From an uncultured Sulfuricurvum sp. (GTDB taxonomy: Bacteria > Campylobacterota > Campylobacteria > Campylobacterales > Sulfurimonadaceae): 64,000 nucleotides of DNA. Made by a program: the position numbers and the translations under genes. Numbering within the stretch: the stretch's first letter is position 1; the number at the start of each line of letters is the position of its first letter. Under the pieces are notes generated by a model that searched no databases, was not told where the DNA came from, and saw nothing but the letters and a program-made list of their open reading frames with translations. The stretch is from the NCBI GenBank assembly GCA_903844635.1, contig CAIMUF010000038.1, forward strand, positions 62,001 to 126,000, in the 5' to 3' direction. Of this stretch, positions 1 to 64,000 are shown piece after piece.

Positions 1-469
1 CTCGTACCATTTGCCCCACTGCAACCACGCCCAAGTGGTGAGGGACGAAAGGGATCACTACTGCATCAGCAACTTCAAGTGCATTTTTGAGAAGGGAATC
101 AAACGTAGGAGGTGTGTCGATCACTACATAATCGAAAAACTCATGAATCATTTCATTGAAAAACCGGCTTCGTAACACTCCTCTTAAATCACCATTTTCG
201 TACACATCAAAAAATTCGGTTGCAGGAGAAAGTGTCAGTTGCTCAAATACGGTCGGAACGAAAGTTTCACTGAGAGTTTTACCAAAAAAAATCGAATGCA
301 CTCCATTATCAAGCGATCCCATACAGCCCACACCCATAGATGCATGCGCTTGTGTATCTAAATCAATGAGCAATACGGAACCTCGTTTAGCAAGCTCACA
401 TGCGAGATTAACAGCAGTGGTTGTTTTTGCCGAGCCACCTTTGCGATTACTGACTACAATGGTCTTCAT
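1..469 (-). CDS. ParA/MinD-family partitioning ATPase of the chemosensory operon (partial)
   Basis: Only the first 156 residues are visible; the C-terminus lies beyond the left edge. The sequence shows a deviant Walker A motif KGGSAKTT at residues 10-17, the DLDTQ motif at about 37-41 and a Walker B region ending IDTPP, all typical of ParA ATPases that dimerise on ATP and bind DNA non-specifically. The ATG overlaps the stop of the upstream CheW-CZB gene (ATGA), so translation is probably coupled. ParA homologues in chemotaxis operons (ParC of Vibrio, PpfA of Rhodobacter) place or segregate receptor arrays. The main receptor of this operon is soluble, so a PpfA-like role in splitting a cytoplasmic array is my inference. 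It is not the chromosomal Soj, because no parB or origin genes lie beside it in the visible part. Confidence 0.9.
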   Translation of the reverse strand, partial: MKTIVVSNRKGGSAKTTTAVNLACELAKRGSVLLIDLDTQAHASMGVGCMGSLDNGVHSIFFGKTLSETFVPTVFEQLTLSPATEFFDVYENGDLRGVLRSRFFNEMIHEFFDYVVIDTPPTFDSLLKNALEVADAVVIPFVPHHLGVVAVGQMVR

Positions 470-1248
470 GCCATCTCTTCATCGGGAAGAGTAACTGAAT
501 CAATAACCACTACGAGTGATTTTTTGTACTCGATAACTCCGCGCGTGCGTAAACATGCGCCTACTTTTACATTATGGGCATAAGGTTTTATATCTCCCTC
601 ATCCAATGCAATAATATCTCGGATTGCATCCACTTTGATTGCAAAAAAACCATCTCCGCTTCGATAAATGAGAAGTTTTTGTGTTTGAGAAGAAATTTCG
701 GTACTTTTTCGTACCATTTCACCCAAAAGGCGCATCGTGTCCACGAAAACACCATTAACAATCTCATTACGGTAGCATTCCAAGGTGGCTTCGGTATCAC
801 CCGTGCATTGCTGCAATAACTTTGCACCTGTTTCATGTAACTGCGCATGGACGGGTATCAGGGCACGAATGATAGCGAGCACCTCAGGATCGTGGGCTTG
901 ATACGAATAAATCCATTTACCTAGTCTGCACAAATGGGGGTCAAGGGCAAGCTTAAAAGAGACACCATCGCGTAATGACGTTTCCAGTGCTACTACCCAA
1001 TTTTGATGATCTTTTATTACCTGATTAAATAATTCCAACATCTGCTCTTCATGCGTTTGCAAATTGGTCATTTTTCGAAAATTAATCACCTTTGCCGTCA
1101 GGTTTTGATACGTCATCAATCCATCAATATAAGGATGGGCATTGGGCATAGGAGTCAGATGTGGAATTTGATCAATACGATCAATATAACTAACTTCTAG
1201 CGCATAATCTCTTTGCGCAATTGTAAAAATAATATAATCAGACGTCAT
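466..1248 (-). CDS. CheW coupling protein with an inserted CZB zinc-binding domain (copy 2)
   Basis: This is a 260-residue chimera. Residues 4-60 match the first half of CheW (YALEV, then PNAHPYIDGLM, then VINFRKM) and 190-255 match the second half (KLLIYR, FAIKVDAI, RTRGVIE, LVVVID). Between them lies a CZB domain with its four expected zinc ligands: H81 in DHQNW, C107 in CRLGKW, and H134 and H138 in HAQLH. CZB domains bind zinc through one Cys and three His and in TlpD and DgcZ respond to zinc or oxidants. The protein should link receptors to CheA while sensing the cytosol; the sensing role is inferred. A paralogue with the same layout lies upstream, separated by a STAS gene. The start is preceded by AAAGGA. 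The stop overlaps the parA start. Confidence 0.85.
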   Translation of the reverse strand: MTSDYIIFTIAQRDYALEVSYIDRIDQIPHLTPMPNAHPYIDGLMTYQNLTAKVINFRKMTNLQTHEEQMLELFNQVIKDHQNWVVALETSLRDGVSFKLALDPHLCRLGKWIYSYQAHDPEVLAIIRALIPVHAQLHETGAKLLQQCTGDTEATLECYRNEIVNGVFVDTMRLLGEMVRKSTEISSQTQKLLIYRSGDGFFAIKVDAIRDIIALDEGDIKPYAHNVKVGACLRTRGVIEYKKSLVVVIDSVTLPDEEMA

Positions 1249-1257
1249 TAAAATCCT

Positions 1258-1527
1258 TTACGCACAATGTACTTCGGTCACTTCAAAGCCTTCACATATT
1301 TTTTGATACAACTTCTCATACATTCCAAAGCGATATTGAGCTGCATACAATTTTTTATACGCCAAAACAAGCTGTAAAATTCCCAAGTGGACATCATCAC
1401 ACTCCGTAAAATCAAAAAGAATCGGTTCAGGAGAAGAGAGCTGCAAATAATCACGTAATGCCCCTATCTCATCTTCATACGTTACCCCGCTGAAAGTTAC
1501 GGTGTTATTTTCCATTGAAATAGACAT
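1258..1527 (-). CDS. single-domain STAS protein
   Basis: An 89-residue protein that is essentially one STAS domain. It has an N-terminal strand (NNTVTFSG), a helix (DEIGALRDYL), the core strand ILFDFTECDD where antagonists carry the regulatory Ser/Thr loop, and the helix GILQLVLAYKK. Thr35-Glu36 occupy roughly the place of the phosphorylatable Ser of SpoIIAA, but the loop reads ECDDVH, so phosphorylation is uncertain. STAS proteins are switch or adaptor modules; small STAS genes also occur in other chemotaxis operons. It sits exactly between the two CheW-CZB genes: its ATG overlaps the last base of the upstream stop (TAATG), which suggests coupled translation and a shared complex. It has no membrane segment. 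The partner is unknown. Confidence 0.7.
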   Translation of the reverse strand: MSISMENNTVTFSGVTYEDEIGALRDYLQLSSPEPILFDFTECDDVHLGILQLVLAYKKLYAAQYRFGMYEKLYQKICEGFEVTEVHCA

Positions 1528-2303
1528 TATGCACCCTCTTTTACCGGCATTGAAACCGATTTTATAACATTTACCAGTCGCTCACCCATCTCAATGACCC
1601 CTGACGTTTCTAAAAAATCTCCTAAATTGCTGCTTGAATCAACCGACTTAATCATCGAAGGTTCAATTTGAGCAATATCATCAATCCCATCTACCTTAAT
1701 TGCGAAAAAGCTCTCTCCAGCCTGGTAGATCAACAGTTTTTGCATGTGCCCTGAAATGGATTGAGACATTTCGCCCATTTTATGAATTTCTCCCAGTGTC
1801 GTTGAAAAAATCGACACAATCTCACGGCGCGCTTGATCCAGGGCCGCTGATGGATTAGTTTCACGAAGTGCTAATATTTCACGTCCGCGATCATGAAGTT
1901 TCGCATGGGTAGGACGAAGTACCTTCAAAATTGCCAATACATCCGCATCATGGGTACTGTAATTGTCCAACCATTTTCCAAGACGACAGGCATGAGGATC
2001 CGTAGTAAGAGCAAATCCGCTATTGTTCTCCATCGCTGCCATAAACGTCTCGACCCAAACTTGATGATCATTCCCAACACGTTGAAATAGATTATGTATT
2101 TCTTCTTCATGCGCCGTCATGGCTGTCATTTTACGAAAATTCACCACTTTTGTCACACGCTTCTCATAGGACATCATTCCATCAATAAAAGGATGTGCGT
2201 TAGGAATGGCTGTAACACTCGGCATCTGAATAATCCGTTCTACATTCGCGACATTGAGTGCATAAAAATTCGTTCCTACCGTAAAAACTATATAATCTTC
2301 CAT
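1527..2303 (-). CDS. CheW coupling protein with an inserted CZB zinc-binding domain (copy 1)
   Basis: A 258-residue paralogue of the gene at 466-1248 with the same split layout. The CheW N-half is at about 3-60 (FYALNV, PNAHPFIDGMM, VVNFRKM), the CZB domain at about 70-175, and the CheW C-half at about 188-250 (KLLIYQ, FFAIKVDGI, TSGVIEM, LVNVI). The zinc ligands are H80 (NDHQVW), C106 (CRLGKW), H133 and H137 (HAKLH). The two copies keep the N-half and the zinc site well but differ along the second CheW half, as if tuned to different receptors or partners. It lies 10 bp downstream of cheA and overlaps the STAS gene by one base. It should act at the receptor-CheA interface; redox or zinc control of coupling is inferred from CZB biology. 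Confidence 0.85.
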   Translation of the reverse strand: MEDYIVFTVGTNFYALNVANVERIIQMPSVTAIPNAHPFIDGMMSYEKRVTKVVNFRKMTAMTAHEEEIHNLFQRVGNDHQVWVETFMAAMENNSGFALTTDPHACRLGKWLDNYSTHDADVLAILKVLRPTHAKLHDRGREILALRETNPSAALDQARREIVSIFSTTLGEIHKMGEMSQSISGHMQKLLIYQAGESFFAIKVDGIDDIAQIEPSMIKSVDSSSNLGDFLETSGVIEMGERLVNVIKSVSMPVKEGA

Positions 2304-2313
2304 CTTTTATCCT

Positions 2314-5091
2314 TTAGCTTGCGTGCTGGTAATCAGTTTGAAGTGCGTGTGAAAGCTGTAACATCCCAAGCGGATCAATCGCCATGATAATTAGCCCGTT
2401 ACCTAACAATGCCGTACCGCTGAAAATTGGATGCTGTTCCATAATCCCCTCGAGCGGTTTTTGTACGACATCAATTTGCCCAATAAGCGCATTGACAACA
2501 ACAGCCAGTAAATTACCCTTGATATTGAGTACTACAACTGGAAGTGTTTTGCCGATCAATACTTTCTCGTCGAGCATTTGACGTGTAAACAACAGAGGAA
2601 TAACTTCTCCGCGCAAATAAATAAATGGCTCATTTTGTAAATATTCAATCTGCGATGACTCGATTTTAACGGTCTCAGAGACGCTGTCCATCGGGAATCC
2701 ATAGTGAACTCCGCTCATCGTCACATGAAGCAATGATGTTACAGCCAGAGATACTGGGATAGAGAGATAGATCGTCGTCCCTTGATTGGGAACGGTTTTG
2801 ATACGGATAGTGCCGCCAAATCCTTCGATTGATTTGCGTACCACATCCATACCTACGCCGCGTCCGCTGTACTCACTAATCGTCTCAGCCGTAGAGAGTC
2901 CAGGCAACATAACCAGAGCTGCTTTTTCATCATCGCTCATTGCATCGATTTGATCCAATGTCAAAAGCTCTTTTTCTAGTACTTTTTGAACAACACGATC
3001 AACATTGATACCCGCTCCGTCATCACGAATTTCGACGATAATTTTATCACTCTGAGGATAGGCATTAAGGGTAATTTGACCCTCAGCGCTTTTCCCTTTT
3101 TGGATACGTATTTCAGGAAGTTCGATTCCATGATCAAGAGAATTTCGCATAATATGAATCATAGGATCGGCAAGCATCTCGATCATATTTTTATCGAGTT
3201 TCGTTTCTCCTCCATCCATCATTAATGTGACTTTTTTATTAAGGTTTTTCGAAATGTCCCGTACCAGTTTTGGGTAACGGTCAAAAACGTAAGAAATCGG
3301 GAGCATGCGCATCGACATAATCAAATCTTGGAGCTGTTCGGTGAGGCGGTTAATAAAGGTGTATTTTTCCATTATCGCCCGTTTTGTCCCCTCTGGAGTC
3401 ATTGCATGTACGCCGTCTGCCAAATACGGTAAAGAGTTTTTAGCCACAAGAAGCTCACCCACTACATTCATCAAATTATCGATGGATTCCTGATCGACCT
3501 TCACGGTTTTACCAATAACCCCTTTTTTAGTTCCTGCGTTTTGAACGTCTGCTTCAATTTTTAAATCTTCGACAACAGCAGGTTTGATCACTACGGATGG
3601 CTTTTCTACTGCGGCAGTGATGATATTTACCGGGGCAGGAACGGTAATTTCTACCTCAGGAATCGTAAGTTCCAGGATACTCAAAATCTCTTCGTCTATC
3701 TCATTTAAACTTTCTGCTGGGGCATCAAAACAAACTTCTTCGCGAGACTCCAATCCTAACTCTTGACGCAACCATCTCATTACTTCATCAGATGAAGCAT
3801 CTTGACTTGGAAGTGTTTCTAAATGCTCACTCAGAGCACTTATCATCGCCTTGACTCGCTCAAGAGCACTGTCATCCTCTACACACTCAAGAGTTTGAAG
3901 TTGCTGAGTAAGAATAGCTTGCAGCCGTTGAAGCGCAACCTCATCCAGCGGTTCTTTTACTATTACTGTCGGCTGAGAAGAAGCTTCATCCACACTCTGC
4001 GCACACGATTCACTACTATACTCATAGGTATGCCCCTGCGGCAATTTGGCAAAAAAGGATTTCAACTCTTTTAAATCACGATCAGCTATACAACCAATAA
4101 CATCAAGCGCGCGATTGAGCTGTGCGCTTTGAATCGTATCTTTTCCAATAAGGGGTAAAGTATTGACGATGCGCTGAGAGATTTCGAGAGGATTGTTCGC
4201 ATCGATTTGCACAGCACACTCATGGCTTAGCTCTTTGAGAACATCCAACGTATGTCCACGCTCTCCCTCATCTACTCCCAGTAATGTCACAATATCCAAT
4301 GGCATAAATTCGAGCTCATCACTAAAGTTGAACAAGGCATCGCTAATCTCTTCATACGTAGCGTATACAAAAGCAACCATTGATAGTTTCAATAACAATC
4401 CATCCGGATCATCAAATCCGCTAAGTGCAGAAGTAGCCGCGCTGTTGCTCATGCACGAATGAACACCAAGCACTTTATCGGCAATAAGCGATAGCGTATA
4501 AACTGGATCATTTCCATACACCATGCACGATTCATCGATATCAAAAACGACAGCATACAGTTGCTCTCTCGAACACATCTCTTCATCAATATTCCCAAGA
4601 GCAAAGGGTATTTTTTGACCAAAAGAACGTAGAAATGGCATCGGAAGATTCACAATCCGATTAATATCTCTTACGCTTTTAAAAGGACATGTCCATACGT
4701 GCACTTCAATGGTTTTACCCATAAGTCCGCTAAGCTCATTTGCAATTTCGTCGATTCGTTCTTCATCCGCGCTAACAATATCCCCACTCTCTTCTGCCGC
4801 TTCAATGAGATTCACCACTTCATCAAATGCGTTATACAGGGATTCAACCATTCTCTCTTGAAAATCGAGTTTACCCGATCGAAGCATATCCAACAAATCT
4901 TCCGCGTGATGAGTGATTCGCTTAACGGCTTCAAATCCGACAATTCCAGAACCACCTTTGAGCGTATGAGCGGCACGAAAAACCGAGTTGAGCAGTTCAG
5001 GATCATCCCCGCCGATTTTGTCAATGTTTTGATCGATGAAAGCTAGATTTTCTCTGGCTTCAAGTAAAAATTGTTCGAGTAGCGCATCCAT
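2314..5091 (-). CDS. cheA: CheA chemotaxis histidine kinase (long form)
   Basis: 925 residues, against about 650-800 for most CheA proteins. An HPt domain lies at about 1-105 with phospho-accepting H42 in AAHTLKGGSG. The P3 dimerisation helices start near 530 (VDQESIDNLMNVVGELL). The P4 ATPase spans about 601-780 with N-box MRNSLDHG at 648-655, DDGAGI at 690-695 and GRGVGM at 743-748. A CheW-like P5 domain fills about 785-920. The stretch from 110 to 525 is unusually long and shows no clear P2 motif; it contains a low-complexity, Glu/Pro-rich part before P3. There is no C-terminal receiver domain, unlike the CheAY of Helicobacter and Campylobacter. It autophosphorylates under receptor control and feeds the two CheY-like regulators encoded just upstream. 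Confidence 0.95.
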   Translation of the reverse strand: MDALLEQFLLEARENLAFIDQNIDKIGGDDPELLNSVFRAAHTLKGGSGIVGFEAVKRITHHAEDLLDMLRSGKLDFQERMVESLYNAFDEVVNLIEAAEESGDIVSADEERIDEIANELSGLMGKTIEVHVWTCPFKSVRDINRIVNLPMPFLRSFGQKIPFALGNIDEEMCSREQLYAVVFDIDESCMVYGNDPVYTLSLIADKVLGVHSCMSNSAATSALSGFDDPDGLLLKLSMVAFVYATYEEISDALFNFSDELEFMPLDIVTLLGVDEGERGHTLDVLKELSHECAVQIDANNPLEISQRIVNTLPLIGKDTIQSAQLNRALDVIGCIADRDLKELKSFFAKLPQGHTYEYSSESCAQSVDEASSQPTVIVKEPLDEVALQRLQAILTQQLQTLECVEDDSALERVKAMISALSEHLETLPSQDASSDEVMRWLRQELGLESREEVCFDAPAESLNEIDEEILSILELTIPEVEITVPAPVNIITAAVEKPSVVIKPAVVEDLKIEADVQNAGTKKGVIGKTVKVDQESIDNLMNVVGELLVAKNSLPYLADGVHAMTPEGTKRAIMEKYTFINRLTEQLQDLIMSMRMLPISYVFDRYPKLVRDISKNLNKKVTLMMDGGETKLDKNMIEMLADPMIHIMRNSLDHGIELPEIRIQKGKSAEGQITLNAYPQSDKIIVEIRDDGAGINVDRVVQKVLEKELLTLDQIDAMSDDEKAALVMLPGLSTAETISEYSGRGVGMDVVRKSIEGFGGTIRIKTVPNQGTTIYLSIPVSLAVTSLLHVTMSGVHYGFPMDSVSETVKIESSQIEYLQNEPFIYLRGEVIPLLFTRQMLDEKVLIGKTLPVVVLNIKGNLLAVVVNALIGQIDVVQKPLEGIMEQHPIFSGTALLGNGLIIMAIDPLGMLQLSHALQTDYQHAS

Positions 5092-5101
5092 TGTGTGTCC
5101 C

Positions 5102-5473
5102 TTAGAGTGTGGCTTTGATCAATAACTGGAGATACCCTTTGAGGGCATCGGGCTTAATCGGTTTGGTCTCAAAAAGACTGGCCCCTACTTTGAATGCTTC
5201 GAGTTTATCAGTAGCAGCTTCTTGCGTTGTAATCATGATGACAGGTGTTAGCTTATGAGCAGGCTGCTTTCGCAGTTCACTCACAAAAGAGTATCCGTCC
5301 ATTACTGGCATATTGACATCAACGAGGTAAAGGTCTACTTCATTATCCAACGTCTTTTCGAGCGCTTCCATCCCATTTTCGGCTTCAAGAAAATTCACCC
5401 CTAAGTCCCGCAAGATTGAGCCGTGATAACTTCGTACTGTTTTTGAATCATCGACTACCATAACTGTTGCCAT
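5102..5473 (-). CDS. CheY-like single-domain response regulator
   Basis: A 123-residue receiver domain and nothing else. Acidic pocket D8-D9 (VDDS), phospho-acceptor D52 (VDVNMPVMDG), switch Thr in MITTQE and conserved Lys in ETKPIKP. It is one of two stand-alone receivers in the operon, directly upstream of cheA (10 bp gap), so CheA is the likely phosphodonor. KP-I-KP replaces the usual KPF, so its output surface differs from the regulator at 5877-6248. One of the two is probably the flagellar-motor CheY or another output, and the other a phosphate sink or an array regulator; the sequence does not say which. Confidence 0.9.
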   Translation of the reverse strand: MATVMVVDDSKTVRSYHGSILRDLGVNFLEAENGMEALEKTLDNEVDLYLVDVNMPVMDGYSFVSELRKQPAHKLTPVIMITTQEAATDKLEAFKVGASLFETKPIKPDALKGYLQLLIKATL

Positions 5474-5483
5474 CTCATATCTC

Positions 5484-5873
5484 CTAAAAAAACTCTATAC
5501 CGTCATCATCTTGATGCTGTATTTTTCCGCCAAAAGCTGAATGCTTCTCCCGCGCCCGATCGAGCGCTGATGTTAACTTGTCGTGCATTTTTTCTAAATT
5601 TTCTGCTGCTAGTGAATCATCTTCACTAAATGCACGCGTAAAATACTGCAAATGTTTTTGCGCATTTTCGATCGCTTCGATGGTTGCCCCTAACTGCTGA
5701 GCAATGATGTCTTGATACTGCATCACCTCTAACGTTTCATCATCGAGAATCAAACCTTGTTTTTCGATAAAATGAACCACTTGAAGCTGGGCTTTCTGGG
5801 TCATTTCTATCGTCTCACGCTCTACGGATTTAATGTGTTCCAACAATCCATCCAGTGTGTGTAAAAACTGCAT
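5484..5873 (-). CDS. CheZ-like CheY-phosphate phosphatase (remote homologue)
   Basis: About 129 mostly helical residues. The segment MQYQDIIAQQL resembles the catalytic helix of CheZ, where an Asp/Gln pair acts on CheY phosphate, and the acidic C-terminus ends DDGIEFF, like the tethered CheY-binding peptide that ends CheZ. The middle is rich in heptad-like leucines, fitting a long hairpin. It is shorter than enterobacterial CheZ (about 214), as are the remote CheZ proteins of Epsilonproteobacteria. The gene lies between two cheY-like genes, which supports a dephosphorylation role. The start is ambiguous: GTG at 5876 directly follows the upstream stop, and ATG at 5873 is the next codon; neither has a strong ribosome site. 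The function is inferred from motif and context. Confidence 0.6.
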   Translation of the reverse strand: MQFLHTLDGLLEHIKSVERETIEMTQKAQLQVVHFIEKQGLILDDETLEVMQYQDIIAQQLGATIEAIENAQKHLQYFTRAFSEDDSLAAENLEKMHDKLTSALDRAREKHSAFGGKIQHQDDDGIEFF

Positions 5874-5876
5874 CAC

Positions 5877-6248
5877 TTACGCCAAACGTAATACTCGTGC
5901 AATCGCTTGCTTGAGCTGTGCAGGATTAAAAGGTTTGACAATCCACCCTGTCAACCCCAGTGCTTTGCCTTGTTGCTTTAACTCATCACGGGTTTCAGTC
6001 GTGAGCATTAATACCGGGGTGCGTGCGGTTGCAGGGTGAGCACGAACCCCTTGCAAAAATTCAAATCCGTTCATTACCGGCATATTCATATCGGTAATAA
6101 TCAAATCAGGAGTCATCCCCCCTTGTATTTCGCGAAGTGCATCCGGAGCATTCAAATATTGTTTAACCGTAATGGGCATACTGTCGGTCACCATCCGAGT
6201 GGAAGCAAGAGCGGTTTCACTGTCGTCTACAAATATAACTAATGGCAT
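5877..6248 (-). CDS. cheY: CheY-type chemotaxis response regulator
   Basis: A 123-residue receiver domain with D8-D9 (VDDSE), phospho-acceptor D53 (TDMNMPVMNG), switch Thr in MLTTET and K104 in VKPFNP, so all residues needed for phosphotransfer and switching are present. VKPF makes it the more CheY-like of the two lone receivers in this operon. It lies 11 bp downstream of cheR and its stop abuts the CheZ-like gene. By family it takes phosphate from CheA and binds FliM at the motor or another output. The genome surely has another cheY elsewhere, so whether this one drives swimming bias or an alternative output cannot be told from the window. Confidence 0.92.
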   Translation of the reverse strand: MPLVIFVDDSETALASTRMVTDSMPITVKQYLNAPDALREIQGGMTPDLIITDMNMPVMNGFEFLQGVRAHPATARTPVLMLTTETRDELKQQGKALGLTGWIVKPFNPAQLKQAIARVLRLA

Positions 6249-6259
6249 AATTTTTCCTT

Positions 6260-7090
6260 TTACTTTTGATAAATGAGTGTTGAGTCGATTTTTTTAGCCT
6301 TAAAGACAGAAGTAATACGACTCATATACTCTGCATGTCCTAACAATACATAACCACCGACGTTGACCATATCATAAAAAGTCATTACTACCTCTTTACG
6401 ACTTGCATCATCAAAATAAATCAGCATGTTTCGTGAAAAGATAACATCAAATTTTCCCAATTGACGCATTTGCGTTTTATCAAAGATATTGGCTACTTTG
6501 AAATCAACCGTTCCAACTAAATCATCGATCAAATCAAATCCTAGTGTCCGTTTTTTAAAATACTTAGCCAATGCTCCAGCTGGAATTGCATGAATTGAAC
6601 GCTCGCTGTATTTCCCTAATTTTGCTTTGGCAATAACCGTACTGTCAATATCGATTCCCACAACTTCAATATCTCTTTCTTCAATCAGGCGCGCTTCTTC
6701 AAGCAAATGCAAAATGACTGAATACGGTTCCTCTCCCGTCGAACATGGGGCACAAAGAATCCGAATCGGTGCTGTTCGAGATTTTACGGCATGAAGTTCT
6801 GGCAAAATACGATCAACTAAAACTTCAAACTGCTCTTTTTCCCGATAAAAATAGGTTTCGTTTACCGTCACTGCATTCATCAGTTCTTGAAACTCTGTCC
6901 CATCCTTATCTTCAAATCGCAAGGTATAAAAATACTTTCGAAACGAGTCTGCATTGATCACCTTTGCCCGAGCGTCGATGTATTTTGCTAATTTGTCAAA
7001 ATGCTTATCGACTTCCAAAAAAATTCCCGTTTTGCGGTAAATGTAATCGGTCATTTTATGGAAGCTTTCGTCGTTTAAAAGATAGGCCAT
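6260..7090 (-). CDS. cheR: CheR chemoreceptor methyltransferase
   Basis: 276 residues, standard for CheR. The N-terminal helical domain spans about 1-80, followed by the SAM-dependent methyltransferase domain with NETYFYRE, the SAM-binding loop CSTGEEPYS and the late motif FSRNMLIYFD. It methylates glutamates on chemoreceptors using S-adenosylmethionine and opposes CheB, which is encoded two genes upstream. There is no C-terminal NWETF-binding β-subdomain signature that I can name. The soluble receptor of the operon has many Glu/Gln pairs in its helices, but I could not assign methylation sites. It follows the HEAT gene by 3 bp. Confidence 0.95.
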   Translation of the reverse strand: MAYLLNDESFHKMTDYIYRKTGIFLEVDKHFDKLAKYIDARAKVINADSFRKYFYTLRFEDKDGTEFQELMNAVTVNETYFYREKEQFEVLVDRILPELHAVKSRTAPIRILCAPCSTGEEPYSVILHLLEEARLIEERDIEVVGIDIDSTVIAKAKLGKYSERSIHAIPAGALAKYFKKRTLGFDLIDDLVGTVDFKVANIFDKTQMRQLGKFDVIFSRNMLIYFDDASRKEVVMTFYDMVNVGGYVLLGHAEYMSRITSVFKAKKIDSTLIYQK

Positions 7091-7093
7091 ACT

Positions 7094-7720
7094 TTACCCC
7101 CGAATACTGCGGATAGCATTGTCAACCGCGAAATCAACATATGCATCGTTAAATCGCCCTTTGACGCTGTTCAAAAGCTCAATGTCGCGAACTTCTCCGA
7201 TTTCTGCCATATAATCCACCGCCGTCATTGCTACATTAATATCCGTTTCATTCTCCAAAAGTTCGACAAGCATTTCACGAGATTCAGCAAAATTCACATC
7301 ACCTAAAACATTGATGGCAAAAATACGTAAATCGCGATCATTCCCTATAAGAAATTTAACAATGTAATATTTGATTGCATCCCCATAACTTTGCAGTGTT
7401 GTAATCCCCAAATTACGAATATACGCATTACGAACTTTTAACAAATCCATAATTGCTTCGATCGGGGCACGCTTAGAATCCATCGCGGTGAGCAACGATG
7501 CGATATAGCTTGCCATATCTTTATGAATATGAGGGTCATCCACCAATAAATGAACCAGCTTTGCTCCACCGCCCTCAAAAGAGACAATTTTTTCTGCCGC
7601 ATACGCTTGAGATTCAAAATTTCCCTCATTGGAATGATAATAGGCCATTGCTTCCGGGAGTGTCTGTAATGGAGGGAATTCCTCAATTATAGGTGCTGTA
7701 TGTTTTTTTATTAATGCCAT
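7094..7720 (-). CDS. HEAT-repeat scaffold protein of the chemosensory operon
   Basis: 208 residues, all helical, with repeated two-helix units of about 31 residues: KDMASYIASLLTAMDS, RNAYIRNLGITTLQSYG, DRDLRIFAINVLGDVN and DINVAMTAVDYMAEIG. These fit HEAT repeats of the PBS-lyase kind. HEAT proteins are protein-binding scaffolds with no catalysis. The first five residues, MALIK, followed by a basic residue, match the first residues of the soluble receptor at 10162-12048 (MALIRR); the first 13 bases of the two genes are identical. A shared N-terminal peptide in one operon suggests a common binding partner, possibly the ParA ATPase. It sits between cheB and cheR, so it may act in adaptation or array assembly; its function is not established. 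Confidence 0.7.
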   Translation of the reverse strand: MALIKKHTAPIIEEFPPLQTLPEAMAYYHSNEGNFESQAYAAEKIVSFEGGGAKLVHLLVDDPHIHKDMASYIASLLTAMDSKRAPIEAIMDLLKVRNAYIRNLGITTLQSYGDAIKYYIVKFLIGNDRDLRIFAINVLGDVNFAESREMLVELLENETDINVAMTAVDYMAEIGEVRDIELLNSVKGRFNDAYVDFAVDNAIRSIRG

Positions 7721-7730
7721 ATAATCTCCT

Positions 7731-8789
7731 TTAATGTAATGTTTGCAGTGCGCGTACTATTTTTGGAAACGGTAACTGTTGGGACACGCCACCACGATCA
7801 AATGCCTCTTTTGGCATACCATACACCGTTGCTGTCTCTTCCGATTCTCCGATAGTAAATCCACCTGCATTTTTGATTTTCACCATCCCGCTGGCTCCAT
7901 CATCCCCAATACCTGTCAACAAAACAGCCGTAATTTGATCGCCTGAAAAGATCTTAGCCGCACTCTCAAACATCTCATCCACACTGGGTTGAAAAAAACG
8001 GTTGTTTTTATTTTTCTCTTCCCGTATTACAAATTTTCCCGTTACTTTTTTCGCAAAATGCATGTGCACGCCACCGCGCGCCAAATAAATCACTCCGCTT
8101 GAAAGCTCCATATGATCTTTACACTCGATAACCGGTAACGTGCTGACTTTATCTAATCGAGTCGCAAAAGCTGCCGTAAATTGCTCCGGCATGTGCTGAA
8201 CGATGCACGCCGCGTAGGGAAATCCTCTTGGCAGCGCTTTGCATATCTGCTCAATGAGTCCAGGACCTCCGGTAGAAGCACCTATTAATAACACTTTTGA
8301 TACCTCTACAAAAGCAGGAGTTTGCACCCCACTGCTTTCACGACGAACAGGAGCTCGCTCTCGTTGTACAGGCCGTCTGACGATCGTCTTTAACCGACGA
8401 GGCGGAATACGGCTAAGAGACGTTACTTTTGCAAGAATGTCTTCTCGATTTTCCGATTTTCCCACATTCATGGTTCCAGGTTTGGCAATATAATCAACCG
8501 CACCCGCATCCAATGCCTCCATCGTAATGCCAGCACTCTCAGTGGTGAGAGAGCTGATCATCAAAATAGGAGTAGGTCGCGTCTCCATAATACGTTTTAC
8601 TGCGGTGAGACCATCCATCACAGGCATATTTATATCCATGGTGATCACATCGTATTGAGTTTCTATCGCTTTTTGTACCGCTTCCTGCCCGTTGCGTGCA
8701 GTTTCAATTTCAAAATCCAATGTCCCTATAATCTCACTAAGCTGCTTACGAACCAAAGCGGAATCATCGGCTATCAATACTTTTTTCAC
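7731..8789 (-). CDS. cheB: CheB receptor methylesterase/glutamine deamidase
   Basis: 352 residues with a receiver domain at about 1-118 (D8-D9, phospho-acceptor D52 in TMDINMPVMDG, K103), an Arg-rich linker at about 129-160, and the CheB esterase domain with catalytic S172 in GASTGGPG, H199 in QHMPEQF and D296 in TGIGDDGASGM. It removes methyl groups from receptors when phosphorylated by CheA, resetting sensitivity. The ATG overlaps the stop of the three-domain CheW gene (ATGA), and the HEAT gene follows 10 bp later. The very basic linker is longer than a minimal one, but the protein length is normal for the family. Confidence 0.95.
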   Translation of the reverse strand: MKKVLIADDSALVRKQLSEIIGTLDFEIETARNGQEAVQKAIETQYDVITMDINMPVMDGLTAVKRIMETRPTPILMISSLTTESAGITMEALDAGAVDYIAKPGTMNVGKSENREDILAKVTSLSRIPPRRLKTIVRRPVQRERAPVRRESSGVQTPAFVEVSKVLLIGASTGGPGLIEQICKALPRGFPYAACIVQHMPEQFTAAFATRLDKVSTLPVIECKDHMELSSGVIYLARGGVHMHFAKKVTGKFVIREEKNKNNRFFQPSVDEMFESAAKIFSGDQITAVLLTGIGDDGASGMVKIKNAGGFTIGESEETATVYGMPKEAFDRGGVSQQLPFPKIVRALQTLH

Positions 8790-10156
8790 GATTTATCCCC
8801 TCGCAAGAGTTGAGATACATTAGGATTAAATAACATCACCAACCGTTCTCCTTCATTTAAATGAAGAACATGCGAAAATATTCCCTCTTCCCCATCATCT
8901 TTGCGCATCAAATCATGAGGTATTGCCATAACATCACTCACGTAGTTCACAAAAAAACCAATCCGAGAACCTTGTGCATGACAAATAATAATCTTTTGAT
9001 CCTCTCGATGTGATGGTTCAATGCCTAACCGCTTGTGCAATGAGCCAATCGTAACAATCTGCCCGCGTATGTTGATAATCCCATCAATCATCTCATGAGA
9101 ATCTGCGACGGGAGTCACGGGTGTCATATCAATAATCTCAGCTACTTCTTCGATCTCAAACGCATATTCTTCACTTCCAAGCTGAAAAATCACAACTTCT
9201 ATCGATGCTTCTTGCGTCGTATCGGTAAGTATCGCTTCACTGTTTACAATAATCTCATCATTACGAGACATAATCGACTCGATGAGTTCCTCGCCAATGA
9301 GAGAAATGAGATGGTCTTCAAATTGAATAACCCCTGCTATTTGGTTGCTGTTGTCACCACTGATATCAATGTCTGACTGAGAAAATTCATGAATATCAAC
9401 AATCTCATCAATCACAAGTCCCAATGTTCTACCCTGACGCTGAACAATCATAATTCTATTTTTATCCCCAAGAATGGGTTGATAATGGAAATACAAGCGT
9501 AAATCAGCCACAACGATGAGCTCTTCACGCAGCGACATCATCCCTTGTATCTCTGGATTAGCTCCTGCAATGGTTGTGATAGCAACATCTGCATTTAAAA
9601 TCTCTCGAAGATTATCAATCAGCAATGCGTATTGCACCCCTCCCATCTTAAATACAAGATAACGCTCATGCTCATTGGACAGCATAGCATGCTTAATGGC
9701 TATTGTTTTGTCACTGACATTACGAGGATTAACCGAAACTTTTTGAACTCGCTTCATAGCATGGTCTAAATCAATGACTTGAATCAATTCATCCTCGTGA
9801 TGAAGGATCGCTGCAATTATCTCTTTATTCGTTTCCAGATACTCAATTTTTTTAGGGTCAACCGTAACGGAAACACTAACCTCATCGACAAGTAAACACA
9901 AGGCACTCCAAGGAGCATTCAGCGTAATAACACGATTTTTAGGCTCAATTCCAGGACAGGATGGAAACCCCAAAAGAAGATTGATATCAATGGCCGTAGC
10001 AATGTTGCCGCCCAACGCACACAACCCTCGAACCTCGTCAGGGCTAAGCGCCAAAGGGGTAATATCAGGAACACGAAGAATTTGACCAATAAAAGAGGTG
10101 GGAATACCAAAAGCAATCTCACCATGTCTGAATATCAAAACTTCTTCGAATAACAT
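8786..10156 (-). CDS. three-domain CheW scaffold protein
   Basis: 456 residues made of three CheW-type domains in tandem, at about 1-140, 163-300 and 318-455. Each shows the family pattern of a hydrophobic first strand (FGIPTSFIGQIL; YALLIDNLREIL; YAFEIEEVAEII), a central turn (EVRGLCALGG; EIQGMMSLREE; MIDGIINIRGQ) and a second barrel with a VDEV/IDEI-like strand. The third domain keeps the canonical GIINIRGQ and is most CheW-like. Multi-CheW proteins can bridge several receptors and kinases. With the two CheW-CZB proteins the operon encodes five CheW modules and no plain one-domain CheW. It lies 5 bp downstream of the receptor gene and overlaps cheB by 4 bp. Confidence 0.85.
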   Translation of the reverse strand: MLFEEVLIFRHGEIAFGIPTSFIGQILRVPDITPLALSPDEVRGLCALGGNIATAIDINLLLGFPSCPGIEPKNRVITLNAPWSALCLLVDEVSVSVTVDPKKIEYLETNKEIIAAILHHEDELIQVIDLDHAMKRVQKVSVNPRNVSDKTIAIKHAMLSNEHERYLVFKMGGVQYALLIDNLREILNADVAITTIAGANPEIQGMMSLREELIVVADLRLYFHYQPILGDKNRIMIVQRQGRTLGLVIDEIVDIHEFSQSDIDISGDNSNQIAGVIQFEDHLISLIGEELIESIMSRNDEIIVNSEAILTDTTQEASIEVVIFQLGSEEYAFEIEEVAEIIDMTPVTPVADSHEMIDGIINIRGQIVTIGSLHKRLGIEPSHREDQKIIICHAQGSRIGFFVNYVSDVMAIPHDLMRKDDGEEGIFSHVLHLNEGERLVMLFNPNVSQLLRGDKS

Positions 10157-10161
10157 GAAAC

Positions 10162-12048
10162 TTATCCTTGTTGAAGTTCATCTGCCATAACAGCCAACTC
10201 TTCAACCCCCTCAGAGATGTGACTCACTGTTTCGATAATCAATTCGCTGGCTTTTCGTGATTCTTGTGCATTACGCGCTGAGAGTTCAACCGCTTTTTGA
10301 ATTTCACTGATTCCTATGAGTCCTTGATTAAGCCCTTCGATATTTTGATCATTAATGGATTTTAGTCCCGTAAAACGATCCAACAAATCAATCAGCATCG
10401 TTGTGATCTTATCAATCTCATGAATCAATGCCGTAATTTGCTCTTTTTCACCTTCTTGATTTACAAGAAGTTTTAACCACTCCGTGCGTACGGTATCGAT
10501 TTCAGCGTTCATTGATTCGATTGTATCGTTGATTTTTTCCGTATTGGATTCAGAATCTTTGGCAAGATTACGGATATCGGCACTAACGACTGCAAATCCT
10601 TTTCCAAAGTCTCCTGCCCGTGCCGCTTCAATAGAACCACTGATAGCGAGCATGTTGAGTTGAATGATACTGTTGCTGATACTTCCTACTGTTTTATCAA
10701 CGTTACGAGTCTCTTTTACGATGACATCAAGCTCACTGCTTGCGCTTCCACCCTCATTCATAGAAGCAGTGAAATCATTGCTAATACCGATCATTTGCCC
10801 TTTTACATCTGCGAACGATACTTTCAGTAAATCAAAATTTCGACGTGCGATTTCGATAAGTTTAGAAATATCTCTTGATGCACTGACACCACTTTCAAAT
10901 AACTCTTTATTCGCAATGGCACTTTGATTAGTAGATTGAGATGCTGCTTCGATTTGGTTAAGTCCTGAAGTTACTTCTTTAAGAGAATTTTGAATGTCTT
11001 CCATCGATGAGCTGATTGCATCTGCAGATGCTGCAATCTCCTCTGCTGATTTCATCGTATCCGTTGAGTATTTGAGTTCTTCGGAAAGATTGTTAAGTTC
11101 TTTGATGTCTTCTTCAGTCTGAACAAGTGAATTACTTTGCATTTCGATGCTGTTAAGGGTTTTTTCGACTGAACGCGCGATTTCACTTGAAGCATCAGCG
11201 ATGTCTTTAGAACCGTCATTAATGAGAGTAATCGAGTGGCTTAGGCTTTGGGTATAACCGCTCATGCTGCGTGCCGCTTCGACGGAATAGACGGCGATTT
11301 TCGTAAGTTCTTCCATTTTGAAGCTCAACGCACTGCCACGTCCGCCGGTTTGTTCGATAATATTAGTCGTCGTATTGATGCTTTTGATGATTCCATCAAT
11401 GCTTTCTTGAATTTTATTCACAAGACGTGAGATAAAATCAGCATTTTTTTCGGATTCTCCTGCAAGTGCACGAGTCTCATCCGCAACCACCGCAAACCCT
11501 TTACCATGCTCTTTGGCACGACTGGCTTCGATAGCGGCATTGAGGGCTAACAGATTAGTTTGATCAGCAATTTTTGCAATAAACCCAACCGCTTCACCGA
11601 TATTTTCAGAGGATAATTTCAGCTCTTCAGATTTTTTAGAAGAGGTTTTAGCAACATTGACCGCTTTTGCCATTCGCTCCACAGAAGTATTAATCGTCCC
11701 CACCGAACTCATAATGTTTTCACCCGCCGCCAATGTTGAACTGATGACGGTATCAATACTGCTCGTCATGCGCCCGATATTGGAACTGATAGAGCGAACA
11801 TTTTTAAGTGCTTGCTCACTTGCGCCACTGTTTTCTTCTGCCGCTGTTGCGATTTGCTCCATGGAACTTTTGAGTTGTTCGATAGCACTAACGCTCTCTT
11901 GTGCATTGTCCAAAATCGTAGTAGCGACGCCTGCAATACTCTCAGAAATCTGCTGTTGTTTTGCCAATGTACGCTGACGTCGTTTGTCAGGTCCTACACT
12001 GCCACCTGCAGCCACTGGTGAACTCTCTGATCGTCTTATTAATGCCAT
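10162..12048 (-). CDS. soluble chemoreceptor with two tandem MCP signalling hairpins
   Basis: 628 residues with no transmembrane segment, signal peptide or recognisable ligand domain. Residues 1-30 are basic (MALIRR, DKRRQRTLAK). Hairpin tip 1 at about 159-196 is close to consensus ([19 protein letters not shown]). Tip 2 at about 456-496 is a second MCP tip with changes at the kinase-contact face (QLNMLAISGSIEAARAG, GKGFAVVSADIRNLA). Each tip is flanked by long heptad helices, so the protein is either two fused receptors or one with a duplicated, altered signalling unit. The adjacent PAS protein probably supplies the sensor. It should sit in a cytoplasmic array with CheA and the CheW proteins. 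AAGGAGA precedes the start. Confidence 0.85.
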   Translation of the reverse strand: MALIRRSESSPVAAGGSVGPDKRRQRTLAKQQQISESIAGVATTILDNAQESVSAIEQLKSSMEQIATAAEENSGASEQALKNVRSISSNIGRMTSSIDTVISSTLAAGENIMSSVGTINTSVERMAKAVNVAKTSSKKSEELKLSSENIGEAVGFIAKIADQTNLLALNAAIEASRAKEHGKGFAVVADETRALAGESEKNADFISRLVNKIQESIDGIIKSINTTTNIIEQTGGRGSALSFKMEELTKIAVYSVEAARSMSGYTQSLSHSITLINDGSKDIADASSEIARSVEKTLNSIEMQSNSLVQTEEDIKELNNLSEELKYSTDTMKSAEEIAASADAISSSMEDIQNSLKEVTSGLNQIEAASQSTNQSAIANKELFESGVSASRDISKLIEIARRNFDLLKVSFADVKGQMIGISNDFTASMNEGGSASSELDVIVKETRNVDKTVGSISNSIIQLNMLAISGSIEAARAGDFGKGFAVVSADIRNLAKDSESNTEKINDTIESMNAEIDTVRTEWLKLLVNQEGEKEQITALIHEIDKITTMLIDLLDRFTGLKSINDQNIEGLNQGLIGISEIQKAVELSARNAQESRKASELIIETVSHISEGVEELAVMADELQQG

Positions 12049-12076
12049 AATGTCTCCTTATTTAATTATTCAGACA

Positions 12077-12101
12077 CCAATCGGAATATAATCCCGATTG
12101 G
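12077..12101 (-). promoter_or_regulatory. hairpin between the PAS and receptor genes
   Basis: A perfect 8-bp inverted repeat (CCAATCGG / CCGATTGG) with a 9-nt loop lies in the 110-bp gap between the PAS gene and the receptor gene. No U-run follows on the minus-strand transcript, so it is more likely an RNA processing or stability element, or an operator, than a terminator. It could set different levels for the PAS protein and the rest of the operon. Confidence 0.4.
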
Positions 12102-12158
12102 CTACCTTAACACTGAGTTCACTTCGGCTAGTGATCCAGCGTACGCGTGTGTATTTTG

Positions 12159-12587
12159 TTAGTCTAATGTCGCGTAAAGCGCTTCTGCTTTTTTAATGTC
12201 GTCACGTGAAGGTTTAATACGGATAGAAACATATTTAACACTTCCATTTTTATCCGTTGAACGCAAAACGGTAGCATATACCCAGTAAAAGCCTCCACCT
12301 TTGCGAGCATTTTTAACAAATCCAGTCCAAAAACCTTTGGCTTGAACATCATCCCACAATGATTTGAATGCGGCGCGAGGCATGTCAGAATGACGGACAA
12401 CGTTATGAGCTTGCCCAACCAGGTCTGCTGCTTTCCATCCTGCAACTTTTGCAAATGAATCACTCACATACGTGATAATTCCTTTTTCATCGGTTTCTGA
12501 CAATAAATACAAATCGTCGTACAGCACCTCACCGTCATCTAAAAATGTTAGCCCTTCGATCTTGGCCATATCATCCGTTTTTGCCAT
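12159..12587 (-). CDS. Aer-type PAS domain protein, probable sensor partner of the soluble receptor
   Basis: 142 residues forming one PAS domain at about 25-130. It carries ITYVSDSFAKVAGW, then HNVVRHSDMP, and GFWTGFVKNARKGGGFYWV, the hallmarks of Aer/CetB-like PAS domains that bind FAD and sense redox or energy state. Cofactor binding is inferred from that resemblance. It has no receptor or kinase domain, so the signal must pass to another protein; the next gene is a receptor with no sensor domain. This resembles the CetA/CetB split aerotaxis pair of Campylobacter, except that the receptor here is soluble. It is the first gene of the operon. Confidence 0.85.
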   Translation of the reverse strand: MAKTDDMAKIEGLTFLDDGEVLYDDLYLLSETDEKGIITYVSDSFAKVAGWKAADLVGQAHNVVRHSDMPRAAFKSLWDDVQAKGFWTGFVKNARKGGGFYWVYATVLRSTDKNGSVKYVSIRIKPSRDDIKKAEALYATLD

Positions 12588-12593
12588 TACTTA

Positions 12594-12603
12594 ACTCCTC
12601 CAT
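12594..12603 (-). promoter_or_regulatory. strong ribosome binding site at the head of the chemosensory operon
   Basis: The minus strand reads GGAGGAGTTAAGTA directly before the ATG of the PAS gene, an unusually strong Shine-Dalgarno for this window. The 114-bp gap 12588-12701 behind it is AT-rich and must hold the operon promoter. I see AT-rich candidates for a -10 box but none clear enough to name. The upstream GGDEF-EAL gene runs in the same direction and ends at 12702. Confidence 0.55.
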
Positions 12604-12701
12604 CGCGAACCTTAATGGTGCATAGCTTAACGTTAGATTTCTAAATATTAACTGAAAAAAAAGCGAAGAGTTAGATAGTTTTTTATTATTTAAAATCGAT
12701 T

Positions 12702-14642
12702 TTAATCATCCAAGGGTGCGGGGAGAGGTTCATAAAAATAATACCCCTGAGATGCATCAATACCAAGCTCCCGTACGGCCTTATAAATTGCTTCATCTGC
12801 AACAAATTCTGCGATAGTAGCAAGCCCTATTTCGTGGGCAAACTCACAAATATGACGCACGATAATTTGAGCATTTTTATCATAAGGGAGGTTTTTTATG
12901 AGGGAACCATCGATTTTTAGCGTATCAATATTAAGACGAAGAAGGTGCTCAAAATTGGAGTACCCTGAACCAAAATCATCAATAGCAAAGGAACATCCAA
13001 TCGCTTTAAATCGTTCAATAAAAGTGCTGACTTGAGTATAATTAATAATTCCTTCACTCTCCAATATCTCAAAAATAATACGATCCCCAATCTTATACCG
13101 TTCCAACTGCTCTTCAATATAATCGGCCAATTCAGCGTTGAGTAGATCTTCAGTTGAAAGGTTAATACTCACAGGGATACAGCATGTTTCAAAACGCTCT
13201 ACCACCTTATCAATCATTGCTTTTGTTAATCTGGGATAAAGACGAATTTTTTTTGAAATATCTAAAAAATAATAAGGAGAAATCACCGTTCCATCGCGCT
13301 TAATCAGACGGATCAACGCTTCATATTTGATGATTTTATGACTTTTATTGTCCACTATGGGTTGAAAATAAGGGACGATGCGCTCCCCTTCAAGCGCTTC
13401 TTTGATCTCTTTATACCACTCGATGTTATTGGCCTGCTCTTTTCGCTCTCCCAAAAGTGGCGTATATACCGATAATTTTGTTCGATCTATCTTTGCTTGC
13501 TTTAGTGCTCGAGTCGCATTTTCAATCAATTTTTCGGATTTTGGATCAAATCCAACACTGATGCTAAGAACCACTTCGATCCCCTCAATCACAAAAGAAG
13601 CCTCTTCTGTTTTGTCGATTAGATATTCTAAAAAACAGAGGTTGTCCTCTGTATTGGAGTGCTCATCAAAAACCAACGCATATTCATCACTGCCTATGTT
13701 ATAGAGAAGAACCCCTTTTGTTTTGTCAATTTTTTTTCTCAGCCACTGCCCATATCCTGCTAAAACCTGATCCCCAATCGCAACCCCGTACACATCATTA
13801 ATATCGCTAAAACGGTCAATGTTGAGAATAGCCAAAGCCGAGACATGATGCGATGAGAGATACTCGATCAATGACACACGATTAGGGAGACCGCTCACGC
13901 TGTCAAATCCTAGATGATGGGTAAGTTCACTGCGCTGCGTGTGTGAATAGAGGGCAAAACTAATATCACTCGCCAGCTCCTGAAGCATCTCTATTTCTTG
14001 TTGCGAAAATCCTTCATTGTGTTTTGAATACAGAGTCAAGACACCAAAGGGGCTGTCATTGTTTTGAGTTATTAGGGGTAACGCGATAATAGAGCCATAT
14101 CCTCTCTCTTTAGCGATAAAACTCCACGTGGCCAGTGACACATTTGATTGAAGATGATCCAAAATCACCATAGTATTATCACTATACGCCGATATACTGG
14201 GAGCAAAAGACACGGGATCATCAAGAGGAATCGTCATGCTGTGATATAAGACACCCAATGAATCATCAGAACATCCTCTAACGATCAAGTCTTTGTCTAT
14301 TTTTACAGCTATCCAGCACAATCCATACCCGCTATGCTTACTTAATCTTGCACAGCACTCCTGAATTGATTCATCACTGTTTTTCATCAAGAGCAAATTT
14401 TGATTAATATCCAAAATTGTGCGTAAAATTTCATCGAGATTATGGGAAATATCGAGCGCTTCATGCAGTTCTTTAGACTGACGTTCCATATTTTTGAACA
14501 TCATAATGAGCAATCCTCCAATGCCCCCCGTAATTCCCAAAAAAAATTCGACCATATACCACTGATAATAGGCGCTGAACATCCCTAACATGAGCAAAAT
14601 AAAAATGCCCGTAAAAAGGATAATAAAGCGACGTATGGTCAT
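12702..14642 (-). CDS. membrane GAF-GGDEF-EAL protein, probable c-di-GMP phosphodiesterase
   Basis: 646 residues: two N-terminal membrane helices at about 6-48, a helical linker, a GAF-like domain at about 75-235 (ESIQECCARL, GYGSIIALPL, FGVLTLYS), a GGDEF domain at about 245-400 and an EAL domain at about 415-640. The GGDEF signature is degenerate (IGSDEY at 316-321), so cyclase activity is unlikely. The EAL domain looks intact: YEALIRL at 440-446, INLSTEDLL, FEILESEG, IDDFGSGYSN, LKIDGS and QGYYF. The reaction would be hydrolysis of c-di-GMP to pGpG under control of a GAF-bound signal. It lies just upstream of the chemosensory operon on the same strand, so c-di-GMP level and taxis may be co-regulated. 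Confidence 0.88.
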   Translation of the reverse strand: MTIRRFIILFTGIFILLMLGMFSAYYQWYMVEFFLGITGGIGGLLIMMFKNMERQSKELHEALDISHNLDEILRTILDINQNLLLMKNSDESIQECCARLSKHSGYGLCWIAVKIDKDLIVRGCSDDSLGVLYHSMTIPLDDPVSFAPSISAYSDNTMVILDHLQSNVSLATWSFIAKERGYGSIIALPLITQNNDSPFGVLTLYSKHNEGFSQQEIEMLQELASDISFALYSHTQRSELTHHLGFDSVSGLPNRVSLIEYLSSHHVSALAILNIDRFSDINDVYGVAIGDQVLAGYGQWLRKKIDKTKGVLLYNIGSDEYALVFDEHSNTEDNLCFLEYLIDKTEEASFVIEGIEVVLSISVGFDPKSEKLIENATRALKQAKIDRTKLSVYTPLLGERKEQANNIEWYKEIKEALEGERIVPYFQPIVDNKSHKIIKYEALIRLIKRDGTVISPYYFLDISKKIRLYPRLTKAMIDKVVERFETCCIPVSINLSTEDLLNAELADYIEEQLERYKIGDRIIFEILESEGIINYTQVSTFIERFKAIGCSFAIDDFGSGYSNFEHLLRLNIDTLKIDGSLIKNLPYDKNAQIIVRHICEFAHEIGLATIAEFVADEAIYKAVRELGIDASQGYYFYEPLPAPLDD

Positions 14643-14737
14643 AATGCTACCTTACTTTTAGTGGTCTATATGATTCTCATACGATGATTATTGTAACCAA
14701 AAAACAGTATTATTTTGATCAAAAAAAGTGTTTTACT

Positions 14738-15550
14738 ATGAAATTTTTACTTTTATTCTGTTTTGCCGCCTATTCCCTCCTTGCTTATGAGGTAGGAAAT
14801 GGCAAGTCACTGCTTCTCTTGCTAAATTCTTCCAAAGGGACAGTCAGCTTCAATGAGCTCAATATGACGGTATTGCCTCATCCATTGAATGCCCAAAAGG
14901 GATTTGTCATTCTCCCCATCGATTATTACACACTGCCATCCGAAATCGAGGGACAATGGAATACCCCCGATGGCAATCTCACTCTGGCCGTAGAGATTTC
15001 CAAAGCTCCTTATCCAACCGAAATACTTGTTGTCGAAAGCGCAAAAGTGTCTCCACCCCCTGAAGCATTAGAAAGAATTGCTCAAGAGAAAGCTGAGGCC
15101 GAAAAAATCTATGCTGCCTATAACCCGATACGTTATTGGAACAAACCGTTTATCCGCCCTATAGAGTCTATAATCACGAGTGAATATGGTTCTGCTCGTA
15201 CCTATAACGGTGTTTTAAAGAGTTATCACGGAGGAGTTGATTTCAGAGCCAAAACACCCTTGCCGATACTTGCATCCAATGATGGTGTCGTCGTTCTCGC
15301 AAAAGACCGCTATTACGCAGGAGGAACGGTTATCATTGATCACGGTGAAGGTATTTATACGTGCTATTTTCATTTTAGTCAACTGGATGTAAAAGTGGGA
15401 GATAAAGTGACGCAAGGACAAAGCATCGGATTAAGTGGAGCAACCGGACGTATTACCGGACCCCATCTTCATTTTGGAGTGATGGTGCATGGGGTTCAAA
15501 GTGACCCCCTCCATTTTATGACACAAATCGAAACACTTTTTAAACTATAA
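14738..15550 (+). CDS. M23-family peptidoglycan endopeptidase
   Basis: I chose the ATG at 14738 because the residues after it form a clean signal peptide (MKFLLLFCFAAYSLLA); an in-frame ATG at 14684 would add 18 polar residues. The mature protein is about 255 residues, with a β-rich N-terminal part, a short helix at about 110-127 and a C-terminal LytM/M23 domain. The zinc ligands are H164 and D168 (HGGVD) and H245, with H243 of HLHFG as catalytic His. It cuts peptide cross-links of peptidoglycan in the periplasm. Related enzymes in Campylobacterota (Csd/Pgp3 types) shape the cell; which subgroup this belongs to is not decided. It is a single gene. Confidence 0.9.
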   Translation: MKFLLLFCFAAYSLLAYEVGNGKSLLLLLNSSKGTVSFNELNMTVLPHPLNAQKGFVILPIDYYTLPSEIEGQWNTPDGNLTLAVEISKAPYPTEILVVESAKVSPPPEALERIAQEKAEAEKIYAAYNPIRYWNKPFIRPIESIITSEYGSARTYNGVLKSYHGGVDFRAKTPLPILASNDGVVVLAKDRYYAGGTVIIDHGEGIYTCYFHFSQLDVKVGDKVTQGQSIGLSGATGRITGPHLHFGVMVHGVQSDPLHFMTQIETLFKL

Positions 15551-15584
15551 AGTATAAATGATTTGTTTTCTCATTTCTTTCTGC

Positions 15585-15590
15585 TAGAAT
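15585..15590 (+). promoter_or_regulatory. probable -10 box for the NMT1-GGDEF/porin pair
   Basis: TAGAAT preceded by TGC (extended -10 form) lies 45 bp before the ATG at 15636. The spacer is AT-rich. Promoters in this group often rely on an extended -10 without a -35 box, and nothing like a -35 is seen. Confidence 0.4.
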
Positions 15591-15635
15591 AAGTGAACTT
15601 AAATAAAATAAAATAAAAAATAGTAGGTCTCTATA

Positions 15636-17210
15636 ATGAATAAAAGACACACCCTCCTCTTATTTTTGGGGACCTTGCTCCTCCCTTCTTTCCTCTTTGG
15701 CAAACCGTTGGAAGATATTACCCTTCAGCTTCGATGGCTTCATCAATTTCAATTTGCCGGATATTATATGGCAAAAGAAAAAGGATATTATCGTGATGCC
15801 GGATTAAATGTCACGATTCTAGAAGCCAACAACAAACATCCTCATCCTGTTGAAGAAGTCGTTGAAGGACGCGCGCAATATGGAATTGGCAATTCCGGGC
15901 TTATTAATGAACGACTCAATGGCAAACCTGTTGTCGTATTAGCAGCACTCTTTCAAACTTCCCCCAATGTCTGGATTTTACGCAAAGACTCTCACATAGC
16001 CAGTATTGTTGATATGGTAAATAAACGACTGATGATGACCAAAAATATCGAAAATGCCGAACTTGTTGCCCTCTTTTATAATGAAGGAGTTAATATTGAT
16101 AAGCTCAATATTATAGAAAGTACTTTCAACATCAACGATTTGATTTCAGGAAAAGTAGACGCATTCAACGGCTACTCGACCAATGAACCCTATATCCTCA
16201 AACAGCAAGGAATCGACTATATCACTATCGATCCACGTAAATACGGGGTTGATTTTTATAGTGACTGTCTATTTACCAGCGATAATGAGCTCTCACAGTA
16301 TCCTCAACGGGTTAAAGCATTTCGTGATGCAAGCTTACGCGGATGGACTTATGCACTCGCTCATCCGGAAGAGACTATCAATGTGATTCTAGCCGACTAT
16401 TCAAAACTCAAAACACGAGATCATCTACGTTTTGAAGCAACTGAAATTCACAAACTAATGGTACCAGAACTCATCGAAGTTGGTCACATGAATCCTGCAC
16501 GCTGGAGCTATATCGCTCAGACTTATTACAAACTAGGATTTATTCCCACCGCACATATTCCAAACGGGTTTATATACAATCCAAATCCACCTAAAGATTA
16601 CACATGGCTTTATTATGCCCTTGCCATTTCGTTAGTTTTACTCACACTTATTGGATCCGTTACCGCCTATATCTATAGGCTCAATCGTAAGATTAAAGAA
16701 CAAGCGATTCGTGATCCGCTCACGGGTCTTTATAACCGCCGCTATCTTGCTGAAACACTGCCACGAGAAATAGCACGAGCACAACGTGAAATGACACCTC
16801 TTTCTCTTGTAATCATTGACTTAGATCACTTCAAAGACGTTAATGACACCTATGGACATGCCGCAGGAGATACGGTACTTCAAAACATTGCAACCTGTCT
16901 GATAGGTTCCATTCGACAAAATGATTTTGTTTGCCGTTACGGAGGAGAAGAGTTCATTATCGCTATGTCAGGCATTTCCATGGATAAAGCATACGCACGG
17001 ATGGAAGCATGTCGAAAAGAGATTCAAAATATGATCACAACCTACAATAATAATACTATTTCTATCACTATTTCAGCTGGAATTTCTATGTTTAACACCC
17101 ATGGAAAAATTGAGGATGAACTTTTAAAAGCTGCTGATGATGCCCTCTATAAAAGCAAAACAAATGGCCGAAATCAGATTACTCTCGCCCAAACAAAAGA
17201 ACGTGAATGA
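15636..17210 (+). CDS. periplasmic NMT1/THI5-like sensor fused to an active-type diguanylate cyclase
   Basis: 524 residues: a signal peptide or anchor (1-22), an NMT1/THI5-like substrate-binding domain at about 26-310 (TLQLRWLHQFQFAGYYMAKE), a membrane helix at about 324-347 and a cytoplasmic GGDEF domain at about 355-515. The cyclase signature GGEEF is at 436-440 and an RxxD inhibitory site (RQND) at 427-430, so it should make c-di-GMP with product inhibition. NMT1-like domains bind pyrimidine, thiamin-precursor, nitrate or aromatic ligands in ABC systems; here the domain is used as a receptor. The next gene is a Tsx-like nucleoside channel overlapping by 4 bp, which hints at a nucleoside or pyrimidine ligand. 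That ligand is a guess. Confidence 0.9.
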   Translation: MNKRHTLLLFLGTLLLPSFLFGKPLEDITLQLRWLHQFQFAGYYMAKEKGYYRDAGLNVTILEANNKHPHPVEEVVEGRAQYGIGNSGLINERLNGKPVVVLAALFQTSPNVWILRKDSHIASIVDMVNKRLMMTKNIENAELVALFYNEGVNIDKLNIIESTFNINDLISGKVDAFNGYSTNEPYILKQQGIDYITIDPRKYGVDFYSDCLFTSDNELSQYPQRVKAFRDASLRGWTYALAHPEETINVILADYSKLKTRDHLRFEATEIHKLMVPELIEVGHMNPARWSYIAQTYYKLGFIPTAHIPNGFIYNPNPPKDYTWLYYALAISLVLLTLIGSVTAYIYRLNRKIKEQAIRDPLTGLYNRRYLAETLPREIARAQREMTPLSLVIIDLDHFKDVNDTYGHAAGDTVLQNIATCLIGSIRQNDFVCRYGGEEFIIAMSGISMDKAYARMEACRKEIQNMITTYNNNTISITISAGISMFNTHGKIEDELLKAADDALYKSKTNGRNQITLAQTKERE

Positions 17211-17899
17211 AACTTTTCTTTTTATCCACTCTTCTCGCATCACAACTGTTAGCATTCTCTACGACCAATGTTCAATATCTGTACGGTAATTTCGAGGGTC
17301 CCACATTCCTCGATACCCAAACAGGGGCAAAACAAACACTAACAGCTGAGCACTTTCGAACATGGGATTATGGTGATTTGTACCTGTTTGTCGATTATGC
17401 GTATGCAAGAAAAGGCTTACAGTTTAGCAATCTAAAAAACGATCTTTATGGTGAGCTCTCACCTCGCGTGAGCCTCAATAAAATAACAAATACTCCAACT
17501 TCCGATGGTATTGTCAAAGAGTGGTATGGAGCCTATCAGCATAATCGAGGTGATGAATACCGAGCCAATCTCTACGGGATAGGAAGCGATCTAAATATTC
17601 CAAAATTTACAGTATTTGGACTCAATGTGTATCGAAAAATTCAAAATATCGGGGACAATACGTATCAACTCTCGGTAAACTACTCCCTGCCTTTAAATGA
17701 TCGATGGCATTTCGAAGGATTTACCGACTGGACAACAATCGATTTTTTAACCCAAAACCAGTTGTTATTTGATTTGGCACCTTCGATAGGTATAACTATG
17801 GGGAAATTAGAAGTGGGAACGGAGTGGCATTATTATCACGAAAACACTTCCCACCAAGACAACGACGTCTTTCAAGCGATGGTGAAATACACATGGTAA
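17207..17899 (+). CDS. Tsx-like outer-membrane channel
   Basis: 230 residues with a signal peptide (MKLFFLSTLLASQLLAF) and alternating β-strands ending in a C-terminal aromatic residue (VKYTW), typical of outer-membrane barrels. The start of the mature protein (TNVQYLYGNFEG, then WDYGDLYLFVDY) resembles the nucleoside-specific channel family Tsx/DUF5020. The ATG overlaps the stop of the NMT1-GGDEF gene (ATGA), so the channel and the periplasmic sensor are made together: one admits a solute and the other may report it through c-di-GMP. No other transporter gene is linked. Confidence 0.75.
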   Translation: MKLFFLSTLLASQLLAFSTTNVQYLYGNFEGPTFLDTQTGAKQTLTAEHFRTWDYGDLYLFVDYAYARKGLQFSNLKNDLYGELSPRVSLNKITNTPTSDGIVKEWYGAYQHNRGDEYRANLYGIGSDLNIPKFTVFGLNVYRKIQNIGDNTYQLSVNYSLPLNDRWHFEGFTDWTTIDFLTQNQLLFDLAPSIGITMGKLEVGTEWHYYHENTSHQDNDVFQAMVKYTW

Positions 17900-17900
17900 A

Positions 17901-17996
17901 TTAATCTTTTTTCATCACCGCCCAAACAAAACCGCCTAACCCAATAGCTACTACAATCACTAAAAATCCAACTTGAAACCAATCCATCATACTCAT
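17901..17996 (-). CDS. 31-residue single-helix membrane microprotein coupled to rlmN
   Basis: A short open frame whose ATG overlaps the rlmN stop (ATGA) and which ends in TAA at 17901. The peptide starts [11 protein letters not shown], continues with a hydrophobic helix of about 18 residues containing GLGGFVWAV, and ends MKKD. The coupling, the clean membrane helix and the one-base gap to the convergent porin gene all support a real gene. The end of the helix resembles the small cytochrome-oxidase assembly protein CcoS, but the GQFDD motif of CcoS is missing. Function unknown; a partner in the inner membrane is likely. Confidence 0.6.
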
Positions 17997-19069
17997 GATA
18001 CAACCTCACTTAATTCTTTTTCTTTGAGTTGCCCGCACGCGGCGCTAATATCCAACCCCTTGGAATCACGAATCGTACACAGGACCCCATGTGCGTCCAA
18101 ATAATCTCTAAATTTCACCATATCTGCACGGGTTGGGCGTTCATAATCACTCCCCGGATAAGGGTTAAAAAAGATCAGATTGACTTTCGCTTTGATTCCG
18201 TGTAACAACTTAACGAGTTTTTTCGCCGACACCAAGTCATCATTTTTATTTTTAATAACAAGATACTCAAACATCACCCGCTTACGAGTATCGATAGGGA
18301 ATCGTTTAACTGCATCGATAATCGAAGCAATGTTGTATGCTTTATTCATGGGAATCAGTTCACTTCGCAATTCATCATCAACCGCATGAAGTGAAATCGC
18401 GATATGAACGCCTAAATCCATCTCACCCAGCTTATCGATTTTACTGCTTAAGCCGCTCGTCGAAACCGTTTGGCGTTTACCCGAAATACTTAATCCATCT
18501 TCATCTTTAAAAATCGTGATGGCTTTCGCCAAATTTTCTAAATTATCGAGCGGTTCACCCATCCCCATATAAACGATATTAAGCCGTTTACTGGCGGCCA
18601 AACCATTATCGGCTTTCACTGCAAGCACTTGTGCCACGATTTCACCCGCGCTCAAATCTCTCGTAAAACCGCCCTTCGCCGTCAGACAAAAGCTGCATCC
18701 TACTTTGCACCCTACCTGCGTTGAAACACAGACGGTGTAGCGAGCTTCATTTTCGATATTTCCCTCTTCGTCGATGGACTCATCTTTCATCTTCAGCCAC
18801 ACCGTTTCGATCGTTTTTCCATCCGAAAGCTCAAAAAGATACTTGATTGTCCCATCCGAAGAACACTCTTTTCGGGCGATCTTGAGAGGCATGATTTCAT
18901 ACTCAGATGCTAACTCTTCGCGCATCGCTTTAGGGAGATTTGCCATCGTTTCAAAACTTGTCGCATACTGGTGATAAATCCATCCCCAAATCTGTTTGGC
19001 ACGAAACGAGGGTTTCACCATAGCGGTCAGCTCTGCTTTAGTAAAATCAAGAAGTGACAATTTAGCCAT
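17993..19069 (-). CDS. rlmN: RlmN dual-specificity RNA methyltransferase
   Basis: 358 residues. A radical-SAM core with C121, C125 and C128 (CKVGCSFC), a [11 protein letters not shown]-contact loop, and a late cysteine in ISAACGQL that carries the methyl group. RlmN methylates C2 of A2503 in 23S rRNA and A37 in some tRNAs, using a ping-pong radical mechanism. It overlaps the nucleoside phosphorylase-like gene upstream by 8 bp and a 31-residue microprotein gene downstream by 4 bp. Location near ksgA and RNase J is common in Campylobacterota. Confidence 0.96.
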
Positions 19070-19598
19070 GTATTAATCCTTTTGATTTTAGATGGTCACT
19101 CAAAAGCACTTTAGCAAACCCGTGATTGGCGATAAAATCACGATGAGCATTGGTATCACAATAGTTAGTTATACAAAAAACGCCCCCCGCAGGAATCCCA
19201 AAAACTTGCGCAACACGCATAACAGCAAAAAACTCCATGTTTTCAATTCCAATACCCAATGCACGAAACTGTTCCATAGAACGCTCACTTGTCGTAATGT
19301 AGTTCGAAGAGTTCACCATAACATCTTTGATGCTTTCAGTTTGTGCTGAAATCACATTGTCAATAGGTGTATAAGCATTTTTATCTAAAAATCCTAACTC
19401 GATGTTAGCGCACGTTTTAGACTCTATTACGTCGTGAATTTTGTGTTCACCATAACTTCCAGCACTCCCGACAAACAATAAAAATTCTGGCTTTTGTGTT
19501 AAGCAAATACGGGTTAGACTCATAGCACTGTCGATCAATCCTACTCCGATGGGGGTCGCAAAATCAAACGTCTCGTTATTACCGGCACATAGTATCAT
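19062..19598 (-). CDS. purine-nucleoside phosphorylase/MTAN-superfamily protein
   Basis: 178 residues, shorter than typical MTAN or PNP enzymes (230-240). It keeps superfamily landmarks: an N-terminal strand with GVGLIDSA, the FVGSAGSYG glycine motif, and near the C-terminus [20 protein letters not shown], which matches the MEssAl/MEgaA purine-site motif and following helix. The late NYCDTNAH holds an Asn/Asp as in the catalytic region. The shortening is at the N-terminus, so the phosphate loop may be partly missing. The gene sits between hisF and rlmN and overlaps both (4 and 8 bp). Substrate unknown. Confidence 0.7.
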
Positions 19599-20353
19599 AA
19601 GCGTACCGGAATCCCATTCGCACTAAGATAGCGTTTCAAGTCCATAATATCAATCTCGCGATAGTGAAAAATACTTGCTGCCAATGCTGCATCCGCTCCA
19701 TGATCAAATGCTTCTTTGATGTGCTCCATCGTTCCCGCTCCGCCACTGGCGATCACTGGAACATTCACCGCACGACTAATTTGTTCTGTTATTGAAAGAT
19801 CAAATCCAGCTTTCGTACCATCCGCATCCATCGAAGTAAGAAGTATCTCTCCTGCTCCGCGATTGACCACTTCTTTCGCCCACTCTAATGCATTAATTCC
19901 CGTGTCAACTCGTCCGCCATTGAGATAAACATTCCACTGCTGACCTGTGCGTTTCACATCGATAGCGACAACGATGCACTGAGAGCCAAACCGCTTCGCC
20001 CCCTCATCGATAAATTCCGGACGCTTGATTGCAGCAGAATTAATACTTACCTTGTCACATCCGACATTTAAAAGACGATAAATATCATTGAGTTCCCGTA
20101 TCCCGCCACCGACGGTAAGGGGAATAAAAACTTCACGCGCTACTTGCTCAACAATATGAACGATGGTGTCACGCTCTTCGTGCGATGCCGTAATGTCCAA
20201 AAACGTCAGTTCATCGGCACCTTCGTCGTTGTAGCGTTTCGCCACTTCGACAGGATCACCCGCATCTTTGAGCCCAACGAAATTAACACCCTTAACAACA
20301 CGACCGTCTTTGACATCCAAACAAGGAATGATCCGCTTTGCAAAATATTCCAT
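19595..20353 (-). CDS. hisF: HisF, imidazole glycerol phosphate synthase cyclase subunit
   Basis: 252 residues, a full (βα)8 barrel. Catalytic D12 in [11 protein letters not shown] and D131 in VVAIDVKR are present, as are the two phosphate-binding glycine loops (TVGGGIRE and IASGGAGT). With HisH it turns PRFAR and glutamine-derived ammonia into imidazole glycerol phosphate and AICAR in histidine synthesis. hisH is not adjacent. It is the first gene of a run hisF - phosphorylase-like - rlmN - microprotein with overlapping ends, divergent from ksgA. Confidence 0.96.
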
Positions 20354-20475
20354 CGTTAATCTCCCCTGTATAATTGCCGCAATTATATTCCAGCGTCACT
20401 TAACCCCCCATTACCAAATGTAACGATAAGAAAAATTTATCTTTTATCTAAAGCCGTAATTAACACTTTATTTGC

Positions 20476-20481
20476 TATAAT
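20476..20481 (+). promoter_or_regulatory. -10 box of ksgA, predicting a nearly leaderless mRNA
   Basis: TTTGCTATAAT is a perfect extended -10 box. The ksgA ATG is only 7 bp after it, so transcription should begin at or just before the start codon. There is no Shine-Dalgarno in the short spacer (TCGAAAC). Confidence 0.5.
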
Positions 20482-20488
20482 CGAAACA

Positions 20489-21265
20489 ATGCAAAATCGT
20501 TCCGCTATCGCCAAAAAGAGATTTGGTCAAAATTTTTTACGTGATCAAGCTGTTTTAGCGCAAATCATCCAATCGATACCCAATACATCCCATCGTATTG
20601 TGGAAATTGGGCCTGGATTAGGTGATTTAACTAACTATTTAGTTGATGTCAAAAGTGTTACTGCTTTTGAGGTTGATACCGACTTGTGCAAGCATTTACA
20701 GCACCATTTTGCCGATGCCATCGCTACCGATCGTTTAACCCTCCATTGTGGAGATGTGTTAGAACATTGGAAGAGTGAGCTTCTGGATGAACCGTATGAT
20801 TTAGTGGCAAATCTGCCCTACTATATTGCGACCAATATCATCCTCAAAGCCCTCGCCGATCCGGCGTGTAAAAATTTGCTTGTCATGATACAGCGTGAAG
20901 TAGCAGAAAAATTTTCTGCTGCACCCAATGAGAGAGCTTTTGGAGCCCTCAGCGTAATAACACAGAGCGTGGCGGACGTAGAAATCGTTCTTCATGTTCC
21001 GCCTACTGCGTTTGAACCTGCTCCAAAAGTCGATTCTGCCGTACTGCTCATTTCAAAACGTGCGAATCGAAATGATGAAGGGTTTGAAGACTTTTTACGT
21101 GTTGCCTTTACACAGCCACGCAAAACCCTCCACAAAAATCTCACTGCATGCTATGATGGTGATTCTTTGATTGAAGCGTTTAAAACGCTTGAATTAGAGC
21201 GTACTATCCGACCTCATCAGCTCTGCACCTCTGACTTTCACCGGCTATACGCCCTTTTAAAATAA
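20489..21265 (+). CDS. rsmA: RsmA/KsgA 16S rRNA dimethyladenosine transferase
   Basis: 258 residues. The SAM-binding motif VEIGPGLGDLT and the catalytic NLPYYIAT motif of the rRNA adenine dimethylases are intact, and the N-terminal KKRFGQNFL is the family opening. It dimethylates A1518 and A1519 of 16S rRNA late in 30S assembly. The start follows an ideal -10 box by only 7 bp, so the mRNA may be leaderless. RNase J follows 79 bp downstream on the same strand. A 7-bp inverted repeat (AACTCTT/AAGAGTT) covers the stop codon, but no U-run follows it. Confidence 0.96.
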   Translation: MQNRSAIAKKRFGQNFLRDQAVLAQIIQSIPNTSHRIVEIGPGLGDLTNYLVDVKSVTAFEVDTDLCKHLQHHFADAIATDRLTLHCGDVLEHWKSELLDEPYDLVANLPYYIATNIILKALADPACKNLLVMIQREVAEKFSAAPNERAFGALSVITQSVADVEIVLHVPPTAFEPAPKVDSAVLLISKRANRNDEGFEDFLRVAFTQPRKTLHKNLTACYDGDSLIEAFKTLELERTIRPHQLCTSDFHRLYALLK

Positions 21266-21344
21266 CTCTTTCAAGAGTTCAAAAACCGCGTAAGCACTAT
21301 CGTATAAATAGAACTAAAATAATATTATAATAAAGGATATTCCT

Positions 21345-23483
21345 ATGGCTGATGAAACCACAGAAACAGGTGCTCAACCTCAAACTGAGAACCGCGAACG
21401 ACGACCGAACAATAACCGTCGACCATTTCGCCCACGTAATGACACCCCTAGAATTGAGGGTGAAAATGCTGGCGAACGCCCAGAGGGTGAAAATCGCCCT
21501 CCGCGTATCGACAACCGTCCTCCACGCACTGATAATCGCCCACCTCGTACGGACAACCGTCCTCCTCGTACCGATAATCGCCCACCTCGCATGGACAACC
21601 GTCCTCCTCGAGAAGACAACAGAGCACCTCGCACTGAAGAGACTGGAAATGCTACTAATTTAGCACCTGAAAGTGAAAATCGTCCATCACGTGATCGTGG
21701 TGGACGTGGAGGTCGTCGTGGCTCTCCTGCAACCCCTATCGATACTAACCTACGTGATTTTGTCATGCAAAATCAAGAAGCACACAAAAATCGTCTTAAT
21801 CCTCATTTCAAACTCAATCTTGAGAACAATGAAAAAGTACGTATTACTCCATTGGGCGGCTTGGGTGAAATCGGCGGAAATATCACTGTTATCGAAACCG
21901 AACACGAAGCGATCATCATCGACATCGGAATGAGTTTCCCAAGCGAAGATATGCACGGTGTTGATATTTTGGTTCCAGACTTCACTTACTTACGCGAAAT
22001 TCGTAAAAAAATCGTAGCCGTCATCATTACTCACGCTCACGAAGACCACATCGGAGCCGTACCGTACTTTTTCAAAGAGATGCAATTCCCGATTTATGGA
22101 ACACCGCTTCCTCTTGCAATGATCGGCAATAAATTTGACGAACATCACATGCGTGAATACCGTCGTTATTTCAACCCGATTGTTAAACGTCAAGTGTACA
22201 AAATCGGAAATGAGTTTGAGATCGAATGGATGCACATGACGCACTCCATCATCGATTCATCTTCGTTGGCAATCACAACCAAAGCAGGGACGATTATCCA
22301 TACCGGTGACTTTAAAATCGACTTCACACCGATCGATGGATACACAGCGGACATTCACCGTTTGGCCCATTATGGCGAAAAAGGTGTTTTGTGTCTCCTA
22401 AGTGACTCGACTAACTCTTATAACAAAGAGTGGACGCCTAGTGAGCTTACTGTAGCAAGCGGATTTGATCGTATTTTCTCAAAAGCAGAAGGTCGCATCA
22501 TTATGTCAACCTTTAGCTCGAATATTCACCGTGTGTATCAAGCAATCCAGTACGGGTTGAAATACAATCGTAAAGTATGTGTTATCGGAAGATCGATGGA
22601 ACGAAATCTCGAAGTGTGTATGCAGTATGACTACATCAAGCTTCCTAAAAATATTTTCATTGATGCCGAAGAAGCCAACCGTATGAGTGACAAAGACGTT
22701 CTCATCGTAACTACAGGAAGCCAAGGAGAGCCAAGCTCTGCCTTGTACCGAATGTCTATCGGTGAACATCGCCATATCAAGATCAAACCAACCGACTTGA
22801 TCGTCCTTTCAGCTCGTGCTATTCCAGGTAACGAAGGATCTATATCAGGGATGCTCAATTATCTGCAACGTGCAGGCGCTAAAGTTGCAAATGACCGTGA
22901 TATTCACGTATCGGGTCATGGAAGTATGGAAGAGCAAAAGCTCATGCTTCGCCTCACCAATCCTAAATATTTTCTCCCAGTACACGGTGAGTACAATCAC
23001 ATCATGAAGCACCGCGATACCGCGATTGCATGCGGAGTTCCTGAGCGTAATATTTTGCTTATGAGCGACGGCGACAGTATCGAAGTTAGCAGTAAAATGA
23101 TGCGTAAAGCTAAAACAGTTAAAACCGGTAAGACGTACATCGACAACCAAAATAACCACCAAATCGAAGATGATATCGTTATCGATCGTCAAAAAATGGC
23201 AAGTGAAGGGATGGTGGTTCTCGTTGCACAAGTAGGAGCTGCTGATTCACGTCTTCTCTCCAAACCACTCGTTACCAGCTTCGGATTGGTCGCCGATCGT
23301 AACGACAAAGCATTTGCAAGTGAGATGGAAGATGTTCTTGAACATTTCCTCATCAACCTCAAGCACGGCCTGATCGAAAATCCAAAAGCACTGGAAAATG
23401 ACTTACGCCAAGTAGTACGTAAACATATCTACCGCAAAATGAAAAAATACCCTCTTATCGTTCCTCACGTATTCGTGATGTAA
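21345..23483 (+). CDS. rnj: ribonuclease J with a repetitive basic N-terminal extension
   Basis: 712 residues. Residues 1-150 are an Arg/Asn/Pro-rich, probably disordered extension containing seven heptads of the type DNRPPRT (49-97) and an RGGRGGRRG stretch. The rest is RNase J: the metallo-β-lactamase zinc motif HAHEDHIGAV, GDFKID, the β-CASP part, and late HGEYNH. RNase J has 5'-3' exo- and endonuclease activity and is the main mRNA decay enzyme in Campylobacterota, where RNase E is often absent; in Helicobacter it works with the helicase RhpA, and its N-terminal extension differs between strains. AAAGGA precedes the start. It lies downstream of ksgA. Confidence 0.96.
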   Translation: MADETTETGAQPQTENRERRPNNNRRPFRPRNDTPRIEGENAGERPEGENRPPRIDNRPPRTDNRPPRTDNRPPRTDNRPPRMDNRPPREDNRAPRTEETGNATNLAPESENRPSRDRGGRGGRRGSPATPIDTNLRDFVMQNQEAHKNRLNPHFKLNLENNEKVRITPLGGLGEIGGNITVIETEHEAIIIDIGMSFPSEDMHGVDILVPDFTYLREIRKKIVAVIITHAHEDHIGAVPYFFKEMQFPIYGTPLPLAMIGNKFDEHHMREYRRYFNPIVKRQVYKIGNEFEIEWMHMTHSIIDSSSLAITTKAGTIIHTGDFKIDFTPIDGYTADIHRLAHYGEKGVLCLLSDSTNSYNKEWTPSELTVASGFDRIFSKAEGRIIMSTFSSNIHRVYQAIQYGLKYNRKVCVIGRSMERNLEVCMQYDYIKLPKNIFIDAEEANRMSDKDVLIVTTGSQGEPSSALYRMSIGEHRHIKIKPTDLIVLSARAIPGNEGSISGMLNYLQRAGAKVANDRDIHVSGHGSMEEQKLMLRLTNPKYFLPVHGEYNHIMKHRDTAIACGVPERNILLMSDGDSIEVSSKMMRKAKTVKTGKTYIDNQNNHQIEDDIVIDRQKMASEGMVVLVAQVGAADSRLLSKPLVTSFGLVADRNDKAFASEMEDVLEHFLINLKHGLIENPKALENDLRQVVRKHIYRKMKKYPLIVPHVFVM
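21489..21635 (+). repeat. seven 21-bp tandem repeats encoding DNRPPR-type heptads
   Basis: Seven consecutive 21-bp units encode ENRPPRI, three DNRPPRT, DNRPPRM, DNRPPRE and DNRAPRT. Third positions vary between units (cgtcct, cgccca), so the repeat is kept by selection on the protein as well as by copying. In-frame units could expand or shrink without breaking RNase J. Confidence 0.9.
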
Positions 23484-23612
23484 TGCACTTTTTCTTTTCT
23501 TTCCCGCAAAGAAAAGAAACAAAAGAAGCTCATCCCTCTCATAATTCGCTCAACCTATTTTGGCAATAATGCCCAAAAGGTTGGCTTTGGGATATTCGAG
23601 GGACATTATTAA
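23484..23612. other. intergenic stretch with palindromic elements after RNase J
   Basis: The first part is a purine/pyrimidine symmetric element (TTTTCTTTTCTTTCCCGC followed by AAAGAAAAGAAAC), able to form a long hairpin after the RNase J stop and a plausible terminator. A second imperfect palindrome follows (CCTATTTTGGCAATAATGCC with CCAAAAGG). Both resemble dispersed intergenic repeats. No gene is seen. Confidence 0.45.
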
Positions 23613-23622
23613 ATGCTTTTTT

Positions 23623-23628
23623 GCTATA
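23623..23628 (+). promoter_or_regulatory. probable -10 box of thyX
   Basis: TTTTTTGCTATACT, an extended -10 element, lies 32 bp before the chosen thyX ATG at 23661. It lies inside the longer open frame that begins at 23613 and so argues for the later start. Confidence 0.5.
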
Positions 23629-23660
23629 CTCTTTCAAATTTACTTCTTAAAGATTATCCT

Positions 23661-24284
23661 ATGCAAGTAACCTTACATCATCACACTCCCCTTGTTATCT
23701 GTTCCGATGCTATACGTACCTGTTGGCAAAGTTTTGACAAAAGCGATAATGGCGGAGAAGTCGACCGTGCCCTTATTGATCGCGTCGGAAATAAGTTTAA
23801 ACACGCCTCAACGCTTGAGCATATCGTCTACAACTTCTACATAGCAGGAATCAGTCGTGCACTCCTTCAAGAGCTTGCACGCCACCGTATGGCGAGTCTA
23901 TCCGTTAAAAGCACTCGCTACACGCTCAAAGAGCTCAAAGAAGAGCCCTCATTTGCTATTGACAATAAAGATCGTGCCGAAAAATATCTTGTAATGACTG
24001 GCGTTGATATGGTTGATGAAATGAGCATTCGCGCCCTTGAAAACCTCCGTATTGTATTGGTAGAGGGAATAAGTAATGATCGAGCAAAATACTGCCTACC
24101 AGAAAGCTACAAAACAGAGCTAACGTGGACCATCAATGCAAGAAGCTTACAAAACTTCATCTCTTTGCGAAGTGATAAAGCCGCATTGTGGGAAATTCGT
24201 GATTTGGCAAACATGGTGTATGCTACACTGCCAGAAGAGCACCAATATTTATTCGAAAATTCATTAAAGGAACAACATTCATGA
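23661..24284 (+). CDS. thyX: ThyX flavin-dependent thymidylate synthase
   Basis: 207 residues from the ATG at 23661; an earlier ATG at 23613 adds 16 residues but overlaps the -10 box, and the family begins near MQVTLHHHT. The RHRxxSx7S-type signature is present (ELARHRMASLSVKSTRY). ThyX makes dTMP from dUMP with methylene-tetrahydrofolate and FAD/NADPH and replaces ThyA in most Campylobacterota. The late motif RSLQNFISLR, with Arg and Ser for dUMP binding, is also seen. Its stop overlaps the start of a small lipoprotein gene (ATGA). Confidence 0.95.
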   Translation: MQVTLHHHTPLVICSDAIRTCWQSFDKSDNGGEVDRALIDRVGNKFKHASTLEHIVYNFYIAGISRALLQELARHRMASLSVKSTRYTLKELKEEPSFAIDNKDRAEKYLVMTGVDMVDEMSIRALENLRIVLVEGISNDRAKYCLPESYKTELTWTINARSLQNFISLRSDKAALWEIRDLANMVYATLPEEHQYLFENSLKEQHS

Positions 24285-24529
24285 AAAAAACACTATTAAC
24301 CATTACCCTATTTTCTCTACTCGCTATTAGCAACACAGGGTGTGCACAAAAGCAACTTGGTATCAATGGGATGATTTGTCCGGAAGGTCACAGTGAAGAG
24401 CGAATAAAAGCAGATTTTAGTACATGCAGATACTATAATCTTGATGATGCTGCAAAAGCAACTGCTACGCCTATATCAACAGAATGTAAAGAGTGCTTGG
24501 AGAAAAAGGGTTATAAACTAGAGAAGTAA
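24281..24529 (+). CDS. small Cys-containing secreted protein or lipoprotein
   Basis: 82 residues with an N-terminal signal (MKKTLLTITLFSLLAI) ending at SNTGC, a weak lipobox in which Asn stands where Leu is usual. The mature part is short and polar with four more cysteines (MICPEG, STCRYY, ECKECLEKK), so a disulfide or a metal site is possible. It overlaps the thyX stop by 4 bp, which may reflect transcription from the thyX promoter and no shared role. I do not recognise the family. Confidence 0.6.
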   Translation: MKKTLLTITLFSLLAISNTGCAQKQLGINGMICPEGHSEERIKADFSTCRYYNLDDAAKATATPISTECKECLEKKGYKLEK

Positions 24530-24534
24530 CCGCC

Positions 24535-24582
24535 ATGCCCGCATAAGCGGGCATTCAGCTAGATTCCCGTTTTCACGGGAAT
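24535..24582. repeat. REP-like double hairpin between convergent genes
   Basis: Two perfect 8-bp stems in a row: ATGCCCGC/GCGGGCAT with an ATAA loop, and ATTCCCGT/ACGGGAAT with a TTTC loop, followed by GACG. The second half matches the second half of the element at 31303-31376. It lies between the convergent lipoprotein and rplT genes and probably ends transcription from both sides. Confidence 0.7.
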
Positions 24583-24595
24583 GACGAGGATATAC

Positions 24596-24949
24596 TTACA
24601 GTGCTGCTTTGGAAAGAGCGGTCAGAGCAGTAAATGCTGCTGCGTCGTTCATTGCCATATCAGCTAGAATTTTGCGATCAAGTTCGATGTTACCACGTTT
24701 AAGACCGTTCATGAAAACTGAGTAGCTCATACCGTTCAAGCGACATGCCGCATTGATACGAATAATCCACAATTTACGAAATTCACGTTTTTTCTGTTTA
24801 CGATCGCGGAACGCGTAGTACATACTACGTTCAAGTTGCTCTTTCGCTTTACGGAAGTGCTTATGTCTTCCGCTATAGAAACCACGTGCAAGTTTCAAGA
24901 CTTTCTTATGACGTCGGCGTCTTACAACACCTGTTTTTACTCTTGGCAT
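24596..24949 (-). CDS. rplT: 50S ribosomal protein L20
   Basis: 117 residues, the standard length. The basic N-terminal tail ([19 protein letters not shown]) and [13 protein letters not shown] are unmistakable L20. It binds 23S rRNA early in 50S assembly and in many bacteria represses the infC-rpmI-rplT mRNA. It is the last gene of thrS-infC-rpmI-rplT; the 100-bp gap to rpmI may hold an L20-binding mRNA structure, which I could not identify by eye. A REP-like double hairpin follows the stop. Confidence 0.98.
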
Positions 24950-25050
24950 ATTTTTCCTTTCTTTACCCGATTCATTTTAAAATTTAATGAATAGGTGCCG
25001 CTTAGCGGACTTGCCCAGTATTTACTGGAGAATTAAACAATCGAGGCTAA

Positions 25051-25245
25051 TTAGCGTACGATCATCTTTTTGATGTTTTTCGCATCGACAGCAGCAACAA
25101 TTTTAGATGTTTTCTGCCCACGACGAGTCCCTGCATCTTGTTTGGTCAAAATGTGACTGCGAAATGCTGTCCCACGTTTGAGAGTGCCGTTTTTCTTCAC
25201 TTTGAAGCGTTTTACCGCCCCTTTGACTGATTTCATTTTTGGCAT
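25051..25245 (-). CDS. rpmI: 50S ribosomal protein L35
   Basis: 64 residues, the expected size, strongly basic. [20 protein letters not shown] and the central SHILTKQD match L35. It is a late-assembling large-subunit protein. It stands between infC (198 bp upstream) and rplT (101 bp downstream). The 198-bp gap before it, longer than usual in this window, has a GC-rich inverted repeat region (GCCGCTATGG, AGCGGC-like) and could hold a promoter or a regulatory hairpin. Confidence 0.97.
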
Positions 25246-25443
25246 CGACTTGATCCTTTTGCAAAAATTCTCTGAATGAGACGCGGATTATACCATAAAA
25301 ATGCTTTTACGAATATTTTATCGCTGTAAGGGTGACGAAGAACGATAAGAGAGTTTTAAATCTGCCTCATAAGAGGCAAGCTTTAGTGCCATAGCGGCAA
25401 GCGCAGCCAAAGGGATGAATTCCTTTGGCGTTCAAAAAATGGC

Positions 25444-25974
25444 TTATTTTTTATCGTCTTTTTTCGGATGGACCATCATGTTACAATAACGGCCTTCCAT
25501 AGCAGGAGTTTTGTACATCAATCCAATGTCTTCAACCATTGGCCAAACGCGATTTAAAACAGCAACAGCAGCTTCTGGATGTGCCATTTCACGTCCGCGT
25601 AAGAATACACGAAAATGGACATGCTTACCTTCTTCGAGAAATTCACGCGCATGTTTCACTTTGTAACTCACATCGTTTTCAGCAATCTTAACTGAAAGTT
25701 TAATCTCTTTAACTTCCACTTTAGTTTGCTTTTTACGTGCTTCTTTTTTCTTTTTTTCTTCTTGATAATGAAACTTACCGTAGTCCATAATTTTTGCAAC
25801 CGGAGGTTTTGCATCCGGAGAGATCAATACTAGGTCAAGCCCCAGTTCATTAGCTTTAGCCATCGCCTCTTGAATCGTTACAACTCCTAGTGCTTCACCA
25901 CCATCTACTACACAACGTACCTCAGGAACTCGGATTTCCTCGTTCATTTGGACTCGGTCTTGTTTTTTAATCAA
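25444..25974 (-). CDS. infC: translation initiation factor IF-3
   Basis: About 176 residues with the N-domain ([33 protein letters not shown]), a Lys-rich linker ([12 protein letters not shown]) and the C-domain ([18 protein letters not shown]). It keeps 30S subunits free and checks the start codon. The start is unusual: the frame opens with TTG at 25974 overlapping the thrS stop (TTGA), the next codon is ATT, and the first in-frame ATG is nine codons later. AUU is the classic infC start that lets IF-3 repress itself, so ATT at 25971 is a real alternative. It lies between thrS and rpmI. Confidence 0.96.
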
Positions 25975-27779
25975 AAATGCACCTCATTAATTTTTTCTTT
26001 TATTAAGTTCAAGAATTGCTCTTCACTTAAATTGTATTGTTCTCGCGAGCGACGATCGCGCACCGCAACACTCTTAGAGCTAACCTCTTCATCGCCCAAA
26101 ACGATAATCATAGGAACGCGCCCTTTTTCCGCCGTTCGGATACGCTTATTGAGACTGTCGTTTTTATCGAAAATCTCATAATCCGCACCCATATCAATCA
26201 GCTTATTGCCCAATTCACGCGCATACGCAACGTGAGTTTCTGCAATCGGAACGATCGCAACCTGCGTTGGAGCGATAAACATTGGGAATTCCCCAGCGTA
26301 ATGCTCCGTCAATATACCAATAAAACGCTCAAAAGAACCTAAAATGGCACGGTGAATCATTACAGGTTGAATTTTTACGTTCTCTTCCCCATTATATTCC
26401 AGCTCAAAACGCTCTGGAAGGTTAAAATCGAGTTGAATTGTTCCGCACTGCCATTCGCGTCCGATAGCATCAGTGATTTTAATATCAATTTTAGGACCGT
26501 AAAATGCTCCACCACCCTCATCAATCTCGTATGCGAGCTTATTTTTATCCATTGCATTTTTAAGAGCATTGGTAGAAATTTCCCATACTGCATCATCTCC
26601 AACCGCTTTTTCAGGTTTTGTAGAGATCATCATTTTATAGTTAAAATCAAAAGTTTTCATGATCTTATCAACGAAATCGACAACTTCGATGATTTGTTCT
26701 TCGATTTGTTCCGGCGTACAAAAAATATGAGCATCATCTTGGGTAAATTCACGGACACGGAAAAGCCCGTGAAGCGCACCCGTCATCTCATGGCGATGAA
26801 CGATTCCATACTCAAAGTATTTGAGAGGGAGATCACGATAAGAACGTAAATCATGCTCATATACTTTGATATGCCCGACGCAGTTCATAGGTTTTACCCC
26901 AAACTCAATCTCATCGATATTCGTAAAATACATATTTTCGCCGTAATTTTGGTAGTGACCGCTCACTTTCCATAAATCAGAGCGAAGCATTTCAGGTCCG
27001 CGTACCGGCTCATAGCCACGCTTGCGGTGAGCTTTGAAAAGAAGCTGCTCCAAACGTGAACGCATACGAGCTCCCGCAGGAAGCCAGATCGGGAAACCAG
27101 CGCCTACTTCCTCACGGAAGGTAAAAAGCTTCATTTCTGCACCGATTTTACGGTGATCGCGCTTTTCAGCTTCTGCAACTTGCTCTAAATACGCTTTTAG
27201 CGATTCTTTATCAGTAAATGCGATACCGTAAATGCGAGTTAACATCTCATTCTTACTGTCGCCACCAAGATACGCACCAGAAATTTTTGTGAGTTTGAAA
27301 TAACGTATCATTCCTACATTGGGTAAATGAGGTCCACGGCAAAGGTCTTCGAATTCACCTTGCTTATAGATGGAGATCACATCATCAGGGATACGATCCA
27401 TAACAGTTTGCTTCAAATGGTCATTTGCAAATTTTAGTCGTGCTTCATCTTTGGTAATCTCGTAACGCTCGATGACTACTTTGGATTTTGCAATATCGAG
27501 CATTTTTTTCTCGATCGTTTTCAAATCTTCTTCGCTAATGGTTTCATTAACTTTAAAATCGTAATAAAAACCTTCTTTGACCACAGGTCCAACAAAGAAT
27601 TTAGCATCGGTATAAAGTGCTTTAATCGCTTGTGCCATTAAGTGTGCACACGAGTGACGAAGTACTTCAAGTGCGTCTGCAGAATTGTCCAGTTCTATTT
27701 CAGTACCGGTAATTCCACGTGAAAGTGCTGTTTGTAAATCAACTATTTGATCATTATGCTTAATTGCAATAACATCCAT
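25971..27779 (-). CDS. thrS: threonyl-tRNA synthetase
   Basis: 602 residues. Short or partial N-terminal TGS region, editing-like domain with the zinc motif [11 protein letters not shown] and further HLPNVG, then the class II catalytic core with motif 2 ([24 protein letters not shown]) seen as [11 protein letters not shown], the zinc-site NCVGH, and motif 3 ([15 protein letters not shown]) seen as [10 protein letters not shown], plus a C-terminal anticodon-binding domain ([12 protein letters not shown]). It charges tRNA-Thr. At about 600 residues it is slightly shorter than the E. coli enzyme (642), owing to a reduced TGS domain. First gene of thrS-infC-rpmI-rplT. Confidence 0.97.
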
Positions 27780-27880
27780 TGTAAAAGTTTCCAGTTCATA
27801 AGAAAAATAAGGCGAATTATACGATTTTATTGATTGGTTTGAGTTTAAAGAGGGTTTTTAGGAGAAATTTTAAGAAGAAA

Positions 27881-27956
27881 TGGTGGTCCCAACTGGACTC
27901 GAACCAGTGACCCCTACCTTGTCGAGGTAGTGCTCTACCAACTGAGCTATGAGACC
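27881..27956 (-). tRNA. tRNA-Val (GAC)
   Basis: A 76-nt cloverleaf on the minus strand. The acceptor stem GGTCTCA pairs with TGGGACC and CCA is encoded. The anticodon stem-loop CTACC-TCGACAA-GGTAG gives anticodon GAC, reading GUC and GUU. The T-arm is ACTGG-TTCGAGT-CCAGT. A TATACT -10 box lies upstream at 27977-27982 on the minus strand. Confidence 0.96.
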
Positions 27957-28005
27957 ATGTAACAATTAAGGTCGAAAGTATAATGAATAAGAAGTTAAAT
28001 ATGAC

Positions 28006-28449
28006 TTAACTCTTACACATCTTTGGTTTAAAATTTAAAATAAACAACCATAACACGGCAATATCGATCATCACATCCGCCATATTAAAGACGGCAAAAT
28101 TAAATCCGCAATGCCAATAGACATAATCAACCACCCCGCCGTAGATAAAACGATCCGCAACATTCGAAAGACCGGCACCCACCATAATTCCTACGGGGAT
28201 AAGATAACATTTTTGTTTAAGCCAAAGGGCATAACCTACTACTGCCGCTAAAAGGGCTAGCTGTATCCATTTCAACCATTCTGCCAAAAAGGCAAACATC
28301 GAAAATGCAACCCCTTTATTAAAAACCAAAATCAAATCAATACACTGTGTATACTGGCGAAATCCTTCGACAAATACATTTTTGAGTACTTGATCGGCAA
28401 CAAAAACTCCAATTGCCACGAACACTAAAAGGATAAAAGCCTTAACCAT
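28006..28449 (-). CDS. lspA: LspA, lipoprotein signal peptidase (signal peptidase II)
   Basis: 147 residues with four membrane helices. The conserved [26 protein letters not shown] and FNMADVMID contain the two catalytic aspartates of this aspartyl protease. It removes the signal peptide of diacylglyceryl-modified prolipoproteins at the inner membrane. The start overlaps the end of glmM by 8 bp. The pair glmM-lspA is a common Campylobacterota arrangement. Nothing odd except the somewhat Cys-rich tail (KPKMCKS). Confidence 0.97.
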
Positions 28450-29782
28450 TCAATGCCTTTTCAAAAAAACGGACAAGATGTTCCATAGCCTTTTCCATCA
28501 CTTTGGCATCTTTTCCCTCTAAAAGGAGACGAAGTTTGTTTTCGGTTCCCGAGTAGCGAATGAGATGACGCATATGTTCAGCTTCGATTTTTATAAGCTC
28601 TTCGCTTAGTCCCTCAATCTGATCGAGCGGTTTTTTAATTTTTACTTTTATATTGACCAATTTTTGAGGATAAAGCTTAAATGGACGGAGTACTTTACTC
28701 GCTTTTTGTCCTGTCGTAAGAAGTAATGACAAGATTTGGAGCGCGCTCATCAATCCATCCCCCGTTTTAGCGTAATCGTGCAATATAATATGACCGCTTT
28801 GCTCTCCTCCGAAATTAATACCTTTTTCACGCATCACTTCCAACACGTACTTATCACCTACATTGGATCGAAATAATTTTAATCCAGCGGAGTTCATTGC
28901 ATCTTCTAGCGCTTGATTACTCATAACGGTCGCAACGATCCCACCCCCTTTGAGCTGACCGTTTTTGTTTAAAAATAGTCCCAATGCTCCGAGGATCTGA
29001 TCACCATCAACTTCATCCCCTTTTTCATCGACAACGATAAGACGATCTGCATCCCCATCAAGAGCAAGCCCAATATCAGCGCGATATTGCTTCACCGCTT
29101 CGCGCAGATCTTTCGTATGCATGGCACCGCATCCCTCGTTGATGTTAATCCCGTTTGGTTTATCGTGCAATACGATTACTTCTGCACCTAACTCTTCTAG
29201 TACGGTCGGTCCTACTTTATAGGCTGCTCCGTTAGCTGTATCCAATACGATGCGCAACCCCTGCAACGTCAATTCACGACTGAATGAGTTTTTGAGCTGA
29301 ACGATGTAGCGACCGATAACGTCATCAATTCGTTTTGCTGCACCGATTTGTTTACCTGTAACCTGTCCCTCTTCCAGACGGGCTGTGTCCTGAGCGATCG
29401 CTTCAATTTGGGCTTCAATCTCTTCGGAGAGTTTATTTCCTTGAGCATCGAAAAATTTAATCCCATTATCTTCAAACGGATTGTGACTTGCCGAGATCAT
29501 AATCCCAGCATCACATCGCATATTCAATGTCAAAAATGCAATCGCAGGAGTCGGCATCGGACCGATTTCTATGACATCGTATCCCACAGCCGTCAGACCA
29601 CTTACGATTGCATTTTCAATCATATAGCCACTTTTACGTGTATCTTTACCCAATAAAATCTTTTTGGTTCGAGCATGGGCACTGAAATAAATTCCTGCCG
29701 CCATTGCTACACGCATCGCCAATTCTGCCGTTAAAAACGAGCCCGCTTCACCGCGTACACCATCGGTTCCAAACAATTTCAT
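28442..29782 (-). CDS. glmM: GlmM phosphoglucosamine mutase
   Basis: 446 residues. The opening [13 protein letters not shown], the phospho-serine loop [15 protein letters not shown], the metal site [15 protein letters not shown], the sugar loop GGEQSGHI and the C-terminal phosphate site [10 protein letters not shown] are all intact. It converts glucosamine-6-phosphate to glucosamine-1-phosphate for UDP-GlcNAc and so feeds peptidoglycan and LPS. It is divergent from rpsT with a 94-bp gap and overlaps lspA downstream. Confidence 0.98.
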
Positions 29783-29876
29783 AGTAATTTCTCCCTAGTG
29801 TATAAAATTTAACTTAATTTTAATTATCTTTAAGGTAGTATTCTACCCTAAAAAAAATTCGACAAGGATAAATGCC

Positions 29877-30143
29877 ATGGCAAACCATAAGTCAGCATTG
29901 AAACGTATCCGTCAGACGGAAAAGCGCACTGAGCGTAACCGATTCTACCGTACGCGTGTAAAAAATATCGTTAAGGCCGTTCGTACTGCAGTAGACGCAG
30001 GGAACAAAGAAGAAGCACAAGCAGCACTCGTTATTGCAAACGCAAACTTACACAAATATGTTAGCAAAGGTGTCTTGAAAAAAGAAACTGCTGCGCGTAA
30101 AGTAAGCCGTCTTCACCTCGCTGTTAACAAAATCGCAGCGTAA
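29877..30143 (+). CDS. rpsT: 30S ribosomal protein S20
   Basis: 88 residues, basic and helical: [17 protein letters not shown] at the start and [17 protein letters not shown]-type sequence at the end are typical of S20. It binds the 5' and 3' minor domains of 16S rRNA. ACAAGGATAA gives a Shine-Dalgarno. A hairpin with a short U-tract begins within the stop codon. prfA follows 65 bp later. Confidence 0.98.
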
Positions 30144-30170
30144 ATTTACCCTTCGGGTAGATTTCTTTCC
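30142..30170 (+). terminator. terminator after rpsT
   Basis: A 10-bp stem with one G-U pair (AAATTTACCC / GGGTAGATTT) and a TTC loop is followed by CTTTCC. The stem starts inside the rpsT stop codon. The tail is only moderately T-rich, so part of the transcription may read on into prfA. Confidence 0.6.
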
Positions 30171-30208
30171 CATTCACTGTTCTTAACGCCTTTTTCTAGG
30201 AATACCTT

Positions 30209-31276
30209 ATGTTATCCGATAAACTCACCCCTTTTATTAACCGCTACAACGAACTCACAACGCTTTTAAGCTCACCTGATATTGGAAACGACATCAAACG
30301 TATGACCGATTTATCCAAAGAGCAATCCTCTATTTCAGCCATTTATACTAAAGCAACCGAATATAAAAAAGTATTGGAAGAGATTGAAGAGAACAAAGCT
30401 CTCGCTTTTGATGCAGAATTGGGTGAACTTGCAAAAGAAGAACTCAAAATATTAGAGCCTCGAGTGGGTGAGCTCGAAGAAGAGATCAAAAAACTTCTTA
30501 TTCCGACTGATCCTAACGACAAACGTAATATCTTTATTGAATTACGGGCGGGAACAGGCGGAGATGAAGCGGCGATTTTTGTCGGCGATTTGTTTAATGC
30601 CTATGTCCGTTATGCGGATGTACGCGGATGGAAAATCGAACTCATGAGCACCAGTCCCTCAGATGCAGGTGGATTTAAAGAGGTGATTGCCCTTATCAAA
30701 GGGGATCAAGTCTATTCACGCCTCAAACACGAAGCGGGCGTTCACCGCGTTCAACGTGTTCCTGCGACCGAATCTCAAGGACGCGTTCACACCTCGGCGA
30801 TCACAGTAGCAGTCATGCCAGAAGTAGATGACGTAGAAGTTATCATTAATGAAAGTGATCTTAAAATCGACGTTATGCGCTCATCCGGCTGTGGCGGACA
30901 AAGTGTCAATACCACGGACTCTGCGGTACGGATTACCCACCTTCCAACAGGTATCGTCGTCAACAACCAAGATCAAAAGTCGCAGCACAAAAATAAAGAT
31001 AAAGCGATGCAGATTCTGAAAGCCCGTATTTATGATATGCAAATGCATGAAGCGAAAGAAAAAGAGATGAATGAGCGGAAAGATCAAGTGGGAACAGGTG
31101 ACCGTAGTGGACGTATCCGTACCTACAACTACCCTCAAAACCGCATCTCCGATCACCGCATTACGCTGACTCTTTATCGGCTTGAAGAGATTATGCAAGG
31201 GGGATTGATGGATGATATTATTGAGCCATTAATTGCTGATATGCAGTCGAAACTGATGGAGAGAAACGGGCTATAA
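30209..31276 (+). CDS. prfA: peptide chain release factor 1
   Basis: 355 residues. The catalytic GGQ is in [17 protein letters not shown], and the codon-recognition region carries the PAT motif ([12 protein letters not shown]). [18 protein letters not shown] marks RF1. It releases peptides at UAA and UAG. It has the usual bacterial length and follows rpsT. A REP-like double hairpin lies between its stop and the convergent dapF gene. Confidence 0.98.
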
Positions 31277-31302
31277 AAAACTCTTTGTATTTTCATGCTC
31301 CC

Positions 31303-31376
31303 GTCATCCTCGGGCTTGACCCGGGGATCCATCCCAAAAAGAGAAGCTGGATTCCCGCCTTCGCGGGAATGACGAA
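31303..31376. repeat. REP-like double hairpin between prfA and dapF
   Basis: Stem 1 is ATCCTCGGG (31306-31314) with CCCGGGGAT (31320-31328). Stem 2 is ATTCCCGC (31351-31358) with GCGGGAAT (31363-31370), followed by GACG. The second stem closely matches 24563-24586. The type is an imperfect palindrome of the kind dispersed in intergenic DNA of many Proteobacteria. It fills the convergent gap completely and probably works as a bidirectional terminator. Confidence 0.75.
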
Positions 31377-32123
31377 CTATCTCCAGATGGTTTCGAACAC
31401 CCCTTTAACTTCACCTTTAAAAGTAATCGTCCCCTCGTCTAATCCGAGATAAAGTGTTTCGCCGCTTTTGGGATAAACACGAGCATTATCTCCGACAGAA
31501 TCTTCAATCGAAGCACGATAAAAACACGCAGCCATCCCTGTTCCGCACGCTAATGTCTCATCTTCCACTCCGCGTTCATAGGTACGGACTTGAATTGCCC
31601 CACTACTCTGTACATGAGCAATGTTGACGTTGGCATTGTATTTATGACGAAGAGTTCGTGCCATTTCTATATCAAAGTTTCCCATATCCGCATCAAAGGT
31701 GACAAGATGAGGAACACCTGTATCAATCAGCCACCATCGCATCTCATTTTCAACAATCTCATCGTTAATGACAAAGGGAGGCGTTAAATCACTTTGAACC
31801 ATATCACCCTCAACACTTGCCTTTATCACCCCAGCGCCCGTCAAAAACTCCATACTGGACTCTGCCAAACCAAAACGGTGAGCATAATGAGCACATGCAC
31901 GGCTTCCATTACCGCACATTGAGGCGGTGGAGCCGTCGGCATTGTAAAACTCCCATTCAAAATCATACATTTCATGCGGAAGTAAAACGATCAATCCATC
32001 TGCGCCGATTCCATTTTGACGGTCACAAAGTATTCTCGCAAGTCCGGAACGATCTGCTCCGTTAAGGGTGTGAAAAATGACAAAATCATTACCGCTTGCG
32101 CAGTATTTAGCGATTTGAAGCAT
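31377..32123 (-). CDS. dapF: DapF diaminopimelate epimerase
   Basis: 248 residues. Two cysteine active-site motifs face each other: MCGNGSRACAHYA and ACGTGMAACFY. The opening ASGNDFVIF fits the family, although it is slightly short (E. coli 274). It interconverts LL- and meso-diaminopimelate for lysine and peptidoglycan. The gene starts a run dapF <- coaE <- speE-like on the minus strand (coaE is 27 bp upstream). Confidence 0.97.
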   Translation of the reverse strand: MLQIAKYCASGNDFVIFHTLNGADRSGLARILCDRQNGIGADGLIVLLPHEMYDFEWEFYNADGSTASMCGNGSRACAHYAHRFGLAESSMEFLTGAGVIKASVEGDMVQSDLTPPFVINDEIVENEMRWWLIDTGVPHLVTFDADMGNFDIEMARTLRHKYNANVNIAHVQSSGAIQVRTYERGVEDETLACGTGMAACFYRASIEDSVGDNARVYPKSGETLYLGLDEGTITFKGEVKGVFETIWR

Positions 32124-32150
32124 GGATGTCCTTGCAATAAAAGTAAGTGA

Positions 32151-32756
32151 TTATACCTTAGGGGCGGGGTAGAGTTCTTTAATTGATTCAACAAACTGTT
32201 CGCATTGAGCTTGAAGATGTTTAAGATTAGAAGAATTATCAATTACCCACGTTGCACGAGATCGTTTTTCTTCGATGTCCATTTGGGTTTCGATACGACG
32301 AAGCGATTCCTCTGCTGTAAAGCCGTTACGTTTCATAAATCGTTCTAATTGAAGTTCTTTGGGAGTGTAAACAACCACCGAATTCTTAATCGGATATGAG
32401 GAGGTTTCAAAAAAGAGGGGAATGTCGATAAGATAGGGATAGTTTAGAAGGTCTTGTTTTTCGCTTGCTTCTTCGATAGCGGCACGAATTTTCGGGTGTA
32501 AAAAAGCTTCGAGCTCTTTTTTTGCTTTTGGATTAGAAAAGATTATTTTTCCCAATTCGGGACGATTAACTTTGCTTCCATGAATGTACTGTTCACCAAA
32601 ATGTTCACGTATCCAAGAAGCATTTTCGTCTAAAAGTCGGTGAGATATAGCGTCTGCATCAATGATGCGTAAACCATTAAGTCCCAAAAGAGAGGCAACG
32701 GTGCTTTTACCAGTTGCGATCCCTCCTGTCAGTGCGATAGCGTATTCATACGCCAT
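32151..32756 (-). CDS. coaE: CoaE dephospho-CoA kinase
   Basis: 201 residues with the P-loop GGIATGKSTV, then DADAISHRLL and the lid region (RMKRNGFTAEESLRRIETQM-type sequence, seen as MKRNGFTAEESLRRI). It adds the 3'-phosphate that completes coenzyme A. One base overlaps the upstream speE-like gene. Length is normal for the family. Confidence 0.96.
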   Translation of the reverse strand: MAYEYAIALTGGIATGKSTVASLLGLNGLRIIDADAISHRLLDENASWIREHFGEQYIHGSKVNRPELGKIIFSNPKAKKELEAFLHPKIRAAIEEASEKQDLLNYPYLIDIPLFFETSSYPIKNSVVVYTPKELQLERFMKRNGFTAEESLRRIETQMDIEEKRSRATWVIDNSSNLKHLQAQCEQFVESIKELYPAPKV

Positions 32757-33370
32757 TAGTTACGTATAATGCCAAGGTAATTTTTGCGAATGTACTGAGG
32801 CATTGCGAATGCAGCATTGTGAACATCACAGTTGTAATACTGATGCCCTTCGAGCAAATCACTGCGCTGTAAAATTATATCGGCTGTTGGATGGTACTCT
32901 TTGGAGCATAATAATAAGGTTGTCCCATTTTCGAGATGATACGGCATAATGATTTTGAAATAATTTCCCAGAATTTGCATCAAACTCGTATTTGCACCTA
33001 TCTCATCCAAAGAAGGATGTTGCATTACGACTAAACCATCCTCTTTTAATATGCGATTAATGTGGGCGATTACCGCACTGTCGTCGGTGATGCTGTCCAC
33101 TAGAAGCACATCAACACTTTTATCTTCTGCATTTCGAAACGACTCGAGAAGATTCGCACTGCTAACGCTCGTTACAGCAGACTCACGGTAGCGAGAAAGT
33201 TCGCCAAGTAGTAATTCGCGATTATCGCTTGCTAGCAATACAGAGGTTGGTAGTTTATGTGTACACAAAGCGACGTGCACCATCATTTCTGGATAAATAA
33301 ATGTTTTCATTGGCGTAAACTCTTCAGGGTTAATTTTCAGCGATTGTAACACGTAGAGATTAAACCTCAT
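32756..33370 (-). CDS. degenerate spermidine-synthase-like protein
   Basis: 204 residues. The C-terminus (YYNCDVHNAAFAMPQYIRK) and the N-terminal YPEMMVHVALCTHKLP match spermidine synthases. However, the region that should hold the GGGDG nucleotide loop reads LLASDNRELLLGEL, the substrate Asp motif is VDSITDD, and the N-terminal β-domain is missing, so aminopropyl transfer is doubtful. Helicobacter and Campylobacter SpeE-like proteins are similarly divergent. Two starts are possible: ATG at 33370, or ATG at 33310 just before the conserved part; neither has a strong ribosome site. It overlaps coaE by one base. It could be a methyltransferase-fold protein with another job. Confidence 0.65.
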   Translation of the reverse strand: MRFNLYVLQSLKINPEEFTPMKTFIYPEMMVHVALCTHKLPTSVLLASDNRELLLGELSRYRESAVTSVSSANLLESFRNAEDKSVDVLLVDSITDDSAVIAHINRILKEDGLVVMQHPSLDEIGANTSLMQILGNYFKIIMPYHLENGTTLLLCSKEYHPTADIILQRSDLLEGHQYYNCDVHNAAFAMPQYIRKNYLGIIRN

Positions 33371-33465
33371 TGAAAGAGTAGATGAAGCCTTTATCTTACA
33401 GATGAAAACAAAATAATTAGCATATAATTATGCCAAATTTTTATTATAACTTGGAGAATACTAAT

Positions 33466-33666
33466 ATGTGTGCAGAAAAAATACAGCGTCTTTTAATGGC
33501 AATCGTTTTAACCATCTCAATGGTGCTCTTTATTCAAAGCTTTACTCTTTATGGAATGATACTTCAAGGATTCGTCATTCTCATGATTTTGGTATGGGCA
33601 TTCGTAGATTTTTGTCCTTCTATCTGGGTATTTAGTAAACTATTTGGAAAGTGCCCAACCAAATAA
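33466..33666 (+). CDS. small DUF2892-like inner membrane protein
   Basis: 66 residues from the ATG at 33466, chosen because GGAG lies 10 bp before it; an upstream ATG at 33430 has none. Two membrane helices (RLLMAIVLTISMVLF and LQGFVILMILVWAFVDF) are followed by DFCPSIWVFSKLFGKCP, which resembles the CP-x-Y/W-x-hh-G ending of the YgaP/DUF2892 family. Such proteins are often fused to or near rhodanese domains, but none is here. It has its own promoter region and stands alone before purM. Function unknown. Confidence 0.65.
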   Translation: MCAEKIQRLLMAIVLTISMVLFIQSFTLYGMILQGFVILMILVWAFVDFCPSIWVFSKLFGKCPTK

Positions 33667-33689
33667 ACTTCTACTAACATCCAGTTTGC

Positions 33690-33695
33690 TATAAT
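33690..33695 (+). promoter_or_regulatory. -10 box of purM
   Basis: TTTGCTATAAT, a perfect extended -10 box, lies 30 bp before the purM ATG. A GGTGGAG ribosome site at 33711-33717 follows. Confidence 0.6.
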
Positions 33696-33725
33696 TTCAC
33701 CACTAAAACAGGTGGAGAATCTTAA

Positions 33726-34721
33726 ATGAGCCAAATCAGCTATAAAGATGCAGGTGTCGATATTGACGCAGGCAACAGTTTCGTCGAAAACATCAAACCG
33801 CTTGTCAAATCGACTAGAATTCCTGGTGTACTAGGTGGAATCGGTTCATTTGCCGGAGCGTTTGAACTCCCAACCGGTTACCGTGAACCCGTTATGCTTG
33901 CAGCGACTGATGGTGTTGGAACCAAGCTCAAACTGGCTATTGACTCAGGTATTCACAGCACCGTGGGTATTGATCTCGTTGCTATGTGTGTCAATGACCT
34001 TATCTGTAACTTCGGAACTCCTTCATTTTTTCTTGATTACTATGCAACAGGTAAGCTCGATGTAAAAGCTGCTACCGCAGTTGTATCAGGAATTGCAGAA
34101 GGCTGTATTCAAGCAGAATGCGCTCTTATTGGCGGCGAAACAGCAGAGATGCCTGGAATGTACCACAGTGATGACTATGACCTTGCTGGGTTTGCCGTAG
34201 GTGTTGGAGAAAAAAGTGAACTTGATCGAACCGCGCATGTCAATGCAGGAGACGTTCTTATCGCGCTGCCAAGCTCAGGACTTCATTCTAACGGCTTTTC
34301 ATTAGCACGTAAAGTGTTGTTTGAAAAAATGGGAATGAAATTTGGGGATGATTTCAACGGAAAACCTCTTATTGATACGCTGCTCACTCCAACACGTATC
34401 TACGTTAAAACTTTTAAAGAACTCAAAGATAAGATACAAGCACTCGCGCACATCACCGGTGGTGGAATTGTTGAAAATCTTCCACGCGTACTCCCTGATA
34501 ACATGCGTGCCGTTATCACTGAATCTTCTATTCGTGTATTGCCGATTTTTGAACTTATTGGTCAACATGTTGCGCGTGCTGAAATGTTCCGTGCATTCAA
34601 TATGGGTGTCGGGATGATTCTCGTTGTCAAATCAGAAAATGTAGAAGATATTTTGAATGCAACCGATGGGTACGTTATCGGACATCTTGAAGTTGGCGTT
34701 AAAGAAGCAATACTGGTATAA
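33726..34721 (+). CDS. purM: PurM phosphoribosylformylglycinamidine cyclo-ligase
   Basis: 331 residues. [13 protein letters not shown] at the start, the [12 protein letters not shown] motif, [11 protein letters not shown] and [12 protein letters not shown] are all characteristic. It closes the imidazole ring of AIR from FGAM using ATP in purine synthesis. It is a single gene with its own promoter. The stop codon is part of a -10 box for the next gene. Confidence 0.98.
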
Positions 34722-34722
34722 T
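34717..34722 (+). promoter_or_regulatory. -10 box of the haem-binding gene, embedded in the purM stop
   Basis: TATAAT preceded by TGG covers the last codon and the TAA of purM. It is 36 bp before the chosen ATG at 34758, with AAAGGA as ribosome site between. Confidence 0.45.
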
Positions 34723-34757
34723 CGTCATGTAAACTCCATTTTAAAAGGATGTACTTC

Positions 34758-35198
34758 ATGATCGGTAAAATTTTCGCAGGCGTAGTGGTAGCAGCTGTAG
34801 CCATACAGTTCGTCCCCTACGGCAAAAATCACACAAATCCTCCCATAATCAGCGAACCTCAGTGGGATTCACCCCGAACTAAAGAACTTTTCAATAATGC
34901 CTGTACTAACTGCCACTCTCATGAAACCAAGTATCCTTGGTATAGCGATGTTGCTCCTGTTTCATGGTTGCTACAGCGTGATATAGACGAAGGACGTAAA
35001 CACTTGAATGTCTCAGCATGGGGTGCTCAGAAAAAGAATAAAGGGAAAGAAGCTGCTAAAGAAGTACGTGAAGGAGAAATGCCACCATGGTTTTATCTTC
35101 CAACGCACCCAGAAGCCAAGCTCACAGATATCCAGAAACAAGAACTCTTAAGTGGTTTAGAAAAAACATTTGGGAAAGAAGAAGCGGAAGAGAAATAG
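34758..35198 (+). CDS. membrane-anchored haem-binding (Haem_bd) c-type cytochrome-like protein
   Basis: 146 residues from the ATG at 34758, which has AAAGGA at the right distance; an ATG at 34749 is too close to it. One N-terminal membrane helix (MIGKIFAGVVVAAVAIQFV) anchors a periplasmic domain with a single CNNCH-type site, here CTNCHSHETKYPWYSDVAP, and the late EMPPWFYLPTHPEAKLT. This is the pattern of the Haem_bd domain family, with Met of EMPP a possible axial ligand. It faces ccoG, an oxidase-assembly gene, across a shared terminator. An electron-transfer or haem-sensing role is likely but unproven. Confidence 0.85.
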   Translation: MIGKIFAGVVVAAVAIQFVPYGKNHTNPPIISEPQWDSPRTKELFNNACTNCHSHETKYPWYSDVAPVSWLLQRDIDEGRKHLNVSAWGAQKKNKGKEAAKEVREGEMPPWFYLPTHPEAKLTDIQKQELLSGLEKTFGKEEAEEK

Positions 35199-35232
35199 CC
35201 TGAAAGCATTTCTCTCTTTTATATTTTCATAG

Positions 35233-35260
35233 AGAAGAGGTTTAATCCTCTTCTTTTTTA
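35233..35260 (+). terminator. Rho-independent terminator inside the end of ccoG
   Basis: A perfect 8-bp stem AGAAGAGG/CCTCTTCT with a TTTAAT loop and a T-run follows the haem-binding gene. The right arm and T-run encode, on the other strand, the last codons of ccoG (KKEED), and the loop holds the ccoG stop. On the minus strand the stem is followed by TCTATG, so it works mainly for the plus strand. Confidence 0.8.
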
Positions 35261-36711
35261 TCCTTGTTATCTTCTAATAAATCTTCTCGTGGAAACGTAA
35301 ACGTAGACTGACGAACAACCATAACTTTTACTTTGTCATCCATCGCATACGCTTTAATCGTAATAGGAATAACCGTATCTTTACGATCATCTTTAACAAG
35401 CATCTCATCTGCATACAGAACAATCACTTTTTTCTTAACAACACCCGGCTTAACTTTAAACGGTTCAGTAGGTGTCCCTATTTTAATCTTGCCTTCCATA
35501 CCTTTGGGTGCAATAACATCAAAGTAATAGTCGTGATCCTCATTGAGAGTGTTTTGCAATAAGAAGGTATAGGCATTATCAACTCGTATTTTCCCCTCAT
35601 CTGTATGATTGATCGAATAAAGACGATTCTCTTTGTTGATGTTAAGAAGCATATATTCTTTCTTACTGCCCATCATCCCCAAAATTATACTGACGACAAT
35701 CAAAATACCAATATATCCTAAAATCTTAGGGCGGAAATAATGCGTTTTCCCCTTCATAAAGAGAGTCTCTTTTTCACTTGACCACTCAACCAAACTTGGC
35801 TTTCCGAGCTTGCCCATGACTTCTGTACATGCATCGACACACTCTAAACAGTTGATACATTCCAGTTGAAGCCCTTGACGGATGTCAATATGGGTAGGAC
35901 ACACAGTAACACAGCTTTCACAGGTAGTACACTCTGCGTTCGTATTCACACTCAACAAATCTTTTTGTTTTGTGAACAACTTCTCTTTTTGCTCATTATA
36001 AATCTCACCACCACGATTAGGGTTATAAATCGCCATAATCGTATCGTCATCGTACAATACGGACTGAATACGTGAATAAGGACAGACATAAACACAAAAA
36101 TTTTCTTGCAAGAAAATGACATCATAAACCAAAAAGAGAACAATACCAACAATCGAACCGATAAGAACTAAATGCTCATTAGGATTTTGGATGTACGCTA
36201 AAAAATCCTCAGGAGGGACAAAATACCACATCAAATCCGCAGCAGCAATAAATGCCAATCCTGTCCAGATTAAAATTGCGACCAAACGCTTAATCTTATT
36301 TTCTGCTTTTGAATAATCAGGTTCTTGCTGCTTATTTTTAATACGTTTGCGCAGACCCAAAAGTTTTGTTTCGATCAAATCACGGTAAACAACTCTAAAA
36401 ATAGTTTGAGGACATATCCATCCGCAAAAAACACGGCCACCCAAGACAGTAATACCAAAAACACCAATAAACAAGAGCATAAGCAAAAAGGGCATCAGGT
36501 AAAGTTCTTGCATATCAAACTGAATAAACATCAGGTGAAGTTTCAGTTTATCAAAACTCAATAAAAAGAGATGATTTCCATCAATACGTATCCATGGAAT
36601 AATCAAGGACAAAATGGTCACAAATCCATAAAACCAATACCGTTTAATTCTCCATGGGACCCACTTATTCAAATAAGCTTTTCCCTTAAGGGATACTTCT
36701 TCTGTACTCAT
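35242..36711 (-). CDS. ccoG: CcoG (FixG/RdxA) cytochrome cbb3 oxidase copper-maturation protein
   Basis: 489 residues. Several membrane helices in the first 230 residues include CGWICPQT and ENFCVYVCPYSR, followed by two 4Fe-4S clusters (CTTCESCVTVCP and CINCLECVDAC), another helix near 325-345 and an IgG-like periplasmic domain. CcoG reduces Cu(II) for assembly of the CuB centre of cbb3 oxidase, the main terminal oxidase in Campylobacterota. The ccoNOPQ genes are not in the window. Its ATG overlaps the stop of an upstream recombinase-like regulator gene (ATGA), an unusual partner. The acidic/basic tail KDKKEED is partly a terminator for the opposite gene. Confidence 0.95.
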   Translation of the reverse strand: MSTEEVSLKGKAYLNKWVPWRIKRYWFYGFVTILSLIIPWIRIDGNHLFLLSFDKLKLHLMFIQFDMQELYLMPFLLMLLFIGVFGITVLGGRVFCGWICPQTIFRVVYRDLIETKLLGLRKRIKNKQQEPDYSKAENKIKRLVAILIWTGLAFIAAADLMWYFVPPEDFLAYIQNPNEHLVLIGSIVGIVLFLVYDVIFLQENFCVYVCPYSRIQSVLYDDDTIMAIYNPNRGGEIYNEQKEKLFTKQKDLLSVNTNAECTTCESCVTVCPTHIDIRQGLQLECINCLECVDACTEVMGKLGKPSLVEWSSEKETLFMKGKTHYFRPKILGYIGILIVVSIILGMMGSKKEYMLLNINKENRLYSINHTDEGKIRVDNAYTFLLQNTLNEDHDYYFDVIAPKGMEGKIKIGTPTEPFKVKPGVVKKKVIVLYADEMLVKDDRKDTVIPITIKAYAMDDKVKVMVVRQSTFTFPREDLLEDNKDKKEED

Positions 36712-37409
36712 TCACTCTCCTTTTTATTTGGTTCAATGTTTGGGCATTGAATGGTTTCGATCATAATCGCACGTGCATCTGAGGCGTTATTCGAGAGAAC
36801 AACTCCTTGCACCAAAGCTTTTAACTCTCGCGATTCGACATAATCTTTTAATGAGCTGCGACTCACTTTCATTTGACGCGCTATTTCACTAACGCTATTA
36901 CCCAGTTTTAGCAGGGAAATAATTTGATCTAATTTTAAATCAAATTTTGATACTGATTTAGACCCACGTGGTCGACCAATACCTTTTTTATCATCATTTT
37001 GAACCATTTGTCGAAGCTGATCGATAAGGCCTAAAACGACCATTATATCACTCTGGGTATTGATTACAATCCCTTGTTTTACACAATGGATTGTATTGGC
37101 ATTTTTTAGAAGACAACTCATTACCTGGACTACATCTTCGATATTAACGCTCAGCACCCACACGTCATAAATTAATAATGTATCTGCCCTCAAGGAACGA
37201 AAGAGCTCCACTACATTATTCCGCTCACTAATTCGTTTATTTTGGGAAATCTGGTCTATCAGTTCTCTATCAATTGGAAGTTTCATTTGATCGCTATAAG
37301 CATTAATCAATTTTAATTGCTCATAAACATTATCAAAATCTTTATCAGGACGAATATAGCTCACAGTCATTGCGGTTAAATTCCTCTCAAAGTTGAATTT
37401 AATCGTCAT
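36708..37409 (-). CDS. serine-recombinase-like DNA-binding protein lacking catalytic residues
   Basis: 233 residues (or 220 from the ATG at 37370). Residues 14-135 follow the resolvase fold (TVSYIRPDKDF; LRADTLLIYDVWVLSVNIED; VLGLIDQLRQMV). Where active enzymes have Arg-Val-Ser at the nucleophile, this one has RPD, so Ser is Asp22, and the LDRLGRD motif reads WVLSVN, so two catalytic Arg are lost. The hinge GRPRGS at 145-150 and a helix-turn-helix (SVSEIARQMKVSRSSLKDY) are intact. It should bind DNA but not cut it, and so is likely a domesticated regulator. Coupling to ccoG (ATGA overlap) points to control of oxidase assembly or of its own operon; that is inference. Confidence 0.75.
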   Translation of the reverse strand: MTIKFNFERNLTAMTVSYIRPDKDFDNVYEQLKLINAYSDQMKLPIDRELIDQISQNKRISERNNVVELFRSLRADTLLIYDVWVLSVNIEDVVQVMSCLLKNANTIHCVKQGIVINTQSDIMVVLGLIDQLRQMVQNDDKKGIGRPRGSKSVSKFDLKLDQIISLLKLGNSVSEIARQMKVSRSSLKDYVESRELKALVQGVVLSNNASDARAIMIETIQCPNIEPNKKESE

Positions 37410-37449
37410 AATAGCTTATTTCGACGACTTAAGTCAATAAAGAATCTAT

Positions 37450-38244
37450 TTATTTCGTCACAATCGTATCACTCAAGATGACAACTTCACATTGCAACTC
37501 GATTGAGAACTGTTCAAACACCTTTTTTTGAGCTTCCTTTATCAGGAAAAGGGCATCCTCATAGTCACCGCCACCATAGTTGACGAGAAAATTAGCATGA
37601 ACTTCACTAAACGCCATCGCGCCTACTTGTTTTCCTTTTAATCCTACTGCTTCAATAAGCCGACCCGCATAATCATTTGGAGGATTTTTAAAACAACTCC
37701 CTGCACTGGGAACATTTGGCTGATTGGAGCGCATTTGAGCAAACATATCCAACAGTTCGACTGAAAATCCTGACTCAAGCTCAAAGGCTACCTCAAAAAT
37801 CACCTTATTTATTGATGTTTTACGATAACCGTACTCAATTTGCTCTTTAGGAATCCAGCCATCTGATGTACGAACAGCGATGAGATGATTAAATATTTCA
37901 TACTCTTTAAGACCTGCATTCATTTTGACCATTCCGCCCAATGTCCCTGGAAGCTTAGAAAGATATTCAAAATGAGCGATATTGTTTTTTTTGCAAAATG
38001 ACACGACTCGTCCACCAGGAGTAGCTGCACCAATGATCAGGCGATTACCCTCAACTCGGATAAAATCATACTGTTTTGAAAGGATCATTAGCGGTGGAGG
38101 AGTAGGAGAAACGAGCAAGTTATTTGCACTTCCCACAATTACGTGCCCCAATGGAACAACGTCATTTTCAATGAGCATTACATCAACGATAGGACCAATA
38201 CGAATAGAGCTGAATTTTGAAAAATCAATAACTTTAGACGTCAT
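37450..38244 (-). CDS. murB: MurB UDP-N-acetylenolpyruvoylglucosamine reductase
   Basis: 264 residues. FAD-binding segment LPGTLGGMVKMNAG, the active-site GYRKTSI, AGSCFKNP with the catalytic Ser replaced region, and SEVHANFLVNYGG are present. It reduces the enolpyruvyl group to make UDP-MurNAc. The length suits the short type II form. It overlaps fliQ by 4 bp (ATGA), a murB-fliQ pairing also known in Campylobacter. Confidence 0.95.
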   Translation of the reverse strand: MTSKVIDFSKFSSIRIGPIVDVMLIENDVVPLGHVIVGSANNLLVSPTPPPLMILSKQYDFIRVEGNRLIIGAATPGGRVVSFCKKNNIAHFEYLSKLPGTLGGMVKMNAGLKEYEIFNHLIAVRTSDGWIPKEQIEYGYRKTSINKVIFEVAFELESGFSVELLDMFAQMRSNQPNVPSAGSCFKNPPNDYAGRLIEAVGLKGKQVGAMAFSEVHANFLVNYGGGDYEDALFLIKEAQKKVFEQFSIELQCEVVILSDTIVTK

Positions 38245-38510
38245 TGAATAAAAGTCGGAATCATATTAAACATCCGAATGGTAAAATCTTGCATTTCATT
38301 CATCATCCACGGCATTGTCAAGATAATCACAATAATAATTCCAACAATCTTAGGAATGAAACTCAGCGTCATCTCATTAATTTGGGTAGTGGCTTGGAAG
38401 ATACTGACTGCAAGTCCCAAAAACATCCCTACGAGCAAGGCCGGCAGTGATAAAATCAACGCAACTTTAAAGGTTTCGATTCCCAAACCAACAAGCTCTT
38501 CTTGCATCAT
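38241..38510 (-). CDS. fliQ: FliQ flagellar export gate protein
   Basis: 89 residues with two membrane helices. ETFKVALILSLPALLVGMFL and QATTQINEMTLSFIPK are diagnostic of FliQ. It is part of the FliPQR pore of the flagellar type III export gate. It may start at either of two adjacent ATGs. The cell is therefore flagellated, consistent with the chemosensory genes. Gap 38511-38605 upstream holds an inverted TAACGT/ACGTTA but no gene. Confidence 0.96.
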   Translation of the reverse strand: MMQEELVGLGIETFKVALILSLPALLVGMFLGLAVSIFQATTQINEMTLSFIPKIVGIIIVIILTMPWMMNEMQDFTIRMFNMIPTFIQ

Positions 38511-38605
38511 AATAAATTCCTAACGTTGACGGAACACGTCCCGACAACTACGTTAACACTGGATTTTCTTCGGCAGAAAGCCCTCGCGCAGTATACCGCG
38601 CTCAT

Positions 38606-39469
38606 TTAACCATTCCTCAATGCGGTGTATTCTTGCGGGATACAAAAATCACGTGCATCCATTTTTTGATCAAAAAAGTTGTGTTTATTTCCTATCTCAA
38701 AGAGCTTGTTAATCGCTTCAAATTGGATATCGCTTAGACTTATTGATTCATCATTCGCATACAATTCAAGATATTTTTCCAATGTTGCTGCATCAATACG
38801 GACTAAAGACCGCTCAATAAGCATTTTTGAAAGAAGCTCTTTGTGATCTCGTGCTACCTGCACCGCTTTAGTAAGAAGATTTTCATACGAAATAGCCGAT
38901 GTAAGCGGCAGTGAACGTCGAATCGCCATCCCGCCAAGCGGTAATGGCAGAGAACCGCCGCTTAACTCACACCAAATATCCCATAATTCTCTCTCGACAA
39001 CCAAAGAATCATCGTATCCTAAAATACTTTCATGAATCAATACGCCGGCATCCACCGTACCATCTATAACCGCTTGCTCGATCTCCAGAAAGTTCATATA
39101 CACGATCTTAGCGTCAGGATACGCTACACGGAAAAGAAGCGCATTGGTCGTATATTTTCCACTAAGCGCTACTTTAAATTTACGTTTTAGTACGGTATCG
39201 CGCTTACGAATAAGTTTGGGACCGTACCCGCTTCCAAAACTTACCGCTGTACGAAGAAGCGCGTATTCTTGGGCGATATGAGGGTACAATCCAAAACTTA
39301 TAGCGCTTATGTCGTAAGTCCCTTTGAGGGCTTCCACATTAAGTGTTTCAATATCAAGTGCTATATTTTCGAAAATGGTATTGTCGCGGCCTACCCATCC
39401 AAACTTGATGGCATAATACATAAAAATATCGTCCGCATCAGGAGAGTGAGCAATTACCATTTTTTTCAC
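38606..39469 (-). CDS. mqnD: MqnD 1,4-dihydroxy-6-naphthoate synthase (futalosine pathway)
   Basis: 287 residues of a periplasmic-binding-protein fold without a signal peptide. AHSPDADDIFMYYAI at the start and TYDISAISFGLYPHI match MqnD rather than MqnA. It converts cyclic dehypoxanthine futalosine to dihydroxynaphthoate in the futalosine route of menaquinone synthesis, the route used in Campylobacterota. Other mqn genes are not in the window. It is divergent from recA with a 177-bp AT-rich gap. Confidence 0.9.
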   Translation of the reverse strand: MKKMVIAHSPDADDIFMYYAIKFGWVGRDNTIFENIALDIETLNVEALKGTYDISAISFGLYPHIAQEYALLRTAVSFGSGYGPKLIRKRDTVLKRKFKVALSGKYTTNALLFRVAYPDAKIVYMNFLEIEQAVIDGTVDAGVLIHESILGYDDSLVVERELWDIWCELSGGSLPLPLGGMAIRRSLPLTSAISYENLLTKAVQVARDHKELLSKMLIERSLVRIDAATLEKYLELYANDESISLSDIQFEAINKLFEIGNKHNFFDQKMDARDFCIPQEYTALRNG

Positions 39470-39646
39470 TAAAAATACCTCTAAGTTTACAAATCTATGT
39501 AAATTTTAACGAAATAACGCTAAAATATCTCTATAAATATTCGAATGAATATATTGTATTGCAATTTGTCATATTTTTAACAAATACTTTCAATTTGTCA
39601 TATTATTGTCTAACTTTATATTTTACCCTTTTAGGAGAACACGACA

Positions 39647-40687
39647 ATGATGGATCCAAACAAACTAAAATCGCTCGAATTGGCTATGAAGCAAATCGAT
39701 AAAACATTTGGCAAAGGGACGCTTATGCGTCTTGGAGACAAGGTAATTGAACCAATAGGATCTATTAGCACTGGCTCACTTGGGCTTGACTTGGCATTAG
39801 GAATCGGCGGTATACCAGAAGGCCGTGTCGTTGAGATTTACGGACCTGAGAGCTCAGGTAAAACGACACTTACGCTTCATATCATCGCCGAATCACAAAG
39901 AAAAGGTGGCGTATGTGCCTTTATCGATGCAGAGCATGCCTTAGATGTTGGATACGCTAAAAACCTGGGAGTTGATGTTGAAAACCTCCTCATCTCTCAA
40001 CCTGACTACGGCGAGCAAGCACTCGATATCGTTGAAACCATTGCTCGCAGCGGTGCTGTCGATTTGATCGTTATCGATTCTGTTGCAGCCCTTACTCCAA
40101 AAGTGGAAATCGAAGGAGAGATGGGTGATCAACAAGTAGGTGTTCAAGCACGTCTGATGTCGAAAGCACTTCGTAAACTCACCGGTGTTTTGCACAAAAT
40201 GAACTGCACTATTATCTTCATCAATCAAATCCGTATGAAGATCGGTACGATGGGTTACGGTTCACCTGAGACAACGACAGGTGGAAATGCACTTAAATTT
40301 TATGCATCTGTACGTATCGATATCCGTAAAATCGCAACGCTCAAACAAGGTGAAAGCCAAATTGGAAACCGCGTTAAAGCCAAAGTTATTAAAAATAAAG
40401 TGGCACCACCGTTTCGTCAAGCAGAATTTGATATTATGTTTGGAGAAGGAATTTCCAAAGAGGGTGAACTTGTTGATTACGGCGTCAAACTCGATATAAT
40501 TGACAAAAGCGGAGCATGGTTCAGTTTTGAAGATACGAAACTCGGTCAAGGCCGTGAAAACGTCAAGCAAAAGTTCAAAGACGAACCCGAGTTAGCGAAG
40601 AAAATCGAAGAAAAAATTAAAGCCGCAATGGGTGTTAACAACATCATGATTATGGGTGAATCTGAAATGAATGAGGTGGATGAATGA
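39647..40687 (+). CDS. recA: RecA recombinase
   Basis: 346 residues. Walker [10 protein letters not shown], the LI/LII loops ([23 protein letters not shown]) and [11 protein letters not shown]-like sequence are all intact. It forms filaments on ssDNA for recombination and repair. AGGAG precedes two adjacent ATGs. It overlaps eno by 4 bp; no SOS box was identified in the 177-bp upstream region, which is typical for a group lacking LexA. There is no regulator recX next to it. Confidence 0.99.
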
Positions 40688-41952
40688 TTTTTATTGATGA
40701 AGTAAGTGCAATTGAAGTAATGGATTCTCGTGGTAATCCAACCGTAAAAGCAACAGTACAGTTGAGCGATGGAACACGCGAAAGCGCAATCGTTCCAAGT
40801 GGAGCAAGTACAGGCAAGCGTGAAGCGCTGGAATTACGTGATGGTGATAGCCGTTACATGGGCAAAGGTGTGCTTAAAGCTGTAGGTCACGTCAACAATG
40901 AAATCGCTGACGCTATTATGGGTCTTAGTCCATACAATCAAGCAATGGTAGATGCCGTAATGAAAGAGATCGATGGTACTGAAAACTACGGTAACCTTGG
41001 AGCTAACGCAGTTTTAGGTGTATCTATGGCAGTTGCTCGTGCAGCGGCTAAAAGTTTAAATATTCCTCTATATCGCTATCTCGGTGGCGCAAATGCGATG
41101 GTTATCCCTGTTCCAATGCTCAACATCATCAACGGTGGAAGCCATGCAGATAACAGCGTTGATTTTCAAGAATACATGATTATGCCGATTGGTTTTGACG
41201 ATTTTAATGAAGGGTTACGTGCTTCTGCTGAAGTCTATCACAATCTAAAAGGTATATTAAAAACCAAAAAACACAATACAGCATTAGGGGACGAAGGTGG
41301 TTTTGCTCCGGATTTAAGTTCCAACGAAGAGCCTATTCAAATCATAATGGAAGCAATCGAAAAAGCAGGCTATAAAGCAGGATCTCAAATAGCAATCGCA
41401 CTTGATGTTGCTGCTTCTGAGCTTGTAACCGAAGGTGGATATAAACTTGATTCTGAAAATAGAACGGTTACGTCAGCTGAATTGGTTGATTACTATGTTG
41501 ATCTTTGCTCTAAATATCCTATCGTATCCATTGAAGATGGTTTGAGTGAAGATGATTGGGCGGGATGGAAAATTCTCACAGAAAAACTTGGTTCTAAAAT
41601 TCAGCTCGTTGGAGATGATTTATTTGTAACCAATGCTAATATTTTGGCAGAAGGGATTGAAAAAGGGATTGCTAACTCAATCCTTATAAAGCCTAACCAA
41701 ATCGGTTCCGTTTCTGAAACAATGCTAACCGTTCGTTTGGCTCAACGCAATGGTTATAAATGTGTTATGTCTCACCGTTCAGGTGAAAGCGAAGACGCCT
41801 TTATTGCTGACTTTGCTGTTGCGCTTAACTGTGGTGAAATCAAAACAGGTTCAACTGCACGAGGAGAACGTACTGCCAAATACAATCGTTTACTCGAAAT
41901 CGAAAACGAAGTTATGTACGGAGAATACCTCGGGAGTTCATTGTTTAAATAA
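40684..41952 (+). CDS. eno: enolase
   Basis: 422 residues. Early [15 protein letters not shown], the loop [26 protein letters not shown], metal ligands in [19 protein letters not shown] and [10 protein letters not shown], and the catalytic Lys loop LIKPNQIGS are present. It interconverts 2-phosphoglycerate and phosphoenolpyruvate, and serves gluconeogenesis in autotrophs. It is coupled to recA (ATGA) and to the next gene (TAATG). Confidence 0.99.
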
Positions 41953-42269
41953 TGAACTATCAAGATCATAACCAAATACTCGACTCAAGCATCTCTGAAG
42001 AGAGTTTTAGCGAGCGTCGTTTTGGGCTCTCAACTGGGAAATTTTTTCTTGTAGTCGGGTTGATTGTAGCGATATTATTCTATCTTAGTGTTCTTATTTT
42101 TGGAAATAATTCTCTTTTAGTTCTAATCAATCTTGAAGAGTATCAAACCTTTCTCACCGAAGATATTGAACGCCTAAAAAGTGAAAATGCCTCTTTACAA
42201 AAGCAATATTTTGAGCTAAAAGAATTGGATGCAGATTCCGGATCAACACAACGAGGTGAGCAGCCATGA
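41952..42269 (+). CDS. FtsB/DivIC-like coiled-coil membrane protein
   Basis: 105 residues: a cytoplasmic tail of about 28, one membrane helix (FFLVVGLIVAILFYLSVLIF) and an extracytoplasmic coiled coil (LTEDIERLKSENASLQKQY). This is the layout of FtsB/DivIC, the septum-site linker proteins, and the place after eno is also where ftsB lies in other bacteria. The coiled coil is short. It overlaps eno by one base and the AMIN protein gene by 4 bp. Confidence 0.75.
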   Translation: MNYQDHNQILDSSISEESFSERRFGLSTGKFFLVVGLIVAILFYLSVLIFGNNSLLVLINLEEYQTFLTEDIERLKSENASLQKQYFELKELDADSGSTQRGEQP

Positions 42270-42880
42270 AAAAAATACTTCTTCTCTCGTCTCTTTTATT
42301 AACCTCACTCTTTTCACGAGAAAATCCTTTTTTTTCTCTATCAGAAGGAACTACCCTTCCTGTATCATCTGAAATAAATGATCATAAACCCGCACTTACT
42401 TCAATGACTTATAATTTTCCGAACAATTCACGCCTACTCAAAGATGTGAGCTTTACGCTTCAAAACGTTGATGGAAGCTTCGAAACTCGAAAGCTTGAAA
42501 TTGATCAAAGTATTGATTGGCGATCACCTCTAATCCTCTCACAATCAAATTCTCGAACGAATTCATCAGCCACTGAAGGAAAACCCGCTTCTTCAACTAT
42601 CAGTTTTATGCAATTTAGTGGCTCGGGTAACCGAATGTCTATCGTTGTGAAGGAACCCATGTTACGTCACTTTACCCTCAGTAATCCAGATAGTATTGTA
42701 GTAGATTTTAAACACAATGGGGTATTTGAGTTGTATCAAAAAGAGCTATCTTCGCTTCCCTATACGAAAGTTAAAGTGACCAATCATGGCAGTTTTGCTC
42801 GAGTAATTCTTACCCTTGATGGACCGCATATTTGCAATGTTGCTAAAACAGAACAAGGTGCTAGTGTTATTTGTAAATAA
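42266..42880 (+). CDS. secreted AMIN-domain protein
   Basis: 204 residues with a signal peptide (MKKILLLSSLLLTSLFS) and a C-terminal AMIN-like β-domain at about 110-200 (RMSIVVKEPML, DSIVVDFKHNG, FARVILTLDG). AMIN domains target periplasmic proteins to peptidoglycan or to the division site. The middle is low-complexity, Ser/Thr-rich. Genes at this place in Campylobacter encode a periplasmic glycoprotein, so glycosylation is possible. Last gene of recA-eno-ftsB-like-AMIN. Confidence 0.7.
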   Translation: MKKILLLSSLLLTSLFSRENPFFSLSEGTTLPVSSEINDHKPALTSMTYNFPNNSRLLKDVSFTLQNVDGSFETRKLEIDQSIDWRSPLILSQSNSRTNSSATEGKPASSTISFMQFSGSGNRMSIVVKEPMLRHFTLSNPDSIVVDFKHNGVFELYQKELSSLPYTKVKVTNHGSFARVILTLDGPHICNVAKTEQGASVICK

Positions 42881-43060
42881 AGAAGTGTGATTACTAAAAA
42901 AGAAGAATTAGCCCTGTATTCCCCCATTTTCCCTAAAGGGAAGGGGATGACAGGTGGACAAAATCTCCACCGTCCGAAAGACGTTGGTAGCTTTAGGGGA
43001 TTGTAGGGACTCTTGTCCCTGCCATTAAAACGGATGTATTCGTTTTAATCTATAATAAAC
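42881..43060. other. palindrome-rich convergent gap between the AMIN gene and tpx
   Basis: No gene is seen. Four inverted repeats follow each other: TTTTCCCT/AAAGGGAA, GGTGGA/TCCACC, GGGAC/GTCCC, and the strongest, ATTAAAACG (43024-43032) with CGTTTTAAT (43041-43049). The last directly follows the tpx stop on the minus strand and probably ends tpx transcription. The part near 42925 ends GGGATGACAGG, like a dispersed intergenic repeat. Confidence 0.5.
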
Positions 43061-43564
43061 TTACGCTACAGCAGCCAAAGCAGCGTCGTAGTTAGGCTCT
43101 TCAGTGATTTCAGGAACGATCTCTTTGTATGTAACGATACCATCAGCATCAACAGCGAAAATTGCGCGACAAGTTACACCTGCAAGAACTGAACCACCAA
43201 GCAATACACCATAAGCATTTGCAAATTCTTTGTTACGGAAGTCAGAACATACAGTCAAGTTATCAATACCTTCAGCTTGGCAAAAACGGCCAGCAGCGAA
43301 TGGAAGGTCAAGAGATACGATAGTTACTGTAACATCAGAAAGGCCTGCAGCTTTTGCATTGAAGTTACGAGTTTCAGTAGCACATACACCTGTATCTAAA
43401 GAAGGAACAACAATGATAAGTTGTTTTTTGCCTGTTGCGCCACCTACAGTAATGTCACCAAGTCCTGCTGAGTTTACTACAGTAATTGCTGGTGCTTTAT
43501 CGCCAACGTTAACAGTGTTTCCTAAAAGTTCTACGTCTGTACCTTTGAATTTTGTTGTTGCCAT
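43061..43564 (-). CDS. tpx: thiol peroxidase Tpx
   Basis: 167 residues, an atypical 2-Cys peroxiredoxin. The peroxidatic Cys is in PSLDTGVCATETR and the resolving Cys in AGRFCQAEG, the spacing of Tpx. It reduces lipid and alkyl hydroperoxides with thioredoxin in the periplasm or cytoplasm; no signal peptide is seen. GGAG lies before the ATG, and TACAAT at 43595-43600 (minus strand) is a likely -10 box. It is monocistronic. Confidence 0.97.
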   Translation of the reverse strand: MATTKFKGTDVELLGNTVNVGDKAPAITVVNSAGLGDITVGGATGKKQLIIVVPSLDTGVCATETRNFNAKAAGLSDVTVTIVSLDLPFAAGRFCQAEGIDNLTVCSDFRNKEFANAYGVLLGGSVLAGVTCRAIFAVDADGIVTYKEIVPEITEEPNYDAALAAVA

Positions 43565-43657
43565 GTTGGGCTCCTGTTTTTATTTATGTGAGGAATTGTA
43601 CAAAAATCAGACAATTTTACTCTGAATTCTAAAATATATATTTTGATTTAAGCTAAA

Positions 43658-44635
43658 TCACAGTTTACAGCGAGGATTAATCGCCACATCCGTATGATTC
43701 ACAAAAAATTCAAGAGCATATGCTTCGAGCGCGCATCGACCAATCATAGCCGCATTATCCGAGCAATACTCTAATGGAGCTAACAACAAGTGTGCTTTAT
43801 AGGCAGTGAGCATCTGCTGTAGTTGTGAACGCAAATAGAGATTGGCGCTTGCACCGCCTACGATAGCAAAATGTACGGGTGGCTTGATTTTGAAATATTT
43901 TTTGAGCTTTTGGATCAAATGATCGGTGGCGGTTTTTTGAAATGCGGCGGCTATATCAGGGTATGATTCGACCGAAGCAGATTCAACTGCTAAACGAACT
44001 TGATTTTTAAGTCCTGAGTAACTAAAAGCAATCAACGGTGATTGCCATAGAGGGACGGTAAATGAAAGCTTAGAAGCATCACCGCATTGAGCTAGCTTTT
44101 CAATCACAGGTCCCCCTGGATAACCAAGCTTCATCATCTTTGCTACTTTATCGAAACTTTCTCCATAGCTATCATCCATAGTGGTTGCAACCGTTTCCAT
44201 CTGGGAGTACGATTTGACCTCAATGAGTTGCGTATGCCCCCCAGAAACCAACAACACAGTTAATGGCAAGATAGACTCTTTTTCAATAAAGAGAGAGTAG
44301 ATATGCCCCTTTAGGTGATTGATGGGCAGTATAGGGATATTAAGACTTATTGCGAGCGCTTTTGCCATCACAACACCCTCGATCAGTGTTACCCCTAATC
44401 CCGGTTCACTGGTTACGGCAATGGCTTTTAGTTCATTAAACCACGGTTCACATTCGGTTAAAATAGCCGGAAGAGCAATAGCATGAAGACGACTGGCTAA
44501 TTCAGGAACGACACCGCCGTATTGAGAATGTTCAAGTTCTTGGGATATTTTTTTATGATAGATGAGTTTTTTGGTTGCTATTTCTGTAATCGCGATTGAG
44601 CTATCGTCACACGAACTTTCGATACTCAAAATCAT
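43658..44635 (-). CDS. tsaD: TsaD, tRNA N6-threonylcarbamoyladenosine transferase subunit
   Basis: 325 residues from the ATG at 44635; an upstream ATG at 44665 adds ten residues but [13 protein letters not shown] is the family start and overlaps the neighbouring stop (ATGA). The metal motif NHLKGHIYS, the ATP region VSGGHTQLI and [10 protein letters not shown] are intact. With TsaB, TsaC and TsaE it adds t6A37 to ANN-decoding tRNAs. It is the last of cdsA-dxr-hydrolase-tsaD, all coupled by 4-bp overlaps. Confidence 0.96.
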
Positions 44636-45165
44636 TGCATCACCCACTCTTTTACCCACGGCCACTCTCCATAGCCTGAATCAGCATTGAGATGTCCAGC
44701 ATTGCTTATCACCTTCATCTCTATACCAAGCGCCTTTTGCAGCTCTAACGCCTCTTCTTGGTTCATGTAAGGGTCATTATCCGAGGTTACCAACATTGCT
44801 TCATTTGTATACAACGAATTCGGAGCTTCTAGGGGAAAAAAGCTTTTGAGAGTTTCAAGTTCACAGGTTAAACGGGGAGGCGCGACTAAAAGAAGTCGTT
44901 TTACGTGACTAATTTCACCCTCATTACACAGATGTAACCAAAGGCTGCAGCCAAGAGAGTGACATATGACGACCTCAGGCTGAAATTCATTTAAAAGGGC
45001 CTTTACCTGTTTCATCCATCTATTTTTACTCGGGAAATGAGGATTGTCTAAAAGGGGAAACGCAACGATTCCATAATCTTTGGCTATTTCACCTGCGAGC
45101 CATGCTTGCCAATGAGGATCATCGCTTCCTCCCCAACCGTGCAAGATAAGGGTTTTTTGTCTCAT
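44632..45165 (-). CDS. RBBP9/YdeN-family serine hydrolase
   Basis: 177 residues, a small α/β-hydrolase. [18 protein letters not shown] opens the fold; the nucleophile Ser is in CHSLGCSLW, Asp in SDNDPYM, and His in NAGHLN, so the triad is complete. Family members are short esterases of unknown natural substrate. It overlaps dxr and tsaD by 4 bp each, so it is made with cell-envelope and translation enzymes. Confidence 0.85.
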
Positions 45166-46235
45166 GTGAGCTTCCTGACATACTGACGTACTTCATTGTT
45201 GAGATAAAAGATATCTTCAATGCTTTTTGGCTCTTGCTCAAAGTGTTTAAAAGCATCCATAACCCGTGTAGATATTTCCAAAAAGGAAATTTTTCCATCG
45301 ACAAACTGCTCGATTGCCACTTCATTAGCAGCATTGACGATCACCCCTCGTGCGGGATTTGCCAGTAACTCTTGTCGAATGTCCCAAATAGGATAGCGAT
45401 CACTCGTAATCTCTCGAAATTCCAAAGACCCTACTTCAAGCAAATTAACCGACTTCAGAATCTTTGCATCACTCTTCCCCATCAACGCATACGCAATGGG
45501 CAGCTGCATATTGGCATTTGCCAAATGTGCCGTAGTTGAGCCGTCTTGGTAGTCAATCAGGGCATGAATAATGGATTTTGTTTCAATAATCGCATCGTAT
45601 TCACCCTCACCAAACAACCAGCGAGCTTCTAAAAGCTCAAACATTTTGTTCATCATTGAGGCGCTGTCAATCGTAATTTTTTGCCCCATCGACCAATTGG
45701 GGTGATTGAGAGCATCTTTTAATGTCGCTTCTTGAATTTTCTCAATCGGCCAGTCTCTAAACGCACCGCCACTGGCAGTAATAAGCATGCGAGAGATGGG
45801 ACGAGCGGTTTGATTAAGATACCACAATCCAAAATGTTCACTGTCGATAGGGATAATACGGGAAGTATCCACGAATGCTCCGCCCACCACAAGCGATTCT
45901 TTATTCGCCAACGCGATACGCTTACCACATTCCAACGCTTTTAATGTCGGACGAAATCCTGCGAATCCAACAAGGGCATTGACGACAAAATCGGAGGCAG
46001 ATGACTCTATCGCCTCTAAAATCGCCTCTTCACCGGCATGGACATTGGGATGATTGACGCTGGCAATGTCTTGGGGATTTAAAACGACAATGCGTTTGGG
46101 AAAAAATTTTTGGATTTGTTGATTAAGGAGGGTAATATTTCGCCCAGCTACGAGGGTATCGACACTTAAACCAAAGCGCTCTGCAATAGCAAGAGCATTG
46201 ACACCGATAGAACCTGTAGATCCTAAAAGGATCAA
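45162..46235 (-). CDS. dxr: Dxr (IspC) 1-deoxy-D-xylulose 5-phosphate reductoisomerase
   Basis: 357 residues. The NADPH loop LLGSTGSIGVNAL, ALANKESLV, the metal motif IDSEH, the flexible loop TASGGAFRDWP and NHPNWSMGQKITIDSASM are typical. It makes MEP in the non-mevalonate isoprenoid pathway, giving quinone side chains and undecaprenyl carriers. It overlaps cdsA by 4 bp. The length is a little short at the C-terminus against E. coli (398). Confidence 0.97.
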   Translation of the reverse strand: MILLGSTGSIGVNALAIAERFGLSVDTLVAGRNITLLNQQIQKFFPKRIVVLNPQDIASVNHPNVHAGEEAILEAIESSASDFVVNALVGFAGFRPTLKALECGKRIALANKESLVVGGAFVDTSRIIPIDSEHFGLWYLNQTARPISRMLITASGGAFRDWPIEKIQEATLKDALNHPNWSMGQKITIDSASMMNKMFELLEARWLFGEGEYDAIIETKSIIHALIDYQDGSTTAHLANANMQLPIAYALMGKSDAKILKSVNLLEVGSLEFREITSDRYPIWDIRQELLANPARGVIVNAANEVAIEQFVDGKISFLEISTRVMDAFKHFEQEPKSIEDIFYLNNEVRQYVRKLT

Positions 46236-46993
46236 GCAAGTCCCCGTAAGAAAATAAGCATAACGATTGCTCCAAAAAGGTATCCATCAATACGATCGAG
46301 TATCCCGCCATGACCTGGAAGAATATTTCCACTGTCTTTTACACCTGCTTGGCGCTTTAAATAACTCTCAAATAAATCCCCAAAAACTGCAGCCATCGCC
46401 GTAAGCATCGAGATAAGAATGGCTTGAGTCATGTTTTCAACGATACTGATGCCGACAAAGAAACCAGCCACTGTGGCTACCACTATTCCGCCGTACACAC
46501 CTTCACGTGTTTTACTCGGACTTGAAATCGAAAACGGGGTGCGACCGATGCTTTTTCCTACGAAATAAGCACCAATGTCTGCCGAAGCGACAACAACAAC
46601 AAGCCATAATAACGCGCTAATTCCATATTCTTGGTACAAGCTTAGAACATAAAGCATTCCCGCCGTAGGGTATAAAAAGGGAAGAAAATTTCGAAAAGGG
46701 ATGTTTTGAGTATACGCCACAGCCCCTACAAATATCAGTCCCGAAATCACCAGTAAATCTTCACTGTAAGGATAGATGGATGCGATAATCCACAAAATTG
46801 CTGCATACGCATAAAGGGAATTATTGTTAATTCCAAAAAGACGTGTTGCTTCGTGAAATGCGAGCATATAAACTGCGCCTAAAACAAGCCATATAAGCCA
46901 AAAGTTGTTAATAAGTCCAATCGCGAGAACCCCTAGTCCTAAAAAAGTAGCGGTAATAATGCGTGTTTGTAGCGCATTTGAGGAAGGTTGCAT
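46232..46993 (-). CDS. cdsA: CdsA phosphatidate cytidylyltransferase
   Basis: 253 residues with about seven membrane helices. The signature KRQAGVKDSGNILPGHGG followed by LDRIDG is complete. It makes CDP-diacylglycerol for phospholipids. It leads a coupled run cdsA-dxr-hydrolase-tsaD on the minus strand. Confidence 0.96.
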   Translation of the reverse strand: MQPSSNALQTRIITATFLGLGVLAIGLINNFWLIWLVLGAVYMLAFHEATRLFGINNNSLYAYAAILWIIASIYPYSEDLLVISGLIFVGAVAYTQNIPFRNFLPFLYPTAGMLYVLSLYQEYGISALLWLVVVVASADIGAYFVGKSIGRTPFSISSPSKTREGVYGGIVVATVAGFFVGISIVENMTQAILISMLTAMAAVFGDLFESYLKRQAGVKDSGNILPGHGGILDRIDGYLFGAIVMLIFLRGLA

Positions 46994-47059
46994 CGGGTTT
47001 CCTGATGGAGGTGTTTAAATATCGCGATTATACCATTTTTAAATACGCTTTTTATAATT

Positions 47060-47365
47060 TTATACTTTAACATCTAAAATATGAAGCGATTTTACCGGCG
47101 GCTCTTCACTTTGAGGATGTTCTTCATCACTTGAACGACGTTCTTCTTGCTCAGCTTGTTCTTTCGTATGTTCACGATTAGGGTCAACACCTTTATTTTC
47201 TTCCGTAGGACGGACTTCTTGTACTTCTTTTTTTTGATCACGTGCGAGTGCTTGCGCTGCAATGGCTTGCAGTTCAAAACGATTTTGCACTGCACCTACT
47301 TCAGCGGCAATGCCTGACATTTGCTGATTCGCATAAATAACGCCACCAACAGGAGAAATTGCCAT
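47060..47365 (-). CDS. hypothetical protein with a charged C-terminal half
   Basis: 101 residues, no signal or membrane segment. The first 40 residues are helical and hydrophobic-polar (YANQQMSGIAAEVGAVQ, FELQAIAAQALARDQ). The rest is very rich in Glu, Arg and Lys, ending KSLHILDVKV. It lies between the NFACT gene (11 bp upstream) and cdsA in an order also known in other Campylobacterota. I do not recognise a family; a small cytoplasmic coiled-coil-like protein is the best description. Confidence 0.7.
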   Translation of the reverse strand: MAISPVGGVIYANQQMSGIAAEVGAVQNRFELQAIAAQALARDQKKEVQEVRPTEENKGVDPNREHTKEQAEQEERRSSDEEHPQSEEPPVKSLHILDVKV

Positions 47366-47376
47366 AAAAAAATCCT

Positions 47377-48702
47377 TTACCGCTTATCAATCACCAATGT
47401 TTTAAAGTTCGTATAGAGGACGTTTGCCCCCTCTTGAACCCGCACTTCTCTTCTTGGAGTATAATCGACCAAATACGATCCTTTTTCAAATACAGAAAAA
47501 TCGACACACAATTTTGCGGCAGCTTCCAAAATATTTCGAGGAAGTTCTTGTTTATCAGTAGTAATGATGACGTGGGCTGAAGGTCTGTCTTTTAGATGCA
47601 GCCAAACATCACGGGCACGGGCGTTACGCAGTAGTTCAATGTTTCCTCGCTCACTTTTTCCCAATGAAATTTTTATCCCCTCCACCCAAAACAATGCAAT
47701 AGACTCAGGCTGTTGGTTTTTTACTCCTCGTAGTTTTGCAGGAAACAGCATCGCAATTTCTTCAGGATGTAACGCTTCGTGTATCGTATGAAGAAACAGT
47801 TCCAGATGATGGATTTTTTCCTCAAGATTTTCACGTTCTTTGAAAAGTCCAAGTGCTTTTTGTTTGGCTTTTTTGGAACGTCTAAAAAACATTTCTGCCA
47901 TTCGAGCACCCGTGTGATACCCCTCTGATATCGCTATCGCTATCTCATCTCCATTAAAATCACTTAAAACTACCTCAGTTTCATACCCTTTAATGCGGTG
48001 AAGATTTGCCAATATCAGATGTCCCGCATGTTGTGAGTATGCCGATTCACTTAACAGATCCTCTTCATCAATGAGCCCCGATAAATGAGCACGAAGTTGT
48101 CCTAAACGCTTTTCGATGAGCGTACTTTTTTCTTTTTTTAATTTATTCAACTGTCCTTGCGCATACAGATCGTATGTATTTCGCAAAAAATCTTCTACGT
48201 TTTCCAAGGGATAAAATATAGGAGTGAAATCGGGACGCGGAGGATTAAGAAGAACCTCTCCGACTCGTACGCTTCGCACGGAGACATTTTCATCAATATG
48301 ACGCAATGCTTCTAAAACAATTTCCTCTTTATCGAGCAAGATAGCATTCGTATATTTTCCCGTAAATTCAAATTGCAATAAGGTGATTTCACTCTTATAT
48401 GACCCGCTTTGCGTCACTGCAATACGCACTATTTTATCATTATTATGAAGTGTGATGGATTGGATAATTGAGCGATTGAATCGTTTCGCAAGCAATACAT
48501 CAAAAGGAGCCTGATACACTTTTGAGCGTTTTGAATTAGATGAAATAAAAATAGTTGCGTTATCGCGTCGCATATCAAATGTCCACACCGAATCTCGATC
48601 AAATTCAAGGCTTACCTGGGTGTCACTTACACGATATGCCCGCTCTATTTGTTTAAATTTCTGCATCGTTTCAACGATTTGTTGCAAATGTGAATGTTTC
48701 AT
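47377..48702 (-). CDS. NFACT-family (RqcH/fibronectin-binding-like) protein
   Basis: 441 residues, shorter than Bacillus RqcH (about 570). The N-terminal part starts at about 20 ([14 protein letters not shown]), a coiled coil spans about 185-215 and 290-320, and the C-terminal NFACT-R domain carries [18 protein letters not shown]. RqcH binds stalled 50S-peptidyl-tRNA complexes and adds alanine tails; an RQC role is inferred from the family. The shortened N-domain may lack some functions. It is divergent from the chemoreceptor at 48783. Confidence 0.85.
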
Positions 48703-48782
48703 ATGGATTATATTTCCTTATTTCAGAAGCGCTTTATCAAAAAAGAATTAGAATAGATGAACCAAACAAAAGGCGGGTTCAC

Positions 48783-50360
48783 GTGAGTCTCTTTACAACA
48801 ATTAAATCAAAGTTTATTTTTAATCTCGTAGCCGCTGTGGGCGCAGTGTTATTTAGCGTCATTGTAGCATATTTCATCGCCACCTCCTCCATCAAAGAGA
48901 TTATGACAAGCGACCTCAATACGGTGGCCAATGCACTGGAAAAAAATATCAATTACATCGCTTTGATCAAACCGGATGCGTATAAGGATGAATCATTTAA
49001 AAATGACATTAAAAGTATTAAAATCGGCAACAGTGGATACGTCTATTTTATCAATGCCAACGGTGTTATGACCATCCATCCAAAACCCGAAGATGAGGGG
49101 AAGAACAAAGCAGGGCACGACTATATCGACCACATACGCGCCGATAAAGCAGGAGGGATTTACGAATACGTTTCTGCTACCACAGGTCAACACAAAATCG
49201 CGGCGTATCGCTATATCAAAGAATGGGATATGTGGGTTATTCCAGGAATCAACAAAGCCGATTATTTTGACGCGCTTCAAATGAGCTTCTTAAAATGGTT
49301 TGCTTTCCTAGGAAGCGTTTTGGTGAGTATTTTAATCGCGATTAACTACATTACAGGAACCAGCATTATCCGTCCTATTGAAGAACTTGATAAAGTTTCC
49401 TCTGATTTGGCTCATGGAAACGGAGATTTAACGAAACGTCTCCCCATTCTAAATGCAAATGATGAAATCGGGGTTGCAAGCTCTTACCTCAATGCCTTCA
49501 TTGATAAAATTCAACTCACCATTAACGACACCAAGCAAATCACCTCTTCCGCTGTTGGGTCTACGGCAACACTCAACACCGCCGCAACCAACTTGGCGCA
49601 ACAATCTCAAAAAACCAATACCATTGCACAAAACACAAGCTCAACAGCTTCTGAGATTCATCATTCTATTGAACAAAGTGTCTCTACGGCACGCAATTCT
49701 CTTGAAAACAATCAAAACAGTGCTCAGGAACTCGAAGAGGTTCGCTCCATTGCTCACGACATTACCCGCGAGATTCACAATACAACCCAAATGAATAACG
49801 ATTTAGAAGAGCGCTTCACACAACTCACACAAGAAGCTTCCAGCGTCAATGGAGTCCTTAGCATCATTTCAGATATCGCCGATCAAACCAATCTACTCGC
49901 GCTCAATGCTGCAATCGAAGCTGCACGCGCGGGCGAACACGGGCGCGGGTTTGCGGTAGTTGCCGATGAAGTACGAAAGCTCGCAGAACGAACGCAAAAA
50001 AGCCTCACCGAAATCAATGCCATCATCTCAGTAGTCATTCAATCTATTTCCGATTCATCTGACATGATGAGTACAAATAGCGAAAACATTGAACGACTCG
50101 CCGAAAAAAGTTCCGAAATTGATATAAAAATCGATTCTACGTCTAAAGTTTTGCATAACAATGTTAATACCAGTCGTCAAAGTGTCGAAGACTCGGAAGT
50201 TATGGCAAATAAAATCAATGAAATCATTGCAAAGGTTTCTGAAATGTCAAATCTCTCTCAAAAAAATCAAGATGACATTAAACAAATTTCTCACATTGCA
50301 GGCGAACTGTATGGAGCTGCAACCGATCTCAATGCCAAGCTCGGACAGTTTAAGTCCTAA
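48783..50360 (+). CDS. Cache-domain chemoreceptor (MCP)
   Basis: 525 residues from a GTG at 48783, which has AAAGGCGG before it and starts directly at the cytoplasmic residues of the first helix; an ATG 93 bp upstream overlaps the divergent NFACT gene. Membrane helices at about 13-35 and 190-212 flank a small Cache domain with [21 protein letters not shown] and a full MCP hairpin with [20 protein letters not shown] follow. It should report small periplasmic ligands to CheA. There is no CheR-docking pentapeptide at the C-terminus (ends LGQFKS). Confidence 0.93.
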
Positions 50361-50371
50361 GCTCATTTTGC

Positions 50372-50377
50372 TATAAT
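50372..50377 (+). promoter_or_regulatory. -10 box of the TonB-receptor locus
   Basis: TTTTGCTATAAT is a perfect extended -10 box just after the MCP stop. A TCCGCC...GGCGGA inverted repeat at 50377-50400 covers the expected start site and could be an operator or a 5' hairpin. It predicts a leader of about 240 nt before the TonB-receptor ATG. Confidence 0.6.
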
Positions 50378-50410
50378 CCGCCCAATAAATAAAAGGCGGA
50401 TCAAACTATC

Positions 50411-50575
50411 ATGCAGGCACCTCGCGGATTTGGTAAGAACTATTTTTCTCTGACTGCCATCCAAGCGTATGCCTCTGAAGTTCGTCTTCTTCAAAACATT
50501 ACCCGTATTGAGCTCGTCGCTCCTGTTTGTCCTATCTACATCTACTCTGCTATTTCTCCGCCGCCTATCGATTAA
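50411..50575 (+). CDS. 54-residue leader ORF before the TonB receptor
   Basis: ATG to TAA, 54 codons, with AAGGCGG 11 bp before the ATG. It starts MQAPRGFGKNYFSL and ends IYIYSAISPPPID, with the stop 49 bp before the receptor start. It has no signal peptide or membrane helix. The position between a strong promoter and a receptor gene, and a three-proline stretch two codons before the stop, fit a regulatory leader peptide that stalls ribosomes. It could also be a small protein, or chance. I do not recognise it. Confidence 0.4.
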   Translation: MQAPRGFGKNYFSLTAIQAYASEVRLLQNITRIELVAPVCPIYIYSAISPPPID

Positions 50576-50624
50576 TTTTACTTTTTCGTCAAAACAAAAA
50601 TTATTATCATCGTTAAGGATATTT

Positions 50625-52445
50625 ATGTTCAAACACACACTTTCTATCGTTGCTTCTGCGACACTTGTTGCCTCGTTGGGGGCTAAAGATTTAATACTCG
50701 ATCCCATCGTCGTCAGTGCCACTAAAACCGAACAAACAGTGAAAAACACCACCTCTGATGTACAAATCATTACACACGAAGAACTTGAGGAAAAACATAT
50801 TACCTCGGTACTGGACGCGTTGCGCTTCACTACCAATATAGCTGTAACTCAAAATGGTGGAATAGGGCAAGGAAGCTCTTTTTTCCAACGAGGATTTAGC
50901 TCTGAAAATACCGTCATCATGATTGATGGTATCCGCTACAATGACCCTTCTACAACTAAAGGACAAGGGCAATTTGAACATTTAATGGTTAATAATATTG
51001 AGCGCATTGAAATTATCAATGGTGCACAAAGTGGCATATGGGGTGCAAACGCGGTGGCAGGTATTATCAATATTATTACCAAAAAAGCAACTGAAAAACT
51101 TAGTATTGGAGTAAATCTCGAAGATGGCAGTTATGCCACTAGCAAAATCGCGGCAGATGTTTCTCAAAAAATCGGAGCATTATCGTATTATCTCGGTGTC
51201 AATCAACTCAAAAGCAACAGTTTTTCAGCTCTAACTCCCAAAGGGCAAAATCCTAATAATTATGAAGCAGACAGCTATACAAATCAAACCGTCAATGCAA
51301 AAATCGGCTACGAACTCACTCCATCAGATAGCATTGAAGGACGATTTACTTTTATTAATGCAAATGGTCAATATGATGGCTACGATCCACTAACTTATCT
51401 CCCAGCACCTAACTCAGAAGGTTACGAAGCCAAACAAATTAACCGACTAGGAAACATCAGCTATAACCATAAATTAAACGCGAACGATTCCATCACTGCC
51501 ACTTATGCTGTATCCACTTTTGATAGACACTACCCAAAAGATGCTCTTGCTTATAACGGAACCAATAAAGAATTAACCCTTCAAGGCTCGTACCACTACA
51601 CCAACAATTCGTTTATCGTTGCTGGTGTCAATACGCTGAATTCCAAAGACACTATCATTGCAAAAGAGCTTGATTCAAAAGGAATATTCCTTACCAACAT
51701 AAACAGCTTAGATAGCCTTATTCTCACAGAGTCCATTCGCCACGACGCTTATGATTCATTCAACAATAAAACAACGGGCAAAATCGGAGCCAAATACTTT
51801 TTTACCAATGATATTACTCTAAGTTCAAATTATGGAACCGCCTATCGTACACCATCACTGGATGAACTCAATAGCCCATGGGGAGGAAATCCAAATCTTC
51901 AAGCGGAAACGACCAAAAGTTTTGATGCAACTGTCTCATTGAAACACTTAACTCTTACGTATTACAATAATCTTGTCGATAATCTCATCCAATATGTTTA
52001 TGATCCACTCACATGGAGCGGTATCAATACCCAAGTAAGTGGAAAATCGCGACTAAAAGGATATGAAGTTCGTTATAACAATACGATTGCAGACATTCTC
52101 GACATTGGAGTATCGTACAACAAACTTTCTGCCAAAAATCAAGCGGGAGACTATCTCCAAAGACGCCCTTTCCAGAGTACATTAGTTTCTGCGACCTACT
52201 ATCCAATGCCTAAATTTTCACTGGGAACTACGGCAAATTATGTAGGAACACGCTATGATGATCTCGCACAAACGAACCAAACAGGACGTTATACCCTTTG
52301 CAGTGCCGCAGCAAATTACGATATAACTGAAAATATTACTCTTTATCTCAAAGGGGACAATTTGACCGATAAACTTTACCAAGAAGTAAATGGCTATGGA
52401 ACCGCCGGACGCAGTGCTTATGTTGGATTAAACGCTCGATTCTAA
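50625..52445 (+). CDS. TonB-dependent outer-membrane receptor (BtuB-like)
   Basis: 606 residues from the ATG at 50625, which has AAGGAT before it and begins a signal peptide (MFKHTLSIVASATLVASLGA). The TonB box is near LDPIVVSATKTE, the plug follows (LDALRFTTNI, GSSFFQRGFSSENTVIMIDG, ANAVAGIINIITKK), and the barrel ends in a C-terminal Phe (GLNARF). The size and the plug resemble BtuB and the colicin-I-type small receptors. A vitamin B12 or other corrinoid substrate is suggested by the Cys-rich gene two places downstream. An AT-rich stretch before the ribosome site (AATTATTATCATCGTTAA) partly resembles a Fur site. Confidence 0.88.
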   Translation: MFKHTLSIVASATLVASLGAKDLILDPIVVSATKTEQTVKNTTSDVQIITHEELEEKHITSVLDALRFTTNIAVTQNGGIGQGSSFFQRGFSSENTVIMIDGIRYNDPSTTKGQGQFEHLMVNNIERIEIINGAQSGIWGANAVAGIINIITKKATEKLSIGVNLEDGSYATSKIAADVSQKIGALSYYLGVNQLKSNSFSALTPKGQNPNNYEADSYTNQTVNAKIGYELTPSDSIEGRFTFINANGQYDGYDPLTYLPAPNSEGYEAKQINRLGNISYNHKLNANDSITATYAVSTFDRHYPKDALAYNGTNKELTLQGSYHYTNNSFIVAGVNTLNSKDTIIAKELDSKGIFLTNINSLDSLILTESIRHDAYDSFNNKTTGKIGAKYFFTNDITLSSNYGTAYRTPSLDELNSPWGGNPNLQAETTKSFDATVSLKHLTLTYYNNLVDNLIQYVYDPLTWSGINTQVSGKSRLKGYEVRYNNTIADILDIGVSYNKLSAKNQAGDYLQRRPFQSTLVSATYYPMPKFSLGTTANYVGTRYDDLAQTNQTGRYTLCSAAANYDITENITLYLKGDNLTDKLYQEVNGYGTAGRSAYVGLNARF

Positions 52446-53005
52446 TGAAACTCCTATTCCACCCCTACCTACGCTATAAATTTTTCAACTCGCTCTTTAC
52501 TGGGGCGGTTGGCGGATCGGTGTTTACTGTTTATGGATCACTCAATCCCAGTACCTTTTCTATCGGCGGGATACTTCTTGCGCTTGGACTGATGGGGATG
52601 GCGTATTTTTATCACTATTTTATGAAACTAGAGCATTTCTTTCGCTTTTCACTCGCGGCAGAAGTCATTATGTTAGTTATGATCATTTATTTTTTAGCTT
52701 TTCCAGCTCAAATACTTACAGCGCTGATCGTCTATGGAGCCTATCAGCTATCCTTTATGTTTGGGGGTTATTTGGTTCGGGCTGAGACACATTTTGCTAA
52801 ACATGCACGTATTATGGGATGGATTGATGTGGTCAAACAGCAAGGTTATCTTGCGGGGCTGTTGCTGTCCTATGGATTTTATAAAAGTCTTGAATTTTAC
52901 GGTATCACTCAAGCCATGACGCAAGTGTATTGGCTTCATCTCTTTTTGTTACCGCTTGAAATTGTTATTATCGTGTTACTGCGAAGAGGATTTAGATCCC
53001 TATGA
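52445..53005 (+). CDS. membrane protein of the TonB-receptor locus
   Basis: 186 residues with about five or six membrane helices (FTGAVGGSVFTVYG, GILLALGLMGMAYFYHYF, AAEVIMLVMIIYFLAF, ILTALIVYGAYQLSF, LAGLLLSYGFY, LFLLPLEIVIIVLL). It has no ATPase or permease signature that I recognise. It overlaps the TonB receptor stop by one base (TAATG) and the next gene by 4 bp, so the three are one unit. A permease-like or metabolic membrane partner for the imported compound is inferred. Confidence 0.7.
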   Translation: MKLLFHPYLRYKFFNSLFTGAVGGSVFTVYGSLNPSTFSIGGILLALGLMGMAYFYHYFMKLEHFFRFSLAAEVIMLVMIIYFLAFPAQILTALIVYGAYQLSFMFGGYLVRAETHFAKHARIMGWIDVVKQQGYLAGLLLSYGFYKSLEFYGITQAMTQVYWLHLFLLPLEIVIIVLLRRGFRSL

Positions 53006-53421
53006 CCTACCAAGAATGGTTTAATGCTCACGCATCCAAACACGCTGTTATAATGGAAAAGCTTACTGCCTTAAGTGAGTCAGAGGTGATTGAGTATTTT
53101 CGTTTTGAAAACATGGTGATCAATGAACCGAATTTTTGTCTTTTGTACACTGATAATAAAAAGTGCCATGAGACAGAACATCTCAACTGCTACTGGTGTG
53201 CGTGTCCACATTTTCGTTTTAACGACAAAGGGTTTTCAACGCAAGAGGGGAAAATACTTTACAGCACCTGCTCTATCGACTGCAAAGAGGGTAAACGCTT
53301 TATCAGTGACACCGCTATCCATCAAGACTGCACAAGCTGTTTGATTCCCCACCAAGAAAAAATTCTAAAAAAAGATTTTAATCGCAATTGGCGCATAACC
53401 ATGGAAAAAGCACCCTGCTAA
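53002..53421 (+). CDS. Cys-rich small-domain protein (cobalamin-associated type)
   Basis: 139 residues with eleven Cys: NFCLLY, KKCHETEHLNCYWCACPHF, STCSIDCKEG, HQDCTSCLIPH and the terminal APC. The pattern of NCYWCACPHF and DCTSCLIPH closely resembles the cysteine-rich small domain (PF04071) found beside cobalamin biosynthesis genes in archaea and clostridia. A metal or Fe-S site is likely. It has no signal peptide. It overlaps the membrane protein gene by 4 bp. A role in corrinoid handling is inferred from the family and the BtuB-like receptor. Confidence 0.65.
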   Translation: MTYQEWFNAHASKHAVIMEKLTALSESEVIEYFRFENMVINEPNFCLLYTDNKKCHETEHLNCYWCACPHFRFNDKGFSTQEGKILYSTCSIDCKEGKRFISDTAIHQDCTSCLIPHQEKILKKDFNRNWRITMEKAPC

Positions 53422-53484
53422 ATTTTAACTGATGGTATGCATTAAAACTACGTTTTCGAGAATTTCAAAATGCTTTAACGCGTA

Positions 53485-54606
53485 TTATTTTCCTTTTCTT
53501 TTTTTCTGTTCTTCATCTATTAGTGCACTTAAGAGATTAAAGACTTCTCGACTTGCTGATTCTGCATCTTTAAAATAGCTCATGACATTCTTCGAATTTT
53601 CTCCGCATGTTCCTGCTTTAACACAATGAATGGCATCATGAATACGGTCGTGCACCACTTTGTGCGGAGCTTCAAGCTTAGAAAAACTTGGGACCGATCC
53701 AAATACTTCTTTTCCAAGTCCATGCTCATACCATTTACCCAAACGGCATCCATGATGATCCGCAAATTCATCCTCCACGTTATTTAAAAATACGGTTTTG
53801 TATCCTCTGGATTTAAAGAGAAGATGATCCAGTTTTACAAGTACAATGAAGGTTGAGTACAATACATCTCGTGAGCAGTTGTCTATGTCCATCGTACGAT
53901 GATTTAACTCAGATAGTGAAGATTGAAAACGATTAAGTTTGTTGCTGGAGTCAGAAGACATTGTCTCCATGGAGCTAGAGCGTTCATCAATCTCTGTTGC
54001 ATTTTGCTTAAGACTTTGAACGCTCATTTCCACTTCTTGCGTTGCTTTTTGCGTTCGTTCTGCGAGCTTTCGTACCTCATCGGCAACTACCGCGAATCCG
54101 CGTCCGTGTTCACCTGCTCGTGCGGCTTCAATCGCAGCATTGAGTGCTAGCAAGTTAGTTTGATCTGAGATGTCTTTGATGAGGCTAATTACGGTACTAA
54201 TCGATTCTACGCTGCCACTAAGCTGGGAAGCTGAATTATAATTATTAGAGATATTATTTGCTAGTTCCTGTTGTGTATGAAGAAGGTTTTTAATCTCACC
54301 ATTGATCTCGACAGAAGACATACGATTGAGACGATTTAACTCAGAAATCTCACCCAATTCTTCAACATTAACTCCAAGGTCTTTTTGAAGTACCGCGAGA
54401 TCCGTTTCAGAACCAGCAATAAGATTTTCTGTGAGCTCATGAATAAGGGTATACATTACCTTATCATGACGGGCTGTAGTGTTTTGCTCATTCAGTCGTT
54501 TATTTTCTTCACTCATTTTTGCCATAGATTCTTCAATCACTACCAGTTTACTTTTTAATATTTCATGTTCACGCACTTGATCTAAATATCTTTTCTTATA
54601 AAACAT
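53485..54606 (-). CDS. TlpD-like soluble chemoreceptor with C-terminal CZB domain
   Basis: 373 residues with no membrane segment. An N-terminal coiled coil (10-60), an MCP signalling domain with a perfect tip [20 protein letters not shown] (147-166), and a C-terminal CZB domain: H261 (KLDHLL), C287 (CRLGKWY), H315 and H319 (HKVVH). This is the layout of Helicobacter TlpD, which responds to oxidants such as hypochlorite through the zinc-Cys. The [23 protein letters not shown]-type region is consensus, so it should signal through normal CheW. It is monocistronic, away from the operon with the CheW-CZB genes. Confidence 0.92.
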
Positions 54607-55031
54607 TTTTACCTCTTAAATAATAAATATTTATTTATTATACGCTTTTTTTCTTCACGTAGCACAATTTAATCATACTTAAATCACACCATCTAAAAAG
54701 AATAATAAGATTAAGAAGAAATAATGCTTATGTGATAAAACATATTCAATATTACTTTAAATAAAACCTTTATCGAGATAGTAAATGGATCGTATTTCTG
54801 ACCAAGTTCAACATGTTAGCGCTTTACCACCGATGCCTGACAGTATTGTAAAAATTCAACAAATCTCAAGTGATCCGCCTAAAAAAATTATGCCGATGAC
54901 GATGCCCTTGAGTTTTTTTAGGCTCTAGCAAAACCCAGCATTAAAGAACAACCTCCTATCATGAAGAGCAAGTAAGGAGATGGATTATAGAAATAGGATA
55001 AAATAAGACAAGTATATTTGCGAGGGTATAA
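54607..55031. other. intergenic stretch with an HDOD remnant
   Basis: 425 bp without a complete gene. AT-rich sequence at 54607-54780 is the promoter region of the TlpD-like gene and carries no clear box. A broken HDOD start lies at 54785-54928. The rest up to the tamA start holds GCGAGGGT as its ribosome site. Confidence 0.6.
54785..54928 (+). pseudogene. remnant of an HDOD-domain protein gene
   Basis: 47 codons read MDRISDQVQHVSALPPMPDS, then IVKIQQISSDPP, which is the usual opening of HDOD-type signalling proteins in this group (lPpmPxsvxkIqxissdP). After SSDPP the frame turns to unrelated residues (KKIMPMTMPLSFFRL) and stops, so about 230 residues are missing. It looks like a deletion scar. 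HDOD proteins often sit beside chemotaxis or GGDEF genes, which fits the adjoining receptor. Confidence 0.6.
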
Positions 55032-56720
55032 ATGCGTCTTGTTTTCATGTTATTCACATTACCATTTTTACTCTTTGCCAAACCGGTTCCATTGCTTTTT
55101 TCGGGCAATGAAAAAATTTCCTCACGTGATTTATACGATGCTCTTGGACTCCGGCTTCCCTATGCTATCGAACTATGGGAGGATAAACCCTCTATAGAAC
55201 CCTCTATTTCATCTCAAAGCGTCACTGCTTTGACTAGCTACTATCGAGCCAAAGGCTATTTTGGAGCTAAAGTAACTCCCGTTATAGCCGACACTTCTAT
55301 TACCTTTTCTATACAAGAAAACGATCCTATTGTCGTTATCGACATTCAAGTCAACAGCATTCTAGATATCGATAACGCCATCGAACTTCGTCCAAATACG
55401 CTCTTTGATCAAGATAAATTTACTGCCTCAAAAACACAAATTAAAAAACGTTATCACGATGAAGGATACTGCAACGGGACATTCAATTCCAAAGCATGGG
55501 TCGATATTGAAACGCATGAAGCGCACCTGCTGTTTGAAGCAACTCCGAATGAACAATGCACCTTTGGGCCGATCCTTGTCGAATCTACTCCCAATATTGA
55601 CGGTACACTCGCCGCATCAATGCTTCGATTTGATGAGGGGGACACGTACAGTCTTGAAGCGATACAAAAAAGCTACGAAGCTCTCTATGCACAAGAGGCA
55701 ATTGCTCGCGTCTCTATCAACGATACCGACCGCACGGGCAGTATCGTTCCCATAACTATAGGGATTGAGGAAGTAGACAAGCCGATTCGATTCAGTGCGG
55801 GATTGGGTGTCAGCAGTGACCAAGGTTTAGGTGGACAAATCGGCTTAAAACACCGTAACTTTTTGGGGAATCTCAAAACCCTCTCTTTGGAAGCAAAATT
55901 TACAGAAATCAAAAAAACTGCCGCCAGCATCCTCTCGGTTCCCCTTTATAACCATCTTTTTGGATACGGTGAAGTTGGATATTCAGATGAACTGTTTGAC
56001 GGATACCGATCCGAGAGTGTTTTTGAAAAACTAACCCTAAAACACCAAGCTTACCCAACATCCATTTTAATGTCTTTACTATTTGATCAAGCCAAAACGT
56101 ATGAAAGCAGCAATATCGCGGCATTTCCAAACTCCAATCTTTTTATCCCCTCTCCTATGGCTGAAATCAATTTTGACACGCGAGATAAACTCCTCGAACC
56201 GACAAGAGGTAACTGGATCAACGCCAAAGCACAAGGCTCACTCTACTCTGGAATCTCCGATGCTACCTATTTTAAAACACTTCTTGCAGGAGCGCACATA
56301 GAAAGTTTCGGTGAACACATCATCGCTGTCCGGGCACAATGGGGAGTATTACGAACCTACGAGGGAGACGTTCCTAGCGCCTACCGTTTTTACGCAGGAG
56401 GGATGAATTCTAACCGAGCGTACACGTATCGTGATTTGGGACCAAAAGACATCCATGGCAATCCTCTTGGATTCAATTCTCTGATTGAAGGGACACTCGA
56501 ATACCGTTTTCCTATCTATGATTCTATTCGTGGAGTTCTTTTCACAGATATCACCTATGGTTCGGATAATTACCTCCCCGACTATTCGACTCCCTATTGG
56601 GGGACAGGAATAGGATTACGTTATGTTACACCTATTGGTCCTATTGCTATCGATGTGGGATTTGATCCCAATGATTTTGGACAAAATGCGTTTCACTTTC
56701 GAATCGGGGAACTGTTTTAA
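55032..56720 (+). CDS. tamA: TamA-like Omp85 outer-membrane protein
   Basis: 562 residues with a signal peptide (MRLVFMLFTLPFLLFA), POTRA-like domains at about 20-240 (SSRDLYDALGLRLPYA, YYRAKGYFGAKV, TASKTQIKKRYHDEGY) and an Omp85 barrel that ends in RIGELF. The barrel has the L6 motif-like YRFYAGGMNSNRAY. TamA with TamB moves lipids or autotransporters across the envelope. The tamB gene follows with one base of overlap (TAATG), which confirms the assignment. Confidence 0.9.
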   Translation: MRLVFMLFTLPFLLFAKPVPLLFSGNEKISSRDLYDALGLRLPYAIELWEDKPSIEPSISSQSVTALTSYYRAKGYFGAKVTPVIADTSITFSIQENDPIVVIDIQVNSILDIDNAIELRPNTLFDQDKFTASKTQIKKRYHDEGYCNGTFNSKAWVDIETHEAHLLFEATPNEQCTFGPILVESTPNIDGTLAASMLRFDEGDTYSLEAIQKSYEALYAQEAIARVSINDTDRTGSIVPITIGIEEVDKPIRFSAGLGVSSDQGLGGQIGLKHRNFLGNLKTLSLEAKFTEIKKTAASILSVPLYNHLFGYGEVGYSDELFDGYRSESVFEKLTLKHQAYPTSILMSLLFDQAKTYESSNIAAFPNSNLFIPSPMAEINFDTRDKLLEPTRGNWINAKAQGSLYSGISDATYFKTLLAGAHIESFGEHIIAVRAQWGVLRTYEGDVPSAYRFYAGGMNSNRAYTYRDLGPKDIHGNPLGFNSLIEGTLEYRFPIYDSIRGVLFTDITYGSDNYLPDYSTPYWGTGIGLRYVTPIGPIAIDVGFDPNDFGQNAFHFRIGELF

Positions 56721-59650
56721 TGTCTAATCATCCCGATACTATTCATACTGATCACGCTGAAAAGTCTATTCATAGTTCTACGAGCTCACCAAAAGCAGGA
56801 ATATCAAAAAAACCATACCTAAAACGACTTTTACGAGCCCTCAAGCATCTTTTCGTCGCTCTTCATGCCCTTACTGTCATGGCGATATTGTTCGCATCTG
56901 CCCTCTTTTACATCGCTTTTCGTCCCGATGGGCTTGAACTGCTTAACAAAACGATCCTGACTCCTATGGGAATTGGATACACCTCTGCTGAGGGTTCACT
57001 CTCTCAAGGGATAACCCTGCACAATCTCCATTCCCAAAGTATTGATGCCAAAACCCTTACGCTGGATTATAATCTCACGGCTATTTTGAATGGAAAGCAT
57101 GTTATTGACTCGATAAACATTGACGGATTGCAAATTCATTTGGAGGATTTTATCAGCGACGAGGATACGCCTAATCTTCCACTTCCGATATTTGCACTCA
57201 AAGAGGTGACATTAACCAATCTTCAGCTTATCAGTACCTACCCCATCGAGCTTGATATTCACGGTAAAGAGGGCTCATTTAATGGTCAAAATCTTAATTT
57301 TAAAACCATCACAGCGTCGGTCAGAACCCAATACGCAAGCGGCGCATTACAGGGAACAGTCAAAAATAATGCCATTACAGGAAAGGGAATTGTCTATCCC
57401 AATGCATCCCAGCTTGACCCCTATCTTGCCGATTTCGTCACACTCCCTGCTTCACAGTCTGTTGATATTTTGGAACTTTCCGACTCTAACGTGCGATTAT
57501 CAACCCATTTTAATACCCTAAATGCCAATTTTGATCCCAAAATGTCCCTTAATGCAATAACGGTAGGGATGGATTATCACTATAAAAATCATTACCTCGA
57601 TTTTACAGCTCTTTATACGCTTCTTCGAGATACCAATCGGATGCAAACTTCCCAAAAGCTCCGATATACTCTCGACGGAGTAACTACCACTGCCTTTACA
57701 GGAGAATTTCTCGAATCTACCCTTCCGCTTCCGGATAAAATCATTACAGGAAGTTTTCGTGATGATACCGAAGGACTTGCAGGTAAACTCTCTCTGGAAA
57801 AAACGTCTCTGCTTCTACAAAGCGGTGATTATGAAGATTTCAAATGGCATTTTACGACTCTCAACGATAGCCTTAATTTTCTCCCGATGCTTCCGAAAAT
57901 GGTTAAGAACTCACCCTTTACAGGATCGGCCAACGGACATTATCATCGCATCAGTAAAACGCTAAGCGGAACTTTTGATGCTCAGCACAATCACGCTGAT
58001 ATCAATGGAACGATACTGTCTCATGAGAACAAACTTCAGCTAAACGGAAAAGTATTCCTTCCGCCCGATGCTCCGACATGGAAAGAATGGAGCATGAAAC
58101 CGCCATCTGAACTGGACTTTTCCCTTACTCAAGAAGCGGAGATAACACATCTCTCTCTTAATGGTCAGGATTTCGCTCTCTCTCTGCAGCGCCACAATGA
58201 GATGATCCAAGGTTCTGGGAACTATATGGCAAGTTTTTTTGATATTAGCGGTAACCACAGTGATACGTCTACGACTATGATCATCACCACCCTCACGCCA
58301 TCCCTCAACAAAACACTTACCCTAAATTCCGCCATAACACTCCCAGAAACAGGTTATTATGATGCCAAAATACGGTCTTCTACCCATATTATTTACGATA
58401 CAGCGCTTCACATATATACCAATATTGAGATCCCGTGGTACGCAGCTGTTGTCGATTCCAAGCATCAATACAGCGGAACCAACAGTACCCTCTCTCTGAG
58501 CTACAATGCCAATCAAATTATTATCGATCAATACAATCTCGACATTGCCAATCATCCTATCACGTCGCAGCGTAAGTCCTATTTACACATTGACCCCTCT
58601 GGAAATCTTATTATTGATGAAATGTGGATATTCGATGCGCTACGTTTGGATGGCACGATCGATACTAGCAGCTTCAATACTGTACTCAATCTCAAATCGG
58701 ATAGATTTACCTACAGCGGACCAGAGGGGGAAGCGCATGTTGCTCTTGATTTGCATTACAACCGTGACACCAATGCGACCCAAAAACTTGCCGGTAATAT
58801 CACCGTTTTGGATGGACAAATCACATACCTGCCACTTCAGCAGTTCAAAGTAATGGACGACGATGTCATTATTGTCCAAGACGTCACTGCCCCCAGTAAA
58901 TCTTCTCTCGCCGTTGAAATAAAAATAGATGCACTAAAACCCATCCACTACCTTACTAAAGAGCTCGATATCGACTTGATTCCAGACTTCACCCTCTGGA
59001 AAGACCCAAAAAATGATATGCAAATTTTGGGAATGGTCACCCTTCCAAACGGTACAATTACTACCAGTGGTAAAACGTTTACCCTTCGTCCAAGTTACGT
59101 GTATTTCGGTGGTGAAATCCCCAATAACCCGTATCTCGATATCACGGTCAACCATGAAGTAGATTATAAAAAAATTCAAATCTACATTACACACAGACTG
59201 GATTCTCCTATCTTCCTATTCAGTTCTGATCCCGTTATGACTCAAAATGACATCATGAGCTATATCCTCTTTGGTGCGTCCTCCGATGCCACATTCAACT
59301 CAGGCAACGGCAGTAACATCAGTGCACGAGCTGATGCTACCAATTTTATGCTGGGTGCTGGACTCAAAGGTCTCATCGGAGGAGCCACCAAACTTCAAAT
59401 TGACACCATGAACATCCTCACCACAAAAGAGGGGGGAATGGGATTTGAAGTGGGAGCACGTCTCAACAAAGATTTCCGTGTTGTTTATAAAAATGATGCT
59501 ATTTCGAGTGTTTTGGTGCAATATACGGTCAACCGATGGCTGCGTCTCGATGCAGATATTCACGAATTAGGACAGGGGATAAACGCCATTTACATCAAAG
59601 ACTTCCGTGATTTCCTCCCCCACAATAGTGTTCAAAAAACAAAACCTTGA
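56720..59650 (+). CDS. tamB: TamB-like AsmA-family envelope bridge
   Basis: 976 residues. A basic cytoplasmic tail of about 45 residues, a single membrane helix near 48-70 (LFVALHALTVMAILFASALF), long β-rich repeats and a C-terminal DUF490/TamB domain (GMVTLPNGTITTSGKTF, SYILFGASSD, VGARLNKDFRVVYK). TamB forms a β-groove across the periplasm for lipid transport. It is shorter than the E. coli protein (1259), as expected for Campylobacterota. Confidence 0.9.
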   Translation: MSNHPDTIHTDHAEKSIHSSTSSPKAGISKKPYLKRLLRALKHLFVALHALTVMAILFASALFYIAFRPDGLELLNKTILTPMGIGYTSAEGSLSQGITLHNLHSQSIDAKTLTLDYNLTAILNGKHVIDSINIDGLQIHLEDFISDEDTPNLPLPIFALKEVTLTNLQLISTYPIELDIHGKEGSFNGQNLNFKTITASVRTQYASGALQGTVKNNAITGKGIVYPNASQLDPYLADFVTLPASQSVDILELSDSNVRLSTHFNTLNANFDPKMSLNAITVGMDYHYKNHYLDFTALYTLLRDTNRMQTSQKLRYTLDGVTTTAFTGEFLESTLPLPDKIITGSFRDDTEGLAGKLSLEKTSLLLQSGDYEDFKWHFTTLNDSLNFLPMLPKMVKNSPFTGSANGHYHRISKTLSGTFDAQHNHADINGTILSHENKLQLNGKVFLPPDAPTWKEWSMKPPSELDFSLTQEAEITHLSLNGQDFALSLQRHNEMIQGSGNYMASFFDISGNHSDTSTTMIITTLTPSLNKTLTLNSAITLPETGYYDAKIRSSTHIIYDTALHIYTNIEIPWYAAVVDSKHQYSGTNSTLSLSYNANQIIIDQYNLDIANHPITSQRKSYLHIDPSGNLIIDEMWIFDALRLDGTIDTSSFNTVLNLKSDRFTYSGPEGEAHVALDLHYNRDTNATQKLAGNITVLDGQITYLPLQQFKVMDDDVIIVQDVTAPSKSSLAVEIKIDALKPIHYLTKELDIDLIPDFTLWKDPKNDMQILGMVTLPNGTITTSGKTFTLRPSYVYFGGEIPNNPYLDITVNHEVDYKKIQIYITHRLDSPIFLFSSDPVMTQNDIMSYILFGASSDATFNSGNGSNISARADATNFMLGAGLKGLIGGATKLQIDTMNILTTKEGGMGFEVGARLNKDFRVVYKNDAISSVLVQYTVNRWLRLDADIHELGQGINAIYIKDFRDFLPHNSVQKTKP

Positions 59651-59682
59651 TATCCGTCAATGTTTTGTATTACTTCAAACGC

Positions 59683-59688
59683 TATACT
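59683..59688 (+). promoter_or_regulatory. -10 box of the hemerythrin operon
   Basis: CGCTATACT, an extended -10 box, lies 22 bp before the hemerythrin ATG, and GTGGAGA at 59698-59704 is the ribosome site. The three genes downstream overlap and share it. Confidence 0.5.
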
Positions 59689-59710
59689 TTGAAAAAAGTG
59701 GAGAACCCCA

Positions 59711-60145
59711 ATGATTTTAGAATTTATGCGAGACGATCACCGAGCCTGCGACCATCTTTACACCGAAGCCGAAAATGCCCTTGCTGATAAAAAAATAGAC
59801 GAAGCCAAAACTCTTTTTGATGCGTTTTATCGTGCTACCAATCACCATTTCGACATGGAAGAGCGCGAACTTTTCATTACGTTCGAAAAGCGAACCGGAA
59901 TGATGGGCGGACCGACGCAAATGATGCGCTACGAACATCAGCAGTTACGCTCTCAAATGGAATCCATGCTAACCGCACTCACGCAAGGGAGATATGACGA
60001 CTTTTTCGGTATCGGCGAATCCTTTATGATCATGCTGCAGCAACACAACATGAAAGAAGAGCAGATGCTCTATCCTATGATCGACCGTGCACTAGAAGGT
60101 GATGCCGAAATTATGATCCAAACATTAAAAGAGATGCCGCAGTGA
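59711..60145 (+). CDS. hemerythrin-like (HHE) protein
   Basis: 144 residues, a four-helix bundle with diiron ligands in DDHRACDHLY, ATNHHFDMEERELF, YEHQQLR and LQQHNMKEEQMLYP. Such proteins bind O2 or NO or act in iron-sulfur repair. The stop overlaps the DUF2249 start (GTGA). Pairing with DUF2249 and a haem-oxidase-like membrane protein points to oxygen or NO handling. Confidence 0.9.
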   Translation: MILEFMRDDHRACDHLYTEAENALADKKIDEAKTLFDAFYRATNHHFDMEERELFITFEKRTGMMGGPTQMMRYEHQQLRSQMESMLTALTQGRYDDFFGIGESFMIMLQQHNMKEEQMLYPMIDRALEGDAEIMIQTLKEMPQ

Positions 60146-60384
60146 TTCTCATCGATGCACGAGAGCTTGAGCACCCTGTCCCTTTGGAAATGGCGGTCGA
60201 TGCGTTTAAAAATCTTATAGGGTCAGAAGTGATCCATTTCATCAACCGACGCGAGCCTCTGCCTCTGTTTGAGATACTCACCAAAAACGGCGGGTTTTAT
60301 CTCTCACGCCAAAACAGCGAGGGAGTATGGCACATCCACATTACCCGCGATCCGAATCTCGACTTAGAAGCTATCCATGTTTGA
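60142..60384 (+). CDS. DUF2249 protein
   Basis: 80 residues starting at GTG 60142. IDARELEHPVPLEMAVDAF and FINRREPLPLFEIL match DUF2249, a TusA-like fold that is often fused to or near hemerythrins. The Cys of TusA is missing (DARELEHP). It overlaps the hemerythrin gene by 4 bp and the membrane protein gene by 8 bp. Function unknown; a protein or haem partner in the same pathway is likely. Confidence 0.85.
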   Translation: MILIDARELEHPVPLEMAVDAFKNLIGSEVIHFINRREPLPLFEILTKNGGFYLSRQNSEGVWHIHITRDPNLDLEAIHV

Positions 60385-61645
60385 GGGACTATCCCTCGAT
60401 CAAGCCCCTCCTCTTTCGGTGGTGATGCGCTTCTTTCTCACCCTTCCCGTGTTTGGATTACTCTTAAGCCTCCTCATGATTTTTGCCCCTCATGATGTTC
60501 TCACCCTTAGCCATCCGCTATCACTTGCAAGTATCCATTTACTCTTTTTAGGTGTCATATCTATGGGGATGATAGGGGCACTTTTTCAGATGCAAAGCGT
60601 CTTAGGCGGTAAACCCATCCCAAACCCTCACGGGAACTCCCTGATCATACACAGCTTATTTACACTGGGAACGCTTTCCCTCGTATGCGCCTTTGCCTTT
60701 GGAATCAGTGAGCTTTTTATCATAGCAGGAGTATTTTTAGGAAGTGCCGTCGTCTATTTTGCCCAAATCCTCCTACCCCTATTGTTTGGAACTATCACCC
60801 ATGATACCCTCAAAGGGATGCGCTTGGCAGTCATAGCATTTGCGCTAACCGCCACGTTAGGCATCGTAATGGCAACATCCTATGCTAACGGAATTTTTGG
60901 AGACTACCACGCCCTCATCCGTACCGCACACTACTCACTGGGGCTTATTGGCTGGGTTGCGATGCTGATTGTTTACGTGGCATTTCAAGTGATTGAGATG
61001 TTCTATGTCACCACCCCTTACAGCGATTGGTGTAAACACAATGTCGGACGAATACTCGCGGGCGTTCTTGCCCTGAAAGTTCTTTGGCTCTTTTTAAACC
61101 TCCCTTTCCTATGGCTAACCGACATGATCGCCGTATCTCTGCTGTTTGGATTTGTCGTAACAACGGTAAAACGCTTACAGATGCGCAAACGACGTGTTAG
61201 TGATGTTAGTATTTGGTTTTGGAAGGGAGGAGTCGCTTTGCTTGGACTCGCGCTTATGTCTTATAGTGGTTATCTCTTCAGCGATTATCCGTCGCTTGAA
61301 ACGGTAAGCCTGATCGCCTTTGCCTTATTTGCATTGTCCATTATTTTGGGGATGATGGGGAAAATCGTCCCTTTTTTGATATGGTTTCATCTCAGTTCAT
61401 CGGGCTTTATGGATACTCCGATCATGTCCAATGTCATTCCTCAAAAAAGACTGAAAATCACTTTTTGGCTTTTTTCCGCCACAGCGATATCAGCCCTTCT
61501 CGCCCCTTTTTATGCCCCTATTTTAATCCTCTGCGGTCTTACAAGCACTGCTATGTTTGCTCTGTTGCTTTTTAATCTCATAAGCGCCAAGCGACTCTAT
61601 CACCATACCCTCCGATACGGGACAAAATTCACCTTTCAGAGTTAG
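60377..61645 (+). CDS. 12-helix NnrS/oxidase-subunit-I-like membrane protein
   Basis: 422 residues with about 12 membrane helices. Conserved-type His are in IHLLFLGVISMGMIGALFQM, in HSLFTLG, in AHYSLGLIGW and in IVPFLIWFHLSS, which recalls haem-copper oxidase subunit I relatives and NnrS (NO-response) proteins. It does not have the full metal set of a terminal oxidase. It is in one operon with hemerythrin and DUF2249 genes. A role in NO or O2 defence is inferred. The C-terminus meets the convergent SHOCT gene with 4 bp of overlap. Confidence 0.7.
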   Translation: MFEGLSLDQAPPLSVVMRFFLTLPVFGLLLSLLMIFAPHDVLTLSHPLSLASIHLLFLGVISMGMIGALFQMQSVLGGKPIPNPHGNSLIIHSLFTLGTLSLVCAFAFGISELFIIAGVFLGSAVVYFAQILLPLLFGTITHDTLKGMRLAVIAFALTATLGIVMATSYANGIFGDYHALIRTAHYSLGLIGWVAMLIVYVAFQVIEMFYVTTPYSDWCKHNVGRILAGVLALKVLWLFLNLPFLWLTDMIAVSLLFGFVVTTVKRLQMRKRRVSDVSIWFWKGGVALLGLALMSYSGYLFSDYPSLETVSLIAFALFALSIILGMMGKIVPFLIWFHLSSSGFMDTPIMSNVIPQKRLKITFWLFSATAISALLAPFYAPILILCGLTSTAMFALLLFNLISAKRLYHHTLRYGTKFTFQS

Positions 61646-61974
61646 TCTCGACTCATTATCTTTTGTTTTTCTGCTTCAAACTCGGCTTCGTTAATCGCTC
61701 CATTATCGTAAAGCTGTTTGATCCGTTCTAACGCATCGTATTTTTGATTGGAGCTGGTCGTATCCTGAGGGATTTTTGTCGATTTTCCCAAGATAACATA
61801 CAAAATAAACCCAAGAAACGGAATACAAAACACCAGTAAAAACCATACGATTTTAATCGCAACATCCGTAAATGTGGAGCGGATAATATCTACCAATGCC
61901 CATATCCACAATGCAAAAACCGAAATGGCAAGTAATAACCAAAGCACCCCGAACATCATTATCGAATTTTCCAT
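61642..61974 (-). CDS. PLDc_N/SHOCT membrane protein
   Basis: 110 residues. Two membrane helices (FGVLWLLLAISVFALWIWAL and IVWFLLVFCIPFLGFILYV) form a PLDc_N-type segment, and residues 82-108 are a SHOCT motif (ALERIKQLYDNGAINEAEFE, then AEKQKI). Proteins of this type are small inner-membrane components of unknown role. It is convergent with the 12-helix protein gene and precedes the tRNA-Ser by 130 bp. Confidence 0.85.
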   Translation of the reverse strand: MENSIMMFGVLWLLLAISVFALWIWALVDIIRSTFTDVAIKIVWFLLVFCIPFLGFILYVILGKSTKIPQDTTSSNQKYDALERIKQLYDNGAINEAEFEAEKQKIMSRD

Positions 61975-62081
61975 CTTTTACCTCTTTTATTTATCCAAAT
62001 TGCAGTTATTGTAACACAGATTTAAAAACGCTTCCGCCCAAAACACTCTAAAATTAAGTGAAAATTTCAGATGAAAACGGT

Positions 62082-62087
62082 ATAGTT
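62082..62087 (+). promoter_or_regulatory. -10 box of tRNA-Ser
   Basis: TATAGT 17 bp before the 5' end of the tRNA; the 40 bp upstream are AT-rich without a clear -35 box. Confidence 0.4.
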
Positions 62088-62103
62088 TCATCCTTCCGAC
62101 AAT

Positions 62104-62191
62104 GGACAGCTGGCCGAGTGGTCGAAGGCGCACGCCTGGAACGCGTGTAAAGGGCAACCTTTCTAGGGTTCGAATCCCTAGCTGTCCGCCA
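62104..62191 (+). tRNA. tRNA-Ser (GGA), integration target
   Basis: An 88-nt cloverleaf with a long variable arm. Acceptor GGACAGC pairs with GCTGTCC, with G and encoded CCA. The anticodon stem-loop CACGC-CTGGAAC-GCGTG gives GGA, reading UCC and UCU. The T-arm is CTAGG-GTTCGAATC-CCTAG. An integrase gene starts on the 3' side, so its 3' end is the likely attachment core. Confidence 0.96.
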
Positions 62192-62441
62192 TACATCGGA
62201 AAACCTCTTCAAAACCCCTAAAATAGGCTCTTATTCTAAGACAGATAACGCCAAAATAAATGACTATGATACTTTTAAAAAAAAGTGTGATACTTCGCTA
62301 AAACGCTACAAAGTTAATGACAGCTATTATTTCAGAAGGCGAATCAACAAAAAACTTTATAGAATTTCATTAAGAACCAAGAATTTTAAGATAGCTTTAT
62401 CCCGAAAACGGCTTTTAGAGCTTTTAAGCAGAGAGGAATTT
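62151..62441 (+). other. open frame upstream of the integrase, from the tRNA 3' half (probable attL and hidden integrase N-terminus)
   Basis: 97 in-frame codons without a stop lead from the tRNA (after a TAA at 62148) to the first ATG of the integrase. They contain no ATG, GTG or TTG. The last 41 codons before the ATG encode YYFRRRINKKLYRISLRT and NFKIALSRKRLLEL, a typical N-terminal segment of tyrosine integrases, so the true protein begins before the ATG. The tRNA 3' end (62151-62191) is inside the frame. Confidence 0.55.
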
Positions 62442-63476
62442 ATGTATACATTAGAGATGGGTGATTACAAATATATTTTTGAATATGATACCCCCGAAGA
62501 ATTAGAGAAATATCTGAAACTTACAATGGCAACGCACGAACAAGCGGAAGAAATACGCAATCGCCACACTATTACCCATAAAATTATTGAAAAAGAAGAA
62601 CAATATCCCAAAGATAAAGGGATGGGGATTTCATTTTACGACCTTGAAACAAAATTACTTGTATCAAAGAAAAAACTTAATAAAGTATCTGATAGTTCTT
62701 ATAAGGCTTACGCAAGCACTTTTAACAAGTTAAAAGAGTTTTTCAATAAAACAAAGATAAATGAGATCACTATCGAAGATTTTGAGGGGTTTCGTGATTT
62801 CTTGGCTGATGAATATGATTTAGTAAACAAAACTATTAACAACCATATGAAGTATGTAAATATGTTTTTAGAATATGGTGTTAATTACAAGCTTATTGAC
62901 GAAAACAATGTTAAAGGGATTGAAAACCTTAAAGAGGATTCACCAGATAAAGAAAACTTCACGAATGATGATATTAAAAATATTCTCTCTTACGGCTATC
63001 CCCAAAATTTTAAAGACATTTTCAAAATCGGCGCCTATACGGGAATGCGAGTATCTGAAATAAATAATCTCACCAAAGAGAGCATAAAAGTGGACGAGAA
63101 TGAGATTTATTATTTTGACATTTCGAAGTCAAAAACAAAATCAGGCATCCGAAAAGTTCCAATACATAAAGATATTTTAGAGGATGTTTTAAAAATGGAG
63201 TTCCCTTTAATATCTGAAAAAACAGAAGATGCTTGTCAAAAAGTTATATTAAGACAACTCTATAAAGTGATTCAAAAAGAAAGCACTAAAAGTTTTCATA
63301 CGTTTAGAGGCACATTTATCTCCAAATGTATAAACAATTTTCCTGAAAAGGTCTTAATTGTTCAGGAAATAGTGGGGCACAGTAAAGGTAAATTCACTTT
63401 AACTGTTGATGATTATGGGCATGGTTTTGACCTAAACTTGAAGCAAGAGATTGTTAATAGTCTCTCTTTCTTATAA
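62442..63476 (+). CDS. tyrosine-recombinase integrase
   Basis: 344 residues from the first ATG, but homology-like sequence extends at least 41 codons upstream (see 62151-62441), so this start may be false. A SAM-like core-binding domain lies at about 75-165 (SYKAYASTFNKLKEFF, TINNHMKYVNMFLEYG) and the catalytic domain at about 170-335 with Arg in TGMRVSE, Lys in SKTKSG, HTFR, GHS and Tyr in VDDYGHGF, so the catalytic set is complete. It directs integration of the element at the tRNA-Ser 3' end. The base composition is more AT-rich than in neighbouring genes, fitting horizontal transfer. Confidence 0.88.
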   Translation: MYTLEMGDYKYIFEYDTPEELEKYLKLTMATHEQAEEIRNRHTITHKIIEKEEQYPKDKGMGISFYDLETKLLVSKKKLNKVSDSSYKAYASTFNKLKEFFNKTKINEITIEDFEGFRDFLADEYDLVNKTINNHMKYVNMFLEYGVNYKLIDENNVKGIENLKEDSPDKENFTNDDIKNILSYGYPQNFKDIFKIGAYTGMRVSEINNLTKESIKVDENEIYYFDISKSKTKSGIRKVPIHKDILEDVLKMEFPLISEKTEDACQKVILRQLYKVIQKESTKSFHTFRGTFISKCINNFPEKVLIVQEIVGHSKGKFTLTVDDYGHGFDLNLKQEIVNSLSFL

Positions 63477-63479
63477 AAA

Positions 63480-63992
63480 TTAAATTATAGACTCCGCTAT
63501 CATTTCTTTGATTTCGTTGTCTATTTCAGCCGTAATATCCCATTCTCTCTCGATTTTGGTTTTAACTTCTTGCTGTTCAGCTTCAATGGTTTTTTCACCC
63601 GTAAAAAAATCATAACCGATTGTAAGTCTTAACGCCTTAACACTGTTCCAATCTCCTTTTCCAAATAAAAATGGATTAAGCGTATAAAGTCCAGTATCTT
63701 TTTTTAGCAGTATGTCTTTTTTGATTAGCATAGAGATAGCATTATTAAGCGTCTGCATTGATGTTCCAAGTTTGCTGACCAATTCCCGTTTCTTCCCAAC
63801 ACTTAATTGGATTTCATTGGTATTCCATCCCGCCATACTGAACAACTCAAATAAAAATTGGTTCTGCTGTGGTGCTAATCCGTGAAGTTTTGCTATGTCT
63901 TTTAGATAGATTTTTATATAACCCTCTTCCTTTTCTATCTTTATTGATTTTGTAGATTTCTCTACAATCATTTCCACTTCTTGCGTTTCCAT
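63480..63992 (-). CDS. RepL-like plasmid replication/winged-helix protein
   Basis: 170 residues. A winged-helix core at about 30-110 shows GYIKIYLKDIAKLHGLAP, NQFLFELF, SVGKKRELVSKLGTSMQTLNNAIS and LIKKDILLKKDTGLYTLNP, the order seen in RepL-type replication initiators of small plasmids (Y-x-x-LNP close to the end of the wing). It is convergent with the integrase gene. The pair suggests an integrated plasmid or mobilisable element. It might instead be a regulator of the same fold. It is AT-rich. Only eight bases remain after its start. Confidence 0.6.
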   Translation of the reverse strand: METQEVEMIVEKSTKSIKIEKEEGYIKIYLKDIAKLHGLAPQQNQFLFELFSMAGWNTNEIQLSVGKKRELVSKLGTSMQTLNNAISMLIKKDILLKKDTGLYTLNPFLFGKGDWNSVKALRLTIGYDFFTGEKTIEAEQQEVKTKIEREWDITAEIDNEIKEMIAESII

Positions 63993-64000
63993 ATTTTTAG

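Follow-up and report, generated by a model that had tools for sequence, protein, structure and literature searches.

Two neighbouring genes of an uncultured Sulfuricurvum sp. encode CheW proteins, here called A and B, each with a CZB domain set between the two CheW half-barrels, and both genes belong to an operon that is assigned to chemosensory class F9. The explanation that we favour, at slightly less than even chances, is that A and B are dedicated couplers of this F9 system which carry an optional input module for zinc or oxidants. The CheW-CZB architecture itself is already known; what is new is its setting in an F9 operon and the evolutionary pattern of CZB loss. The stretch of DNA analysed, called the window in the following, comprises 64,000 nucleotides of contig CAIMUF010000038.1 (assembly GCA_903844635.1), and loci used for comparison are designated by L numbers. 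The nearest named contigs belong to Sulfuricurvum, and the identity of B is 96% in L017 and 91% in L018. Papers given with a PMC number are, unless stated otherwise, cited from excerpts.

Domain structure and predicted fold of A and B

The two proteins and their parts are encoded in the window as follows:

466-1248, minus strand: CheW-CZB protein A, 260 amino acids (open reading frame; Pfam CheW and CZB; AlphaFold2 model with CheW and CZB folds, pLDDT 93.5, pTM 0.86)
1054-1248, minus strand: first CheW half of A, residues 1-65, with Arg24/Gln48 at the positions of E. coli Glu38/Arg62
682-1053, minus strand: inserted CZB of A, residues 66-189, ligands His81, Cys107, His134 and His138
469-681, minus strand: second CheW half of A, residues 190-260 (profile search and model)
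1527-2303, minus strand: CheW-CZB protein B, 258 amino acids (open reading frame; Pfam CheW and CZB; AlphaFold2 model, pLDDT 93.8, pTM 0.86)
2112-2303, minus strand: first CheW half of B, residues 1-64, with Arg23/Glu47 at the positions of E. coli Glu38/Arg62
1743-2111, minus strand: inserted CZB of B, residues 65-187, ligands His80, Cys106, His133 and His137
1530-1742, minus strand: second CheW half of B, residues 188-258 (alignment and model)

Pfam finds both domains in each protein, with whole-protein scores that exceed the curated cut-offs of both families: CheW is matched in two stretches (E 2.8e-16 in A, 5.8e-17 in B), and CZB at residues 81-144 of A (E 8.9e-11) and 80-144 of B (E 2e-11). 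Most of the CheW profile score comes from the first half of the proteins; the second half of A by itself (profile positions 53-130) reaches 21.7 bits, which is under the cut-off, and the profile search output holds no separate second-half CheW row for B. By alignment, one Cys and three His are retained in the CZB of both A and B, as the preliminary description had reported, and zinc binding is predicted from this full set of ligands. A plasmid search with B returned a single CheW match, which covered 26% of the query.

In both AlphaFold2 models, five strands are followed by helices and by five further strands, and the two five-stranded half-barrels of a CheW fold are present. The two halves of B jointly match one solved CheW chain, 2ch4_W (Z 16.9, 135 residues, 2.3 Å), and the same holds for the halves of A and chain 6s1k_C (Z 16.6, 136 residues, 2.5 Å). 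The insert (residues 65-182 of B, 66-184 of A) matches the CZB domain 3t9o of DgcZ with a Z of 13.2 in each case; unrelated helical bundles score a near-equal Z in the same structure-match lists, so it is chiefly by Pfam match and ligands that the insert is identified as a CZB. The pLDDT stays high at the junctions, with 96 (B) and 95 (A) for residues 61-70 and 95 (B) and 94 (A) for residues 181-190. Pfam, models and structure matches thus agree on the earlier proposal that the CZB is set between the CheW half-barrels, and the structure prediction that had been suggested as a check yields, for A and for B, a single predicted CheW barrel with the helical CZB outside it. That the insertion is an annotation artefact or the product of two fused genes was ruled out by CZB-less orthologues at the same place of the operon, by which the CZB appears as a clean cassette.

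An operon of class F9

The remaining genes of the operon are:

2-469, minus strand: ParA-like ATPase (AAA_31), cut by the window edge; full-length orthologue L070:13753-14493
1258-1527, minus strand: small conserved ORF between A and B, weakly STAS-like, 89 amino acids; orthologue in 24 of 24 F9 loci
2314-5091, minus strand: CheA kinase (Hpt, dimerisation, HATPase and CheW; Pfam)
5102-5473, minus strand: CheY-like receiver (Pfam)
5484-5876, minus strand: small conserved protein, CheZ-like by a motif read by eye only; orthologues in most complete loci
5877-6248, minus strand: second CheY-like receiver (Pfam)
6260-7090, minus strand: CheR methyltransferase (Pfam)
7094-7720, minus strand: HEAT-repeat protein (Pfam HEAT_2)
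7731-8789, minus strand: CheB, receiver and methylesterase (Pfam CheB_methylest, E 3.3e-56, and Response_reg)
8786-10156, minus strand: triple CheW protein (CheW3) with three CheW stretches, F9 signature
10162-12048, minus strand: DosM-type receptor with two signalling tips, F9 signature (MCPsignal in three stretches; two tip sequences)
12159-12587, minus strand: PAS-domain protein heading the conserved order (domain search and locus comparison)

The window encodes a DosM-type receptor with two tandem signalling domains as well as a triple CheW protein, both of which are signatures of class F9 (PMC9321776), and it is by these genes that the operon is assigned to the class. F9 arrays of V. cholerae are cytoplasmic and double-layered (PMC7534058). 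Sensory domains are missing from 98% of DosM homologues (PMC9321776), so that a further input to F9 systems is to be expected; in the DosM-type receptor of the window, families other than MCPsignal all stayed under their own cut-offs. The second tip of DosM, which is unlike the first, reads QLNMLAISGS in every F9 locus read, and DosM relatives beside CheW-CZB proteins of the E/R type have QTNSLAVSGS (L092) and QTTMLAVSGS (L099).

The gene order PAS-DosM-CheW3-CheB-HEAT-CheR-CheY-small-CheY-CheA-B-small-(A)-ParA is kept in most of 24 related loci, several of which are truncated where the contig or the stretch ends. In L089, B and the small ORF have traded places, PAS and DosM are placed after ParA in L090 and L091, and a match to the small CheZ-like protein was not found in L091. 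In L080 (9252-12004), CheA is spread over two overlapping ORFs, which is either real or a sequencing error. In the F9 loci, the gene of the ParA-like ATPase comes after those of A, B and the small ORF; its product might serve to position an array in the cytoplasm. The protein encoded at 5484-5876 gave no Pfam match above cut-off and no NCBIfam match; its QDxxxQQ motif, as read by eye, is one that we take to resemble the CheZ active site. The small ORF at 1258-1527 is a third gene within 466-2303 that is absent from the preliminary description. STAS_2 is matched by two of 18 orthologues of this ORF (best E 0.0052), the family search with the window ORF itself gave no match, and a PDB search with its profile gave none either. 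A figure legend in PMC9239204 lists a lone STAS gene among the gene-order abbreviations for classes F3, F7, F8, F9 and F14, and the term CZB has 0 occurrences in that paper.

It had also been suggested that A and B would let zinc or oxidants act on every receptor at once. The genome contains six CheA-sized open frames (669-934 amino acids) with a CheW domain, plus several further CheW loci, and A and B belong to a single F9 operon; control of all receptors was therefore dismissed. Besides A and B, the genome has 14 CZB matches, one of them under the cut-off, and a separate soluble receptor with a C-terminal CZB is encoded in the window at 53485-54606.

Distribution of the coupler and repeated loss of the zinc site

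The comparison set for CheW-CZB proteins was drawn from Campylobacterota and centred on the window's own groups. At E 1e-15, the CheW-CZB profile matches 17 of 41 genomes of the genus, nine with full-length CZB-bearing proteins (own genome counted) and eight with CZB-less ones; it matches 17 of 398 sampled genomes of the order and, at E 1e-25, 11 of 397 in the phylum sample. The HEAT gene of the operon is present in 20 of 396 genomes of the order, and nine further loci with this gene were examined (L114-L122). A CZB-less coupler with K/E at the Glu38/Arg62 positions is found in an F9 operon of another family (L114:13299-13739); a coupler between CheA and the small ORF was not found in L116, L118 and L119, nor a recognisable coupler in L121, while L115 is cut inside the coupler gene and L117, L120 and L122 end before the coupler place. 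CheW-CZB genes with an E/K pair also occur on four stretches (L094, L095, L096, L097) from which the che operon is absent except for a distant CheY, and in L094 the gene adjoins an ORF that is globin-like by eye.

Twenty-five F9 loci, the window included, could be sorted by the zinc state of B. The ligand set HCHH is intact in 11 (window, L070-L074, L076, L087-L089, L093), four have a CZB with lost ligands (L077 LSHY, L078 YAQI, L090 HCQY, L091 YCFY), and in ten the CZB is absent (L079-L086, L100, L101). Close homologues without the Cys/His set had been named in advance as evidence against the zinc reading. Some of these relatives are of this kind, so that zinc sensing is no constant feature of the coupler, while both copies in the window keep their ligands. 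In L098, which lies outside the 25 loci, Ile takes the first ligand column and a His stands one residue on, by which the zinc site may be shifted.

On a locus tree of the 25 loci (CheA, CheR, HEAT and CheB), CZB presence changes at least three times and zinc state at least six times; in a tree with DosM and more outgroups, the minima are four and seven, both being quick trees in which some forks are below 80. CZB-less L082 clusters with L074 among intact relatives, which indicates a loss, and the window and L071 share 98% identity in the tree columns. The deepest direction of gain or loss is unsure owing to the long branches of L092, L099, L114, L116, L118 and L119 in the order-wide tree. With at least six changes of zinc state in 25 loci, the cassette is not essential to the system, and its repeated disabling or deletion in relatives points to an optional sensor of one internal array rather than to a master control.

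A is present in 11 of the 25 loci, zinc-intact in five (window, L070-L073) and CZB-less in six. B is intact in the same five loci and either CZB-less (five) or ligand-dead (L077) in the other six; the zinc state of A thus equals that of B at every locus with both genes, and CZB presence alone agrees in ten of the 11. This match suggests a shared role of A and B more than the two set points that had been proposed for the diverged copies, although tree position reduces it to about two independent co-losses and makes the concordance suggestive only. A single group of all 12 A-type rows was not rejected in a clade test (p 0.489). A tree of CZB domains, which asked whether the CZB was captured from a local receptor, had weak support; eight of 16 CZB places of the genome entered it as extra loci, in which three receptor CZBs were found by profile and two were kept.

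CZB conservation is below CheW conservation in 77 of 78 pairs of B proteins, intact ones included. For intact pairs, the ratio of CZB to CheW identity has a median of 0.88 if both proteins come from one of the two genera and 0.69 if they come from different ones; pairs that include a ligand-dead protein have medians of 0.60 and 0.58, with ranges that overlap those of the intact pairs, and this lower ratio suggests relaxed constraint.

The Glu38/Arg62 pair

In CheW of E. coli, a bridge between Glu38 and Arg62 is said to align the receptor and kinase sites, the pair is nearly absolute in class F7, and the R62A variant keeps partner binding with impaired chemotaxis (PMC3828127). Arg23/Glu47 in B and Arg24/Gln48 in A take its place, so that the E. 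coli-type pair, which is typical of F7 and not defining for all CheWs, occurs in neither protein. The Glu38 position is not universal, since Met takes it in CheW of T. maritima. Forty-five CheW rows of the coupler family, which are related and hence not 45 independent observations, comprise R/E (25), R/Q (11), E/K (4), E/R (3), R/N (1) and K/E (1); the triple-CheW fragment L086:1-396 was excluded from this count. Opposite charges are found in 33 of the rows and a like-charged pair in none, and one A-type row (L073) is R/E. Both R/E and R/Q occur with and without CZB, so that the replacement of the pair is independent of the CZB. Elsewhere in the genome, the CheW first halves that were read (L009-L013) have E/R, and the triple CheW of the window keeps E/R in domains 2 and 3, not in domain 1.

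Relation to known proteins

Fusion of CheW to a sensor-like domain is shared by A, B and the CheWS proteins, which are presumably end-to-end fusions and not insertions. CheWS of spirochetes joins CheW to a CheR-like domain, is named CheW-CheRlike and thus differs from A and B in its partner domain (PMC10653840). The CZB domains of DgcZ and TlpD and those of A and B have the same fold (3t9o) and the same Cys and three His ligands. In TlpD, the CZB is C-terminal. The CZB of DgcZ is N-terminal (residues 1-128, PMC8262984), whereas that of A and B is inserted and held at both ends.

As the preliminary description had thought possible, CheW-CZB proteins were known to domain surveys as a named architecture (Perkins et al. 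2021, PMC8262984; Muok et al. 2023, PMC10653840), which makes up 1.4% of CZB sequences and is most abundant in Clostridia (PMC8262984). The published proteins resemble A and B in that CheW and CZB are combined in one soluble protein; the excerpts of the two papers give neither the site of the CZB within CheW nor a tested function, and they do not mention the F9 context, the repeated loss or the charge swap. Position 2 of the CZB motif is poorly conserved or Ala in CheW-CZB proteins according to PMC8262984, whereas A and B have Arg at this position, which is variable among their relatives. In the available parts of open-licence papers, no study on the function of CheW-CZB proteins, or of CheW with the charges swapped, was found; a literature search on domain insertion in CheW gave no paper, CheW-CZB was not found in the excerpt of the CheO paper (PMC9665402), and the word zinc has 0 occurrences in PMC9321776.

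The F9 systems of V. cholerae (cluster I) and of Campylobacterota are like that of the window in having a DosM with two signalling domains and a triple CheW (PMC9321776, PMC7534058). The baseplate of the V. cholerae system, however, is named as CheA and triple CheW (PMC7534058), and the window differs by one or two extra single-CheW couplers with an inserted CZB.

A possible role of the inserted CZB

As couplers of a cytoplasmic F9-class array, A and B would join DosM, the triple CheW and CheA in the baseplate by virtue of their CheW fold, and the CZB would be an input cassette with both ends held in the connection between the CheW subdomains. Receptors bind the groove between these subdomains. 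Since the CZB ends are joined to both CheW halves in the models, a change in the CZB could move the halves: oxidation of the Cys or loss of zinc would loosen the CZB, as for DgcZ, the CheW halves would shift mutually, and receptor-to-kinase coupling would thereby be altered in one array. For DgcZ, oxidation of the Cys is described as favouring the release of zinc, and a local unfolding is reported as well (PMC8262984). In relatives, this operon occurs with a CZB that has lost its ligands or with no CZB at all, so the cassette is optional. For sulfur oxidisers that live freely, HOCl is improbable as a natural signal, and the zinc level or another oxidant may be the stimulus. Several points count against this explanation: the changes of zinc state, at least six in the 25 loci, show that the system can do without the cassette; the other CZB proteins of the genome could do the same sensing; the altered Arg62 position may weaken coupling by A and B, as R62A impairs chemotaxis of E. 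coli (PMC3828127); and the CZB is less conserved than the CheW parts.

Instead of sensing, the CZB might act as a structural dimerisation domain or spacer that links adjacent couplers, either A to B or A to A, zinc merely stabilising it. This is unlikely: it would agree with the simulation of the DgcZ CZB as a dimer from the crystal structure (PMC8262984), with the helical domain that four B orthologues kept after ligand loss and with the equal zinc state of A and B at all 11 loci; however, the whole domain is missing from ten of 25 B genes, and the relaxed constraint suggested by the lower, if overlapping, CZB-to-CheW ratios of ligand-dead pairs counts against it. About as improbable is a decaying relict, useful in an ancestor and now lost with little consequence, to which the three or more changes in CZB presence, the six or more in zinc state and the weaker conservation of the CZB in nearly all B pairs would correspond; against it, all four ligands are kept in 11 of 25 B and five of 11 A genes, and the state of A parallels that of B wherever A exists.

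The altered charge pair leads to another explanation, in which A and B would fill or cap the baseplate as CheW variants of weak coupling; with the altered pair, binding would be kept and less signal transferred, and the CZB would tune occupancy. The Glu/Arg pair is indeed absent in 42 of 45 rows, R/E and R/Q occurring with and without CZB, and R62A CheW binds its partners yet impairs E. coli chemotaxis (PMC3828127); the prevalence of opposite charges and the lack of like charges argue for a preserved bridge, however, and the Met of T. maritima shows that the Glu38 position is not universal; we consider this explanation quite unlikely. A double layer with two chemically different coupler species, the triple CheW with E/R in domains 2 and 3 and the charge-swapped CheW (with or without CZB), perhaps matched to the two DosM tips, would give unlike baseplates of which only one has a removable zinc or oxidant input; we regard this as very improbable.

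If A and B are dedicated F9 couplers with an optional zinc or oxidant module, they bear on a question of wider interest: little is understood of the input that F9 arrays receive, their receptor DosM is usually without a sensor, and a coupler into which a zinc domain is plugged makes a concrete candidate for such an input. The related genomes provide a matched series of intact, ligand-dead and deleted CZB domains in similar operons, by which the role of the domain is testable with natural variants. Furthermore, the swapped Glu38/Arg62 pair offers a natural test of the bridge, on which simulation and NMR work has been done with CheW of E. coli.

Follow-up and report, generated by a model that had tools for sequence, protein, structure and literature searches.

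An integrase gene very probably divided by its own attachment site in an integrative element of an uncultured Sulfuricurvum

Integrases whose genes meet the attachment site

The "suicidal" integrases of the SSV type (type I; SSV1, pTN3, pT26-2) were characterized in a 2021 review as exclusively archaeal (PMC8371274). Their attP lies within the integrase gene (int) at a tRNA-derived sequence, and on integration the gene is cut in two, the start codon going with the 5' part and the catalytic domain with the 3' part, which then has no start; the carriers are small plasmids and viruses that also occur as circles (PMC8371274). The same arrangement was found, in silico, for an element inserted in a tRNA-Ser gene of an uncultured Sulfuricurvum sp. 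and for its relatives. However, these elements are bacterial, their core comprises 17-24 bp as against 40-50 bp in the SSV type (PMC8371274), the core stands between arm-type repeats, and the part split off measures only about 20-35 codons. The signature domain Phage_integr_3 (PF16795) was matched weakly by one of the ten members compared (E 0.00078) and not by the integrase under study, so that membership of the SSV-type family, which is marked by PF16795 and an archaeal host, is not met. The "suicidal" way of working, with attP in its own int and the start and catalytic domain on opposite sides, is met in silico, the loss of expression being inferred. The integrase thus works like an SSV-type one while standing outside that family and, because the domain of the SSV group is missing, the likeness is apparently a convergence.

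Among bacteria, the authors of Islander named the integrases of Mx8 and SSV as extending across attP (PMC4383910), and in the Myxococcus phages Mx8 and Mx9 the gene of a tyrosine integrase likewise spans attP, with its product changed by integration (PMC6070905, PMC4701971, PMC4383910). The Mx8 integrase swaps its 3' end and remains active with altered properties (PMC6070905, PMC4701971), its start codon being retained, whereas in the present gene it is the 5' end with the ribosome-binding site (RBS) and the ATG that is lost. The Mx8-type arrangement (attP in the 3' part, C-terminus exchanged) is therefore not met, since here attP lies 5' and the C-terminus is unchanged. In ICEKp1 and ICEclc, circularization similarly places the other element end upstream of int and alters its expression, but the changes described concern the promoter or transcription of int with no coding exchange (PMC13023037), while here the start and first codons are exchanged. 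In KplE1, attL with its arm sites overlaps the expression signals of intS and controls its promoter, yet intS has its own ATG beside attL and an unsplit coding sequence (PMC2951348). No description of a bacterial integrase losing its start codon on integration was found in the open-access literature, nor was a 5'-split precedent found in the "helper-embedded satellites" (PMC10111431) or the Oenococcus prophages (PMC8074189).

The significance of the arrangement is that a bacterial family, present in several families of a single order, separates the 5' end from the rest of int, and does so at more than one tRNA target. The integrase would thereby be controlled at the level of DNA, without the need of a repressor; the arrangement also explains why such genes are annotated as truncated or as starting too late, and it allows the mode of excision of "suicidal" elements to be tested in bacteria.

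Element ends, the empty site and the rebuilt circle

The analysed window of 64,000 nucleotides corresponds to C38:62001-126000 of an 86-contig genome (G000), and the remainder of the contig was examined as L010. The integration target, a tRNA-Ser (GGA) called by ARAGORN at 62104-62191 on the forward strand, is intact in attL, its 3' end being restored by the element's own copy. The integrase frame begins at 62151, after a TAA inside this tRNA gene (62148-62150), and continues on the same strand as far as its stop codon (63474-63476); counted from the core it has 433 codons, and its earliest ATG, GTG or TTG is at 62442. The first-pass annotation had noticed 97 codons open between the TAA and this ATG, without any of the three start codons, and had taken them for the integrase N-terminus, and both statements are borne out. 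A stop-free run of this length is expected in 0.015% of composition-matched random sequence, a lack of start codons over the same length has P ~0.02 at the gene's own codon usage, and the 97 codons align with integrases of other genomes at 36-53% identity; the stretch is thus real coding sequence. The SAM-like core-binding domain (PF13102) and Phage_integrase (PF00589) are both above cut-off, and the alignment displays TGMR, KSKT, HTFRG, GHSK and Y, with the conserved R, K, HxxR, H and Y, by which the criteria of a tyrosine recombinase are met. The N-terminal domain (YKVNDSYYFRRRI..., 62307-62441, forward strand), delimited by alignment, is presumed to bind arm sites, a role inferred with only weak recognition as DUF6538 (E 0.02 for this integrase; nine of ten members match, 0.0078 at best). 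A single-sequence structure model was of no use (pLDDT 35).

The attL core is the 19-bp TCCCTAGCTGTCCGCCATA at 62175-62193 (forward strand), read as SLAVRH in the integrase frame. An identical copy in direct orientation, attR, lies beyond the window at L010:6756-6774 (66755 on the window scale, C38:128755), 4580 bp from the attL core on the same contig. A 22-base search for attR with at most three mismatches had matched attL alone, because the common core comprises 19 bp and begins later; attR was recognized by reading through the contig. Three genomes of the same genus (G002, G005 and G008) contain the same tRNA-Ser neighbourhood without the element, the tRNA being directly joined to the sequence found after attR here (97% identical flank in G002). 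These empty attB sites establish the element ends and place the junction at the core, which, as had earlier been supposed, is formed by the 3' end of the tRNA. A further insertion of ~1.4 kb with a RhuM-family gene (L010:6823-8200), missing from the same three genomes, separates attR from the ancestral flank.

The circle was rebuilt in silico by joining the left side of attR to the right side of attL. Its junction consists of AAAGGAAAAACT and then ATG ATA CTT TCT CTG TCC GCC AAA GAC TTA GAA AGC CTA TTT, followed by the remaining pre-core codons TAT GAC GTT TTG AAG AAT TTC TAT ACG CAG and then by the core codons TCC CTA GCT GTC CGC CAT A..., stop-free and in the frame of int. The rebuilt gene, with an AAGGA-N6-ATG start, consists of 24 pre-core and 433 further codons (457 in total). 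The conjecture that the start codon lies on the other side of attP and joins the gene in the circle, for which a search for the far site and a reconstruction of the circle had been proposed, is therefore supported by the in-frame ATG with its AAGGA, 24 codons before the core, and by the absence of a stop between this ATG and int.

Accordingly, it is very probable that this 4.58-kb integrative element has its attP within the 5' end of int, and that the start is split off by integration and restored by excision. Both ends, the empty site and the restored frame are observed, as is the fact that relatives retain the arrangement and the split-off peptide; the use of the ATG, a lowering of integrase (Int) activity by integration and the supply of Int by a replicating (RepL) circle are inferred. 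One 457-codon gene would run in the circle from the RBS and the ATG over 24 codons and the tRNA-derived core into the remainder of int, and its full-length product would insert the circle at the tRNA-Ser 3' end. After crossover in the core, attR would carry the RBS, the ATG and 24 codons, and the other 433 codons would follow the tRNA at attL; the integrated copy would thus be unable to make full-length Int until excision restored the gene. However, neither the circle nor the start is attested by any read, transcript or protein. A natural circle was not seen, since the plasmid and phage collections contained only distant integrases, and scans of genome contigs and viral contigs gave no close relative. 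The excision route is also unexplained by the attP split, although a recombinase-like protein of the element might take part in it.

Conservation in related elements and the internal start

The integrase family was found beside a tRNA gene (Ser GGA, GCT or TGA, or Asn GTT) in 12 genomes, and in all 12 tRNA-adjacent copies the int frame continues without a stop into the 3' end of the tRNA. For eight elements from eight genomes, including this one, attR could be located on the same contig (tRNA-Ser or tRNA-Asn targets), and each of the eight rebuilt circles supplied an in-frame ATG with a Shine-Dalgarno (SD) match of at least 4 bases, 20-35 codons before the core. The same condition is fulfilled by chance at 3.8% of random positions in the same DNA and 1.0% in shuffled DNA, and it was never fulfilled (0/16) when these eight junctions were read in the other two frames; however, the eight elements are homologous, and a product of these chances overstates the case. 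A second tRNA-end repeat in G139 (14501) was tried as the partner of int and rejected, as it yields no start.

The split-off peptides are themselves conserved. The pattern SLSAKxxExL...LxxF is shared by G000, G139 and G279, and its FGAKELEAL version was found in G168 at another tRNA target; the G000 (Ser) and G168 (Asn) peptides align with a score of 51, which was reached by none of 2000 shuffles, and the pairwise scores in this group of four were beaten by at most 4 of 2000. The peptides of G392 and G356 form a separate similar pair, while those of G447 and G259 have no detectable similarity to the others, being too divergent to tell, which counts against the attP split. Because the split-off peptides are conserved, selection has kept them in coding register with int. 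The integrated int is broken in four other genomes (a frame shift in G168, stops in G356 and G248, a truncation in G447), as expected if it is dispensable. One tRNA-Asn copy (L016 of G324) crosses the tRNA in a different frame and contains in-frame ATGs before the domain; possibly this copy has shifted frame or is reverting, and its attR lies past the contig end.

A known start in relatives between the tRNA and the N-terminal domain would have refuted the split, as the first-pass annotation recognized, and no ATG, GTG or TTG with a recognizable SD was found there in any relative. In-frame ATGs without an SD do exist in this interval in G324, G447 and G168, and weigh against the attP split. That the integrated gene uses a rare start (ATA, ATT or CTG) in this interval is compatible with the open frame and its ATA codons, but is very improbable, as no near-cognate start with an SD precedes the domain in G000, none is common to the relatives, and such a start would not account for the conservation of ATG, SD and peptide over the junction. 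It is scarcely credible that int is damaged, although an ATG at 62260, 17 bases upstream of an A8 run (62277-62284), would enter the int frame by a -1 shift after a one-base slip there: this ATG has no SD and is not matched in any relative, the rest of int is intact, and the circle already supplies a proper start. Both near-cognate starts and A8 slippage were rejected.

A reservation about the switch concerns a start further downstream. At the end of the N-terminal domain, an SD-like AGAGAGGA with the ATG at 62442 (62430-62444, forward strand; AGAGAGGAATTT-ATG) would yield a 344-aa Int without that domain. Nearly all relatives have, at this alignment position, an SD-like GAGGA(G/A) and then ATG or TTG, the site being missing in G259 and weak in G266. 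Where the SD stretch exists, its first Glu codon is GAG (10/10 genes), as against 70 of 318 Glu codons (22%) elsewhere in the same genes, and TTG, rare otherwise, occupies the start position in G139 and G279. By this codon bias, selection for an internal RBS, and hence for a short Int, is pointed to from sequence alone. The integrated copy could therefore express the short form and may not be silent, and the wording "switch" used at first remains unproven in the absence of expression data. It is possible, though clearly short of an even chance, that the split is real and yet no off-switch, the integrated copy making the 344-aa Int in an exchange of isoforms or the short form alone serving excision; the evidence for this comes from nucleotides only, in lineages that are not independent, two of which have no site or a weak one, and archaeal integrases in truncated form showed no activity in vitro (PMC8371274). 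The attP split itself being retained, a fuller scheme is put forward tentatively, at somewhat less than even probability: recombination would swap isoforms, with full-length Int (N-terminal helix and arm-binding domain) made only across attP in the circle, a short arm-less Int from the internal RBS as the sole integrated form, and autoregulation added by Int bound on the P arm over the start.

Arm repeats, cargo and host

Short repeats flank the core on both sides in each element, their sequence varying by element. In the present one, two candidate P'-arm Int sites lie on the forward strand inside the coding sequence, TATGATACTT at 62265-62274 and, 21 bp away, TGTGATACTT at 62286-62295; this pair translates as the family's YDT...YDT peptide (YDT...CDT here), and TATGATACTT recurs in the P arm at L010:6661-6670 and 6683-6692. 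The repeats of G279 (TATGATAC) stand at -103/-82 and +81/+102, and the corresponding sequences are ATGGATACA in G447 and TGTCCAAC in G259. In seven of the eight elements, the exception being G356, the longest common repeat was matched by less than 1% of shuffles. Spaced by 21-22 bp and symmetrically placed, the repeats are suggestive of arm-type sites for Int. The P-arm pair encloses the SD and overlies the ATG, and it is inferred that Int bound there could block its own expression.

The element encodes a RepL-type plasmid replication initiator on the reverse strand (63480-64000, with its start beyond the window; whole gene L010:3481-4041; Pfam RepL 31.3 bits, cut-off 20.3), together with a 125-aa protein, a 293-aa protein and a small protein, and is best read as an integrative plasmid. 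The 293-aa protein (L010:5219-6100), the second recombinase-like one, has the motifs LGFRVREA, HDFR and NH...Y without a Pfam match and is 21-28% identical over most of its length to annotated tyrosine recombinases of 8-19 kb Aeromonas and Vibrio plasmids; it could resolve plasmid multimers or help excision. In the element of G168, a CBASS-like set at offsets 6463-10465 from attL (patatin-like phospholipase, nucleotidyltransferase, ubiquitin-transfer-like proteins and a JAB peptidase) was recognized by eye from translations only.

Bacterial hosts are indicated by 16S rRNA and tmRNA. The 16S rRNA of four relatives contains the target sites of two Epsilonproteobacteria probes. The tmRNA was above the family cut-off in all 12 genomes, only such matches being counted, as the control gives weak signals elsewhere. 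Two full-length tmRNA matches were observed in G000 (C43:136-507 and C18:56957-57328), the latter of which adjoins another integrase gene (C18:58176), suggesting an island in the tmRNA gene at C18.
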